A program made the position numbers and the translations under genes. From contig JAAXWC010000010.1 of assembly GCA_013335175.1 (NCBI GenBank), forward strand, positions 1-48,775: DNA of 48,775 bases, written 5' to 3'. The notes below the pieces were generated by a model. That model saw nothing but the letters and a program-made list of their open reading frames with translations, was not told the DNA's origin and ran no database searches. How positions within the stretch are numbered: the first letter of the stretch is position 1; each line of letters starts with the position of its first letter. Below are positions 1 to 48,775 of this stretch, in pieces. Source of the stretch: Candidatus Roizmanbacteria bacterium. GTDB lineage: Bacteria > Patescibacteriota > Microgenomatia > UBA1406 > GWC2-37-13.

Positions 1-111
1 TTGGATATTGAATGCAAAGATACGTTGACAAATCAAACATTTGTAAAACGTATGAATATTGACGTAAATCCAATGGCAGAATTACTCAAAAAATTAAACC
101 CTGCGTACTAA
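1..111 (+). CDS. C-terminal end of an unidentified protein (partial)
   Basis: An open frame enters from the left edge and ends at a TAA at 109-111, giving 36 residues that finish in ELLKKLNPAY. The fragment is lysine-rich and amphipathic and has coding-like composition, unlike the repeat DNA that follows. It is too short to assign to a family. It converges on the rpsP operon across a repeat-filled spacer. Confidence 0.6.
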   Translation: MDIECKDTLTNQTFVKRMNIDVNPMAELLKKLNPAY

Positions 112-698
112 AGTGGACAAGTCAGGAGATTGGAATGTAATATTCTGCCCGAACCATGATATTCCCTCGAAGGGGTTTCATTTGCCTTGTCATCCCGGGC
201 TTGCACGCCATGGCGGCGACACCCATGCGGCATCGCAGGGCATGCCAGGGACCCGGGATCCGTTTCCCCCGTCATCCCCGACCTGATCGGGGATCCATGT
301 ATTGTTGAATTGAATAGATTCCCCCGGATCGGCGCAGTCCGGGGCAGGCTCCCCAGTCCGGAATGACAATGCAACGTCACCCCTGCGAACGCAGGGGTCC
401 AGAGTACCAATCACCTTGGGAGAGGTCTTATCGAAGGAAAATTATTCACTGGATTCCCCTGTCCAGGGGAATGACGATGTTGAGCCTGAACAACGATTCC
501 GGATGCGCTAACGCTTACCGGAATGACGATGCAACGTCACCCCTGCGAACGCAGGGGTCCAGAGTACCAATCACCTTGGGAGAGATCTCATCGAATGCAT
601 ATTTTTACACTGGATTCCCTTGTTCAAGGGAATGACGATGTTGAGCCTGTAACAACGATTCCGGATCTAAGTGAGGGGTGACTGCGTCATGATCTCGC
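112..698. repeat. Composite dispersed repeats, including a 1.8-copy ~162-bp tandem unit
   Basis: This 587-bp spacer has no credible gene. At about 165-360 it has modules also seen near 8.8, 15.5, 46.4 and 48.1 kb (shared words such as GCGGCATCGCAGGGCATGC and GGATCGGCGCAGTCCGGGG). From 361 to 665 there are two copies of a unit of about 162 bp made of short palindromes: CCCCTGCGAACGCAGGGG, a TGGATTCCCCTGTCCAGGGG-type arm, and TTCCGGATGCGC...CTTACCGGAA. The same unit occurs in opposite orientation at 7.2-7.7 kb. Open frames here (for example one containing WTPAFAGVT) are the usual spurious translations of such repeats. Confidence 0.85.
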
Positions 699-935
699 TT
701 ATTTGAAGAATTTTTGAAGTTTTCGTACACCTTCAGATAGTTCTGCTCCTTTGGCTTTCCAAGCTTCAAATTTGGTTTTATCGTACTCAATTTTATGAGG
801 TTGAACCATAGGATCGTAAGTACCAATTTTTTCGATGTAAGCACCATCTCGTTTTGCACGTTTATCGAGTGCGACAATACGATAAAATGGTTGTCCTTTT
901 TTTCCGAATCTCATGAGTCTGATTGTTACTGCCAT
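699..935 (-). CDS. rpsP: 30S ribosomal protein S16
   Basis: The 78-residue product begins MAVTIRLMRFGKKGQPFYRI, the canonical S16 N-terminus, and carries the conserved YIEKIGTYDP segment. S16 binds 16S rRNA and helps assemble the 30S body. The open frame extends 15 residues further upstream, but the family start is the ATG at 933-935, so I use that. It is the last gene of a minus-strand run (recG-rpmF-nusB-rnc-rpsP), 60 bp after rnc. The length is normal for the family. No clear Shine-Dalgarno sequence is visible. Confidence 0.95.
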   Translation of the reverse strand: MAVTIRLMRFGKKGQPFYRIVALDKRAKRDGAYIEKIGTYDPMVQPHKIEYDKTKFEAWKAKGAELSEGVRKLQKFFK

Positions 936-995
936 ATGATTATTTGATAAGAAATAGTAAACTACTGTCGTTCTAATCAAACCATTATACCCTCT

Positions 996-1688
996 TTACT
1001 GCATATTTTCCAGTGCATTTTTAGCTGCATGTTCTTCTGCCTGCTTTTTAGAGGTACCCGTTCCGTTTCCCACTAATTTGTCATGAATATACACAGAAAC
1101 GTTGAAAACTTTGTGGTGCTCCGGGCCTTGCTCATCGATAGTTCTATAGAGGGGCAGTATTTTGTGTTTCGCCTGGACAATTTCCTGAAGGCGACTTTTG
1201 GGTGAAAGGTACAGCTTGTTTTTTACAATAAAATCAAGTCGCGTACTAAATAAATAGGTAAGCACAAATTCGTATGCTTTATCAAACCCATGATCAATAA
1301 AAATAGCCGCTACTAAAGCTTCAAAACAATCAGCAAGCAGGTTAATATTCTCTCGCCCATTTGAATTTTCTTCTCCTTTGGAGAGAAATAGAAATTCTCC
1401 GAGGTGAAGATCTTTCCCTACCTCTGCCAAACTTTCAGTTCGTACAATTGCTGCTTTTATGTCGGTATAATCCCCTTCTTGTAACAACGGATACAGTTTA
1501 TACAGGTACATTGAGGTAATAAGAGAAAGAACACTGTCTCCTAAGAATTCAAGTTTTTCGTTTGAATGGAGATGAAGCTCTTTGTTTTCATTCAAAAAGG
1601 AGCGGTGAATGAAAACGTTTTCTAGTAATTTTTGATCTTTAAAATGAATATGTATTTGTTCTTCAAACAGGTTTAGTGGACTGTTCAT
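996..1688 (-). CDS. rnc: Ribonuclease III
   Basis: A 230-residue protein with the RNase III signature NEKLEFLGDSVLSL (residues 43-56), where E47 and D51 match the metal-binding acidic cluster, and a second acidic patch in the LADCFEALVAAIF segment. A double-stranded-RNA-binding domain occupies about residues 155-228 and ends in the usual KKQAEEHAAKNAL helix. The enzyme cleaves double-stranded RNA, including rRNA precursors. Its start overlaps the end of nusB by 26 bp, so the two are probably translationally coupled. Length and domain order are normal. Confidence 0.95.
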   Translation of the reverse strand: MNSPLNLFEEQIHIHFKDQKLLENVFIHRSFLNENKELHLHSNEKLEFLGDSVLSLITSMYLYKLYPLLQEGDYTDIKAAIVRTESLAEVGKDLHLGEFLFLSKGEENSNGRENINLLADCFEALVAAIFIDHGFDKAYEFVLTYLFSTRLDFIVKNKLYLSPKSRLQEIVQAKHKILPLYRTIDEQGPEHHKVFNVSVYIHDKLVGNGTGTSKKQAEEHAAKNALENMQ

Positions 1689-2055
1689 CTGAGTTTTTTA
1701 ATGAATTTGTAGCTACAGAACCTAAAACCGCATTCACAAATGCGTACGATCGATCCCCACCAAATTCTTTGGCAAGTTCGACCGCCTCGTTAATAACTAC
1801 TTTCATTGGCTCTTTAGGTTCTATGACTAATTCGTAAATTGATAATCGTAAAATAGCTAAGTCTGTTTTCGCAATTCGATCGAGCGGATATTTTGGAGCA
1901 TACTGAGATATAAGCTTGTCTATTTCCTCCAAATGCGAAAATATAGCATTGGTAATTTCCACCTCCGGATACGGAACATTATCTTTCAGCTGAGTAAAGC
2001 TTTTCGCAAAGAGATTTTGGACGACTTTTAGTCTCATTTCATGGCGTGGATCCAT
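1663..2055 (-). CDS. nusB: Transcription antitermination factor NusB
   Basis: The product is 130 residues from the chosen start. The all-helical NusB pattern is clear: an N-terminal RLKVVQNLFA helix, then RIAKTDLAILRLSIYELV and PMKVVINEAVELAKEFGGDRSYAFVNAVLGSV. NusB binds BoxA RNA with NusE and supports rRNA antitermination. The frame runs upstream to 2109, but that start would lie inside rpmF, and MDPRHEMRLKVVQ matches NusB N-termini of related bacteria, so I use the ATG at 2053-2055. It lies 32 bp downstream of rpmF and overlaps rnc. Confidence 0.92.
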   Translation of the reverse strand: MDPRHEMRLKVVQNLFAKSFTQLKDNVPYPEVEITNAIFSHLEEIDKLISQYAPKYPLDRIAKTDLAILRLSIYELVIEPKEPMKVVINEAVELAKEFGGDRSYAFVNAVLGSVATNSLKNSDEQSTKPV

Positions 2056-2087
2056 AAAAAAATGAATGAAGCTTTTTGTAATTTGTA

Positions 2088-2237
2088 TTATTTCTCGCAA
2101 TGCTTGCACGCTCGGTGTGGAAGTTTTTCGCTGCCACAGTTGCTACAAACTACGAGACTTGGGAGGGTTTTATCCCGCTCTTGTAAACGTTTGCCTTTGC
2201 GCTGGGTTGAATGTTTTCGTTTTGGAAGTGGTGCCAT
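2088..2237 (-). CDS. rpmF: 50S ribosomal protein L32
   Basis: A 49-residue protein read directly from the sequence. It begins MAPLPKRKHSTQRKGKRLQE and has the zinc-ribbon cysteines CSNC and CKHC separated by 10 residues, the typical four-cysteine L32 form. It ends at TAA 2088-2090, 32 bp before the nusB start. A TAGAAT hexamer (reverse complement of 2244-2249) ends 6 nt before its ATG, suggesting an internal promoter that starts transcription at or near the start codon. Confidence 0.93.
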   Translation of the reverse strand: MAPLPKRKHSTQRKGKRLQERDKTLPSLVVCSNCGSEKLPHRACKHCEK

Positions 2238-2243
2238 TTGTAC

Positions 2244-2249
2244 ATTCTA
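2244..2249 (-). promoter_or_regulatory. -10 box of rpmF (possible leaderless start)
   Basis: Reads TAGAAT on the minus strand, 6 nt before the rpmF ATG. That distance would put transcription initiation on the start codon itself. No convincing -35 was identified. Confidence 0.45.
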
Positions 2250-2282
2250 TCAAAACGTATACCATTTTTCAACTTTATCTTT

Positions 2283-4316
2283 TTAGTCTCGGGCAATCTG
2301 ATCTATTCGGTATTTTGCAAGATGCTCCTTTATTAAGGGGAAATCATCAACGGTATGGTTTTGCAAAAACTGAGAAACCACCTGCTGTGTTTGAGAAATG
2401 AGGGCAAAATTAGTGAGATCGGCAATTTTCGTATCCGCAAGACCACTTTGGCGTGTACCAAAAATATCTCCTGCGCCGCGTTGTTTGTAGTCGTACTCCG
2501 CCAGTTCCATTCCGTTGATAGTTCGAGTGAAAAAAATAAGGCGGTGAAAATTGGCGGGAGAATCTTCTGAGGTATATAAATAGCAATACGACTGTGCACT
2601 CCCCCGGCCTACTCGACCTCGCAATTGGTGTAACTGTGCCAATCCAAAGCGTTCTGCGCCCTCAATAATCATAATTGTTGCGTTGGGAACATCTATCCCC
2701 ACCTCGATAACGGTAGTTGCAACCAAAATATCGTATTTTTTAGCCTTAAAATCGAGCATTACTTCGTCTTTTTCTTTTGCCTTCATTTTTCCATGAATCA
2801 ACCCCACTCGAAACTGAGAGAACACATCTTTTTTGAGGCGTTCAAATTCTTTGGTTGCTGCTTTTACCGTGGCCATTGTTTCTTCTGTCGACTCTTCGAC
2901 AAAGGGACAGATAATAAATACCTGTGTTTTATTGTTTTTGATTTCATTTTTTATCCATTCATATCCATTTTCGCGTTTTTCTGGTCTCACGAGAAATGTC
3001 TTTATCGGAATTCTTCCCTTTGGCATTTCATCTATAACACTCATATCTAACTCTCCGTACAGCGTGAGAGCTACGGTACGAGGAATGGGCGTTGCTGTCA
3101 TGGTTAAAAGATGGGGACTTATCCCTTTATTTTTTAATTCAGCTCGTTGTGAAACTCCAAATCTGTGTTGCTCATCAATAATAACGAGTCCAATGTTTTC
3201 AAATGAGACTCCTTTTTGAATGAGTGCGTGGGTTCCCACAATAATCTGGCTGTTTTCGTCTGTTTGCTTTTTTGATCCTGTTTGGAGACCAACCGAGATT
3301 CCATATGGTTCAAAAAAAGATGTAAAATTGGCAAAATGTTGTTCGGCAAGAATTTCTGTCGGGACCATAACAAGTGTTTTTTGCTCATTCAAATAGGCAG
3401 CGTATGCAGCGATTGCCGCGACCACTGTTTTTCCTGAACCGACATCTCCCTGCAAAAATCGATTCATTGGGCTTTGGAGGGATAAATCGGAGAGAATTTC
3501 ATTTATGCATCGTTGTTGCGCATGGGTAAGAGGAAACGGGAGGTGTGCGATAAATGCGTCAATTTTTTTGTGAACTTCTCCATTGATCGTGAATGGAAAT
3601 GTTACCTCTTCTTTTTTCCAGCTTGCGCGAATGAGTGCGGTAGAAAGCTGCATTGTGAAAAGCTCGTCAAAAGAGAGGCGTTCTCGCGCTTTGAGAATCT
3701 CAGTTTTGGTTTTGGGAAAATGGATAGCGCGGTACGCTTCATGAGCTGGAAGCAACGCATTGCCTGTCAGTATTTCATCGGGGAGCCACTCGATAGGTTC
3801 GGTATCGAGTAAATCCAGGATTTTTTGCATTTTATCGCGAATGAGTTTTGAGGAAAGGCCAAGTTTCTCCGGGTAAATAGGAATTATACGTCCGGTATGT
3901 TTAAACGGGCGTCCGGGGATGGGAAGTTCGTATTCATTTGGCGTCATAAAAACTTTTCGACCCATACGTTTTACTTCTCCAGCGGCAGCGAGTTCTGTTC
4001 CAGGTTTAAATAGCTTTAACAAATAGGGCTGATTGAACCAGGAGAGCTCAAGTTCTCCCGTGGAATCGGTTACGGTAACTTTCTGAATTGTAAGCCCGCG
4101 TCGAGGATACCCCGTTTCCGTTTTGAGAATGGTTCCAACCACAGTTACCGTATCTGCGGACTGCAGTGATGCAATAGAAGGCGCAACGGGATAGTTTTCG
4201 TAGCGAAAGGGAATGTAGTTTAAGAGATCATAATACGTGTTTATTCCCAGCGTTTTGAAACGTTTAATGGTAAGTGGGCTGGTAGATGGTAATGCGTCGA
4301 TAGCGGTAGAAAACAT
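2283..4316 (-). CDS. recG: ATP-dependent DNA helicase RecG
   Basis: A 677-residue superfamily 2 helicase that remodels stalled replication forks and Holliday junctions. An N-terminal OB/wedge domain covers about residues 60-150. Walker A GDVGSGKT lies near residue 295, the DEQH box near 378, then TATPIPRT and the motif VI region QLRGRVGRG. Length is close to that of E. coli RecG. It starts 3 bp downstream of the small membrane-protein gene and is followed 45 bp later by rpmF, so all are likely co-transcribed. Confidence 0.96.
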   Translation of the reverse strand: MFSTAIDALPSTSPLTIKRFKTLGINTYYDLLNYIPFRYENYPVAPSIASLQSADTVTVVGTILKTETGYPRRGLTIQKVTVTDSTGELELSWFNQPYLLKLFKPGTELAAAGEVKRMGRKVFMTPNEYELPIPGRPFKHTGRIIPIYPEKLGLSSKLIRDKMQKILDLLDTEPIEWLPDEILTGNALLPAHEAYRAIHFPKTKTEILKARERLSFDELFTMQLSTALIRASWKKEEVTFPFTINGEVHKKIDAFIAHLPFPLTHAQQRCINEILSDLSLQSPMNRFLQGDVGSGKTVVAAIAAYAAYLNEQKTLVMVPTEILAEQHFANFTSFFEPYGISVGLQTGSKKQTDENSQIIVGTHALIQKGVSFENIGLVIIDEQHRFGVSQRAELKNKGISPHLLTMTATPIPRTVALTLYGELDMSVIDEMPKGRIPIKTFLVRPEKRENGYEWIKNEIKNNKTQVFIICPFVEESTEETMATVKAATKEFERLKKDVFSQFRVGLIHGKMKAKEKDEVMLDFKAKKYDILVATTVIEVGIDVPNATIMIIEGAERFGLAQLHQLRGRVGRGSAQSYCYLYTSEDSPANFHRLIFFTRTINGMELAEYDYKQRGAGDIFGTRQSGLADTKIADLTNFALISQTQQVVSQFLQNHTVDDFPLIKEHLAKYRIDQIARD

Positions 4317-4319
4317 ACG

Positions 4320-4472
4320 TTAATTGAGAAACAACAGTGGCGTAAGGCTCGTAAGTATCAAAAGGACTGAGGACACGATAACGATGACAGTCCAAATTTT
4401 TTCGTGAAGTGTTTTTCCGTGTTGTACGGGAATTTCATCGATAGGTTGATAGGTTTTTTCGCGTTTTTGCAT
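4320..4472 (-). CDS. Small single-pass membrane protein
   Basis: A 50-residue open frame starting MQKREKTYQPIDEIPVQHGK, with a charged N-terminus and one hydrophobic helix (about residues 27-48: WTVIVIVSSVLLILTSLTPL). I do not recognise a family. Support for a real gene: it fits precisely between a -10 box (TATAAT, minus strand, 4482-4487, 9 nt before the ATG) and recG, which starts 3 bp after its stop. It is divergent from the penicillin-binding protein gene. The product is predicted to sit in the cytoplasmic membrane; the function is unknown. Confidence 0.65.
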   Translation of the reverse strand: MQKREKTYQPIDEIPVQHGKTLHEKIWTVIVIVSSVLLILTSLTPLLFLN

Positions 4473-4481
4473 AATGCAATT

Positions 4482-4487
4482 ATTATA
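4482..4487 (-). promoter_or_regulatory. -10 box of the small membrane protein-recG operon
   Basis: Perfect TATAAT on the minus strand ending 9 nt before the ATG at 4472. It faces away from the penicillin-binding protein promoter (4501-4506), so the intergenic space holds two back-to-back promoters. Confidence 0.5.
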
Positions 4488-4500
4488 CAAAATAATAAGC

Positions 4501-4506
4501 TATACT
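4501..4506 (+). promoter_or_regulatory. -10 box of the penicillin-binding protein gene
   Basis: TATACT ends 8 nt before the ATG at 4515, leaving almost no 5' leader. Confidence 0.5.
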
Positions 4507-4514
4507 AATAGCAT

Positions 4515-7073
4515 ATGTATGGATCTCGGCGATTGCGCCTTAAACGTAGCACCTGGAAACAGAAACTTGTTCTTTACGGGATTATGGGGCTTATTGGCGC
4601 AGTAATCTTTGGTTTTATTGCGGCTTTTGTACTTTTTGCTTACTACGGTCGAGATCTTCCTGCGCCAAATAAACTTTCACAAGTAACCAACTCTTCAACG
4701 GTATTTTTAGATCGCGATGGAAAAGTACTCTTCGACATGTATAAGGATAAAAACCGAATGCCGGTTGATTATACTGCGATTGCGGATTATCTTAAAAAGG
4801 CAACAGTTGCTGTGGAGGATAAGAATTTCTATAAACATTCCGGTATCTCCGAAACAGGCATTTTGCGGGCAGTATTGAGTATCGTAACCCACAATGGGAC
4901 ACAGGGAGGTTCTACCATTACGCAACAGCTTATTAAAAATGTTTTGTTAGATTCAAGGCAAACGGTCTCTCGTAAAGTGAAAGAATGGATTTTAGCGATT
5001 GAGGTGGAGCGGAAATATTCAAAAGATCAAATACTCGGAATGTACCTGAACGAAGCGCCCTATGGAGGAAGCCTTTGGGGGGTTGGGTCGGCATCAAAAG
5101 GATACTTTAATAAAGACCCGAAAGATCTTGATTTAGCGCAATCTGCGGTGCTCGCGGGACTTCCTCAGAGCCCTTCTCGCTACTCCCCTTTTATTGGTAA
5201 AAACGATTTATGGCGTGGTCGCGCGAAGGATGTTTTGCGCCGTATGCGGGAGGATGGGTATATTACTGCCAAACAGGAAACAGATGCCGGTAAAGAACTC
5301 GATGCTATGAAGTTTACTGCTCCCAATCTTATGATTAACGCACCTCATTTTGTTTTTTATGCGAAGGATCAGATAGAACAATCGCTTGGCGCCAAGGTTA
5401 TGGATCAGGGACTTCGTATTAAAACAACCCTATCTCTAGATGTTCAACAGACCGTGGAAAAAATTGTCAAAGAAGAAATTGGCAAGCTCAAAGATTATCA
5501 TGCCACAAACGGTGCGGTAGTTGTCCTCGATTCACAGACAGGTGAAATTTTAGCAATGGTTGGTTCGTATGATTATAACGATCCCGATTTTGGCAACTAC
5601 AACGTTGCAGCATTGGGGCAGCGACAGCCTGGATCAACGATAAAACCCCTAACGTATGCACTTGCCTTTGAGAAGGGATATACGCCCGCTACGGTGCTTA
5701 TGGATGTAAAAACGTCATTTCCTGTTTCCGGTTCAAAGGATTATGAACCAGTTAATTATGATGGTAAATTCCGTGGACCGGTGCAGATTCGTTTTGCTCT
5801 TGGAAATTCGTTGAATATTCCGGCAGTGAAAATGGTTGCTATGCTTGGCGTTCGCGATTTTCTACAAAAGGCGGATGAAATGGGGCTGCACACATTTGCT
5901 CCTACCGATGAAAACCTCAAACGATTTGGGCTCTCAATTACTCTTGGCGGCGGCGAAACAACACTGTTGAGTATGACAAATGCCTTTAGCGTTTTTGCTC
6001 GGGGAGGGAGCTATAAAGATACTCAGCCGATTATAGGTATTACTGACTACAAAGGGAAAACAATTTTTAAGCCAGCTGCTTCGCAGGAAAAGCGTGTATT
6101 TAGCCCGGAATCTACCTTTTTGATTTCTCACATTCTCTCCGACAACAATGCGCGCATGGATGAATTCGGACCAAATTCGTATCTGAAAATTCCGGGAAAA
6201 ACAGTGGCTGTTAAAACCGGTACGACCGACGATAAGCGCGATAACTGGGCGATTGGGTACACAAAATCACTGACAGTTGGTGTATGGGTGGGAAATAATG
6301 ACTTTACCCAGATGAATCAAAAAATAGCTTCCGGGGCGACGGGTGCTTCGCCTATTTGGTACCGTGTAATGAATGAACTGCTTAAAAAATATCCTGACGG
6401 CATTATAGATAAACCCGATAAAGTTGTTGCCACAAATATTGATGCCTGGCTTGGTGGGTTGCAGCACAATGCAGATGCTACGCGTTCCGAATATTTTGTG
6501 AAGGGTACCGAGCCGAAAGATCTTTCCCCGTTTTATAAAAAGGTCAAAATTTCTAAATCCAACGGAAAGTTGGCCAACGACGTTGAAATTAAACAGGGAA
6601 ATTATGATGAAAAGGAATTTGTGGTCTTTACGGAAAATGATCCCATTTCTGTAGATGGTAAAAATCGATGGCAGGAAGGGATCGATGCCTGGTTGAAGGA
6701 TCAGGGGGATCCCAAATTTCATCCTCCGGGAGATAAGTCTGATGCTTCATCCGACGCGATTATAGTTTCTATCAAAGCGCCAAACAACCATGATAATGTA
6801 ACTACAAATGATGTGGAATATCGCGTAAAGATAAGCTCAATCGCTTCTATAAAAACTGTTGAAGTGTATTTCGACAACAATAAAGTAAAGGTGTTTGATG
6901 GAAATAATAGCGAGGTTTCTGATAAAGTTCATTTGCAAGATGGAGTGCATGAGATGAAGGTAGTTGCGCGCAATGATAAGGATAAAACGGGCGATTCGAC
7001 GATTTCTTTTGGAGTAAATAAATCGTGGGATTCTGTGACCCCAACCCCCTCCCCTACTCCGAAAAAAGACTAA
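4515..7073 (+). CDS. Class A penicillin-binding protein (peptidoglycan glycosyltransferase/transpeptidase)
   Basis: An 852-residue bifunctional PBP1-type enzyme that polymerises lipid II glycan and cross-links stem peptides outside the membrane. A basic cytoplasmic tail is followed by one membrane helix (about residues 18-44). The GT51 domain has the catalytic VEDKNFYKHSG (E101) and GGSTITQQ. The transpeptidase has SxxK at S374 (GSTIKP), SxN in GNSLN, and KTGT at K567. The last 140 residues form a beta-rich Ig/fibronectin-like extension ending in a Pro/Thr linker (TPTPSPTPKKD), as in many PBP1a proteins. It is transcribed alone, divergent from the recG operon. Confidence 0.95.
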   Translation: MYGSRRLRLKRSTWKQKLVLYGIMGLIGAVIFGFIAAFVLFAYYGRDLPAPNKLSQVTNSSTVFLDRDGKVLFDMYKDKNRMPVDYTAIADYLKKATVAVEDKNFYKHSGISETGILRAVLSIVTHNGTQGGSTITQQLIKNVLLDSRQTVSRKVKEWILAIEVERKYSKDQILGMYLNEAPYGGSLWGVGSASKGYFNKDPKDLDLAQSAVLAGLPQSPSRYSPFIGKNDLWRGRAKDVLRRMREDGYITAKQETDAGKELDAMKFTAPNLMINAPHFVFYAKDQIEQSLGAKVMDQGLRIKTTLSLDVQQTVEKIVKEEIGKLKDYHATNGAVVVLDSQTGEILAMVGSYDYNDPDFGNYNVAALGQRQPGSTIKPLTYALAFEKGYTPATVLMDVKTSFPVSGSKDYEPVNYDGKFRGPVQIRFALGNSLNIPAVKMVAMLGVRDFLQKADEMGLHTFAPTDENLKRFGLSITLGGGETTLLSMTNAFSVFARGGSYKDTQPIIGITDYKGKTIFKPAASQEKRVFSPESTFLISHILSDNNARMDEFGPNSYLKIPGKTVAVKTGTTDDKRDNWAIGYTKSLTVGVWVGNNDFTQMNQKIASGATGASPIWYRVMNELLKKYPDGIIDKPDKVVATNIDAWLGGLQHNADATRSEYFVKGTEPKDLSPFYKKVKISKSNGKLANDVEIKQGNYDEKEFVVFTENDPISVDGKNRWQEGIDAWLKDQGDPKFHPPGDKSDASSDAIIVSIKAPNNHDNVTTNDVEYRVKISSIASIKTVEVYFDNNKVKVFDGNNSEVSDKVHLQDGVHEMKVVARNDKDKTGDSTISFGVNKSWDSVTPTPSPTPKKD

Positions 7074-7815
7074 GAATATACATAAAAATGATGGCCTATT
7101 ATATCATTCCGGCGCGCGCTCTTGTCATTCCTGCTCTCTCGTCATTCCCTCGAAGGAGGGAATCCATGGGAGGAGTCTGATGCAAGGGTCGGGATGGATC
7201 CCCGCCTACGCAGGGATGACGTTGCATTGTCATTCCGGTAAGCGTTAGCGCATCCGGAATCGTTGTTCAGGCTCAACGTCGTCATTCCCTTGAACAAGGG
7301 AGTCCAGTGAATAATTTTCCTTCGATGAGACCTCTCCTAAGGTGATTGGTACTCTGGGCCCCTGCGTTCGCAGGGATGACGTTGCATTGTCATTCCGGTA
7401 AGCGTTAGCGCATCCGGAATCGTTGATCAGGCTCAACGTCGTCATTCCCTTGAACAAGGGAGTCCAGTGAATAATTTTCCTTCGATGAGACCTCTCCTAA
7501 GGTGATTGGTACTCTGGGCCCCTGCGTTCGCAGGGGTGACGTTGCATTGTCATTCCGGTAAGCGTTAGCGCATCCGGAATCGTTGTTCAGGCTCAACGTC
7601 GTCATTCCCCTGGACAGGGGAATCCAGTGTAAAAATATGCATTCGATGAGATCTCTCCTAAGGTGATTGGTACTCTGGACCCCTGCGTTCGCAGGGGTGA
7701 CGTTGCATTGTCATTCCCGCAAGTGAAGTATGAACGCGTCGGGAATCGTTGTGAAAAGGAGTAGCAATGTCACCCTTACGGTCGTCGGGCAAGCCCGGGA
7801 TGACCATATTGAGCC
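7074..7815. repeat. Tandem 160-bp repeat array of palindromic modules
   Basis: This 742-bp spacer has no gene. The word GTTGCATTGTCATTCCGGTA starts at 7221, 7381 and 7541, an exact 160-bp period, and a degenerate fourth unit starts near 7702. Each unit contains three palindromes: TTCCGGTAAGCG...GCATCCGGAA, the variable ATTCCC(C/T)TGRACARGGGA arm, and CCCCTGCGTTCGCAGGGG. The same unit lies inverted at 361-665. Copies are nearly identical, indicating recent amplification. Confidence 0.9.
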
Positions 7816-8742
7816 TTAATATCTCGTCACGGTAATGCTCGAAAAGCCCGAGGCGAGATCAATATGTAGTTTTTGTGGCGCCGTTCCGAAATTAGCGGTT
7901 TGCCATTGATTGTCCCCTACCTGGGTAAATCCTTGAAATGTTTTATCCGTAAGGCTTGTTTGTGTTTTAATTTCCGCCCCTACGGTCTGAGGAATACTTA
8001 AGTTGAAATTTGAAGTACCGGCACGGATTGAGAGCGTCATGTCGGTCGATTTAACTCCGGTTTTTATTTTGAAATTAGAGGCTCCTGCATCTATCGTTAT
8101 ATTTTTTATATTGTACGGGGAAAGATCGAAATGTACGGTAGAGGCTCCTAATTTAAAATTCATAGTCCATTCAGGTGTTTCATTGAGATGGATGGTAGCA
8201 GTATTTTTTTCCTGTGTCCCGGGCGTTTGAGAGCTGTTGCCTGTTATCTGGATAGCGTCTACTTCATTTTGTGAGGTGCGATTAACCGAATAGCTGGCAT
8301 TTGTAGACTGCATGGTTGCTTCCAGTAAATTTTGGGTAGAGGTATTCATAGTATAGTTTCCTCCTCCTGCTTCAAGCGAAAGCTGTGCAATTTTTGTACC
8401 GGTATAGGGAAATAGAAAATTTTGAGTTGCTATTTTGTTTGGCGCCTCGGTGTTCGTTATCTGAGGGACAGTCGGTGTTGCGGTAGCTGCTGGAGCAGGT
8501 TTTCGATATATCTTCTTTTGTATTTCTGATAGAAATGCGATGCTGGCAATAAGAATAAGAAGTACTATTAAAATTTGAGATCGAATGAGCCCTACCAAAA
8601 CAAGGATTCCTAAAAAAATAATGAGCGCAGGCCAGTATAAGACGAGCATGTCCCAACTGAGATGGAGCACTCGAAAATTTGCGAGAATAAAGAGAAAGCC
8701 GAGAAAAATAAACGCAATACCGATTAATGTATTTGAACGCAT
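7816..8742 (-). CDS. LiaF-like/toastrack-domain membrane protein
   Basis: A 308-residue protein with about four closely spaced N-terminal hydrophobic helices (residues 5-75; GIAFIFLGFLFILANF and YWPALIIFLGILVLVG), the pattern of DUF5668 (LiaI/LiaF-like membrane region). A Pro/Ala/Thr linker follows, then a beta-rich domain (about 115-308) with repeated turns such as IDAGASNFKIKTG and IRAGTSNFNLSI, typical of DUF4097-like toastrack adhesin folds. Families of this kind occur in cell-envelope stress sensing. It lies downstream of a second DUF5668 protein (8904-9128) on the same strand, separated by a repeat element. Confidence 0.75.
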   Translation of the reverse strand: MRSNTLIGIAFIFLGFLFILANFRVLHLSWDMLVLYWPALIIFLGILVLVGLIRSQILIVLLILIASIAFLSEIQKKIYRKPAPAATATPTVPQITNTEAPNKIATQNFLFPYTGTKIAQLSLEAGGGNYTMNTSTQNLLEATMQSTNASYSVNRTSQNEVDAIQITGNSSQTPGTQEKNTATIHLNETPEWTMNFKLGASTVHFDLSPYNIKNITIDAGASNFKIKTGVKSTDMTLSIRAGTSNFNLSIPQTVGAEIKTQTSLTDKTFQGFTQVGDNQWQTANFGTAPQKLHIDLASGFSSITVTRY

Positions 8743-8769
8743 AAAATGTAATAAATTACTAATTTTTTA

Positions 8770-8898
8770 CTGTCCCTCGTTGTCATTGCCGCTCGTCGGC
8801 AATCGGGGAGCCTACCCCGGACTGCGCCGATCCGGGGGAATCTATTCAATTCAACAATAGATATATCCCGTTCCGAGTACTTCCAAGGGATGACGGGC
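8770..8898. repeat. Dispersed intergenic repeat element
   Basis: Shares the segment around GACTGCGCCGATCCGGGGGA and the following ATTCAATTCAACAATA word with 300-350, in the opposite orientation. It separates the two DUF5668-type genes. Confidence 0.75.
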
Positions 8899-8903
8899 AA
8901 GTT

Positions 8904-9128
8904 TTACCTTTGTGCAGGTTGCAGGAGAATTCCCACTCCGATCACAATCAGTACGATTGGCCAATAGGAAAGGAAATTAATGTAAGGAAATAAACGGTCT
9001 GCTAAAAATATACCACCGATGGCAATGAGAACCAATCCACCCACAACATTCCGTTGCCCTTTTTTTTCAATAGTAGGCTCCGGTCGTTGTTCTTTTGCAT
9101 CTCCTTGTGCTTTTTTTGTACGCGGCAT
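8904..9128 (-). CDS. Small DUF5668-type membrane protein
   Basis: A 74-residue protein with a charged, hydrophilic N-terminus (about 27 residues rich in K, E and Q) and two hydrophobic helices (VVGGLVLIAIGGIFLADRLF and YWPIVLIVIGVGILLQP). This is the LiaI/LiaF-like DUF5668 pattern, also present at the start of the 308-residue neighbour. It begins 3 bp after the pheT stop. A TACAAT hexamer (minus strand) ends 5 nt before the ATG, so it can probably be transcribed independently of pheT. The role is unknown; the family suggests an envelope-stress function. Confidence 0.75.
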   Translation of the reverse strand: MPRTKKAQGDAKEQRPEPTIEKKGQRNVVGGLVLIAIGGIFLADRLFPYINFLSYWPIVLIVIGVGILLQPAQR

Positions 9129-9131
9129 AGC

Positions 9132-11126
9132 TCATTGTAGCAAATTTTTCTTTATTTTTTCAAGCTCATTTTTCGCTTCCTGCTCACTTAAATTGCGATC
9201 TTTTGCTGCAAAATAAAATCGCAGCGTAAGCTTATCTTGATACTGAGAGAGAACATCAATGGTTCGGAGAAACTCAGAACTAGCAAAAGCCTGTTGTTTT
9301 ATTTCAGAAAAGTCCTGCTTTTTGTTGCAAGGAAGAGTAAGATCTAGTTTGATAACAGCATACGGGTTCAAAGCCTGATAGAGCGGCACAATTCGGTAGT
9401 GATGAATGAGTGTTTGAAAATGAAGTTCGGCGATGAAAATGGGCTTCTCTATACCATTGGATAATTGGTATGCCTGTTTCAGTTGCCCGAGTGTTCCGAG
9501 AAATTCTTCATTGAGAAAGAGTTCTGCCTGTACATGGGGTGCGTATAACGAATTTTGAGATCGTTTTATCTGAAATCCATGAATATGCAAATCCCGCAAA
9601 AGAACCTCTACTATCCCTTTTACATCAGAAAAATCTGTGGTAACAGCTATCGCAAGGCGGTATTGCTCGTCGGGCAAATCGTTATTTCGAGGGAGATACA
9701 CTTTCGCAAGTTCAAACAGTTTCAGCACATCTTTTTTCCCTTGGTTATCCTTCATATTTTTAACTAAAGAAGGAATAAGTGATTGGCGGAAATACTTAGT
9801 TTCCTCTGAAATCGTATTTTCCAAAGCGAGGTGAGCATAGGGATCAAGACCACATTTTTGCAGTAACTCCGCAGAAACCATCGAGTAGTTCATGGATTCA
9901 TGAAGCCCGATATCTTTTAAGAAATATTTCACTTTTGATTGTAAAAGAAAGAGCTGTTCCAATTCTTTTGGTTGCTTTACATAGGTAGTTGTTTGAATTT
10001 CATTGGGAAGATTATGATACCCCCAGACACGGGCAACCTCTTCAACGATATCTGCTTTTATTTCGATATCATCTTTCCGGTGAGAAGGTACCGTGGCAAC
10101 AAACGTATCTCCCTCCTTTTTGAGCCCAAACCCGAGTCCTCCTAAAATGTCATTCACATCTTTCTCTGAAACGGTTACGCCCATAATACGGGTAATATCG
10201 TGGAGCGTGAAGGAAATTGTTTTCGGGGTGTACGGATGGGGATATATATCGTACAAGGGAGAATTTATTTTTGCGTTTGCGTATTTTTGAAGAAGTTGCA
10301 CCCCATAAACGAGGGTCGGTTCCACCCGCTCTTCATCAAGCCCTTTTTCAAAATACGTAGCAGCGATTGTGCGCTGTCCGGTTTTCATTGATGTTCTTCT
10401 AATCTTCCGTTTATTATATGTTTGCACAAAAAGGATTACGTTTTTTGTATCTGGTGAAATTGCTGAGTTATCGCCTCCCATAATCCCGCACAGGTCAAAC
10501 AGGTTCCCTTCTCCATCTTCCATTACAATATCTCCGCCCGGGAGTTCAATTTCTTTTTCATCCAGAGTTTTTACTATTTCTCCTGGTCTACTTTCCCGCA
10601 TTGTCATTTTTGCTTGTTTTAGTTTGTCATAATCAAACATGTGGGTTGGTTGCCCAAGCGAGACCATTAAATAATTAGAAATATCTACGACATTATTGAT
10701 GGACTTAATATCACACATCCGGAGTCGTTCTCGAATGTAATCGGGTGCAGGTCCAATTTTAATATCTGAAAGAACAATCGCTGCAAATCGCGAACAAAGC
10801 GACGGATCGGTAAGATGAATTTCCAGTTTTTTTTCGCCTGTTGGGGTTCCCAATTCTTTGAAAGTAAGCTGTGATGGATTTTGTTTCAGTTGAGCGGCAA
10901 TGTTAAATCGCGGAAGAATTGCCTGTGCCTCCTGAGCTACTCCGAGTACCGAGGCCATGTCCACGCGGTTTGCGGTTACTTCAATGTCAAATGAATAATC
11001 ATTGGTATGATCAAAAACTCGTTCAAATGAAGGGCCACAAAGTGATAGATATTTTTGTAAGTCATAGGGCCCCGCAGGGGTTTCAAGGTAATCCAAAAGC
11101 CAGTTGTGTGTTATTTTTATGTTCAC
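9132..11126 (-). CDS. pheT: Phenylalanine-tRNA ligase beta subunit, short form without B2 domain
   Basis: A 664-residue subunit of the (alpha-beta)2 PheRS. It starts MNIKITHNWLLDYL (B1), and the sequence then passes within about 50 residues into DIEVTANRVDMASVLGVAQE, which in full-length PheT follows the roughly 110-residue EMAP-like tRNA-binding B2 domain. That OB-fold domain is therefore absent, which explains the length deficit against the roughly 790-residue family norm. The B3/B4 and B5 (DDIEIKADIVEEVARVWGY) regions and a C-terminal FDX-ACB anticodon-binding domain (about 595-664) are present. The start is a GTG at 11124-11126 with a TATAAA hexamer 8 nt upstream. pheS is upstream, across a repeat element. 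Confidence 0.93.
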   Translation of the reverse strand: MNIKITHNWLLDYLETPAGPYDLQKYLSLCGPSFERVFDHTNDYSFDIEVTANRVDMASVLGVAQEAQAILPRFNIAAQLKQNPSQLTFKELGTPTGEKKLEIHLTDPSLCSRFAAIVLSDIKIGPAPDYIRERLRMCDIKSINNVVDISNYLMVSLGQPTHMFDYDKLKQAKMTMRESRPGEIVKTLDEKEIELPGGDIVMEDGEGNLFDLCGIMGGDNSAISPDTKNVILFVQTYNKRKIRRTSMKTGQRTIAATYFEKGLDEERVEPTLVYGVQLLQKYANAKINSPLYDIYPHPYTPKTISFTLHDITRIMGVTVSEKDVNDILGGLGFGLKKEGDTFVATVPSHRKDDIEIKADIVEEVARVWGYHNLPNEIQTTTYVKQPKELEQLFLLQSKVKYFLKDIGLHESMNYSMVSAELLQKCGLDPYAHLALENTISEETKYFRQSLIPSLVKNMKDNQGKKDVLKLFELAKVYLPRNNDLPDEQYRLAIAVTTDFSDVKGIVEVLLRDLHIHGFQIKRSQNSLYAPHVQAELFLNEEFLGTLGQLKQAYQLSNGIEKPIFIAELHFQTLIHHYRIVPLYQALNPYAVIKLDLTLPCNKKQDFSEIKQQAFASSEFLRTIDVLSQYQDKLTLRFYFAAKDRNLSEQEAKNELEKIKKNLLQ
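9134..9139 (-). promoter_or_regulatory. -10 box of the small DUF5668 gene
   Basis: TACAAT on the minus strand, 5 nt before the ATG at 9128. It lies inside the last codons of pheT. Confidence 0.4.
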
Positions 11127-11149
11127 AAAATTATTTTATAATTGGTATC

Positions 11150-11285
11150 AATAATAATATTTTCGTCATCCCTGCGAAGGCAGGGATCCAGTCGACTATT
11201 CACCTTGGGACGAGATCTCATAGAAGCAAATTGCACATTTGGATTCCCCTGTTCAGGGGAATGACGATGCGATTACAATCGAAAA
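11150..11285. repeat. Dispersed repeat between pheS and pheT
   Basis: Contains CCCTGCGAAGGCAGGG, CACCTTGGGACGAGATCTCAT and the TGGATTCCCCTGTTCAGGGG arm, all modules of the units at 361-665 and 7.2-7.7 kb. It splits an otherwise compact operon. Confidence 0.75.
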
Positions 11286-11290
11286 AGTAA

Positions 11291-12337
11291 TTAAAATTGC
11301 TCGAGAAATCGTACATCGCCAGAATACAATACTCTGATATCGTCGAGGTTCAGTCCTTCTTTCATCATAAACGTTCGCTCGATTCCAAATCCAAACGCCC
11401 ATCCTGAGTATACATCAGAATCAATTCCTCCGGCCTTTAGAACGTTGGGATGAACCATTCCCGCGCCTCCCAGTTCGAGCCATCCAGATTTACAGATTTT
11501 ACATTTCGTGCCGTCTATAATGCCGGTTCCGTCGCAGACTCCACAGGAAACATCTACCTCGAATGAAGGTTCCGTAAACTGAAAATGAAACGGGCGAATG
11601 CGGGTTTTTCTATTTGCTCCGAAAAATTCTTTGGCAAAGTAATCAATCGTCCCTTTTAAGTGAGAAATCGTAATCCCTGTATCTACACACAATCCTTCAA
11701 ACTGGTGAAACATCGGCACATGCGAGGCATCCCAATTGGGGCGGTAACACTTTGCAAGGTTTATCATGCGGATAGGAGGTTTTTGTACCCGTTGCATTTC
11801 CCGCGTTTGCCCGGACGAAGTATGAGGAGATAAAATCATTTTTCCAAACACGTCGCTGGGCTGATGGTCTACAAAAAAAGTTTCAAAATCATCCCGTGCC
11901 GGATGTTCGGGGGGCATGTTCAGGTTTTCAAATGAATACTGTTCCCACTCTATTTCCGGGTATGACATACGATTAAAACCAAGTTTGCTAAAAACGCGTG
12001 AAATTTCTTCAATTGCAATTGTTACGAGGTGTACACTCCCCCGTGCGTAGGGAGTTCCCGGCAATGTCACATCGGTGTATTGCGCATCTTCTGTTTGGGA
12101 AAGAACCTGTTGTTTTTTTTCTTCGAGTGCGTGTTCAATCTCTTTTTTTAATCCGTTTACCGTTGCTCCAAACTCTTTTTTTTGTTCGAGAGGAACGTCT
12201 TTTATTGTTTTAAGAAGTGTGTTTATACTGCCAGAACGGCCTAAATATTTAATAGAAATTTCTTCATGCTGAGTAAGTGTAGAAATAGAGAGAAGTTCTT
12301 GCTGAAACTGCGAGCGGAGTTGTTGAATACTTTCCAT
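11291..12337 (-). CDS. pheS: Phenylalanine-tRNA ligase alpha subunit with zinc-ribbon insertion
   Basis: The catalytic subunit of PheRS, 348 residues from the chosen ATG. An N-terminal coiled-coil (about 1-85) is followed by the class II core, with motif 2 around KCYRPNWDASHVPMFHQFEG and motif 3 GWAFGFGIERTFM. A four-cysteine segment (CGVCDGTG...CKICKSGW) inserted before the glycine-rich GGAGMVHP region looks like a zinc ribbon, as in some bacterial PheS. The frame runs 22 residues further upstream, but MESIQQLRSQF is the usual N-terminus and a TACATT hexamer lies 6 nt before it. Confidence 0.93.
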   Translation of the reverse strand: MESIQQLRSQFQQELLSISTLTQHEEISIKYLGRSGSINTLLKTIKDVPLEQKKEFGATVNGLKKEIEHALEEKKQQVLSQTEDAQYTDVTLPGTPYARGSVHLVTIAIEEISRVFSKLGFNRMSYPEIEWEQYSFENLNMPPEHPARDDFETFFVDHQPSDVFGKMILSPHTSSGQTREMQRVQKPPIRMINLAKCYRPNWDASHVPMFHQFEGLCVDTGITISHLKGTIDYFAKEFFGANRKTRIRPFHFQFTEPSFEVDVSCGVCDGTGIIDGTKCKICKSGWLELGGAGMVHPNVLKAGGIDSDVYSGWAFGFGIERTFMMKEGLNLDDIRVLYSGDVRFLEQF

Positions 12338-12409
12338 GAATAAAATGTAAAACCTCAAACGGAAATTGTCAATAAACATACGCTTACAAAGCCATATGTT
12401 CAACGACAG

Positions 12410-12500
12410 ATTCTGTCAATCCCGCTTGTCGGGATTCGTTGTTTATTAATTTACTTTCACAACGATTCCGGATAAACCGGAATGACGAAGCATTGCCCTC
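12410..12500. repeat. Short palindromic repeat between rplT and pheS
   Basis: Holds CAATCCCGCTTGTCGGGATT and CAACGATTCCGGATAAACCGG palindromes related to the dispersed intergenic family. No coding signal. Confidence 0.6.
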
Positions 12501-12501
12501 A

Positions 12502-12846
12502 TTATTTTACCTCTGCGACGATCTTTTCAAAGACCTTTGGATGATCGATTGCAATTTGAGATAATACTTTTCGATCAAGTTCGATTTTTTTCGTGGATAG
12601 ACCATGAATAAAACTACTGTAAGAAAGTCCGAGTAATTTTACGGCTGCACTAATACGAAGAATCCACAAACTTCTGAAGTCTCGTTTTTTAAGTTTGCGT
12701 CCTGCGAAGGCATACTGCCCTGCATGAAGTACTGCTTCTTTTGCTTTTTTAATCTGTTTATGTCTGGTCATCCAGTATCCTTTTGCCAGTTCTAGTGTTT
12801 TTTTGTGTTTTCTGTTTGTGGTAATGCCACCTTTTACGCGTACCAT
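12502..12846 (-). CDS. rplT: 50S ribosomal protein L20
   Basis: A 114-residue protein beginning MVRVKGGITTNRKHKKTLEL, with the conserved GRKLKKRDFRSLWILRI helix and GLSYSSFIHGL. L20 binds 23S rRNA early in 50S assembly and in several bacteria regulates its own operon. It follows rpmI by 15 bp, in the conserved order infC-rpmI-rplT. Confidence 0.96.
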   Translation of the reverse strand: MVRVKGGITTNRKHKKTLELAKGYWMTRHKQIKKAKEAVLHAGQYAFAGRKLKKRDFRSLWILRISAAVKLLGLSYSSFIHGLSTKKIELDRKVLSQIAIDHPKVFEKIVAEVK

Positions 12847-12861
12847 AGTGTTTTTAAAGCC

Positions 12862-13056
12862 TTAGGCCTTGCCTAATAATTTTTTAATCTTTGTTCCCAT
12901 GATCCCGGTAACTTCTTTCATTTGTTTCAAACCGCGTATCTGTTTGTTCTGTTTATTATTTCTCAAATGGCGGAGACCGTTTGAACGATGAAGAACCTTT
13001 CCTTTTGCACTAAGTTTAAATCGTCGTGCCGCTGATTTATGTGTTTTTTGTTTCAT
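12862..13056 (-). CDS. rpmI: 50S ribosomal protein L35
   Basis: A 64-residue, very basic protein starting MKQKTHKSAARRFKLSAKGK, with HRSNGLRHLRNNK, both characteristic of L35. A perfect TATAAT on the minus strand (13064-13069) ends 7 nt before its ATG, so rpmI-rplT probably have a promoter separate from infC. Confidence 0.95.
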   Translation of the reverse strand: MKQKTHKSAARRFKLSAKGKVLHRSNGLRHLRNNKQNKQIRGLKQMKEVTGIMGTKIKKLLGKA

Positions 13057-13063
13057 GGTGTTT

Positions 13064-13069
13064 ATTATA
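13064..13069 (-). promoter_or_regulatory. -10 box of rpmI-rplT
   Basis: TATAAT on the minus strand, 7 nt before the rpmI ATG, consistent with a leaderless or nearly leaderless mRNA inside the infC-rpmI spacer. Confidence 0.5.
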
Positions 13070-13119
13070 TAAAATTTTTTAGGAATTTGGAAGGGAAAAA
13101 AATCCTGAATCGAGGTACC

Positions 13120-13162
13120 ATTGTATAGACCCTGAACTAAATTCAGGGTGACAACATTCTGT
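13120..13162. repeat. Palindromic element in the infC-rpmI spacer
   Basis: ACCCTGAA...TTCAGGGT forms an 8-bp stem with a short loop. It resembles the arms of other intergenic repeats in the window and could act as a hairpin or weak terminator after infC. Confidence 0.5.
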
Positions 13163-13164
13163 TG

Positions 13165-13701
13165 TCATTTCTTCCTTGCAAGAACGGTTCGTATAACCCG
13201 TCCTTCTTGTCTCGGTTCTTTTGAAATGGTTACTTCTCCCATGGCGGCTATAAACTTTTTGATCAGTTCAAAGGCCATATCCTTTTTTGCCATTTCTCTT
13301 CCTTTCAGCGTAAGATTTAATCGTAGCTGATTGCCATCTTCCAAAAACTCTCGGGCTTTCTCCATCATCCGTTCTAAATCTCCGGGAGCAATGAACAAAG
13401 AAAGTTTCAGATCTTTTACAATGCTTTTTTTAATCCCTTTTTTCGCTTCTTTTGCTTTTTTCTCTTCCTGGTACAAAAATTTCTTAAAGTCTGTAATTTT
13501 GGCAACAGGAGGACTGGCGTGTGGTGCTATGAGTACCAAATCCATTTCCAAAGCTCGTGCTTTATCTAACGCTTCTTGTTTCGACAGTAATCCAACCTGG
13601 TTCCCTACGGTATCAATTACCCGCAGAGAAGCTGCCTCAATATGGTGATTGATAAAGTAATATTTCCGCTGGATAGTCGGTTTTCTATTCGTATTTCTCA
13701 A
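13165..13701 (-). CDS. infC: Translation initiation factor IF-3
   Basis: A 178-residue protein with both IF-3 domains. The N-terminal domain starts around KYYFINHHIEAASLRVIDTVGNQVGLLS. The C-terminal domain includes KDLKLSLFIAPGDLERMMEKAREFLEDG and ends EGRVIRTVLARKK. IF-3 binds the 30S subunit and discriminates initiator tRNA and start codons. Its start overlaps the thrS 3' end by 17 bp. If many mRNAs here are leaderless, IF-3 activity would be relevant because it disfavours such initiation. Confidence 0.96.
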   Translation of the reverse strand: MRNTNRKPTIQRKYYFINHHIEAASLRVIDTVGNQVGLLSKQEALDKARALEMDLVLIAPHASPPVAKITDFKKFLYQEEKKAKEAKKGIKKSIVKDLKLSLFIAPGDLERMMEKAREFLEDGNQLRLNLTLKGREMAKKDMAFELIKKFIAAMGEVTISKEPRQEGRVIRTVLARKK

Positions 13702-15421
13702 TAGTGTTTTTTACCGTTTGAATAAATTCAATAATACTAGATTTTCCTAGGTCTTTTCCTTCGCGAGTACGTATAGAAACGGAGGAATCTGACACTTCAG
13801 TAGCTCCTATTATAATCATATACGGAACTTTTTGCAAGGTAGATTCACGAATCTTTGCTCCCAATGTTTTATTCTCTTCATTTATCTCGACTCGTATGTC
13901 ATTTTTCAAGAGTTCTTGATACACCTTTTGTGCATATTCGTTGAATTTATCGGAGACGGGAAGGACACTTACCTGTACTGGTGCAAGCCACGTGGGGAAT
14001 GCCCCGGCGTAGTGCTCTAAAAGGAACGCTAAAAATCGTTCTTGAGTTGAGAGTGGTGCCCGATGAATGACAAAAACATCCGTGTTTTCTTTCCCTTCTT
14101 CGTCTATGTAGGAAAGTCCAAATCTCTTCTTGGCAGCAAAATCGAGTTGGATTGTCGACATCGTTTCTTCTCTTCCCACAATGGATTTAAACTGAACATC
14201 AACTTTTGGTCCGTAAAAGGCTGCTTCATCGTCTACTTCTTTAAAGGGAAGCTTCATTTCCTGTAATATTTCGCGAATTACATTCTGTGCATACTCCCAG
14301 TTTTCCGGTTCGTTGATATACTTTTCCGTATGTTTTGGGTCCCATTTTGAAAGTCGAAACCAGTAGTTTTCTAATTTAAAGATTTTGAAATAATCGATAA
14401 CCAGTTTCAGGACGGCGGCAAATTCCTGTTTAATCTGCGCTTTCGTGGTGTAAATATGAGCATCGTTCATAGCCATTGCTCGCACACGAAGGAGTCCGGC
14501 AAGCGTCCCGGAAAGTTCATAGCGGTAGCACATTCCATACTCTGCAAATCGAACCGGCATTTCCTTATAACTTCGTGGTCTGTGCACAAACATCCGGTGA
14601 TGGTGTGGGCAGTTCATCCCTTTCAGATAGTATGTCCCGTCATCCATTTTCATTTCTGGATACATGCTGTCTTTGTAATAGGGCAGGTGTCCGGAAGTTA
14701 TGTACAGCTCTTCGCGTGCAATATGAGGAGTTGCAACACGCAGGTATCCGGCTTCTTTTTCTTTTTTCTTTGCGAGTTCTTCTATTTGATCGCGGACAAT
14801 GGTGCCTTTGGGAAGCCACATTACGAGTCCTTTTCCGACCATTTCGTCGATGAAGAAGAGCTCAAGTTCCTTTCCCAGTTTTCGGTGATCTCGTTTTTTT
14901 GCTTCTTCGAGCATGGCCAGGTGTTCTTCGAGAGCTTCTTTTGATTCAAAAGCTACTCCGTAAATACGCGTAAGCATTTTATTTTTCTCACTTCCCCGCC
15001 AGTAGGCACCGGCAATAGAAAGAAGTTTGAAGTATTTGAGTTCCTCTTTTGGGTTATCTACGTGGCCTCCTCGGCACAAATCTTCAAAATTTCCCGATTG
15101 GTAAAAGCTGATCGGTTCATTTTTTTCTGCGAGTTCTTTGATAAGTTCCTCTTTATACTCGTTCCCTTGTACCTTTTTGAGAGCTTCTTCAGCAGAAACT
15201 TCAGATTTATGAAATCCATCCCATTTTTTAACCAGTTCACGCATTTTTTGATCAATTCTGCCAAGGTCTTTTTCAGAAATTGGCTCGGCGAAATCAAAAT
15301 CGTAATAAAATCCGTTATCGATTACCGGTCCGATGGTTGGTTTGGTCCCGGGAAAGAGTTCCAAAACTGCGGCTGCAAGAAGATGCGCCGTGGAGTGCCT
15401 GAGATTGTGTATGTGTTCCAT
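13685..15421 (-). CDS. thrS: Threonine-tRNA ligase lacking the TGS domain
   Basis: A 578-residue class II enzyme charging tRNA-Thr. It begins directly at the editing domain (RHSTAHLLAAAV, with DLCRGGHVDN further on). The zinc site MNCPHHHRMF, motif 2 YRYELSGTLAGLLRVR and a C-terminal anticodon-binding domain follow. The TGS domain that normally starts ThrRS (about 60 residues) is absent; an in-frame stop lies only a few codons upstream of the ATG, so it is not a start miscall. thrS heads the conserved thrS-infC-rpmI-rplT-pheS-pheT order. A structured leader lies about 350 bp upstream. Confidence 0.94.
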   Translation of the reverse strand: MEHIHNLRHSTAHLLAAAVLELFPGTKPTIGPVIDNGFYYDFDFAEPISEKDLGRIDQKMRELVKKWDGFHKSEVSAEEALKKVQGNEYKEELIKELAEKNEPISFYQSGNFEDLCRGGHVDNPKEELKYFKLLSIAGAYWRGSEKNKMLTRIYGVAFESKEALEEHLAMLEEAKKRDHRKLGKELELFFIDEMVGKGLVMWLPKGTIVRDQIEELAKKKEKEAGYLRVATPHIAREELYITSGHLPYYKDSMYPEMKMDDGTYYLKGMNCPHHHRMFVHRPRSYKEMPVRFAEYGMCYRYELSGTLAGLLRVRAMAMNDAHIYTTKAQIKQEFAAVLKLVIDYFKIFKLENYWFRLSKWDPKHTEKYINEPENWEYAQNVIREILQEMKLPFKEVDDEAAFYGPKVDVQFKSIVGREETMSTIQLDFAAKKRFGLSYIDEEGKENTDVFVIHRAPLSTQERFLAFLLEHYAGAFPTWLAPVQVSVLPVSDKFNEYAQKVYQELLKNDIRVEINEENKTLGAKIRESTLQKVPYMIIIGATEVSDSSVSIRTREGKDLGKSSIIEFIQTVKNTIEKYE

Positions 15422-15499
15422 AGGACAAGTAATAAATTTTTAATTTGTAAATAGCATCATTTGCTTTCATTTTTTTCCGCTTCGGTGGCAGTGCTCGTT

Positions 15500-15640
15500 C
15501 CTGCACACCTCCCAAGTCGCTCCAAAAAAGAAACCGGTACTCCATGGCACCGACAGCTATGCGGCATCGCAGGGCATGCTAGGGATCGGGGATCCATTTG
15601 TTTTGTCATCCCGGACTCCGATCCGGGATCTATTTAATTT
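15500..15640. repeat. Dispersed repeat upstream of thrS
   Basis: Shares GCGGCATCGCAGGGCATGC and AGGGATCGGGGATC-like words with 225-290 and 48150-48185. It lies between the hairpins at 15.8 kb and thrS. No gene is seen in 15422-15770. Confidence 0.75.
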
Positions 15641-15770
15641 TCATTTAAAAACGGCGGCCTGTCACTCGTCTTTCCCACGCACTTGACTTCAAAAACACCA
15701 TCGTCAAAAGTCCGTGAGACCCCTGACTCGTGCCACCCGTTTTTTGTGTTGAGAATAAATTTTAAAACGC

Positions 15771-15850
15771 AAAAAAAAACCCTCCGTTCTTGGGGAGGGT
15801 ACAAACAATTTCACCAAAAAAACCCTCCACCTGTTAGGCGGTAGTGCTAG
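15771..15850 (-). promoter_or_regulatory. Tandem hairpin attenuator-like leader upstream of thrS
   Basis: Read on the minus strand, four segments occur in order: ACCGCC (15836-15842), GGTGGAGGGT (15822-15831), ACCCTCC (15794-15800) and GGAGGGT (15779-15785). Segments 1-2 and 3-4 each form a hairpin followed by a run of 7-9 U; segments 2 and 3 are complementary and would form an alternative hairpin. Lying between divergent genes, these terminators can only act on a thrS-directed leader (or a small RNA). Confidence 0.5.
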
Positions 15851-16036
15851 CATACTCCCCTCTTTTTCTGTTTGCAAGGAGAAAAAATACATTTGAAAAT
15901 ACTCTATTCTATGAGGTATATTTATAGAGGAAAAGAATACTGAAGAAATGCTGAAGGACTGTCTCCTCGGTGGAGTAAAAAAGGAAGAAAACGGAGGCTG
16001 AAAAACCATCTCTATTTTTGAATATTTTCATTATAA

Positions 16037-19000
16037 ATGGACACTAAAAAACGAGGTTTTGTGCAGAGAGCTTTTTTTGTATTCCCTTTGTTTGGGATTG
16101 TGGTTTTGTCTCTTTTTGCTGCGGGTACCATTACAAGTGCCTTTTTCGGGTACAAAGTATTTACATCGTCAAATCAATCTTCACAGCAGGTGAGTGAGGT
16201 GCTTGGTGAGCAGGCACCAGCATTGTTGGCTGCGAATTCTTCCTCTTCTCCGGAAAATCCTCAGGTTTCATTTAACGTAGCTTCTGTTTTTAACGAAAAT
16301 GCTACGTTTCACAAAAATACCTATTATGAGGGCGAAGTCCATTTTGGCAATAATATTTTTGCAAAAGATAAGCTTCTGGACTTAGGTGACGGGACAATTA
16401 AAGCGGGTAATATTGTATATGGAATTTCTGCTGGAGAAGGAATAAAGCTCGATGGAACGGTGCAGAGTCCCAAAATTGTAAATACAGGGGTACTTTCGGT
16501 GCAGGGAAAAACAGGAACCGTGAATTTTACTGCGGGGAATGGCATTGTGATCGAGGGAACCACGATTAAAGCAACCGGAACGAATGCAATTGTAAGTCTC
16601 ACGGGTGGATCTGGGATAACGACCAGCGGCTCAGAAATTACGAATGCCGATCCCGGCTCGGGCCAGTATATTTTTAAAACGATTCAGGTCTCTGGGTCGC
16701 CCGGTATCATGGCGGGGTTCAATAACGATACACTTACGTTTGCGTCGGGCAGCGGTATTCAATTATCTACCGATCCAAAAACAAAAACGATAGTTATTGG
16801 AGCTACCGGACAATCTATTGGGGAAGGCTGGCTCTCCGGCTCAGGTGTGGTGAGCCTCACGAGTAATGCTGATAATGTTGGGATTGGAACAACGTCTCCC
16901 ACCTCGAAATTGCAGGTTGCGGGATCTACCTATTTGGGTGGACCAGTTACAATTTCTGGGACTCCGACGTTTTCTACGCTCAGTTCTTCATCGGGAGGAT
17001 TTGTAAAAGCTGACAGTAGCGGTGTGTTGTACACGAGTCAGGCTATTAGTTTGATTCATGATATTACGGGAGTTCTTCCTGTTGCTTTGGGTGGAACGGG
17101 CTTGTCTACTCTTCCCTCATCGGGTCAGATTTTGGTAGGAAATGGCTCAGGCTATTCACTTATGAACATAACCGGCAATTCTGGGGTTAGTGTGGATACG
17201 TCGGGTAGTTCCTTAGTACTGTCAGGAACGGGCGTAACGTCTTTGAGTGGTTTGTCAGGAATTATAACGGTAACGGGTGCAGGTATCGCTACGGTAAGTA
17301 CAAATGGTTCACAAATTACGGTTACGGCAACAGAGGCAGATACCCTTGCGACCGTTACCGGACGGGGCGCCGTGACAACTTCTCCATTGATGCTCATGGG
17401 AAATGTAGGTATTGGAATTTCTACACCGGCCTCGCAGCGATTAGAGGTTTTCGGTGGGATAAAAATGGGTTCGATCGCCGGGGCAAACAATATTTTAGAT
17501 ACGCAATCGAATGGGAGTACCCCTTCTAGTTCCTTATATTGGGGAAATAGAACAATTGTTGATAGTGCGAATGTATCTTCTTTTCAGGCAGTAACTTCTG
17601 TCGCAAACTATGATGGAACGCTTACGGTTTCTCCTACCTTTGGAGCGGTAGGAGCTTCTTTAAACTTGAGTCATATCAACTCGTGGACGGCCGCCCAAAC
17701 ATTTACTCAGACGACCAATTTTGCCGGAAACGGAGTTTGGGATTCTACCGGGAAAGTAGGAATCGGGACGACGAATCCCTCAACACTTCTGAGTTTGGAA
17801 TCAAGTAGCGCGTACGAATCTCCGGTTATTTCTTTAAAAAATATAACCGGTTCGGTTACAGAATCTAATTTTGGACCGGGAATTCTTTTAAATAACGGCA
17901 TTATTGGCAAACAGGCCTTTATTCTTTCTGAGGAGCAAACAGAGGCCTCTATTTTTAGTATCGCCCGGTATAATACTCCCCACACTCGATATGTTGTGGT
18001 TACGCAGGCAGGAAATGTTGGTATTGGAACCACCAGTCCACAGCAAAATTTGAGTGTATTCAATGGGCTTAATATTGATCAGGCCGATCTGAATAATGGC
18101 GGACTGGGGAATGCTCTTACGTTTGGTTCGGGTAGCCAATCGGGAATCGGTTCCCGACGAACTTCCGGAGCGAGTCAGTATGGACTCGATTTTTACACGG
18201 GAAATACTGCGCGCCTAACCATCTCGCAACTGGGTAGTGTTGGCATTGGGACAACCTCTCCCCTTTCAACGACGGCATTTAGTGTCGTGCAAACGAATGC
18301 GGCTGACATTGTACGTTTAGAACGAACAGGAACCGTTTCTCAAGCGTATGGCTTTTCGATTGATTCAGCTTCAAACTTTCGGTTAGAAGATAAAACAAAT
18401 ACCGTTATAAGATTGCTGATGAATGGATCTGATGGAAATATAGGTATTGGGACAACTACTCCGGGTGCGAAGCTGGACGTTACAGGAACGGTTAGCATGA
18501 CAGGATTTCGACTGACTACAGGGGCCTCAAATGCTTACATTTTAACCTCGGATGCAAATGGATATGGACAGTGGCAACCAGTGGGTACAGGAGGGTCAAT
18601 ATGCCCGAACTGTTTCTTAACGGGCGGGAATGGATTTGCGGCTCCGGCCGTTTTGGGTACCACGGATACGCAGCCTTTGACGTTTATTACCAGTAATGTA
18701 GAACGGGGACGTTTTACTGAATCAGGAGGATTTCAAATTGGATCAGCAGGTCAGTTTATTGTTGATGCAAACGGAAAAATCGCTTCGTCTTCGGGAGTTG
18801 TTGTGTCAGGAAATATTGCGGCAACAGGAACAGTGTCGGCAGGAGGGACGGTTACTTTTTCAGCACTTCCGGGAGGGATTTTGAAAACCGCTTCACCAAG
18901 CGGACAGCTATCAGTTGCGGTTGGTGGGGTGGATTACGAAGATCCACTTTCATTCGGAAATGGATTGGCACGAACGAATAATTCGATTGTTTTGGGAGGA

Positions 19001-22000
19001 ACACTTACTTCTAATGTCAATTTTACATTAGGAGGAAACAGTATGCTTTTGAATGGAACAGGAAATGTCGGAATCGGCACGACTGCTCCGACACAGCGAT
19101 TAGAGGTAAATGGAGGAACACAGACGACTGAGTTGAGAATCCGCGATTCTTCCGGCACAAACTATATAAGTTTGCGCTCCCCTACTCTTTCGAGTAGTAC
19201 TTCATTTCTTTTACCCGCTGGCGATGGAACGACGGGGCAGGTCCTGAGTACCAACGGAAGCGGTACCCTTTCCTGGGCATCGGTCTTAACGGCTGCAAGT
19301 GCTTTTATGGCCGGCGGGAACAGCTTTTCAGCTAACGCGGTGCTCGGTACGAATGATAATTATCCTCTTATTTTGAGAACGAATAGTAATGAACGTATAC
19401 GCATTGATACTGCGGGGAATATGGGAATAGGAATAACAAACCCAACGGCTTTATTCCAGGTGTATGGGAATAACCCGAGAACTGTTCTACAGGCGAGCAA
19501 TATAAGCGGAGATACAGGAAATGTAATTTATGGCGGTCCCGATATCGGTAATTCTAATTACGTCAGATTTGGCATCGATAACGGTGGAACCCTTTTAGGG
19601 ACAGCAGGGTATGCTGGTTTCCTATCATACAAAAATGGGACAGGTACGATACTTCCTATATCGTTTAGTACGAGCTGGGGTGTCAGCAATATGGTCATTT
19701 CGACTTCTGGGAATGTTGGCATCGGGACAACAGTTCCAGGTGCAAAATTAGAGGTAAATGGCACCGCTTTGGCGACTACTTTTGCCGCTAAAGATGGCGG
19801 TAGTGGCTATGCGGTTGGATTTCAAGCTCCCTCTCTTTCTGCAAGTAAAACATGGACGTTGCCGGCTGCTGACGGTGTAACAGGACAGGTTTTAAGTACC
19901 AATGGAAGTGGTGCACTCTCTTGGGCATCGACTCTTACTGCTTCGAGCGCGTTTATGGCCGGGGGGAACAATTTTTCAACGAACGCCATCTTGGGAACAA
20001 ATGACAACTATCCGCTGGTTCTTCGAGCTGGCGGTTCCGATAAAATCTGGCTGAACACAAACGGTAATTTAGGCGTGGGCACAAACAATCCATCACTTCC
20101 GTTTCATATTTACCGGGCTACAAATAACTCGAGTATGACTGATATGCAGACACTTATGGTAGCGGATAGCGGTGGCAGCGGACGAGTTGATACGTTTACT
20201 TTTAGTGCCGGGGCTACCAGTGCGCGTGGCGGAAAAATTACTTTCGGCGAGTCAGGAGGCTCCTTCCCAGGAGAATCAGAATCACTTACGTTTGCGCTTA
20301 ACTCATTAACTATTGCCCAGGCTGGCGATTATTCGATTAACTTTAATACAAACGGAAATCAGCGAATGTCTATTGAAGGGAATGGAAATGTTGGGATTGG
20401 CATAAGTCCATCACAGAAACTTGATGTAAACGGAACGGTACAAGCAACAGGGTTAAAAATACCAACGGGCGCTACGGTTGGATATGTTTTAACGAGTGAT
20501 GTAAGTGGTAATGCCACCTGGCAGGTGGCAGCAGGCGGAAGCGGTGTCCCATCGGGCACAAGCGGACAGACACTTCGCCACAACGGTTCAGCGTGGTCCG
20601 CGACCTCAAATCTTTACAATGATGGTACTAGTATTGGGATTGGTACCACTTCGCTCGATCGACTCCTGACGATCGGGGCAAACACTACGGGCGCACAGGG
20701 GGTACACATTGTGAATAGCGGGCAGGGATACTCCGATTTATTAATGGATACGGGGACATCGAATGGACAGGTGTTTCAAGCAGCAAATACAATTAATTGG
20801 AATGGAACTGGTAATGGTTCTGGCGTATTTCAAACGAGCGGAAATCTTGTCCTTGCGGCTCCTATGAATACTCCCCGCCTTCATATAAATGCTTCGACTG
20901 GAAATATAGGTATTGGTGTTATTAATGCGACGCAAAAATTAGAGATAAATGGGGGGATAAAAGCAACCAGTTTCACAATGCCCACGGGTGCTTCAAATGG
21001 ATATATTATGGTTTCAGATTCTTCAGGAAATGGTACCTGGCAGTCTGTTTCAGGAGGTTTCACCTGTACCGGGTGTTTTGTAAATAATGGAAATAGTTTT
21101 AATACACTCGCTACTTTTGGAACAACCGATAATTTTGCGTTAGCATTTAAAACAAATAATGTTGAAGCAATGCGTATTACCACCGGAGGGAACGTGGGCA
21201 TAGGTACCACTGCTGCTGGATCAAAACTGGAAGTACAAGGTGGAACTATAAATGGAGTTGACCCCTATCTCTGGAATCCGGTTACGCGGGGAGAGATAAG
21301 TACAAAACGAGGTCTGCTTGGCATCTGGACCAACAGTGATAGCTCAAATTACACCAATGTTGGTGCTGGTGCAGGAACAACCGCATATCTAGACGGGCCC
21401 ATTAACTGGGGAGATATCACAGGTACTCACCCACCGGGAGTAAACTCGAATTATATTAATGCACGGTTTGTTGGTTGGATAAAGGCAGATTATTCTGAGA
21501 CGTATACGTTCTATACTGCAAGTGATGACGGGTCACGACTCTATGTAAATAATAATTTGGTAGTGAACAACTGGTACAGCCAAGGAGTGACGGAACGAAG
21601 TGGAACTGTCGCACTTACTGCCGGCACCTGGTATCCGATTGTGATCGAATATTTTCAAGGGTCTGGCGGAGGTTCGTTAAGCGTTTCATGGTCATCTGCT
21701 TCTGTTACAAAAGCCTTGATTCCTGCTGATCATTTGATGCCTCCGGGGAATGTTATAGACGCACCGACAGATTTCGTCATAAACGGGTCGACATCAAATA
21801 ACACTTCTGCTGCACTGAATGTAAGAAACAGTAGCAACACTCCCCTCCTCTACACCCTCAACGATGGTAATGTAGGGATTGGAACTTCTGCTCCGGGTGG
21901 GACATTGGCTTTAAAGGGAAACTCTCAGTCACGGCTCTCTTTTGTTGATGAAGCATCTGCTGTTGAACGGGCTGCACTCTATATTGGGTCAGGTAGTGAT

Positions 22001-25000
22001 GATCGGCTCTATATAGACGGTGGTGCTTACTCAAACGGTCTGACATTTCAATCAAATGGCAATGTAGGTATGGGAATTGATACCAATGGAAATGTGAGTA
22101 TTGGAACCACTACTCCAACGGGCAAATTTTTCGTTATCGGCACAGAGACCAATTCGTATGGGGTAGAAACAATTGCCAGCACAACCAATAATTACGATAC
22201 TCCTGCGGCAAAACCATTGTTTTCCCTTGTTCGTTACGGAAAGAGCGGCAACTCGTGGAGTAATATGGCCAACTTCTCGCTTTCCCGATATTCTCAAACT
22301 GGAGTCAATGCCAACACTCAGCTTGATATAAATCTTTCCAATGGTGCAACAGCATCGCCCGATATGACCATCATGTCGCTCCTGGCAAACGGAAATGTCG
22401 GCATTAACTCCACCTCACCTGACGCTACTCTACGGGTTGCTGGTTCGAGTGCAAGTTTCGGTCTTGGACCCTATTTTTCAAGTGGGAACGGGCGATTCTC
22501 TATTTCCGGTTCCAGTGGAGAATTCAGCCTCCTCGATCGATCCGCCAATGCATGGACAGAATCTCCAAGTAATGGTGAACGGTGGGTACAGTACGTCTCT
22601 GGAAATATGTATCGACTATGGAGCGGCGCTGATAAATTAGTTGTTAATTCCAGTGGTAATATGGGAATTAACACCACATCAACGGCTACGAAACTTAATA
22701 TTTCCGGCATAGACTCAACTACCAGTATCGAAACAGCCGATATGGTTCGTTTTTATCGTCCCGCGGTTAGCGGCGTAAAAAATACCAACGCCGCCGGCAT
22801 TAGGGTTGGTGCAATGGAAACCGGTATTAATGGGAGAGGGCGAATGGACTTTACAGTTTCAGGTAGTCCAAGCTCCGGAAATGGTTACGGGAGCGTTCCC
22901 GATATTACCGTTATGTCCCTACAGGGAAATGGATATGTTGGTATCGGAACAACAACGCCGGCCGCAAGATTTACGGTGAGCAGTGGCGCAAACGATACGG
23001 TCTATCTCGGAAATAACACAACCGGATACGGTGATGGTTTTTTTTCTATCAACAACCAAAATGGCAATCTTTTAACAATGGCCGCATATGGAGGTAGCAC
23101 GAATCTGATCACTGATCTCGGCGTCAATTATGCTCTCGACGGCAGTAACGGCACTACAAAATACTCACCAACAGGTACAAAAAAATCGCCCATTCTTCGT
23201 CTGAGTGCAGAAGATGGTTCCGTTTCATTATTCGGCGAAAATGGCTCAGGCAACGACTGGCGAGTACCTAATCATAACTTGGGAGTTTATGTGAAATCCG
23301 ATGGGAATGTCGGAATTGGCAACTCCAGCCCGGGTTCTAAACTTGATGTATCAGGTAATATAACTGTTAATACCAATACCTTTCTTACGGGAAGCGGTAC
23401 TTCATACTTTAATGGGGGAAATGTTGGTATCGGTACCACAACCGCTGATTCAAGACTTAAAACAGTGAATGGCAATGATACTGTCTACCTTTCCTATAAT
23501 TCCACCGGTTATGGGAGCGGCTTCATTCAAGCAGTCAACCAAGTCGGCACCATTTTTTCTATTGATTCATATGGTGGTACTTCTTCTTATTTAGCAAGTG
23601 ATATCGGGCCAAACGCTGCAATCGACGGCGGCAATGGCACTACCAAATATGTCATGGTCGGCGCTAAAAAGGCTCCCACTATCCGTATGAATGCCGAAGA
23701 TGGTTCCATTTCGTTATTCGGTGAAAACGGTTCAGGAAATAACTGGAGAACAGCCACGCTTAATACTGGCGTATTTGTAAAAAGCGATGGTTCAGTAGGG
23801 ATCGGTAACTCCAATCCAAGTTCAAAACTCGATGTGTCAGGAAATATTACCGTCAATACAAACACCTTTCTTTCCGGCAACAGCAACTCCTATATCGGTG
23901 GAGGAAATTTAGGTATTGGCACTTCCTCACCGGGGCAGCTGCTGCATCTTAACAACGCTAATCCGGCCATTCAGTTCTCCAATGGGGCAACAACCCGTGG
24001 CTATATCGCAGGAGCAAATGGCAACGGTTCTTACTCTGATATCGCCTCTACGAATGATTTCGTTATGCGAGCTGATAGTTCCAATCTCGTTCTCACCGCT
24101 CGTAATGCCAGCGGCAACATCCTTTTCGGAACGGGGTCTGGCGATTCTGAAAAAATGCGAATAGCATCGGGCGGAAATATTGGCATGGGCACCAATTCAC
24201 CTACCAATTTTCTTCACCTGAATGATAGCGGCTACAATCAGTACACCCTTCGTTTACAGGCGGCTACTAATAACACAAGTGGACGTTGGAGTGGCATCGG
24301 TTTTTCGGGTGAAAATGCAAATACGAAAGGTGGTATCCTATTCCAAAGTATAGGCGGTGACTATTCTCGAGGCAATATGATATTTGCTCTCAACAACGGA
24401 TCAAATCAGAATAACGTCAGCCCGTCTGACGCAATAATGATCTTAACAAACACCGGCAATGTGGGAATCGGGACGACAAGTCCCGGCTACAAACTCGATG
24501 TTGCTGGAACAATACGGAGTTCCTCGGGAGGGTTTTCATTCCCTGATGGAACAACTCAAAGTACTGCCTATACCGGAGGGGCAAGTCCCTGGACATTAAC
24601 TGGATCAAACCTTTATAACAACAATGCCGGCAATGTTGGCATCGGGACTACAAGTCCTAATCAAAAACTTGACGTTAACGGCAATATTACAGCCGCAAAA
24701 CTCAGTCTAGGACTTTCTTCCTCAGGCAGTCACATTTTTGATGTCCACGTACCAAACCCTGCAGCTGATCAGGTTTTCTTTTCCCTAGGCGACTTAGTAA
24801 ATAACAACAAACCACTGGCATATTTTATGACTGACGGCACTAATTCTAATATTCGAGAACGAAATGATAATGCAATTATTTTAGAATCACATTCAAATCG
24901 CAACACATTGGTAGTAAAAAGTGGCACAGTCGGGATTGGAACGACAAGCCCGGGAAATCCGCTCACAATTGCATTTAATAGCAGTAATACCGCCCTTAAC

Positions 25001-26575
25001 GGAGTATCTCTTACTAATAGCAATGCGTCTGGTAAATCGCTCTACAGTGCCACTAATGATAGCGGTGCCAGTATGCTGATGGGAGTGTTTGGTAGTAGTT
25101 TTGGAGTAGGATTAGCAAATACTTCAGCACTCGGCGGAAGTGCAGGCATTGTACTTATGAGCGATAGTGGTGTTGGTAGTGGAGGAACAGATCCAATTTC
25201 TTTTAGAACTGGTGGATACAATGGTTCTCAGGAACGTATGCGGATAGACAGTGCTGGTAACGTCGGCATCGGTACAACGAGTCCCAGTTATCCGCTCCAT
25301 ATTACTGGAACTGTTGTCAATATCGGTTACTTTAAAAATACTTCAGGATCAACTAATTTCACCATTGATACTGCAAACTCCAACAACAGTTCAGCTTTCC
25401 AGTTTAACGCAGCCGGTACAGCATACTGGCAGATTGGAAAAGGTATTGGTACAGGTGATAATAATTTCCACATTTATGACAATGCAAATAATGCTGACCG
25501 CCTAGTAATCCTTAATGCCAATGGTAACGTCGGTATCGGTACCACCAATCCTTCCCTCGGTCCGCTTCAGATGGCATCTGGAGCCTATGTCACTTCAGGC
25601 GGTACCTGGACCAATGCGTCTGACCGGAATTTAAAAGAGAATTTCATACAGATTGATCCATCGGTCATTTTGTCAAAAATCAATGCCCTGCCAATTACCC
25701 AGTGGAACTACAAAGTAGAAAACTCCTCCATAACCCATATCGGCCCCGTGGCCCAGGATTTCCATGCTCTTTTTGGGCTTGGAGGATCAGATACCAGCAT
25801 TTCAACAATTGATCCTTCAGGCATTGCCTTGGTTGGTATTCAGGCGCTCTCTGGACAGATGAACACCTTACACAACGATTCCGGGCTCGCCTTCGCAAAA
25901 GTTTCGGCGAGCGAAGCAGGAATTACGAGTAGTGTGGCAACCATTTCAGCAGAACTTTTCTATCTTCAACAACAAATGAATGATACTAATAGCAAGCTCA
26001 ATCTTCTTGCTGAGCAATATGCGTTTATAAAGGACATGCAACAACTCATTGCTTCTTCCTCAGCCTCAAGTTTAGGAATTGCGACACAGTCAGGAGTTTT
26101 AACGGTTTCTCAAAAATTAGCGATAACAGACGATCTCACCGTAACCGGGAAAACAAACCTCAACGATGTAAACGTTCTTGGTGCCTTTACCGCAGGGGTG
26201 CTCTCGATCGATGGCCTAACTGCCTCAGGAAGTGCCACCATTTCCGCAGCAGGCACATTAAAACTTCAGACATCTGCCCTTGGCAATTTGGACATGATGA
26301 ACGGGAAAGTAGTAGTTGACACAAAAGGAAATCTTTCCCTGAAAGAAGGTAAAATTATCGGAAATGACAGTATGAGAGGACAGGTAGTTATTAAAGAAGG
26401 ATCTCATTCTGCTCGTATAGATCGCACGTGGGATTCAGTTCCAAAAGTCATCACGATTACATCTCATGGGAAAGCAAATTATTGGTATGAACAAGAATCT
26501 GCTGCTGGCTTTACCATTAACGTAGACCCCGCGCCATCCAAAGATTTACTACTCGATTGGTTTGCACTGTGGTAA
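16037..26575 (+). CDS. Giant membrane-anchored surface fibre with NVGIGTTSP repeats, PA14 and S74 chaperone/peptidase domains
   Basis: A 3512-residue protein with one N-terminal membrane helix (about residues 14-40). The body has about 29 copies of a (N/S)(V/I/M)GIGTTSPxxKLDVxG-like motif, as in trimeric phage-tail-fibre-like beta proteins. Two CxxC segments (CPNC near 857, CTGC near 1676) precede GGNSF/LGTNDN-type repeats. A PA14 domain (GLLGIWTN...YTFYTASDDGSRLYVNN, about 1755-1900) may bind carbohydrate. A Peptidase_S74 domain (SDRNLKENF...HIGPVAQDFHALFG, about 3192-3275) normally drives trimerisation and self-cleaves. A coiled-coil and a beta domain ending in FALW follow. It is upstream of two glycosyltransferase genes on the same strand, suggesting a glycosylated adhesin or host-contact fibre. 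Confidence 0.9.
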   Translation: MDTKKRGFVQRAFFVFPLFGIVVLSLFAAGTITSAFFGYKVFTSSNQSSQQVSEVLGEQAPALLAANSSSSPENPQVSFNVASVFNENATFHKNTYYEGEVHFGNNIFAKDKLLDLGDGTIKAGNIVYGISAGEGIKLDGTVQSPKIVNTGVLSVQGKTGTVNFTAGNGIVIEGTTIKATGTNAIVSLTGGSGITTSGSEITNADPGSGQYIFKTIQVSGSPGIMAGFNNDTLTFASGSGIQLSTDPKTKTIVIGATGQSIGEGWLSGSGVVSLTSNADNVGIGTTSPTSKLQVAGSTYLGGPVTISGTPTFSTLSSSSGGFVKADSSGVLYTSQAISLIHDITGVLPVALGGTGLSTLPSSGQILVGNGSGYSLMNITGNSGVSVDTSGSSLVLSGTGVTSLSGLSGIITVTGAGIATVSTNGSQITVTATEADTLATVTGRGAVTTSPLMLMGNVGIGISTPASQRLEVFGGIKMGSIAGANNILDTQSNGSTPSSSLYWGNRTIVDSANVSSFQAVTSVANYDGTLTVSPTFGAVGASLNLSHINSWTAAQTFTQTTNFAGNGVWDSTGKVGIGTTNPSTLLSLESSSAYESPVISLKNITGSVTESNFGPGILLNNGIIGKQAFILSEEQTEASIFSIARYNTPHTRYVVVTQAGNVGIGTTSPQQNLSVFNGLNIDQADLNNGGLGNALTFGSGSQSGIGSRRTSGASQYGLDFYTGNTARLTISQLGSVGIGTTSPLSTTAFSVVQTNAADIVRLERTGTVSQAYGFSIDSASNFRLEDKTNTVIRLLMNGSDGNIGIGTTTPGAKLDVTGTVSMTGFRLTTGASNAYILTSDANGYGQWQPVGTGGSICPNCFLTGGNGFAAPAVLGTTDTQPLTFITSNVERGRFTESGGFQIGSAGQFIVDANGKIASSSGVVVSGNIAATGTVSAGGTVTFSALPGGILKTASPSGQLSVAVGGVDYEDPLSFGNGLARTNNSIVLGGTLTSNVNFTLGGNSMLLNGTGNVGIGTTAPTQRLEVNGGTQTTELRIRDSSGTNYISLRSPTLSSSTSFLLPAGDGTTGQVLSTNGSGTLSWASVLTAASAFMAGGNSFSANAVLGTNDNYPLILRTNSNERIRIDTAGNMGIGITNPTALFQVYGNNPRTVLQASNISGDTGNVIYGGPDIGNSNYVRFGIDNGGTLLGTAGYAGFLSYKNGTGTILPISFSTSWGVSNMVISTSGNVGIGTTVPGAKLEVNGTALATTFAAKDGGSGYAVGFQAPSLSASKTWTLPAADGVTGQVLSTNGSGALSWASTLTASSAFMAGGNNFSTNAILGTNDNYPLVLRAGGSDKIWLNTNGNLGVGTNNPSLPFHIYRATNNSSMTDMQTLMVADSGGSGRVDTFTFSAGATSARGGKITFGESGGSFPGESESLTFALNSLTIAQAGDYSINFNTNGNQRMSIEGNGNVGIGISPSQKLDVNGTVQATGLKIPTGATVGYVLTSDVSGNATWQVAAGGSGVPSGTSGQTLRHNGSAWSATSNLYNDGTSIGIGTTSLDRLLTIGANTTGAQGVHIVNSGQGYSDLLMDTGTSNGQVFQAANTINWNGTGNGSGVFQTSGNLVLAAPMNTPRLHINASTGNIGIGVINATQKLEINGGIKATSFTMPTGASNGYIMVSDSSGNGTWQSVSGGFTCTGCFVNNGNSFNTLATFGTTDNFALAFKTNNVEAMRITTGGNVGIGTTAAGSKLEVQGGTINGVDPYLWNPVTRGEISTKRGLLGIWTNSDSSNYTNVGAGAGTTAYLDGPINWGDITGTHPPGVNSNYINARFVGWIKADYSETYTFYTASDDGSRLYVNNNLVVNNWYSQGVTERSGTVALTAGTWYPIVIEYFQGSGGGSLSVSWSSASVTKALIPADHLMPPGNVIDAPTDFVINGSTSNNTSAALNVRNSSNTPLLYTLNDGNVGIGTSAPGGTLALKGNSQSRLSFVDEASAVERAALYIGSGSDDRLYIDGGAYSNGLTFQSNGNVGMGIDTNGNVSIGTTTPTGKFFVIGTETNSYGVETIASTTNNYDTPAAKPLFSLVRYGKSGNSWSNMANFSLSRYSQTGVNANTQLDINLSNGATASPDMTIMSLLANGNVGINSTSPDATLRVAGSSASFGLGPYFSSGNGRFSISGSSGEFSLLDRSANAWTESPSNGERWVQYVSGNMYRLWSGADKLVVNSSGNMGINTTSTATKLNISGIDSTTSIETADMVRFYRPAVSGVKNTNAAGIRVGAMETGINGRGRMDFTVSGSPSSGNGYGSVPDITVMSLQGNGYVGIGTTTPAARFTVSSGANDTVYLGNNTTGYGDGFFSINNQNGNLLTMAAYGGSTNLITDLGVNYALDGSNGTTKYSPTGTKKSPILRLSAEDGSVSLFGENGSGNDWRVPNHNLGVYVKSDGNVGIGNSSPGSKLDVSGNITVNTNTFLTGSGTSYFNGGNVGIGTTTADSRLKTVNGNDTVYLSYNSTGYGSGFIQAVNQVGTIFSIDSYGGTSSYLASDIGPNAAIDGGNGTTKYVMVGAKKAPTIRMNAEDGSISLFGENGSGNNWRTATLNTGVFVKSDGSVGIGNSNPSSKLDVSGNITVNTNTFLSGNSNSYIGGGNLGIGTSSPGQLLHLNNANPAIQFSNGATTRGYIAGANGNGSYSDIASTNDFVMRADSSNLVLTARNASGNILFGTGSGDSEKMRIASGGNIGMGTNSPTNFLHLNDSGYNQYTLRLQAATNNTSGRWSGIGFSGENANTKGGILFQSIGGDYSRGNMIFALNNGSNQNNVSPSDAIMILTNTGNVGIGTTSPGYKLDVAGTIRSSSGGFSFPDGTTQSTAYTGGASPWTLTGSNLYNNNAGNVGIGTTSPNQKLDVNGNITAAKLSLGLSSSGSHIFDVHVPNPAADQVFFSLGDLVNNNKPLAYFMTDGTNSNIRERNDNAIILESHSNRNTLVVKSGTVGIGTTSPGNPLTIAFNSSNTALNGVSLTNSNASGKSLYSATNDSGASMLMGVFGSSFGVGLANTSALGGSAGIVLMSDSGVGSGGTDPISFRTGGYNGSQERMRIDSAGNVGIGTTSPSYPLHITGTVVNIGYFKNTSGSTNFTIDTANSNNSSAFQFNAAGTAYWQIGKGIGTGDNNFHIYDNANNADRLVILNANGNVGIGTTNPSLGPLQMASGAYVTSGGTWTNASDRNLKENFIQIDPSVILSKINALPITQWNYKVENSSITHIGPVAQDFHALFGLGGSDTSISTIDPSGIALVGIQALSGQMNTLHNDSGLAFAKVSASEAGITSSVATISAELFYLQQQMNDTNSKLNLLAEQYAFIKDMQQLIASSSASSLGIATQSGVLTVSQKLAITDDLTVTGKTNLNDVNVLGAFTAGVLSIDGLTASGSATISAAGTLKLQTSALGNLDMMNGKVVVDTKGNLSLKEGKIIGNDSMRGQVVIKEGSHSARIDRTWDSVPKVITITSHGKANYWYEQESAAGFTINVDPAPSKDLLLDWFALW
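19180..20100 (+). repeat. Internal duplication in the fibre gene (LSTNGSG...GGNSF block)
   Basis: Two blocks of about 90 residues (coding about 19180-19450 and 19825-20100) share GQVLSTNGSGxLSWAS, SAFMAGGNxFS and LGTNDNYPLxLR in the same order, pointing to segmental duplication of fibre modules. Confidence 0.7.
22990..23930 (+). repeat. Internal tandem duplication of about 161 residues in the fibre gene
   Basis: Two adjacent blocks begin NDTVYLxxNxTGYG (about 22991 and 23474) and share GNGTTKY, AEDGSxSLFGENGSGN, VKSDGxVGIGNSxPxSKLDVSG and NITVNTNTFL. The period is about 483 bp. Confidence 0.75.
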
Positions 26576-26666
26576 CGGATCATACATCATCATTACGTAA
26601 CCTTCACGATTTATTGCATTCTTAGAACTAGTATCAGGAAATAATTATTTTCCAAAATAAGAGTTA

Positions 26667-28814
26667 ATGAGTTTTTCCGTATGTTTTTGTATGAAGACGG
26701 TATCTATTGTTGTCCCCATTTTAAACGAAGCACGCAATGTAACACCGCTTGTCAAACGAATTGACAAAGTAATGTCTCAGAGTCACATCTGTTATGAAAT
26801 TATTGCAATTGACGACCGTTCAACAGATTCCAGTTGGAACGTCCTTATGCGGCTCGCACGTAGTTACCCTATCCAGTGCTATCAAAAAATTGGCAGGCGA
26901 GGCAAGGCACAGTCCCTTATCGAGGGGTTTTCCCATGCAAAATATTCTTCTGTCTGTATGATCGATGCGGACCTTCAATACCCGCCAGAGGCGATCCCTG
27001 AAATGGTAAAAATGCTCAACCCTCGAACAGATATAGTGGTTGCAAATAGAACAGAACACCACACTTCGCCACTTCGCCAGTTTACGAGTAAAATGTTTTC
27101 CTTTATTTTTGGTAAAGTACTTCATAAGCTTTCGTGCGATGTCCAGTCGGGACTAAAAGTTTTTAAAAAACAAGTAATAAAGAATATATCCGTTACAGAG
27201 TCCAACTGGGCCTTTGATATGGAGTTTTTGGTGAAAGCTCGTGCTTTGGGCTATGAAATTAGTACCTACTCGATTGTTTTTGGAGAGCGTTTTTCGGGGA
27301 AAACAAAAGTATCGCTTATAAAAGCATCTTGGGAGATTGGACTATCTGCGCTCCGTTTAAAACTCTTTGGGCTCGATACGCTTTCTCGAAATACTGCGAA
27401 ATTTAAACACAACGGTGTTACTTTTAATCCATATACCAAGCTCGACTCAATAGAAACGGCGCTTTATCGGCTTTCAACGCGTCAAAAAGAATTGATGTTT
27501 GCGGCAGCTGTTGTTTTGGCGGGTCTTATATATCTCAACTGGCATACGACACTCGTGCTGGTTATCTCGAGCATTATTTTCATCTATTTTATCGATCTCC
27601 TATTCAACGGATATTTAATATTTCGGAGCATGACATATCCATATGAACATGCCTATACAGAAGATCAACTGAGCATGTCAAATCGTCGATTGCCACGATA
27701 TACCATTTTGTGTCCACTCTATAAAGAAGCGCGTATTGCAAAACAGTTTATCGCGGCAATGAAAAAAATGGATTATCCAAAACAAAAGCTCCAAATTATA
27801 TTTCTTTTAGAAAAAGACGATACCGATACGATCAATAAGATTAGTAGCATGTCTCTCCCCTCCTACTTTGAAATACGGGTTGTTCCTCCTTCCCTTCCTA
27901 AAACGAAGCCAAAAGCCCTCAATTATGGACTTAAATTTACAAAAGGAGAGTATGTGGCAATCTATGACGCCGAAGATATTCCCGATCCTCAACAACTTAA
28001 AAAAGCAGCGCTCACCTTTGAAAAACGAGGGACCGCAACCGTATGTGTTCAAGCAAAATTAAATTATTACAACACGAATCAAAATTTATTGACACGTCTC
28101 TTTACACTGGAATACTCACTTTGGTTTGAACTGGTACTCCCTGGTTTGCAATCGTTAAATGCACCAATTCCATTGGGCGGAACTTCAAATCATTTCCGCG
28201 TTTCATTTTTAAATAAACTACAGGGGTGGGATCCTTTTAACGTAACGGAGGATGCCGATCTGGGAATGCGCCTCGCAAAATATGGCTATAAAACTACGGT
28301 AATCGATTCTGTAACTCTCGAAGAAGCAAATAGTAATTTGTTTAATTGGCTCCGTCAGAGAAGTCGTTGGATAAAGGGGTATATGCAAACCTACCTCGTT
28401 CACACACGAAATACGGGTAAAAATAACTGGGGGTGGAAACTGAATCATATTTTCCCGTTTCACATTATTATCGGAGGCAAAATTCTTTCGATGATAATCA
28501 ATCCCCTCATGTGGATTTTAACCATTTTGTATTTTGCATTTCGGCCTCAAACCGGGCCTTTTATAGAAACGCTCTTTCCCAACCCCATATTTTACATGGG
28601 AATATTTACACTCGCCATAGGCAATACGCTTTACATGTACTACTACATGTTAGGAGTTGCCAAACGGAATCACTGGGATATTGTATTTTGGGCGGCTCTG
28701 ACTCCTTTGTACTGGTTAATGATGAGCATAGCCGCGGGGTTTGCACTGTATGAATTATTTGTTCGTCCACATCACTGGCAAAAAACAAATCATGGTTTAC
28801 ACCTTCAGACATAA
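26667..28814 (+). CDS. Double-domain GT2 glycosyltransferase with BcsA-like second half
   Basis: A 715-residue membrane protein with two family 2 glycosyltransferase domains. The first (about 9-240) is dolichol-phosphate-mannose-synthase-like: VSIVVPILNEARN, then MIDADLQYPPEAI with a D-x-D. A hydrophobic pair follows (about 275-315). The second (about 345-585) has the processive-synthase set YTILCPLYKEA, YDAEDIPDPQQL, TEDADLGMRL and QRSRWIKGY. More membrane helices close the protein. It may transfer sugars to a lipid carrier and extend or export a glycan. An alternative ATG at 26691 begins exactly at the domain (MKTVSIVV) and is plausible. It follows the fibre gene by 91 bp and overlaps the next gene. 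Confidence 0.85.
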   Translation: MSFSVCFCMKTVSIVVPILNEARNVTPLVKRIDKVMSQSHICYEIIAIDDRSTDSSWNVLMRLARSYPIQCYQKIGRRGKAQSLIEGFSHAKYSSVCMIDADLQYPPEAIPEMVKMLNPRTDIVVANRTEHHTSPLRQFTSKMFSFIFGKVLHKLSCDVQSGLKVFKKQVIKNISVTESNWAFDMEFLVKARALGYEISTYSIVFGERFSGKTKVSLIKASWEIGLSALRLKLFGLDTLSRNTAKFKHNGVTFNPYTKLDSIETALYRLSTRQKELMFAAAVVLAGLIYLNWHTTLVLVISSIIFIYFIDLLFNGYLIFRSMTYPYEHAYTEDQLSMSNRRLPRYTILCPLYKEARIAKQFIAAMKKMDYPKQKLQIIFLLEKDDTDTINKISSMSLPSYFEIRVVPPSLPKTKPKALNYGLKFTKGEYVAIYDAEDIPDPQQLKKAALTFEKRGTATVCVQAKLNYYNTNQNLLTRLFTLEYSLWFELVLPGLQSLNAPIPLGGTSNHFRVSFLNKLQGWDPFNVTEDADLGMRLAKYGYKTTVIDSVTLEEANSNLFNWLRQRSRWIKGYMQTYLVHTRNTGKNNWGWKLNHIFPFHIIIGGKILSMIINPLMWILTILYFAFRPQTGPFIETLFPNPIFYMGIFTLAIGNTLYMYYYMLGVAKRNHWDIVFWAALTPLYWLMMSIAAGFALYELFVRPHHWQKTNHGLHLQT

Positions 28815-31404
28815 TCTCGTACACTTCATTCATTCTCACACGGAGGCGATGCTCCTCTCTCTTTCTGTAGGTATAAGTTTTCTTTCTTGGTATATATTTT
28901 ATCGACTAGGGCTTACGGTCGCCTACAATGATGCCATGTCTCACCTTAATCTCTCGCGTCTGATTATTGATAACCAAGAGCCTGGTATCTCTCAGATCGG
29001 TGGCGTATGGCTTCCGCTCAATCAGCTTCTCTATCTTCCTCTTATCTGGAATGATTGGTCCTGGCATTCGGGCTTTGCCGGAAGCATTATTTCCATGATC
29101 GCATATCTTGTTTCTGTGACTGCCATATTCCAGATAATTCGATTGCTTTCTACCAGTTCATTTCTCGCATTTTTAGGAGCACTGCTTTTTGGACTGAATT
29201 TAAATGTTCTCTATCTGCAATCGACGCCACTTACTGAAATGCTCTATTTAGCACTTTTTCTGCTGTCGGTGCTGTACTGCATTAAATGGGTAATAGATGA
29301 AAAAGTGTCTTATCTGTTACTCGCGGGTTTGTGTGGATTTTTACAGGTGCTTACTCGCTATGATGGATGGTTTGTGGTAGCAATGCAGGGAGCAATAATT
29401 TTGCTGCATCAGATTTTTATAAAAAGACGATCATTTCGTGAATCTATAAGTAAAAGTATTGTTTTTGGGTACCCCATTATTGTTGCGGCCTCCTTTTGGC
29501 TTCTATGGAATTTTCTTATTTTTAAGGATCCCCTCTTTTTTATAAATGGTCCGTATTCTGCGAAAGCCCAACAGGAGTATATTCAAGCAAAGGCAGGACT
29601 TATTACTCACGGGAGCTGGTGGATGTCGCTACTTGCCTATTATTTTGCGCTCATTGCCAATACGGGCGCGTATTTATTTGTTCTGGGGTTGATGGGTTTG
29701 GGAATATTCCTTTCTACAAGGCAGAACACTCTAAAATTCACGGATAAAATTATTGTGGTGCTTCTATTAGTGGCTCCTGTTATCTTTAATATTGTAAGTC
29801 TTTATCTGGGAATCTCGATTCTTAACTTGCCCGCATTGCATTGGAATCCATCTTCAACTATTGCAGGAGAGTGGTTTAATGTTCGCTACGGAATTTTTGG
29901 AGTGCCGTTAGTAGCAATTTTTGTTCCCTTTGTGCTTCAAAAATTACATCGGACTTGGCTTATCGTACCAGTATTTTTACTCGTTATTTCTATGCAGACC
30001 ATTACTACCTATCGTGAAGGGATTGTTACTATTACCGATGGTGTCATCGGATCTAGTTCGTTCCCGAATAAAGATCTTGCACACGCGCTGAAATTGCGCG
30101 TAAAGGGAAACGAACGGGTGCTTATGTCGACGTCTTCGTTCAATGCGGTCGCTTTTCAAAGCGATATTCAGCTGCGCCAACTTATTCATGAAGGAGTAAG
30201 CAAAGAGTGGGCATATTCTTTAAGCATGCCGGAAGCGTACGCAAAATGGATTGTTATGGCAACCGGCGATACGGGTGATCCCGTATACACCGCATTGGTA
30301 AATAATCAGAAAAATCATTTTTTGGCAAACTATAAAAAAGTATACGAAGGGAAAAATGGCGCTATCTACGAGTTGAAACCACAAAATGAACTCTTTGTTA
30401 CCCGAAATGATCAGGGAGAACTGAAACTTGGGGGCCAGCAATTTATTATTCGCGGAGTAAATTCATACGATTTGGCATATGCATCTTCATCTGATATTGA
30501 CAAAACATTCTCCTATTTAAAATCAATTGGAATTAATACTGTTCGTTTTTGGGCATTTGGAGATGGGATTTCGAACGGTTTTCAACCTAAGGCAGGAATA
30601 ACGAATGAGGAACGTCTGAAAACGCTCGATTTAATTCTTATAAAAGCCCACGAATATAATATGCGAGTTATTCCTGTTTTAACCAACAACTGGACCGATT
30701 ATGGTGGAAAGGAGCAGTATATGAAATGGATCGGAGTACAAGATCCGACCAAAGACGAAGTCTTTTATACCAAGTCCGAGGAAAAAGATTTATTTAAAAA
30801 CTACGTAAGCAAAATTGTTACGAGAAAAAATTCAATTACCAATAGTCCGTACCCGGAGAGTTCGGCAATTCTTGCCTGGGATATTATGAATGAGCCGCGC
30901 GTGAATGGAAATTCTGTAGAAATTGTGAAAAACTGGACAAATGAAATGTCTCATTACGTAAAACAGCTCGATCCTAATCATTTGGTCTATATCGGAACGG
31001 AACAGATTGCATCTAGCACGGCACCCGAAAAAACCTACCCCCTCTGTTCTCTTCCCGAGGTAGATTTGTGTTCCGTGCATCTCTATTTATATCACGAAAA
31101 TACCGCGCTTTTTGCAAAAAAAGAAGAAGTTACGACCTTTTTGAAAGAACAAAAAGAACTGAGCAAAACATACAATAAACCCATTCTATTAAGCGAGTTT
31201 GGTATTTCTAAACAAACCCAACCCTTTGCCGAGCAACCGTTACTTGTTATGAAAGATATTGTGCGAGAGACGCAAAATTCGTATCAGGGGTACTTGCTTT
31301 GGAACTGGTCGCAAACCTCTGATGATTCCTATGGTTTTTCTCCTGCAGGCGACAAACAAAATCATTATAATCTCACCGATCTCAAAGCAGTCATGGGAGA
31401 GTAG
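28792..31404 (+). CDS. Fusion of a GT-C membrane glycosyltransferase with a GH5-like glycoside hydrolase
   Basis: 870 residues from the ATG at 28792 (a TTG at 28741 and an ATG at 28750 are also in frame). The first half has many membrane helices and a GT39/PMT-like start (VAYNDAMSHLNLSR, QIGGVWLPLNQLLYLP). The C-terminal third (from about residue 530) is GH5-like: FIIRGVNSYD, INTVRFWAF, then AWDIMNEPR with acid/base E701 and LLSEFG with nucleophile E802, plus a histidine in VDLCSVHLYLY. This resembles GH5 mannanases. A lipid-linked sugar donor is inferred for the transferase part. The start overlaps the preceding GT2 gene by 23 bp, so the two are probably co-translated. I know of no standard family with this fusion. 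Confidence 0.85.
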   Translation: MVYTFRHNLVHFIHSHTEAMLLSLSVGISFLSWYIFYRLGLTVAYNDAMSHLNLSRLIIDNQEPGISQIGGVWLPLNQLLYLPLIWNDWSWHSGFAGSIISMIAYLVSVTAIFQIIRLLSTSSFLAFLGALLFGLNLNVLYLQSTPLTEMLYLALFLLSVLYCIKWVIDEKVSYLLLAGLCGFLQVLTRYDGWFVVAMQGAIILLHQIFIKRRSFRESISKSIVFGYPIIVAASFWLLWNFLIFKDPLFFINGPYSAKAQQEYIQAKAGLITHGSWWMSLLAYYFALIANTGAYLFVLGLMGLGIFLSTRQNTLKFTDKIIVVLLLVAPVIFNIVSLYLGISILNLPALHWNPSSTIAGEWFNVRYGIFGVPLVAIFVPFVLQKLHRTWLIVPVFLLVISMQTITTYREGIVTITDGVIGSSSFPNKDLAHALKLRVKGNERVLMSTSSFNAVAFQSDIQLRQLIHEGVSKEWAYSLSMPEAYAKWIVMATGDTGDPVYTALVNNQKNHFLANYKKVYEGKNGAIYELKPQNELFVTRNDQGELKLGGQQFIIRGVNSYDLAYASSSDIDKTFSYLKSIGINTVRFWAFGDGISNGFQPKAGITNEERLKTLDLILIKAHEYNMRVIPVLTNNWTDYGGKEQYMKWIGVQDPTKDEVFYTKSEEKDLFKNYVSKIVTRKNSITNSPYPESSAILAWDIMNEPRVNGNSVEIVKNWTNEMSHYVKQLDPNHLVYIGTEQIASSTAPEKTYPLCSLPEVDLCSVHLYLYHENTALFAKKEEVTTFLKEQKELSKTYNKPILLSEFGISKQTQPFAEQPLLVMKDIVRETQNSYQGYLLWNWSQTSDDSYGFSPAGDKQNHYNLTDLKAVMGE

Positions 31405-31414
31405 TTAACTTAAT

Positions 31415-32674
31415 CTATATTTCAAAAAGTTTCATTAATTTTTCTCTTACTCCTTGAGCATATTGTGACATTCTTTGCCTTGATAGTGGTTTATTACCAG
31501 GCCCCGCAAACTCTTGAGCGAGCACAGTACGGCTTTTTCTTTGTGTTGCGGGTGTCAGGTACTCATTAACAAATACAGTGTATTCAGTGTTCGTCATGTT
31601 TGAATAAAATGCTATTTGGCGCATTGCTTCAGTCCCTCGCTCTGCGACTATCGAATTAATTTGTTGGTTCAGCTTAGCCTCTTGTTCCGTTGTACATTTT
31701 TTAGTGTTTGGCTTCTGCACTTGTTCAGGCTGAGGAAGATTCTCTGTTGGTTGTTCAAGGCTAGGGAGTGGTTGTTCATTATTTTGGATACCGAAGGTAG
31801 CATATATTTTTTTTAACAGGTATTTACATTGTTGCGCATTTCCGGCTGTAGTACTGTCTCCATAAATTCCAAGCCCATCAAATAATTGTGTTCTTTCTTT
31901 AGGTGATAATACGGATAATACTTGTTTAAGTTTCTTTATAGTAGCGTCTCTCTCCTCTCTTGCTATATAATCTTTTTCTAAATCATCTCCTCCAGGGAGA
32001 AATTCATGAAGAGGTGCTCCTTCTCCTAGTCCATCGGGGTTTGAATTATAAGGTTCGTCAAGACTTCTAACGGGATGAGCAATTTGTAAGACGATAGAAA
32101 GCACTTTAAGTCGTCTTGGATCATCTGCGAATTCAAGCATAGGGACGACTTGTTCAAAGGTAGGAGAAAGGGCACCATCATTAATGAGTTGCTCTCTTGC
32201 AGCCATGTATAAGCCGAGATCATCCTTTCTATGGGCGGGAATATGAATAATACCACTGTCTAGCTTTTGTTTTAAATAGGTGAGTAGCAGTTGTGGTACA
32301 GTATTATAGAGGTGGGTTGTAAAGAATCCTTTATGTGGTTTATAAGTATTAATAGCTCTGAAGAAAGCGAATTGAGTATATGCCTCTCTTTCATCATAAT
32401 CTAATTGAGAAAGCTTATCCCAGCTTGCTTTACGTAAAGCAGCCATTGCCAGTGGTCGATTCTCTGAATAAAAGGTCGCAAATTCTAAGTCATACCGTTC
32501 TTTGGCGGTCGAATCAATATCTCCACGGTGCACCATCTCCCCTGTTTGAGGATCACGTATTTTTTCACGAAGCAAAAAATATTCTTTTTGAAGGGAAAGA
32601 GCCTGGTTATTTAACGCGGCAGATTTTTCAGTTTGCTCTGTTTGCACAGGGCTATAACATTCTCTCGATTGCAT
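31415..32674 (-). CDS. Divergent sigma-70-like protein
   Basis: A 419-residue protein with a stretched but recognisable sigma-70 layout. A region-2-like segment FFRAINTYKPHKGFFTTHLY (about 104-122) resembles the conserved FDPxRGxxFSTYA core. A region-3-like helical part has GALSPTFEQVVPML (about 167-180). A linker carries the hallmark SLDEP (204-208), then LSPKERTQLFDGLGIYG (about 246-262), as at the start of region 4. A Pro/Gln-rich spacer (about 295-330) separates a C-terminal helix-turn-helix-like end LSRQRMSQYAQGVREKLMKLF, as in region 4.2. It may be an alternative sigma factor. It is divergent from the NAT-like gene and ends 10 bp from the convergent glycosyltransferase gene. Confidence 0.6.
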   Translation of the reverse strand: MQSRECYSPVQTEQTEKSAALNNQALSLQKEYFLLREKIRDPQTGEMVHRGDIDSTAKERYDLEFATFYSENRPLAMAALRKASWDKLSQLDYDEREAYTQFAFFRAINTYKPHKGFFTTHLYNTVPQLLLTYLKQKLDSGIIHIPAHRKDDLGLYMAAREQLINDGALSPTFEQVVPMLEFADDPRRLKVLSIVLQIAHPVRSLDEPYNSNPDGLGEGAPLHEFLPGGDDLEKDYIAREERDATIKKLKQVLSVLSPKERTQLFDGLGIYGDSTTAGNAQQCKYLLKKIYATFGIQNNEQPLPSLEQPTENLPQPEQVQKPNTKKCTTEQEAKLNQQINSIVAERGTEAMRQIAFYSNMTNTEYTVFVNEYLTPATQRKSRTVLAQEFAGPGNKPLSRQRMSQYAQGVREKLMKLFEI

Positions 32675-32703
32675 AGACGAACTCTAACTTTAAAAAATGC
32701 CTT

Positions 32704-32709
32704 ATTATA
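32704..32709 (-). promoter_or_regulatory. -10 box of the sigma-like gene
   Basis: TATAAT on the minus strand about 29 nt before the ATG at 32674. It is one of the few promoters here that leaves a real leader. Confidence 0.45.
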
Positions 32710-32711
32710 CA

Positions 32712-32774
32712 CTAATAATGCTAATTAAGGGTCTAAAAACGGCAGATTTAATGTATAATGCAGACCATTATTAG
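32712..32774. promoter_or_regulatory. Inverted 9-bp sites in the divergent sigma-like/NAT-like promoter region
   Basis: CTAATAATG at 32712-32720 and its exact reverse complement CATTATTAG at 32766-32774 flank the plus-strand -10 box (TATAAT, 32754-32759). The first site abuts the minus-strand -10. The layout is what one expects of operator half-sites for a regulator of both genes. Confidence 0.35.
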
Positions 32775-32785
32775 GTGACTAACGT

Positions 32786-34099
32786 ATGACACATGAAATC
32801 AAAAATCCTTTCTGTGACCGGGAAAGTATGGGTGAGTTTCATCCATCATTAACTGCATCAACTGTTTTAAAAATCACTACCCAGGCAAAAGAATTGTTTG
32901 AACAAGCAAAACAGAGAAATGAATCGACTTCGCACGCTTCTTTTTATTTCAATCCCCAAACCCAACTACTTCTCTCAAACAGAGAGGCGGCAACAGATTT
33001 TAGTCAACTACGCGATAATTCCCCGATGATGCAGATAGATGCTTTTACAGTAGGCAGGTCGGAGGGAGTTGGTTCTCATACAATGCTTACGGCAATGAGT
33101 CCTACCTCCACCGGATTTGTCGGTGGTTATTTTGTCCCTTCGTATGATGAACCTAATAACCAAATCAGGGGAATATTTAAACCCATATTTATTGAGCAAT
33201 CATTCGCTGCAGCACAAGCCCATTATCAAATTATACGTACAAAATTAAATGAGACGCAAATACGACTCTTGGCAGCTGATGCCCAGTTTGCTCCGCTGAT
33301 TACCCCTCTAATTTCTGAGGCACCCTTTAATACATTAAGCCCCTGGATTGCTACCCATAACACACCAGAAGATTTACAACAATTTTTGAAAAACATTACA
33401 AGTCCTGAGATGTTAGAAGATTACTACAAAAAATATGGTGGAATGTGTACGGTATTAACCTGGCTCCTTGGAGACAGAATACAAAATGCGTTTTCTCATA
33501 TGACGGTTAATGTAGTGCGGTTTCCGAGTTTTGATCCTCCACATCCGGATGCCCATAGTGGGTTGCTTATCAAGGACCACAATTATTTGTATTTTGCTGA
33601 TCCGGGGATGACATTGCCCTCAGTTCTCCCCGTTCCGAACGCATCTGACATTCCTATGTTTCAAACAAACTATCCTCAAAAAAATATCTATCTTATACCA
33701 AACACAACTTCTTCAGAAATGCCATGCGATATAGTAATTGCACAAAATAAAAATTTCATGTATATGAATACACAGTCCACAATCAATTTTGATAGATTTA
33801 AAGAAGAAACCCCTGCACAATTACCCTTTGTGTGTTCAGAAGTTTCCCGGCCGCGCATTGTCTACTTTGATTCATCTGGAAGGAGCACCTTAGTGGTAGG
33901 ATTTGATCCGGAATCTACCAGTCTAATTTTCAAACTGGGAACTTCTGTTGTAGCCTTCATTAAATCATTGGCAAGCACGGAAGATACAATAATACAAACT
34001 GCTCTTGAATCTTTACCTCCGGAATATCGTCCGTTAGTAACAGAGGAAACATATAAATTGGTAGATATGCTACGACACAAAATCAACCTCGGGGGTTGA
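32786..34099 (+). CDS. NAT-like Cys-His-Asp enzyme of unknown substrate
   Basis: A 437-residue protein without obvious signal or membrane segments. Its core matches the arylamine N-acetyltransferase/transglutaminase-like triad: YGGMCTVLTWLLGDRI (C221), DAHSGLLIKDHNYLYFADPGM (H257 and D272). The Cys-His-Asp spacings of 36 and 15 are nearly those of bacterial NATs (C69/H107/D122 in Salmonella NAT), and the GG-x-C and DxG contexts agree. The protein is longer than NATs (about 280 residues), with extra N-terminal and C-terminal parts. Acyl transfer is inferred only; a cysteine protease or transglutaminase-like role is possible. A TATAAT lies 26 nt upstream. The stop codon lies inside a hairpin that belongs to a 48-bp repeat. 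Confidence 0.65.
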   Translation: MTHEIKNPFCDRESMGEFHPSLTASTVLKITTQAKELFEQAKQRNESTSHASFYFNPQTQLLLSNREAATDFSQLRDNSPMMQIDAFTVGRSEGVGSHTMLTAMSPTSTGFVGGYFVPSYDEPNNQIRGIFKPIFIEQSFAAAQAHYQIIRTKLNETQIRLLAADAQFAPLITPLISEAPFNTLSPWIATHNTPEDLQQFLKNITSPEMLEDYYKKYGGMCTVLTWLLGDRIQNAFSHMTVNVVRFPSFDPPHPDAHSGLLIKDHNYLYFADPGMTLPSVLPVPNASDIPMFQTNYPQKNIYLIPNTTSSEMPCDIVIAQNKNFMYMNTQSTINFDRFKEETPAQLPFVCSEVSRPRIVYFDSSGRSTLVVGFDPESTSLIFKLGTSVVAFIKSLASTEDTIIQTALESLPPEYRPLVTEETYKLVDMLRHKINLGG

Positions 34100-34128
34100 T
34101 TATGTTGCAAGGAGGCTCTAAAAATGAA
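34081..34128 (+). repeat. 48-bp direct repeat, copy 1 (hairpin plus strong Shine-Dalgarno and ATG)
   Basis: Identical to 35003-35050. It begins with an 8-bp perfect stem (AATCAACC/GGTTGATT, 5-nt loop) and continues with AAGGAGG placed 8 nt before an ATG. The downstream micro-frame at this copy is only 19 codons. Copy 1 contains the stop codon of the NAT-like gene. Confidence 0.9.
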
Positions 34129-34328
34129 TAGTTATCAATATATTGTTTTTTGCGCCTGCGTATCCCAGGTTCAGAACCCATGACCAAACTCAACTTTTCC
34201 AGCTTTTGAGTAATTCTCCTTCAACAAGTGCAATTCTGTTCTTATGAAAAAGTTTAGCAAGAAAGTACAGTTTGCACGTATTGTATTGCAATTTCAGCCA
34301 TTTGAACAGACAGTTGCCATTTGATCTG

Positions 34329-34334
34329 TATAAT
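34329..34334 (+). promoter_or_regulatory. -10 box of the DUF5674-like gene pair
   Basis: TATAAT ends 8 nt before the ATG at 34343; no leader to speak of. Confidence 0.5.
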
Positions 34335-34342
34335 ATTCATAT

Positions 34343-34684
34343 ATGAAACTGGTTGACAAAGGAATAACCATGGAAGAAGTTCGTCAGATGTCACAGCGCA
34401 TGTTTGGAGGTCTGGTAAAAGGAGTGGTTGATATCGAAAAACAGATAATGGTTTTAGATGCAGATATGCATGCTGATGAAGAAAACTATTTACTGGAATT
34501 AGGGTCATTTCAGGATAATCTTTGGGGAATTAATCTATACCCAGACATACCTGGAGATGACTTTCTTGAATTTGATTCAATGATCAATGTTCGTCCCCGA
34601 TTGAAAAATTTTACACGCAGTATTGAAAATGCCGATTTGCAAAAAAAAATAATTGCGATTGTTCATAAGCTTATCATCAAATGA
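34343..34684 (+). CDS. DUF5674-like small protein
   Basis: A 113-residue protein. The features I associate with DUF5674 are visible: an N-terminal helix EEVRQMSQRMFGGLVKGVVDIEKQIM, then LDADMHADEENYLLELGSFQDNLWGINLYP and a central DDFLEFDSMINVRP. The family has no established function; the assignment is from memory of the pattern. Its TGA overlaps the ATG of the next gene (ATGA), so the two are translationally coupled. The pair sits between two 48-bp direct repeats, which suggests a small mobile or exchangeable unit, possibly toxin-antitoxin-like (inference). Confidence 0.65.
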   Translation: MKLVDKGITMEEVRQMSQRMFGGLVKGVVDIEKQIMVLDADMHADEENYLLELGSFQDNLWGINLYPDIPGDDFLEFDSMINVRPRLKNFTRSIENADLQKKIIAIVHKLIIK

Positions 34685-35004
34685 ATACATTTCATAATAA
34701 TCTCGGAGATACCTGGAAAGACCGTTCTCTTCCGGAACAAATGGCCAATATTGGAGCAGAGGTTGGCCGTTCTTTGAATTGGAGGAAAAAGGGAAATCCG
34801 CAGATGAGTACCAATGCATTTTATCGAGCACTTGAACTTTTTGATTGTACGGTTGCAGACAAGAAAAACAAAGACCGCCTATCGGAAATTCTCCGTGTTC
34901 GAGAGTTCTACGTAGATTATATGATCGGTGAAAATCAGTACCAGTTTACTGATGAAGCATGGGAAAAATACTTTCTCTACTTTACTATTGCCGCCCGCTC
35001 TTAA
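34681..35004 (+). CDS. Hypothetical partner of the DUF5674-like protein
   Basis: A 107-residue, soluble, probably all-helical protein (SLPEQMANIGAEVGRSLNWRKK, FYRALELFDCTVADKKNKDRLSEILRVREFYVDYM). The start ATG shares 4 bp with the stop of the upstream gene. No catalytic motif is visible and I do not recognise the family. The order (a DUF5674 gene followed by a coupled 100-residue gene) resembles a toxin-antitoxin or regulator-effector pair, but nothing in the sequence proves it. Its TAA is immediately followed by copy 2 of the 48-bp repeat. Confidence 0.65.
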   Translation: MNTFHNNLGDTWKDRSLPEQMANIGAEVGRSLNWRKKGNPQMSTNAFYRALELFDCTVADKKNKDRLSEILRVREFYVDYMIGENQYQFTDEAWEKYFLYFTIAARS

Positions 35005-35050
35005 TCAACCTCGGGGGTTGATTATGTTGCAAGGAGGCTCTAAAAATGAA
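35003..35050 (+). repeat. 48-bp direct repeat, copy 2
   Basis: Exact copy of 34081-34128. It overlaps the stop codon of the 107-residue gene on the left and the stop codon of the convergent Cys-rich protein gene on the right. The AAGGAGG-N8-ATG here would open only a 14-codon frame. Confidence 0.9.
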
Positions 35051-35447
35051 AAAATGCGAAAAACCACGTCCAAAATTCTTTTGGTTTTGACTTCTCTCGG
35101 GATGTTTGTGCTGATTTTACCGCGGGCGCAGTTGTTATCTCAAGAGTTGGTTGAACCATTGGAGTAGGAGCGATAGTTAGTGTTGGCGATGGAACAGGCG
35201 TATTTGTAGGAATCTGCCTAGGAGTTGGAGTCCACGTTGGTAAGGGAAACGGGGTACTACTGGGTGAGGCTGTGCCACAGGGGTAGTATGGTGCGCACTT
35301 GGTCGATAATGATGAACCATCACAACAGGTACATCCGCAAACTCCTCCATGATGAGAACAACAGCCAGAACGTGCTTCAACGCTTTTGCTAGTAAATACA
35401 AAGAGAACAAAAATAAGAGATAAAACGATACAGATTTTCCCTTTCAT
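35040..35447 (-). CDS. Secreted cysteine-rich protein with CCSHHGG motif
   Basis: A 135-residue protein with a signal peptide (about 1-25, KGKICIVLSLIFVLFVFTS...VEA). A Cys/His-rich segment follows at once (ARSGCCSHHGGVCGC, CCDGSSLSTKC), a motif also found in many small exported bacterial proteins and thought to coordinate metal or form disulfides. A Pro/Thr/Ser-rich linker (about 60-115) leads to a basic then aromatic end (PKEFWTWFFAFFHF). That end falls within the 48-bp repeat, so it may have been replaced by repeat insertion. TAGAAT (minus strand, 35456-35461) lies 8 nt before the ATG. Confidence 0.7.
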   Translation of the reverse strand: MKGKICIVLSLIFVLFVFTSKSVEARSGCCSHHGGVCGCTCCDGSSLSTKCAPYYPCGTASPSSTPFPLPTWTPTPRQIPTNTPVPSPTLTIAPTPMVQPTLEITTAPAVKSAQTSREKSKPKEFWTWFFAFFHF

Positions 35448-35464
35448 GTAAACCCATTCTACCT

Positions 35465-35490
35465 ATTTTGTAGATTATTGTCTACAAAAT
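35465..35490. promoter_or_regulatory. 10-bp perfect inverted repeat between divergent promoters
   Basis: ATTTTGTAGA (35465-35474) and TCTACAAAAT (35481-35490) are exact reverse complements separated by 6 bp. They lie between the -10 of the Cys-rich protein gene (35456-35461) and that of the 35533 gene (35520-35525). An operator for a dimeric regulator is the simplest reading. Confidence 0.5.
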
Positions 35491-35519
35491 ATTTCCGATG
35501 TTAATATTATATATTTCGA

Positions 35520-35525
35520 TATAAT
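35520..35525 (+). promoter_or_regulatory. -10 box of the 35533 gene
   Basis: TATAAT ends 7 nt before the ATG at 35533. Confidence 0.5.
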
Positions 35526-35532
35526 AGAAGAT

Positions 35533-36417
35533 ATGAGTGAAGAAGATATTCAACATCACAATAAAAATGAAATGCCTATTGGGCAAACGTCTGCGGGTGA
35601 AACGATATTCCTTGCTTTTGAAGAGGATGACTCTCCTAGTTTGTACGAGCAGATCTATGGAAAAGATATAATTGCAGAGATGGCGATACATCCGGGTGAA
35701 ACATCAGAACAGTATAAAGAACGAGTACAAGCACTTCATCCTCAAGAATCGCAAAAAAATTTAATAGAGGCAACATTTTTAGTAACCCGTGCATCCGAAT
35801 TTTCAATGGATGCTACTTCAGCATACCTGAATAAGACGGTACTTTCTCCTTCGATTGCAGGTATGTTCCCTCCAGAACTCAACACGAACATCCAGAAAAT
35901 AGGACCAAACGCGTTTTATCTTCAGATGAATCGAGAAGAAGCAAACGCTATTATTCGGGCGTGTAACATAAGCGCATTACAGGTAAAGTTGCACGGAGAT
36001 CAAATTGTAAGTGATATTCAAAAATCTACTTTAAAAGTATTATTAGGAGAAGAAAAATTACAAGGTCTTCATCTAAAAGGATCACTTCAACAAAAGACAG
36101 CGCTCTTAAGAGTTACAATTGCACAGAAACTACTCGCAGTCCAGTTGGGGGATAAAACAGCTAACGAATTAGTGACCCAAATAATTTCAGATTTAGTTCA
36201 AAAAGAGATTACACATAATTCACTTGGACTTAATACCAACGATACTAGCCAGTTGTTAACGCAGGTATCAAAAATGATAGGTTTGCCTTTTAGTGTCATT
36301 GAGTTAGCTGGTGAGTCTATTAGGCTTGCCATTGGACTTGAAGAATTTCATATCCCCTCTATTATCTTCTCAAATATAAAAGAACTTCTCTTTCAAGAAA
36401 CTCATCCCAAAACCTAA
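35533..36417 (+). CDS. Hypothetical protein, 294 residues
   Basis: A soluble protein with an acidic N-terminus (MSEEDIQHHNKNE) and largely helical composition (for example QQKTALLRVTIAQKLLAVQLGDKTANELVTQI in pieces). No signal peptide, membrane segment or catalytic motif stands out, and I do not recognise it. The context is an accessory stretch with other orphans. It has its own promoter opposite the Cys-rich secreted protein gene, with a shared 10-bp inverted repeat between them, so the two could be controlled together. Confidence 0.6.
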   Translation: MSEEDIQHHNKNEMPIGQTSAGETIFLAFEEDDSPSLYEQIYGKDIIAEMAIHPGETSEQYKERVQALHPQESQKNLIEATFLVTRASEFSMDATSAYLNKTVLSPSIAGMFPPELNTNIQKIGPNAFYLQMNREEANAIIRACNISALQVKLHGDQIVSDIQKSTLKVLLGEEKLQGLHLKGSLQQKTALLRVTIAQKLLAVQLGDKTANELVTQIISDLVQKEITHNSLGLNTNDTSQLLTQVSKMIGLPFSVIELAGESIRLAIGLEEFHIPSIIFSNIKELLFQETHPKT

Positions 36418-36503
36418 TAAAGGATTCATAAATTGCTTCATAAAAATATTCCCAGAGCCACATAGAGTAAATAAACCAAAGTGGAATAAACAAAAGAGTA
36501 CGA

Positions 36504-37487
36504 TTACTTTGGCTCGTGGATCGCCTTTACAAATTCTAAATATTCATGGTAGTGAGGGTTGGCTTTAATATCTTCGATACTTGATCCTGGACTAATAAAA
36601 CTTATCTGAAATGCAGTATCACCTTTTAGTAAATAGATATCCGAGTTGCATATCATTGCTCCGCACGCTAAATCCTGAATTGCTTGTGTTCCATTAATAT
36701 CTATCCAATGTCTCGAAACAGTTGCAGGTTCAGTTGTACCTTCCGCCGGTACTTTTTTCCGATCTAGGAGCATATTCCATTGCGGGCGATTATTTTCCGG
36801 AGCTCGGTACTCTTCTCGTTTGTGCACTCTTATTTCAGCACCAACTTTTATGATTGAATCGTGGTCTTTCAATTCATCTGCTGAATAATAACCAAGACTA
36901 TCATCTAACGAAGTCAAAACATAATCAGTTTTCCATCCTGGAAGTGCAGTTTTTAAATTGATATATGCCTCAAAAGTGTTCTTGGAAACATAAGGTAGAT
37001 ACGGCGTAAGAATGGCCTGGGTAAGCTCACTAGTTTTTTCTGGTGGCCAGGCATTGGTAATGTATGAATCAAGATCAACTGTTTGACAACTTCTCCCCTT
37101 TTTATAAACAAAATCAGTGGTTGGATTGTCTTTCGTATTATAGTCAGTCGAAAATTGTGCACAGAACTCATAAGAAGTACTCGTCTGAACGTTGTATTCA
37201 TATTCCTTTTTAGTTTGGGGATCAGTAAAATTTACTTCTTGTTCGTTCTGCGGTTTTAATTCCAAAAAACTTGTTGGAAGTTTGCGGTTTGCTTTGGCAT
37301 AGTTTGCAATTGCCAGTTTTATATCTTTAAAATCTTGCAATCGCTTCGCGTCGTAGGCGATTTCCTGACGAGAAATAGGAGAGCCAATACTAAAAAAAGC
37401 GTATCCAACAATAGAAACGACGGATAGAGTTAAAGCGACAATGAAAATATAATAGTTTCGCATATGGTTTTTAGATTCAATTAACAT
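36504..37487 (-). CDS. Membrane-anchored pseudopilin-like protein
   Basis: A 327-residue protein with one N-terminal membrane helix (about residues 9-32, YYIFIVALTLSVVSIVGYAFF). A segment typical of type IV pilin/type II secretion G-like proteins of this group follows: AKRLQDFKDIKLAIANYAKANRKLPTS, then TDPQTKKEYEYNV and SYEFCAQFSTDY. The classical prepilin peptidase site (G-F-T-L-x-E) is absent, so it may be an exported pseudopilin relative rather than a pilus subunit. The C-terminal half is unrecognised. An alternative ATG at 37463 would remove 8 residues. Confidence 0.55.
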   Translation of the reverse strand: MLIESKNHMRNYYIFIVALTLSVVSIVGYAFFSIGSPISRQEIAYDAKRLQDFKDIKLAIANYAKANRKLPTSFLELKPQNEQEVNFTDPQTKKEYEYNVQTSTSYEFCAQFSTDYNTKDNPTTDFVYKKGRSCQTVDLDSYITNAWPPEKTSELTQAILTPYLPYVSKNTFEAYINLKTALPGWKTDYVLTSLDDSLGYYSADELKDHDSIIKVGAEIRVHKREEYRAPENNRPQWNMLLDRKKVPAEGTTEPATVSRHWIDINGTQAIQDLACGAMICNSDIYLLKGDTAFQISFISPGSSIEDIKANPHYHEYLEFVKAIHEPK

Positions 37488-37578
37488 TTTGCCGCTTTCA
37501 CACTTTTATAATACTAAGAAGTAATGGTGAGTACAAGTGAGAAGGAAGAAACAGGTCTGTTACACAAATATAGTTTGT

Positions 37579-37598
37579 AAGTACTTTTTAAAGTACTT
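37579..37598. promoter_or_regulatory. 20-bp perfect palindrome upstream of the GNAT gene
   Basis: AAGTACTTT-TT-AAAGTACTT, arms exactly complementary. It ends 23 bp upstream of the -10 box (37622-37627), where a -35 element would be expected and where none is seen. Candidate operator or activator site. Confidence 0.45.
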
Positions 37599-37621
37599 CC
37601 ACCAAATAATAAGGTATATAT

Positions 37622-37627
37622 TATAAT
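37622..37627 (+). promoter_or_regulatory. -10 box of the GNAT gene
   Basis: TATAAT ends 6 nt before the ATG at 37634, the exact spacing expected if transcription begins at the A of the start codon. Confidence 0.55.
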
Positions 37628-37633
37628 ACCAAT

Positions 37634-38383
37634 ATGGTGGATATTTTTGATCTCAATAATGAACTTTTAGCTGGGTCTCTCATTTCTGAATATACCAAGT
37701 ATTCTACATACATACTAGTTAAATCAGTTTTTAAAGATGATCTTTATAATTTTATCGCTCCGACAGTGCCATTTCATCTTTTTGCATGGGAGGACGCAAA
37801 AAATACTATAAAAAAAAATTCAGAAGGTGGTTATCATTTTTCGTATTATTTAAAAAAAGATGACCAATATCATTTATATCTTAATAAATTCAAACAAAAA
37901 TCATATTTTATAGGGTTAATAGATACGTATGTTTACAAGCAAATTTACACAGAAAACTTCGCGCCACTAGAGGAATATGTTGAGGCCGATGATAGAACAA
38001 TTGATACATTTATGCAAGTTTCCACACACTGTTTCCCTGAATGGGAGAGCAATTCTGATTTTTGTAATTATCTATTCTTTGCTCAAAAACAAGAAAAATC
38101 TATGAATTTTCTTGTATATTTAGGGAATGAAGTAGCCGGTATAGGAAGCGTTTTTTATTCAACAGCTCTTGATATTGCCTATATTACGAACATGGGAACT
38201 CTCCCAAGTTTCAGAAATAGAGGTATACAAAAACGTTTGCTTAAACATATCTCAAATTATGTTGAAGGCAAAGGGGTTCATCGTTTGTATTCTATTGTTG
38301 AACCCAATAGTATCTCCCACAATAATTTTCTTAAACAAGGGTTTGAAACAATTGATACCTACGTAGTATTTCAGAAGGAATAA
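37634..38383 (+). CDS. GNAT-family N-acetyltransferase
   Basis: A 249-residue protein whose C-terminal half (about 110-249) is a GNAT acyltransferase. The core strands NFLVYLGNEVAGIGSVFY and AYITNMGTLPSFR lead into the acetyl-CoA pyrophosphate loop RNRGIQKRLL, and the end has the IVEPNSISHNNFLKQGFE motif. The N-terminal half is not recognised and may confer substrate choice. The substrate cannot be predicted. It has its own promoter with a palindrome upstream. Confidence 0.85.
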   Translation: MVDIFDLNNELLAGSLISEYTKYSTYILVKSVFKDDLYNFIAPTVPFHLFAWEDAKNTIKKNSEGGYHFSYYLKKDDQYHLYLNKFKQKSYFIGLIDTYVYKQIYTENFAPLEEYVEADDRTIDTFMQVSTHCFPEWESNSDFCNYLFFAQKQEKSMNFLVYLGNEVAGIGSVFYSTALDIAYITNMGTLPSFRNRGIQKRLLKHISNYVEGKGVHRLYSIVEPNSISHNNFLKQGFETIDTYVVFQKE

Positions 38384-38390
38384 ACGAGTG

Positions 38391-38411
38391 ATGTAGAATA
38401 TTATTCTACAT
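38391..38411. terminator. Perfect 9-bp hairpin after the GNAT gene
   Basis: ATGTAGAAT and ATTCTACAT pair perfectly around a 3-nt loop, 7 bp after the GNAT stop. No U-tract follows on either strand, so terminator activity is uncertain. Confidence 0.4.
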
Positions 38412-38415
38412 TCGA

Positions 38416-38541
38416 TTATCGTTTATGCAATCTTTTTTTCACGTCTTTCGTGTAGCCCACGTATAAATGATTGTCTTCGCGAGATGAAGCGTCAGACGCT
38501 TCCCTATAAGAATGAATAGAACTTGAGTGTCTGGAGAAGTC
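38416..38541 (-). pseudogene. GIY-YIG endonuclease remnant
   Basis: On the minus strand an open stretch with no ATG reads ...SREDNHLYVGYTKDVKKRLHKR and then a stop at 38416-38418. NHLYVGYTKDVKKRL is the second conserved element of UvrC-like GIY-YIG nucleases; the first GIY-like strand and everything after KRLHKR are missing. It abuts tRNA-Val, as decaying small nuclease genes next to tRNAs often do. Confidence 0.6.
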
Positions 38542-38549
38542 GAGTTTGT

Positions 38550-38622
38550 GACCGCTACAGGACTTGAACCTGTGACCTTTACAATGTCAATGTAACGCTC
38601 TAGCCAACTGAGCTAAGCGGTC
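38550..38622 (-). tRNA. tRNA-Val (GAC)
   Basis: Cloverleaf read on the minus strand: 7-bp acceptor GACCGCT/AGCGGTC, D-arm AGCTCAGTTGG, anticodon stem TTACA/TGTAA with loop TTGACAT (anticodon GAC), and a TTCAAGT T-loop. 73 nt, no encoded CCA. Confidence 0.95.
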
Positions 38623-38632
38623 AAAAAAGTGC

Positions 38633-38705
38633 GGAGCCAAGGGGACTCGAACCCCCAACCTCTGCCGTGACAGGGCAGCGCTCTAACCAGTTGAGCCATG
38701 ACTCC
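38633..38705 (-). tRNA. tRNA-Asp (GTC)
   Basis: Minus strand: acceptor GGAGTCA/TGGCTCC, anticodon stem CTGCC/GGCAG with loop CTGTCAC (anticodon GTC), T-arm GGGGG-TTCGAGT-CCCC. It lies 10 bp from tRNA-Val on the same strand and is likely co-transcribed. CCA is not encoded. Confidence 0.95.
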
Positions 38706-38715
38706 AAAATCATTC

Positions 38716-39999
38716 TTATACAATTCTACCAAACAAACTTCCATTTTTACACTCCAATATCTGTACCGGCACGATCTCTCCCGTTCGGTCATGGGTAGTA
38801 TCCACCAGCACAGGGATCTGGTTTTCCAAAAGCCCCTGTTGGGAATTTCCCTCCTTTTTTTCCAGTATCAGTGTGGCAAACCGCTGCCCAACATGGCTAT
38901 CTAAAAATTTCTGATATTTTTTTGCTCCGAGTTCTGCAAGCGCGCGTGCACGTTTAATTTTTTCTGCTGAGGTAGGTTCATTCACCCTTTTTTTCATATA
39001 CGAAGCAGCAGTATTTTTTCTCTCGGAATAGCGAAATACATGAAAACGAGAAATAGGGGTCTGCTCTAAAAATTTGTAGGTGTCCTGAAAATCCTTTTCC
39101 TCTTCCCCTAAAAATCCAACGATAACATCGGTGCCTATAAATGCAAACGGTTGAATTATTGCTATCTGGTTTAGTTTTTCCAGAAATTCCTCTCGCGTGT
39201 ATCCACGTTTCATAAGTTGAAGTATTTTATTTGAACCCGATTGCAAAGGAATATGAAAAAAATCGACAAAACGAGGATTTTGAGCCTCAGTTTCATACCA
39301 TTTGAGAAATTCGGGAGTAATACTCCACGGATGAATAGATCCAAAACTCAGACGAGGGATAGAAGTCTCTGAAAGGATGGCCGAAATAAGGCCAAGAAAA
39401 GATTCTCCGGTATCATATCCATACGCCTCTGTATTAATCGCCGCTGCAATAACCTCCTGTATCCCCTCCTTTTCGTACGCAGATATCGTTTCAACTATGG
39501 TTTGCGTAGCGATAGAACGGGGTGTCCCTCGCAAATAGGGCACAATGCAGTAGGTGCAAAATCGTTGACAGCCATCTTGGATTTTCAAGATAACACGTTT
39601 GGAATTCAGATATTTGTCATTTACCGTAACCGATGCTGGTACAGGTGCCGTTTGTTTTGTAGAAGACTCTTTCTCAATGAGAGAAGCGATAAATTCCTTG
39701 TTGCTATTATCTATGAGCATGTCTCCATCCGGAAGTTTCATCTGTTGGTTTATCCAGTTTGTTGCGGCGCAGCCAGTCACGATTAGTTTTGTCTGAGGAT
39801 ATTTCCTGCGGATCTGGTACATGAGCTGTTTTACTTCCCGCTCAGCTTTATGGGTTACAGAGCACGAATTTATGATATAAAATGAAGGATCCCCCTGATC
39901 TTTCGTGAACCCAAACTCAACAAGTCGTTTGTCTAGTTCTTCTTGTTCTGCCTGATTCACCCGACATCCAAAGCTGTGAGAGTAAAACGTTTTTCGCAT
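38716..39999 (-). CDS. mtaB: tRNA threonylcarbamoyladenosine methylthiotransferase MtaB-like
   Basis: A 427-residue radical SAM methylthiotransferase. The N-terminal UPF0004 domain begins FYSHSFGCRVNQAEQEELDK and has further cluster cysteines (NSCSVT, VTGCAA). The radical SAM cluster is CQRFCTYC (C-x3-C-x2-C) followed by IVPYLRG. A C-terminal TRAM-like RNA-binding domain closes the protein. The GCRVNQ-E pattern favours MtaB (ms2t6A at A37 of tRNA) over MiaB or RimO. I use the ATG at 39999; a GTG 15 nt upstream is in frame. TACAAT (minus strand) ends 5 nt before that ATG. Two tRNA genes lie just downstream. Confidence 0.9.
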   Translation of the reverse strand: MRKTFYSHSFGCRVNQAEQEELDKRLVEFGFTKDQGDPSFYIINSCSVTHKAEREVKQLMYQIRRKYPQTKLIVTGCAATNWINQQMKLPDGDMLIDNSNKEFIASLIEKESSTKQTAPVPASVTVNDKYLNSKRVILKIQDGCQRFCTYCIVPYLRGTPRSIATQTIVETISAYEKEGIQEVIAAAINTEAYGYDTGESFLGLISAILSETSIPRLSFGSIHPWSITPEFLKWYETEAQNPRFVDFFHIPLQSGSNKILQLMKRGYTREEFLEKLNQIAIIQPFAFIGTDVIVGFLGEEEKDFQDTYKFLEQTPISRFHVFRYSERKNTAASYMKKRVNEPTSAEKIKRARALAELGAKKYQKFLDSHVGQRFATLILEKKEGNSQQGLLENQIPVLVDTTHDRTGEIVPVQILECKNGSLFGRIV

Positions 40000-40004
40000 G
40001 GGAT

Positions 40005-40010
40005 ATTGTA
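40005..40010 (-). promoter_or_regulatory. -10 box of mtaB
   Basis: TACAAT on the minus strand, 5 nt before the ATG at 39999. It also argues against the upstream GTG start, which would fall inside or before this box. Confidence 0.4.
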
Positions 40011-40197
40011 CCACTTCACGATTTATCTTTATATATACATATTAAGTATTCAGTTAATATTCTATAAGTATTGAAATGATAAGGAATAGTATTTTGTACC
40101 AGTTTTGTGCTGAATTCGAGATAGGTCTGCTCCTACAAGCTGTTTTAATCCTATTTAATCAAAAATACGTTTGTTATTTGAATCATTTCATTTACAC

Positions 40198-40226
40198 TTG
40201 ACATTCTTATAGGATACTGTTATACT
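40198..40226 (+). promoter_or_regulatory. Consensus sigma-70 promoter of the secreted muralytic gene
   Basis: TTGACA (40198-40203), 17-bp spacer, TATACT (40221-40226). This is a consensus-like promoter with optimal spacing. It leaves a leader of about 50 nt that is occupied by the terminator-like hairpin. Confidence 0.85.
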
Positions 40227-40234
40227 ACATTCAG

Positions 40235-40283
40235 ATCCTAAGGTTTTTCTACGCGAGTTAGAAAAGCTTTAGGATTTTTTTTT
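40235..40283 (+). terminator. Leader attenuator: 17-bp hairpin and U9 directly before the start codon
   Basis: Arms 40235-40251 and 40259-40275 pair over 17 positions (two G-U) around a 7-nt loop, followed by a run of nine T ending at 40283, one base before the ATG. This is a textbook intrinsic terminator placed between a strong promoter and its gene. The AGGA in the 3' arm is also the only Shine-Dalgarno-like sequence, so the stem would block translation too. Confidence 0.75.
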
Positions 40284-40853
40284 ATGGTAAAAGCATTTAT
40301 AGCATCTTTACTTTTTGTAATGATGCTTGGACTTAACCCAAAAAACACTTTCGCTCAGGTAGCCGGATCTTCGGCAACCATGGAAGCGCGAACCGCTTCT
40401 GTGTCGGCTAGCGTTTTAGATACTTCAAAAGGTATGGCTATCAAACGTCTGGTTATTAAACGCACTCTTGAAAAATACCATTCACCTTTGGTAAATTCAG
40501 TGGATGCCTTTATGAATGCATGTCAAAAATATAGCCTCGACTGTTATTTGCTTCCTTCTATTACTGGGTTAGAATCCACCTTTGGTCAGTTTATTTGGCC
40601 TACTTCGTATAACCCATTTGGATGGGGCGGTGGATATATTATGTTTAAAAGCTGGGAAGAAGGAATTCAGACCGTGGCTCGTGGACTTCGAGAAAACTAT
40701 GTGAATAAAGGTGCTACCGATGTGGAATCTATTGGACATATTTACTCTGAGAGTCCTACATGGGCTGTCCGAGTGCGAAACTTTATGGCTCAAATGGAAC
40801 GTGATGAAGAAAAAAATCAATTGTTTTTTGACATGAATCGTGTACAATTGTAA
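40284..40853 (+). CDS. Secreted glucosaminidase/lysozyme-like protein
   Basis: A 189-residue protein with a signal peptide (about 1-25, VKAFIASLLFVMMLGLNPKNTFAQ). The C-terminal domain (about 65-180) resembles GH73/lysozyme-like peptidoglycan hydrolases: CYLLPSITGLESTFGQF, where the Glu in GLES is the likely catalytic acid, then YNPFGWGGG and SWEEGIQTVARGLRENY. It would cut cell-wall glycan outside the cell. A paralogue lies at 42364-42963. Expression is probably gated by the leader hairpin. Trigger factor begins 2 bp after its stop, so the secreted enzyme and a chaperone share an operon. Confidence 0.8.
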   Translation: MVKAFIASLLFVMMLGLNPKNTFAQVAGSSATMEARTASVSASVLDTSKGMAIKRLVIKRTLEKYHSPLVNSVDAFMNACQKYSLDCYLLPSITGLESTFGQFIWPTSYNPFGWGGGYIMFKSWEEGIQTVARGLRENYVNKGATDVESIGHIYSESPTWAVRVRNFMAQMERDEEKNQLFFDMNRVQL

Positions 40854-40855
40854 GG

Positions 40856-41719
40856 ATGATTACACACAAACTTAACAAACTACCGAAAAACACGTACCAA
40901 ATTACTGCTACTATTCCTTGGAAGGAAATTGAAAAAGAGTACGAAAAATCATTTGAAAAGCTGTCAGAGGATCTTACTGTAGAGGGCTTTCGCAAAGGAA
41001 AGGCACCTAAAAAAATAGCAGAAGAACATCTTTCCAAAGACAAAGTATTCAACCACATGATCCGTTCACTCCTTCCCGTCATTTATTCAGATATCGTAAA
41101 GAAAGAAGAAATAAAGCCTATTATTTCACCGAAAATAGACCTACAGCAAGCAAAAGAAGGAGAAGATTGGGTTATTTTGTTTACGGTCGTTGAACGCCCT
41201 GATGTGGACTTAAAAAATTACCAGGAAACGGTAAAAAAAGCAAAAGCGGAGGCTAAAAAAGCGGACATTTGGGTTCCAGGTACGGAAGAAAAAAAGCCGA
41301 ATCCTGAACAAAGTAGCCAGGAGCAGATGAATGTTGTTCTCAACAGCTTACTTAAAAATGTTCCCTGCGAAATCCCCGATCTTATTATTGAAGAGGAATT
41401 GCAACAACGTCTTACTCGATTGGTAGATGATGTTCAGAAGCTCGGCCTTACCATGGAAAACTATGTTCAATCGAAAGGTACCACGATCGAAGACTTAAAA
41501 AAACAATATACAAAAGAAATTGAAGAAATGTACAAAATAGAGTTTATTTTAGGCGCTATTGGTGACGAACAAAAAATTGAGGTAAATGATTCTGACATAG
41601 AAGAACTTGTGAATCATGCAAAAGATGAAAAGGAACGCGAATTTGCAAAGCAGAATGCCTATTACTATGCGTCTTTTATGCGTAAGCAAAAAACTCTTGC
41701 TTATTTGTTAGACTTATAG
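40856..41719 (+). CDS. tig: Trigger factor, short form without PPIase domain
   Basis: A 287-residue ribosome-associated chaperone. The N-terminal ribosome-binding domain has the signature VEGFRKGKAPKKI (about 42-54). Full-length trigger factor (about 430 residues) has an FKBP-type prolyl isomerase domain after residue 150; here the sequence passes through a charged linker (KKAKAEAKKADIWVPG) directly into the helical C-terminal arms (PDLIIEEELQQRLTRLVDDVQKLG). It therefore keeps holding function but not isomerase function. It is coupled to the upstream secreted hydrolase gene. Confidence 0.9.
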   Translation: MITHKLNKLPKNTYQITATIPWKEIEKEYEKSFEKLSEDLTVEGFRKGKAPKKIAEEHLSKDKVFNHMIRSLLPVIYSDIVKKEEIKPIISPKIDLQQAKEGEDWVILFTVVERPDVDLKNYQETVKKAKAEAKKADIWVPGTEEKKPNPEQSSQEQMNVVLNSLLKNVPCEIPDLIIEEELQQRLTRLVDDVQKLGLTMENYVQSKGTTIEDLKKQYTKEIEEMYKIEFILGAIGDEQKIEVNDSDIEELVNHAKDEKEREFAKQNAYYYASFMRKQKTLAYLLDL

Positions 41720-41725
41720 TAAAAT
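41720..41725 (+). promoter_or_regulatory. -10 box of the DUF5660-like gene
   Basis: TAAAAT overlaps the tig stop region and ends 6 nt before the ATG at 41732. Confidence 0.35.
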
Positions 41726-41731
41726 AGGCCC

Positions 41732-42361
41732 ATGCAACGGCCTATGAAACAGACAAAATCTACTACCGTTACTCGACAGGATACTCCTGAGAGATTGAAC
41801 GACCTAAGAGGAGTTGGTTCTGCATTGGTAAATGGAACAGGCCAAGCGTTTGAAGATATCGGAACCGGTATTTTTGAACAGTTATTTAATCTTCCTTCGG
41901 CTGATGATGGTACATTTCTTCCTCGACGTGAACAAAAACAAGAACAGACCATAGAAAATAAACCACCAGCTGTAAATAAAATGGTGAATAAAATAGACAT
42001 TTTTAGCTTTAGAGAGACAAGTGAAAAGCAACAGATTGAACAATATTTGCAACAGATCCGAGAATTGACTACTACGATAAAAAAATCTGGAAATGCTCCT
42101 ATGGATCAAATGCGAGATATCGAGAAAATGACCCTTGAAAACTGGACAGACAAGCCAGGAGTTTATCACATTCGCTTTTTAGAAATCATTATCTCCTTGT
42201 TGAAACTCATTAACAAAAAGATAAGCAATTCGAATACATGGCTCGACGCAATGGTTTCTAAAAAACAAAAAAGAGGATCTGCATTTTTATCCCGTTCTAA
42301 AAAAATGGGAACTTCATACTTTTTATCTGAAGAACTCAAACTCACACGAAATACGGGATAA
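41732..42361 (+). CDS. DUF5660-like protein
   Basis: A 209-residue soluble protein. The first part is polar and low in structure, with a GVGSALVNGTGQAFEDIGTGIFEQLF amphipathic stretch. The second half has a conserved-looking block: YHIRFLEIIISLLKLINKKI, NTWLDAM, and KKQKRGSAFLSRSKKMGTSYFLSEE. This end resembles DUF5660, a family I know from CPR genomes; the assignment is from pattern memory. No function is established. It lies 12 bp after tig and its stop is 2 bp from the stop of the convergent muralytic gene. Confidence 0.65.
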   Translation: MQRPMKQTKSTTVTRQDTPERLNDLRGVGSALVNGTGQAFEDIGTGIFEQLFNLPSADDGTFLPRREQKQEQTIENKPPAVNKMVNKIDIFSFRETSEKQQIEQYLQQIRELTTTIKKSGNAPMDQMRDIEKMTLENWTDKPGVYHIRFLEIIISLLKLINKKISNSNTWLDAMVSKKQKRGSAFLSRSKKMGTSYFLSEELKLTRNTG

Positions 42362-42363
42362 AA

Positions 42364-42963
42364 TTATTCAAGTGCATCAAGAAAGGTATTTACCCCGTGA
42401 GCCCAACTTCCATTTGAAGAAGGATTGTATTTACTCATGATATCGGTAGCTGTAACGAGTCCGTGGTCTATATAATTCTGTTTCAAACCACGAGATACTG
42501 TTTCAATGGCGTCAGTATACGAATCAAACCGAGTAACGGTGCTCCCATATATCCCCCATCCCCAGCAATTGTACGAATTATTGGGAATTACACGGCAGAG
42601 ATTGGATTCTTGCATGGCGATTGCAGGTAACAATCGATAATCAAACTGATATTTATCTGCCATTTGGACAATAAAATCAGCGCTATCATAGAGAGGTGAA
42701 TTGTATTTGCGGAAAAAACTTTTTAAATTTGCAGCACGGCCATCTTCGGTTATAGGTTTTGACTCAAAGGTTCCTAAAACAAGTGGTGCAGTGGAGGTAC
42801 CAAAATTTTTCACATCAGATTCAGAAGAACGAGAGATTTCATCGAGGATTTTTTGCGTGGCTAATACGCGTTTATTCTTATGAAGCAGAGATGTCGCAAC
42901 TGCAACATTTAAAATTGCCAAAATTAAAAACGTGGCTAATGAAAATAGCAATTTTCGACCCAT
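42364..42963 (-). CDS. Second secreted glucosaminidase/lysozyme-like protein
   Basis: A 199-residue protein with an N-terminal signal or anchor helix (about 4-27, LLFSLATFLILAILNVAVATSL). Its C-terminal domain parallels the 40284 protein: YRLLPAIAMQESNLCRV (Glu in QES as likely acid), NCWGWGIYG, and DAIETVSRGLKQNYIDHG. The two genes flank tig-DUF5660 in convergent orientation, consistent with an old duplication with inversion or independent recruitment. A TATAGT box (minus strand, 42972-42977) lies 8 nt before the ATG, and a GAGG is also present. Confidence 0.8.
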   Translation of the reverse strand: MGRKLLFSLATFLILAILNVAVATSLLHKNKRVLATQKILDEISRSSESDVKNFGTSTAPLVLGTFESKPITEDGRAANLKSFFRKYNSPLYDSADFIVQMADKYQFDYRLLPAIAMQESNLCRVIPNNSYNCWGWGIYGSTVTRFDSYTDAIETVSRGLKQNYIDHGLVTATDIMSKYNPSSNGSWAHGVNTFLDALE

Positions 42964-43019
42964 ATCCTCTAACTATACGGATATATCTGACGAAAGTCAA
43001 TGTGTGGGAACGTGCAAAT

Positions 43020-43165
43020 TCCGGCTTTTGTTCTGCTTGTCGTCCCATCGAACGAGGGGATCCAAAGTACCGTCACTCCCGCTCGACGGGAGTCGTTGTT
43101 GTGATTTTTTTCACAACGATTCTGGACGCCCCGCCACATCGGCAGATTGCCAGAATGACGATACA
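43020..43165. repeat. Dispersed palindromic repeat element
   Basis: Contains ACTCCCGCTCGACGGGAGT and TTGTGATTTTTTTCACAA stems, plus a CAACGATTCTGGA...CCAGAATGAC arm as in the other intergenic elements. No gene. Confidence 0.65.
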
Positions 43166-43175
43166 TTATAGTATG

Positions 43176-43733
43176 TTATCTCTTTATTTTATAAAAATAG
43201 GTAGGAAATGGTTTGCGGTCTAGTTTTTTTACCAAAAATGTATCCCAGTCGTCGATTCTAAACCCATGGGAAATAATGAGCACAGTTGGTTTTGTTTTTT
43301 TCACTAATTTTTCTTTTATTTGATCAATAACTTTTGGTAAGAGAAACAGGTAAATAATATCTGCCTGGGAAACATCTGTCTTCGTAATATTTTCCGTTTT
43401 ATACGTGAGTTTTCCCTGTATTTTATGAAGTTTTGCGAGAAGTCTTGCCCAATATATGAGAACAGGGTTAATATCTATTCCAACTCCGACTGCTCCATAT
43501 ACATCGACAGCCGTTGAAACGACACGACCGTCGCCGCAACCAAGTTCGAGAAAAAGTGATCCTTTTTTAATGCCTGCCTCTTGAAGAAATGTGATGAGCT
43601 CTTTTCGCTTGGTAGGCACATAGGGCGCACCAAATAAAGAAGAATACAAAAGTGAACCGATATAAACCATAAGTCCGAGCGCAACAAAAAATTCGAAAAT
43701 AAGTGCAACGAAATAGAGCGCTAGATATAGCAT
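43176..43733 (-). CDS. Membrane-tethered class I SAM methyltransferase (FAM173-like)
   Basis: A 185-residue protein. An N-terminal hydrophobic helix (about 3-32) is followed by GAPYVPTKRKELITFLQEAG and the SAM-binding loop LFLELGCGDGRVV (about 60-73), then VGIDINPVLIYWAR and ADIIYLFLLPKVID. The pattern (membrane segment, APYVP, GCGDGR) matches FAM173-type protein-lysine methyltransferases. The target is unknown; a membrane protein substrate is plausible. TACAAT (minus strand, 43740-43745) lies 6 nt before the ATG. Confidence 0.8.
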   Translation of the reverse strand: MLYLALYFVALIFEFFVALGLMVYIGSLLYSSLFGAPYVPTKRKELITFLQEAGIKKGSLFLELGCGDGRVVSTAVDVYGAVGVGIDINPVLIYWARLLAKLHKIQGKLTYKTENITKTDVSQADIIYLFLLPKVIDQIKEKLVKKTKPTVLIISHGFRIDDWDTFLVKKLDRKPFPTYFYKIKR

Positions 43734-43767
43734 GAATATATTGTATACTATACTAGTAAAAATGTAA

Positions 43768-43839
43768 GCCCTTATAGCTTAATGGATAGAGTACTTGGCT
43801 TCGAACCAAGTGATGGGGGTCCGATTCCCTCTAAGGGCA
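43768..43839 (+). tRNA. tRNA-Arg (TCG)
   Basis: 72-nt cloverleaf: acceptor GCCCTTA/TAAGGGC with discriminator A, anticodon stem CTTGG/CCAAG and loop CTTCGAA (anticodon TCG), T-arm around GGTCCGATTCC. CCA is not encoded. Confidence 0.95.
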
Positions 43840-43850
43840 CACAAATAAAC

Positions 43851-45713
43851 TCAGCTCGCGCCACCTCCGCCGCCTCCCCCACCTCCACCTCCGCCGCCAG
43901 AGAAACTTCCCCCAGAACCAGTGTTTATGGAACTTGTTAAAGTAGACGAAATTTCTTGAAAACTGTTTGCAAACTCGGTCGAAAAACTAAGATTTAATCC
44001 CTGTGCAGCATCATTCAGATTACTGCCGGGAATAAAGTACCATGCGGGTACGGCGTTCATTGCCCCTTGTTGGGAAAGAATAATGGGTAAAAATTTTGCG
44101 ACCGTAGAGGCAAGACCCAGTGCCGTTCCATATACCAATATTTCCTGCCAAATGGTAAGAGCTTGGGGAAGTTCGTCTTTAAAGTGCGTAAAATCCTTTA
44201 AAAATTGTCGGAATGAACGCCATTTGAGAGCCTCCTCTGCTGCTTTTTTGTTCCAACGTAAAAATAGTCTCCCTAATAATGCACTGAGTGTAAACACCAT
44301 TACAAGGAAGAAAATCCCTACTTTGAGAAAGCCTGATGAAAGGTTAATTTTAAGCGTATAAGTGAGCACCAACAAAATGAAAGCTCCAAAGAATGTGTTT
44401 GCAATTATAAAGTAGTAGTGCCAGTGCTTTCCTTCCGGTTCAATAAAATGATGTTCTTTTGATTCATTTACGACTGCTTTTTGCCACGTTGTGAAAAAAA
44501 GGCCAGTCTCTGTTTTATGCGATTTCATCCATTCTTTAAACTCATCCATATCAACCTGTTTCTTTTCTTGAAACAAAAATCCCATGAGCAACATTTCAAA
44601 TTCAGACAATGTATCCCAAGAAGCCATTTGATAATCTGTATGGAATACATAATGGTATTTTTTTTCTGTTGAAACAAAAAGTAATCCCTTTTGATAGTAT
44701 GGTTGTGCCTCAATTTTTATATACCTACGTCGAGCAAGATCGAGGATGGTGGCGGTGAGTACATCGGTATTGGGTTTTCCTCCTTGAGAAAGAAGAACAG
44801 AAACGAGAGCTGGTTTAAGATCGCTCGGAGGGAAGTGGACATACTTTGGTATATCGGGGAACTTATATTCTTTGCCGTGCTGTTTCCATTTTTTATACCA
44901 AAAGATGATCCATCCTGCCGGTACAAACAGAAAAAATAAAAGCATGAATAAGGTACTGTTTTTTGCACGTTGTTGTTCCCCAATCTCTTCTGCCTGAATT
45001 TTTGTCAGAGCGTTTTGCGGAAGAAAAGTGCCTTCTATGAGTGACGAAGGTAGCAACTCGCGCAGTTCGACGTATTGGTTTGCAGGTAAATTTGCTACTC
45101 GAAGTACTGTCGTTCCGGTATTTGAAATGGTTATTGTTCCCTGTGGGCCATGTCCCCAGACATACACGCTCGATTTTGGAGTCTGTAACGGTGGGACAAC
45201 CGTTATTTCGACACTATCTGTTCGTGCGCCCCACTTATCACCAATAATTTTCCAGTACCATTCCGCCACATCCTGATACTTTGTAATCGCGCCTGTAAGG
45301 TGATAATTTATGAAGAATGTTTTATCTTCATTCTCAGCAGAAAAATATCCCTCTGCGTGCATAGACGTAGACGTATTGACTACCGCATAGTTTTGTACTG
45401 GTCTGTTTTCATCGGGTTCGTAGATGCGAGTATACGGCGAAAAATAACTATCTTGGACCTCTCCCACCACAACATTGCTTATTGTTTGATGTTCTGTGAT
45501 AGGTATATCCCAGTAGATCTGGCTAAAAGAGCCAGAAAACCGAAACGTTCGCTTTTCGGTAATATCTACAGAACCGTCTTTTTGAATGGTAGCTTCGATA
45601 GAGACTTTGGGAAAGTAAAATGATCGGGAAGAAGCAGAAACAGGAAGCGAAAAAAATAATAAAACAGTACAAAATAGAGCAATCAAACTAACATATTGCA
45701 GATAGTGTTTCAT
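43851..45713 (-). CDS. DUF2207 membrane protein with glycine-rich tail
   Basis: A 620-residue protein. A signal peptide (about 1-27) is followed by an extracellular beta domain typical of DUF2207 (SIEATIQKDGSVDITEKRTFRFSG, FSQIYWDIPI). After a membrane helix (about 255-275) comes a cytoplasmic part with PPSDLKPALVSVLLSQGG and TATILDLARRRYIKIE, then two more membrane helices (about 430-480). The C-terminus is a glycine run (GGGG... AS), as is common in this family. The function is unknown. It starts 6 bp after the mntP stop, so the two form an operon. Confidence 0.85.
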   Translation of the reverse strand: MKHYLQYVSLIALFCTVLLFFSLPVSASSRSFYFPKVSIEATIQKDGSVDITEKRTFRFSGSFSQIYWDIPITEHQTISNVVVGEVQDSYFSPYTRIYEPDENRPVQNYAVVNTSTSMHAEGYFSAENEDKTFFINYHLTGAITKYQDVAEWYWKIIGDKWGARTDSVEITVVPPLQTPKSSVYVWGHGPQGTITISNTGTTVLRVANLPANQYVELRELLPSSLIEGTFLPQNALTKIQAEEIGEQQRAKNSTLFMLLFFLFVPAGWIIFWYKKWKQHGKEYKFPDIPKYVHFPPSDLKPALVSVLLSQGGKPNTDVLTATILDLARRRYIKIEAQPYYQKGLLFVSTEKKYHYVFHTDYQMASWDTLSEFEMLLMGFLFQEKKQVDMDEFKEWMKSHKTETGLFFTTWQKAVVNESKEHHFIEPEGKHWHYYFIIANTFFGAFILLVLTYTLKINLSSGFLKVGIFFLVMVFTLSALLGRLFLRWNKKAAEEALKWRSFRQFLKDFTHFKDELPQALTIWQEILVYGTALGLASTVAKFLPIILSQQGAMNAVPAWYFIPGSNLNDAAQGLNLSFSTEFANSFQEISSTLTSSINTGSGGSFSGGGGGGGGGGGGGAS

Positions 45714-45719
45714 AGTATG

Positions 45720-46277
45720 CTACGAAAAGAACAAATGTTCTATCAATATTTTAATTCCAATACAAATAAGTACAGCACCACCAATAATTTTCACCTTGTT
45801 TTGGCATACGTTTTTTAGCCTGTCCCCTGCTGAATAACCGGTAAAAGCGGTTATAAAAGTGGTAATTGCGATAATGGCTACATTTTGCAGGATAGGTTGT
45901 TTTAAAAATGCAAGCGTTATGCCCACCACTAAGGCGTCTATACTTGTTGCAATAATCAAAAAGAGCAGCGATCTTATTTTTAAAGTACCCTTTTTTTTGT
46001 TACAGAGTTCAGTATCTCGGGAGTCTCGTATCATGTTGAGGCCAATTCCTCCGAGAAGAAAAAAAGCAATCCAATGGTCTACCCCACTTACAAAACCGCT
46101 AAAACCTATTCCAAGCAAAGATCCAATCAGAGCCATTCCTGCCTGGCCGATTGCAAAGCACAACCCAATGAGTACAGATCGAAGTAATGTTGTATTCAGA
46201 CTTGTGGCGCCTTCGACGACAGCTACAGAAAATGTGTCAAAATTAAGGCTTATCGCAATTAGGAATGGCAGGAGCAT
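45720..46277 (-). CDS. mntP: Manganese efflux pump MntP
   Basis: A 185-residue, six-helix membrane protein. The two internally repeated halves carry the acidic residues of the MntP/YebN family: ISLNFDTFSVAVVEGA near the start and IATSIDALVVGITLAFL in the second half, with HWIAFFLLGGIGLNMI between them. It exports Mn2+. The frame runs 36 residues further upstream but MLLPFLIAISLNFD fits the family; TACAAT (minus strand, 46284-46289) lies 6 nt before that ATG and would be inside the longer frame. Confidence 0.85.
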   Translation of the reverse strand: MLLPFLIAISLNFDTFSVAVVEGATSLNTTLLRSVLIGLCFAIGQAGMALIGSLLGIGFSGFVSGVDHWIAFFLLGGIGLNMIRDSRDTELCNKKKGTLKIRSLLFLIIATSIDALVVGITLAFLKQPILQNVAIIAITTFITAFTGYSAGDRLKNVCQNKVKIIGGAVLICIGIKILIEHLFFS

Positions 46278-46283
46278 GATTTT

Positions 46284-46289
46284 ATTGTA
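46284..46289 (-). promoter_or_regulatory. -10 box of the mntP-DUF2207 operon
   Basis: TACAAT, minus strand, 6 nt before the chosen mntP ATG. I see no obvious Mn-riboswitch-like leader; with this promoter there would be none. Confidence 0.4.
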
Positions 46290-46369
46290 ACAGATGAAAC
46301 ATATTTTTAAGCGATTCTTCAGAAACGCTTGATAGCATGAACATAACACGATAAACACAAAATGGCACG

Positions 46370-46495
46370 TTTGATACCGTTGCAAGGACGTCCCCGCCTT
46401 GGATCACAGTCCGGGACAGGCTCCGACGGGGATCCATGGTTAGTGTAACCATATGAGAGATGGATTCCCCTTTCCAGGGGAATGACGAACAAACC
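46370..46495. repeat. Dispersed intergenic repeat element
   Basis: Contains CAGTCCGGGACAGGCTCCGA and GGATCCATG words shared with 290-350 and the TGGATTCCCCTTTCCAGGGG arm shared with the 160-bp unit. No gene. Confidence 0.7.
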
Positions 46496-46548
46496 TGTCA
46501 GTCTGTTTTGAGATTGGTATATTACGATTTTGTTAAAATTCACTAACT

Positions 46549-47328
46549 ATGTATCTCCGTAAAATTATATTCAAAGTTATAGCCTTCATTTTCTTTTTTT
46601 CTATCGTTTTTTTTGGTATTCGATATTTTAATTTGCTTCCACAGGAAAAGCTGAATCAAAATATTAACTCAATACCATGGTTATTTTCTGCGATTAGCCT
46701 AGTATTTAGCATTTTGTCTGGTTTTGTTATTCAATCGAAATGGCAAACATGGGATTCACTTATAGACGCCATTCGTGGCGAGTTGAGTGCATTCCGCCAA
46801 TTAAATATATTGGCAAATCATCTGCCAGAAGCTCGGCAACAGAAAATGAGATATGAGATATGTAACTATCTTGATCTTCTCATTCATGATCCATGGGAAA
46901 ATCAGGATAAAGGTATTCGTTCAGAAAAAATTGAAAAGGCTTTAACACAATTAGAAGATTTCATTTTTACCGAATCGAATAAAGCTTCAGGAATTGGGCA
47001 TATAGCATTTGAATTATTAAGCAAAATTATGGAATGTCGCGAACAAAGACTGCAAAATAGTGGCCGGCATATGCCGGTAATGCTTCGCGCTTTTATTATT
47101 TTGGCAACCTATACGATTATCTTTACTTCGTTATTTATTGGTGTGAATACCATTTCCTATGATTATATTTTTACCGTTTTAATAGCTTTGCTTTCCTACG
47201 GTATTTATCTGCTTATAGATGATCTGGATCATCCATATCGACCGGGAAACTGGCATGTGAAAAATGATGAATACAAAGCATTTTTATCGGAGGTCAGCGA
47301 AAAATGCGGGTATGTTATTGCGAGGTAG
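46549..47328 (+). CDS. Bestrophin-like (DUF4239-type) membrane protein
   Basis: A 259-residue protein with four predicted membrane helices: two near the N-terminus (about 7-27 and 43-62) and two in the C-terminal part (about 183-205 and 208-225). Between them is a helical cytoplasmic segment (RGELSAFRQLNILANHLPEARQQ). The layout and the end LLIDDLDHPYRPGNWHV recall the DUF4239/bestrophin-like family (conserved D-x-D-x-P-F/Y). Channel function is not established. TAAAAT ends 9 nt before the ATG. Its end overlaps the convergent 47315 gene by 14 bp. Confidence 0.6.
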   Translation: MYLRKIIFKVIAFIFFFSIVFFGIRYFNLLPQEKLNQNINSIPWLFSAISLVFSILSGFVIQSKWQTWDSLIDAIRGELSAFRQLNILANHLPEARQQKMRYEICNYLDLLIHDPWENQDKGIRSEKIEKALTQLEDFIFTESNKASGIGHIAFELLSKIMECREQRLQNSGRHMPVMLRAFIILATYTIIFTSLFIGVNTISYDYIFTVLIALLSYGIYLLIDDLDHPYRPGNWHVKNDEYKAFLSEVSEKCGYVIAR

Positions 47329-47914
47329 GATCCGGGAAAAGAAGTTCTTGCTTAAGCACATGGACTTTTTCAAGGAATTCTGGTGTTAATCTCGGAGGAT
47401 ATAAGCTAGCCAACTCCATGGTTTTTTGACGAATATCATTTGATAAGGCTGATTCTTCTCCCGGTATTCCAGCATTTTGATCTGGGAGAAATACGGTTGA
47501 TTTTCTCTCGCCTGTTTTAGGGTCTAAGAGTCTTAAACCACTAAAATAAGCTACATTTATTCCTTGTTTTACAGGTTGAAAAGTATTAGAAAGGGGAAGC
47601 GATTTTTCTTTTGTTAGTTGTTTTCTCCAAAACAAAATCTCATAAAGCAGTTGATCTGCTATTTCTTCTCCTAAACCATAACGATGGATAGAAACATAGG
47701 AGGTTCCTAAATATTCAAGTAGCTGTTGAATTCTTTCCTCTAATTGCGCCTGGGTGTCTATTCCATTTGCGAGATCTCTGCTTAAATCATTATATCGCGT
47801 TGCAGCCTGTTGAAATGTAGTTATTGTTGAAAAAGTCTTCTCTTCGATACATATAAGATCTCGTTTTCTTGGGGCAGGGAGTGGGGGAACAGAATAATCC
47901 TCTTTCTTGCTCAT
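47315..47914 (-). CDS. Hypothetical protein, 199 residues
   Basis: A soluble protein with a charged N-terminus (MSKKEDYSVPPLPAPRKRDL), a helical middle (TQAQLEERIQQLLEYLG, EIADQLLYEILFWRKQL) and a segment LRLLDPKTGERKSTVFLPDQ. I recognise no family and no catalytic residues. TACCAT (minus strand, 47921-47926) lies 6 nt before the ATG, a weak match to the leaderless pattern of the window. Convergent with the DUF4239-like gene. Confidence 0.6.
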   Translation of the reverse strand: MSKKEDYSVPPLPAPRKRDLICIEEKTFSTITTFQQAATRYNDLSRDLANGIDTQAQLEERIQQLLEYLGTSYVSIHRYGLGEEIADQLLYEILFWRKQLTKEKSLPLSNTFQPVKQGINVAYFSGLRLLDPKTGERKSTVFLPDQNAGIPGEESALSNDIRQKTMELASLYPPRLTPEFLEKVHVLKQELLFPDPTSQ

Positions 47915-47929
47915 GCGAATATGGTACCC

Positions 47930-48480
47930 GCCCTTATTAAGAATGTCAATAGGTACTATTCGGCTTTCCGGACTTGCACGAGAATGGCGGCGTCCCCGTG
48001 CACGCGGAGCGATAAGCGAGCTAGGTGCGGGGAGACTTCGAGTGACAGGACACCCTTCTTTTTGAACGGTGGGATTGCTTCGTCATTTCACTCCTTGCAA
48101 TGACTAACAAACGTCATCCCGAACTTGCACGCCATGGCGGCGACAGCCATGCGGCATCGCAGGGCATGCCAGGGATCTGGGATCTATTCAATAATGCATA
48201 CGATGAAATCAATCAAGCGGTAAAATTAAATAGATTCCGGATCACGCTCATTCTATTCGCTGTCCGGAATGACGACGCTACTCCCTTTTCACAACGATTT
48301 CCCTCGACCACATGCCCTTTTTCATACGGGGACTTCTTTACGGTCGCCCGACAAGCGGCAATGACAAACAAACGTCATCCTCGGACAAGTCTGTCGAGAC
48401 GACAGACGCCGATCCGGGGATCCAGTTGAAAATTATACCTCTGGATTCCCCTGTTCAGGGGAATGACGAACAAACCACAA
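47930..48480. repeat. Dispersed repeat cluster, gene-free
   Basis: No credible gene in this stretch of about 550 bp. Recognisable modules: GCACGCCATGGCGGCGACA and GCGGCATCGCAGGGCATGCC (as at 205-250), AATAGATTCCGGATC, and the TGGATTCCCCTGTTCAGGGG arm at about 48441-48465. Frames here encode only repeat-type peptides. Confidence 0.8.
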
Positions 48481-48508
48481 AACCAGGTCGATAAAATCAA
48501 AACCGGGT

Positions 48509-48537
48509 TTGAATTAACGTGATTGAGATCGTATAAT
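48509..48537 (+). promoter_or_regulatory. Sigma-70-like promoter of the right-edge tandem array
   Basis: TTGAAT (48509-48514), 17-bp spacer, TATAAT (48532-48537). The expected start of transcription is near 48544, a few bases before the first repeat unit. Confidence 0.65.
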
Positions 48538-48549
48538 ACAATACAGAAA

Positions 48550-48775
48550 GGATCCGTAGCTCAATTGGTAGTCCGCCGAAGTGGCGGGCTTAACCAGCAT
48601 CGGGGACGGTTATTAAAAATAGGATCCGTAGCTCAGTTGGTAGTCCGCCGAAGTGGCGGGCTTAACCAGCAGCGGGGACGGTTATTAAATAGGATCCGTA
48701 GCTCAGTTGGTAGTCCGCCGAAGTGGCGGGCTTAACCAGCAGCGGGGACGGTTATTAAATAGGATCCGTAGCTCA
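48550..48775 (+). repeat. Tandem 70-bp array with tRNA D-arm-like units (possible non-coding RNA)
   Basis: Units start with GGATCCGTAGCTCA at 48550, 48622, 48692 and 48762 (periods 72, 70, 70; last unit cut by the edge). Units 2 and 3 are identical. Each begins like the 5' part of a tRNA (GTAGCTCAGTTGGTAG), then forms a strong 7-bp hairpin GTCCGCC-GAAGT-GGCGGGC and a second stem TAACC...GGTTA. There is no TTC-type T-arm and no matching D-stem or acceptor, so the units are not ordinary tRNAs. Confidence 0.8.

Follow-up and report, generated by a model that had tools for sequence, protein, structure and literature searches.

A tandem array of tRNA-Lys fragments upstream of an intact tRNA-Lys(CTT) gene in a Candidatus Roizmanbacteria genome and its resemblance to tRNA-flanking GIY-YIG elements

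In the gene-duplicating endonuclease elements of mitochondria, such as the one at atp6 of Allomyces, an ORF is inserted together with a copy of the displaced part of the gene, and the gene is rebuilt. REP/BIME sequences with RAYT are small palindromes tied to a single nuclease gene, and they include ORF-less copies and tandem clusters. SegB is a free-standing GIY-YIG homing endonuclease of T-even phages, for which the source used here cites Brok-Volchanskaya et al. 2008 (PMC13096335). Tandem amplification of its tRNA segment requires SegB together with the recombination genes of the phage (PMC13096335). In the insertions of CPR rRNA genes, GIY-YIG proteins are found outside known introns, and most of the other unclassified insertions have a small size (<200 bp) where they lack an ORF (PMC11270868). 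The main text of that paper does not mention tRNA.

The window, i.e., the whole stretch of DNA analyzed (48,775 nucleotides of a Candidatus Roizmanbacteria bacterium), belongs to contig C27 of genome G000 (1.45 Mb, 46 contigs). Positions 48549-48775 form a tandem repeat with a period of 70, 3.2 copies, 97% matches, and a score of 422 in Tandem Repeats Finder. The features are listed in Table 1. In each unit, tRNA-Lys nt 1-22 is followed by the hairpin TCCGCCGAAGTGGCGGG and then by the second tRNA piece CTTAACCAGC (tRNA nt ~33-42); a short leader rich in A and T, AGCGGGGACGGTTATTAAATA, comes last. Apart from the 22-nt tRNA 5' end, the remaining core of the unit is 48 bp. In unit 1, the D-loop reads CAATTGG, as in the intact gene, and the leader is longer; in the inner units, the D-loop reads CAGTTGG. 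The hairpin TCCGCC-GAAGT-GGCGG is present in all three full units, while 0.04 matches are expected in the window. No ORF, GIY-YIG match, or GIY-YIG remnant was found within the array itself. The repeats are almost certainly a tandem array of fragments derived from a tRNA-Lys gene.

Table 1. Features of the array and of its upstream region in the window.
Feature	Position	Strand	Description
Sigma-70-like promoter (predicted)	48509..48537	+	TTGAAT (48509-48514), 17 bp, TATAAT (48532-48537); consensus scan 10/12
Unit 1	48550..48621	+	72 bp: nt 1-22 of tRNA-Lys without change from the intact gene, then hairpin, CTTAACCAGC, leader
Unit 2	48622..48691	+	70 bp
Unit 3	48692..48761	+	70 bp, identical to unit 2
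Partial unit 4	48762..48775	+	Truncated at the 100-N scaffold gap (contig 48776-48875)
Junction hairpin TCCGCC-GAAGT-GGCGGG	48572..48588 (unit 1)	+	Also at 48644-48660 and 48714-48730
CTTAACCAGC	48589..48598	+	10 nt matching tRNA-Lys(CTT) nt ~33-42, in every unit; the tRNA resumes after the hairpin

An earlier, sequence-only reading had described three full units and one partial unit with a 70-72-bp period, two of them identical, each beginning like a tRNA. This description holds, with tRNA-Lys as the source of the beginning. For the remainder of the unit, that reading had proposed a 7-bp hairpin and a second stem in place of the anticodon and T arms. The hairpin is present, and what follows it is the second piece of the tRNA. 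The array had also been thought to run off the edge, and extension of the contig to the right had been proposed. There are indeed more units beyond the edge, which is the start of a scaffold gap of 100 N. Past the gap, this contig carries the end of one unit and then a complete unit (48919-48988). Next comes an intact tRNA-Lys(CTT) gene (48989-49062), which scores 68.7 bits as a tRNA. Of the earlier options, a decayed or amplified array of tRNA fragments was the right one; the units are pieces of tRNA-Lys in front of the intact gene. A broken tRNA gene had also been considered, but the gene itself is not broken, since the array leads into an intact copy. The copy number of the array is at least three, or five if the scaffold is read literally, a count that is not trustworthy across the gap.

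The genome survey found 47 distinct tRNA genes. Since each anticodon except Met occurs only once, this tRNA-Lys(CTT) gene is the only copy in the genome. A copy of a part of its T-arm, GGGTTCGAGTCCC, is located a short way 3' of the tRNA. The array starts 12 bp past the TTGAAT-17-TATAAT sequence and sits between it and the tRNA-Lys gene. The candidate promoter, seen already in the sequence-only reading, was recovered by the consensus scan; chance alone would give about one site with such a score in this 1 kb of sequence, but the candidate directly precedes the tRNA start. Because the array leads into the intact tRNA-Lys(CTT), the predicted promoter is most simply the tRNA promoter, which would serve the array and, by read-through, tRNA-Lys(CTT).

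The window genome contains other duplications of this kind. Upstream of 10 of the 47 tRNA genes, the 5' end of the gene is present a second time as an exact copy (16-51 nt; 22 nt in the window array), compared with 5 of 2162 non-self pairings, all five of which involve neighbouring tRNAs or the two Pro genes. Small GIY-YIG ORFs (PF01541) are located between the broken 5' copy and the gene at Lys(TTT), Pro(GGG), and Gln(CTG). At three of the ten sites, the encoded GIY-YIG nuclease has its stop codon inside the tRNA. Gln(CTG) has two different GIY-YIG ORFs in series, and such a stacked series is what repeated insertion into a rebuilt gene would leave. Five of the 12 GIY-YIG matches in the genome are near tRNAs, and the remainder are not. 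In the flanks of G004, G007, and G010, 0, 3, and 1 self 5' copies were found, respectively, and therefore the density in the window genome is unusual.

The Leu genes have units of 157-160 bp, in up to three tandem copies. A hairpin of 46-50 nt, CTCAACTGTCCG...CGGACAGTTAG, was observed inside broken copies of tRNA-Leu (G000:C2, C32, and C23; L054, L056, L058, and L020), and also near Tyr, Leu, and Gly tRNAs in relatives (L069, L072, and L077). Its stem covaries: four of the 10 pairs are changed on both sides, 98.6% are paired, and the covariation score was reached in none of 500 shuffles. This hairpin has no Rfam match in the loci scanned. As the arrays of Leu-tRNA carry this different 50-nt hairpin, more than one type of element may exist. 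Three further observations concern the same genome. Immediately downstream of the tRNA-Asp/tRNA-Val pair (38548-38705) of the window, a GIY-YIG remnant at 38404-38484 (-) is decayed and contains one stop codon. Another tandem array, with 3.2 copies of a 160-bp unit with GTCATTCCGG-type sequence, is located at 7209-7717. At G000:C37:3648-3709, a 36-nt exact 3' piece of tRNA-Ala(CGC) is found beside tRNA-Ile(TAT), ~4 kb from the tRNA-Ala gene; it is possibly the scar of a larger element.

Non-redundant pairs of GIY-YIG and tRNA genes within 400 bp were collected from a genome-wide scan and from same-family genomes. In the Patescibacteria-like and Bacteroidota loci, the two neighbours are on the same strand in 91 of 91 pairs and opposed in none, a figure that is biased because the scan query came from tRNA-associated proteins, and that describes the class rather than all GIY-YIG genes. 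The nuclease gene precedes the tRNA in 36 pairs and follows it in 55. Fragments of tRNA of at least 14 nt are present on the expected far side of the ORF in 22 of the former and 27 of the latter; shuffles gave none. Half of the upstream-type ORFs (18/36) stop inside the tRNA, mostly with TAG at nt 8-9. The tRNA breakpoints are mostly at nt 13-44 for 5' pieces and nt 43-65 for 3' pieces. The broken tRNA end carries inverted repeats at the junction, for example TCCGCC-n-GGCGGA, TCCCGA-n-TCGGGA, and TTCCGA-n-TCGGAA. Of 69 fragment junctions, 40 have a perfect palindrome, compared with 6% of shuffles; in 26, the tRNA resumes past the palindrome. The hairpin of the window, with its 5-bp stem and 5-nt loop, is less perfect than most of these palindromes. 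As to how the intact copy would escape cutting, the sequence beside the hairpin shows no recoding of the 3' side of the anticodon arm.

Tandem amplification is also seen with the nuclease gene. In G004, an intact ORF and a tRNA-Ser 5' end recur in at least 13 identical units of 357 bp; the contig breaks inside the array, and a partial GIY-YIG copy and a tRNA are at the end of another contig. In Ferruginibacter, five identical 365-bp units with intact ORFs follow tRNA-Asp. At a further locus (L210, G023:C22), a GIY-YIG gene lies upstream of a tRNA-His/tRNA-Arg pair, and matches 386 bp apart suggest a tandem duplication.

Sites with and without the ORF are observed across genera. A GIY-YIG ORF is present between tRNA-Arg(TCG) and tRNA-Lys(CTT) in G036, G016, G007, and G010, and the same pair is empty (7-63 bp) in G012, G072, G001, and G075; these genomes are mostly of different genera rather than sister strains. 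At tRNA-Lys(TTT), only the tRNA could be aligned between occupied and empty loci, with no synteny of the empty site at the nucleotide level. In the window, ~5 kb with several genes (43768-48775) parts tRNA-Arg(TCG) from tRNA-Lys(CTT), and the two are within 80 bp in several relatives. The open literature, with subscription journals and preprints mostly outside the scope of the search, yielded no account of GIY-YIG elements that flank tRNA genes on the chromosomes of bacteria. The class is apparently widespread and without an earlier description that we could find.

The closest parallels to the window unit are found at tRNA-Lys genes. The GIY-YIG elements of G021 and G011 at tRNA-Lys(TTT) consist of tRNA nt 1-23, TCCGCCAGYTGGCGGA, tRNA from nt 32 onwards, and then the nuclease gene. 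The window unit has the same layout without the nuclease gene, and it is chiefly this layout that ties the array to the nuclease elements. When 380 genomes of the phylum were searched for the D-arm followed by the window hairpin, three more genomes were found, with two reported matches each, and the reversed control pattern gave none. The matches in all three are tRNA-Lys genes. In these genomes, the intact tRNA lies between the 5' half and the 3' half of a broken one, and the halves carry the same hairpin within direct repeats of 31-53 bp. In G404, two identical ORF-less units of 91 bp precede tRNA-Lys(CTT), and a GIY-YIG ORF and then a 3' half-tRNA with the same hairpin follow it. By its layout, this is the arrangement of the window with the predicted nuclease still present on the other side of the tRNA. 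The ORF-less array of G404 is at the same tRNA as that of the window, in another family. The 70-bp unit itself, which the sequence-only reading had proposed to look for in related genomes, was not found among 144 relatives, and tandem D-arms closer than the tRNA spacing were seen only in the window genome when these relatives were searched. Viral contigs gave no match to the unit or to the pattern of D-arm and hairpin.

These comparisons suggest that the array is probably the 5' end of a tRNA-splitting homing element which brings along an intact copy of the tRNA, in a form that has no ORF here and is amplified in tandem. The general form of such an element would be a half-tRNA ending in a short palindrome, a small GIY-YIG gene, an intact tRNA, and often the other half-tRNA. 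An element in the tRNA-Lys(CTT) gene would split the gene and keep one intact copy in place. The nuclease would cut the uninvaded tRNA gene, and repair from the element-bearing chromosome would copy the element in; the original tRNA would be broken, and the element would supply the replacement. At the window locus, a nuclease gene would once have been present and then lost, and the 48-bp core would have been amplified head to tail with the 22-nt tRNA 5' end. The amplification may have proceeded via recombination between the repeated tRNA 5' ends, or via successive rounds in which the intact copy was cut and repaired. The predicted promoter would transcribe the array into the intact tRNA, and RNase P is expected to cut at the tRNA 5' end.

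The window locus has the copy of its own tRNA 5' end and the palindrome with the resumed tRNA, and it has no GIY-YIG ORF between the fragment and the intact tRNA. Because neither a GIY-YIG ORF nor its remnant is present in the array, the array is linked to the nuclease elements by anatomy and not by homology of the core. It is not classified as a member of the GIY-YIG homing elements, since the defining ORF is missing at the locus; it rather resembles the ORF-less remains of such an element.

A plain minisatellite would need no mobile element. The tRNA-Lys gene would have been duplicated, the copy would have decayed by an internal deletion and the insertion of the hairpin, and unequal crossing-over would have multiplied it. 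The two tRNA pieces in order within the unit and the lack of an ORF are compatible with such a history. The 22-nt repeats and the identical inner units suit unequal recombination, and in this loose sense the earlier suggestion of a recombination substrate also holds. ORF-less 5' arrays with unrelated cores are found at other tRNAs, such as tRNA-Tyr in G075. However, the anatomy of split tRNA and palindrome occurs with nuclease ORFs at the same tRNA and at other tRNAs in several families, and with exact 5' copies, 10 of the 47 tRNAs of a single genome are too many for chance duplications. The minisatellite is considered unlikely, although it keeps appreciable weight.

A functional non-coding RNA or a regulatory leader is improbable. 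In such a role, the repeated half-tRNAs could tune the expression of tRNA-Lys, or RNase P, a tRNA-processing enzyme, or lysyl-tRNA synthetase could bind them as decoys. The predicted promoter is directly upstream, any synthesis of tRNA-Lys from that promoter would require transcription through the array, and the whole unit folds better than shuffles (z -3.2). However, the part not derived from the tRNA, taken by itself, shows no folding advantage over shuffles (z -0.2), the unit is not conserved in relatives, and many relatives have tRNA-Lys without an array. The sequence-only reading had offered a new repeated non-coding RNA, and this is unsupported, given a hairpin that resembles the junction palindromes of other tRNA-flanking elements in a unit absent from relatives. 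Its proposed check of the unit with tRNA and covariance-model searches was negative: neither ARAGORN nor Rfam (RF00005) calls the array units tRNA, and no other Rfam RNA matched the unit. The window contains no intron family at Rfam gathering scores, and at E up to 1, no intron family was found in 8 related tRNA loci (Rfam 15). As identities of the unit, a tRNA, an intron, and an integrase scar were ruled out by ARAGORN/Rfam, the intron families, and the lack of an integrase in the interval, respectively.

tRNA genes are the classic integration sites, and serial integration of satellites at the tRNA gene could have duplicated a part of it, leaving attachment-site scars. In favour of this origin, each repeat directly copies one end of a tRNA. 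However, the units are only 70 bp, the interval has no integrase, the genes at such junctions are GIY-YIG nucleases, and the 5' end is repeated, whereas tyrosine integrases usually use the 3' end or the anticodon loop. This origin is very improbable. A mis-assembled or chimeric contig end is hardly credible: the array does break at the scaffold gap, across which its copy number is doubtful, but units are present on both sides of the gap, unit 1 differs from the others at several bases, and comparable arrays are found at other tRNAs and in other genomes.

Returning to the homing element, a broader and more tentative proposal is that these elements may form a class of selfish elements, widespread in bacteria, that act as natural home-and-rescue drives on essential single-copy tRNA genes, in which a minimal GIY-YIG nuclease breaks the tRNA gene, the element replaces it, palindromes mark the cuts, and non-autonomous ORF-less copies form tandem arrays like that of the window. 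If so, essential tRNA genes of Patescibacteria and Bacteroidota would have been captured repeatedly, the host would depend on the element-borne copy, and engineered home-and-rescue gene drives would have a counterpart in nature. Such capture would also give a plausible role to some of the many small proteins annotated as GIY-YIG nuclease family proteins in these phyla and explain why fragments of tRNA and breaks in assemblies occur near their tRNA genes.

Among the known systems, the Allomyces atp6-type elements are similar in combining an endonuclease ORF with a copy of a gene part that restores the gene. They are in mitochondrial protein genes, whereas the present elements are in bacterial tRNA genes, and we know of no junction palindromes in them. 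REP/BIME sequences share the palindromes, the single nuclease gene, the ORF-less copies, and the clusters; however, RAYTs are relatives of HUH transposases, whereas the present nucleases are of the GIY-YIG family and the palindromes are at tRNA breakpoints. The insertions of CPR rRNA genes share the CPR host and the presence of GIY-YIG in insertions within stable-RNA genes, but they interrupt the rRNA in place, whereas the tRNA elements leave an intact copy beside the broken halves (PMC11270868). SegB differs in being a phage gene, for which the account in the source describes no half-tRNA or palindrome borders (PMC13096335), whereas the present elements are chromosomal and bracketed by both; the window copy, moreover, has no nuclease. 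The likeness is in the GIY-YIG gene beside tRNA genes and in the amplification of a tRNA segment via short-homology recombination after cutting (PMC13096335). SegB is a tested precedent for the amplification step proposed for the array (PMC13096335).
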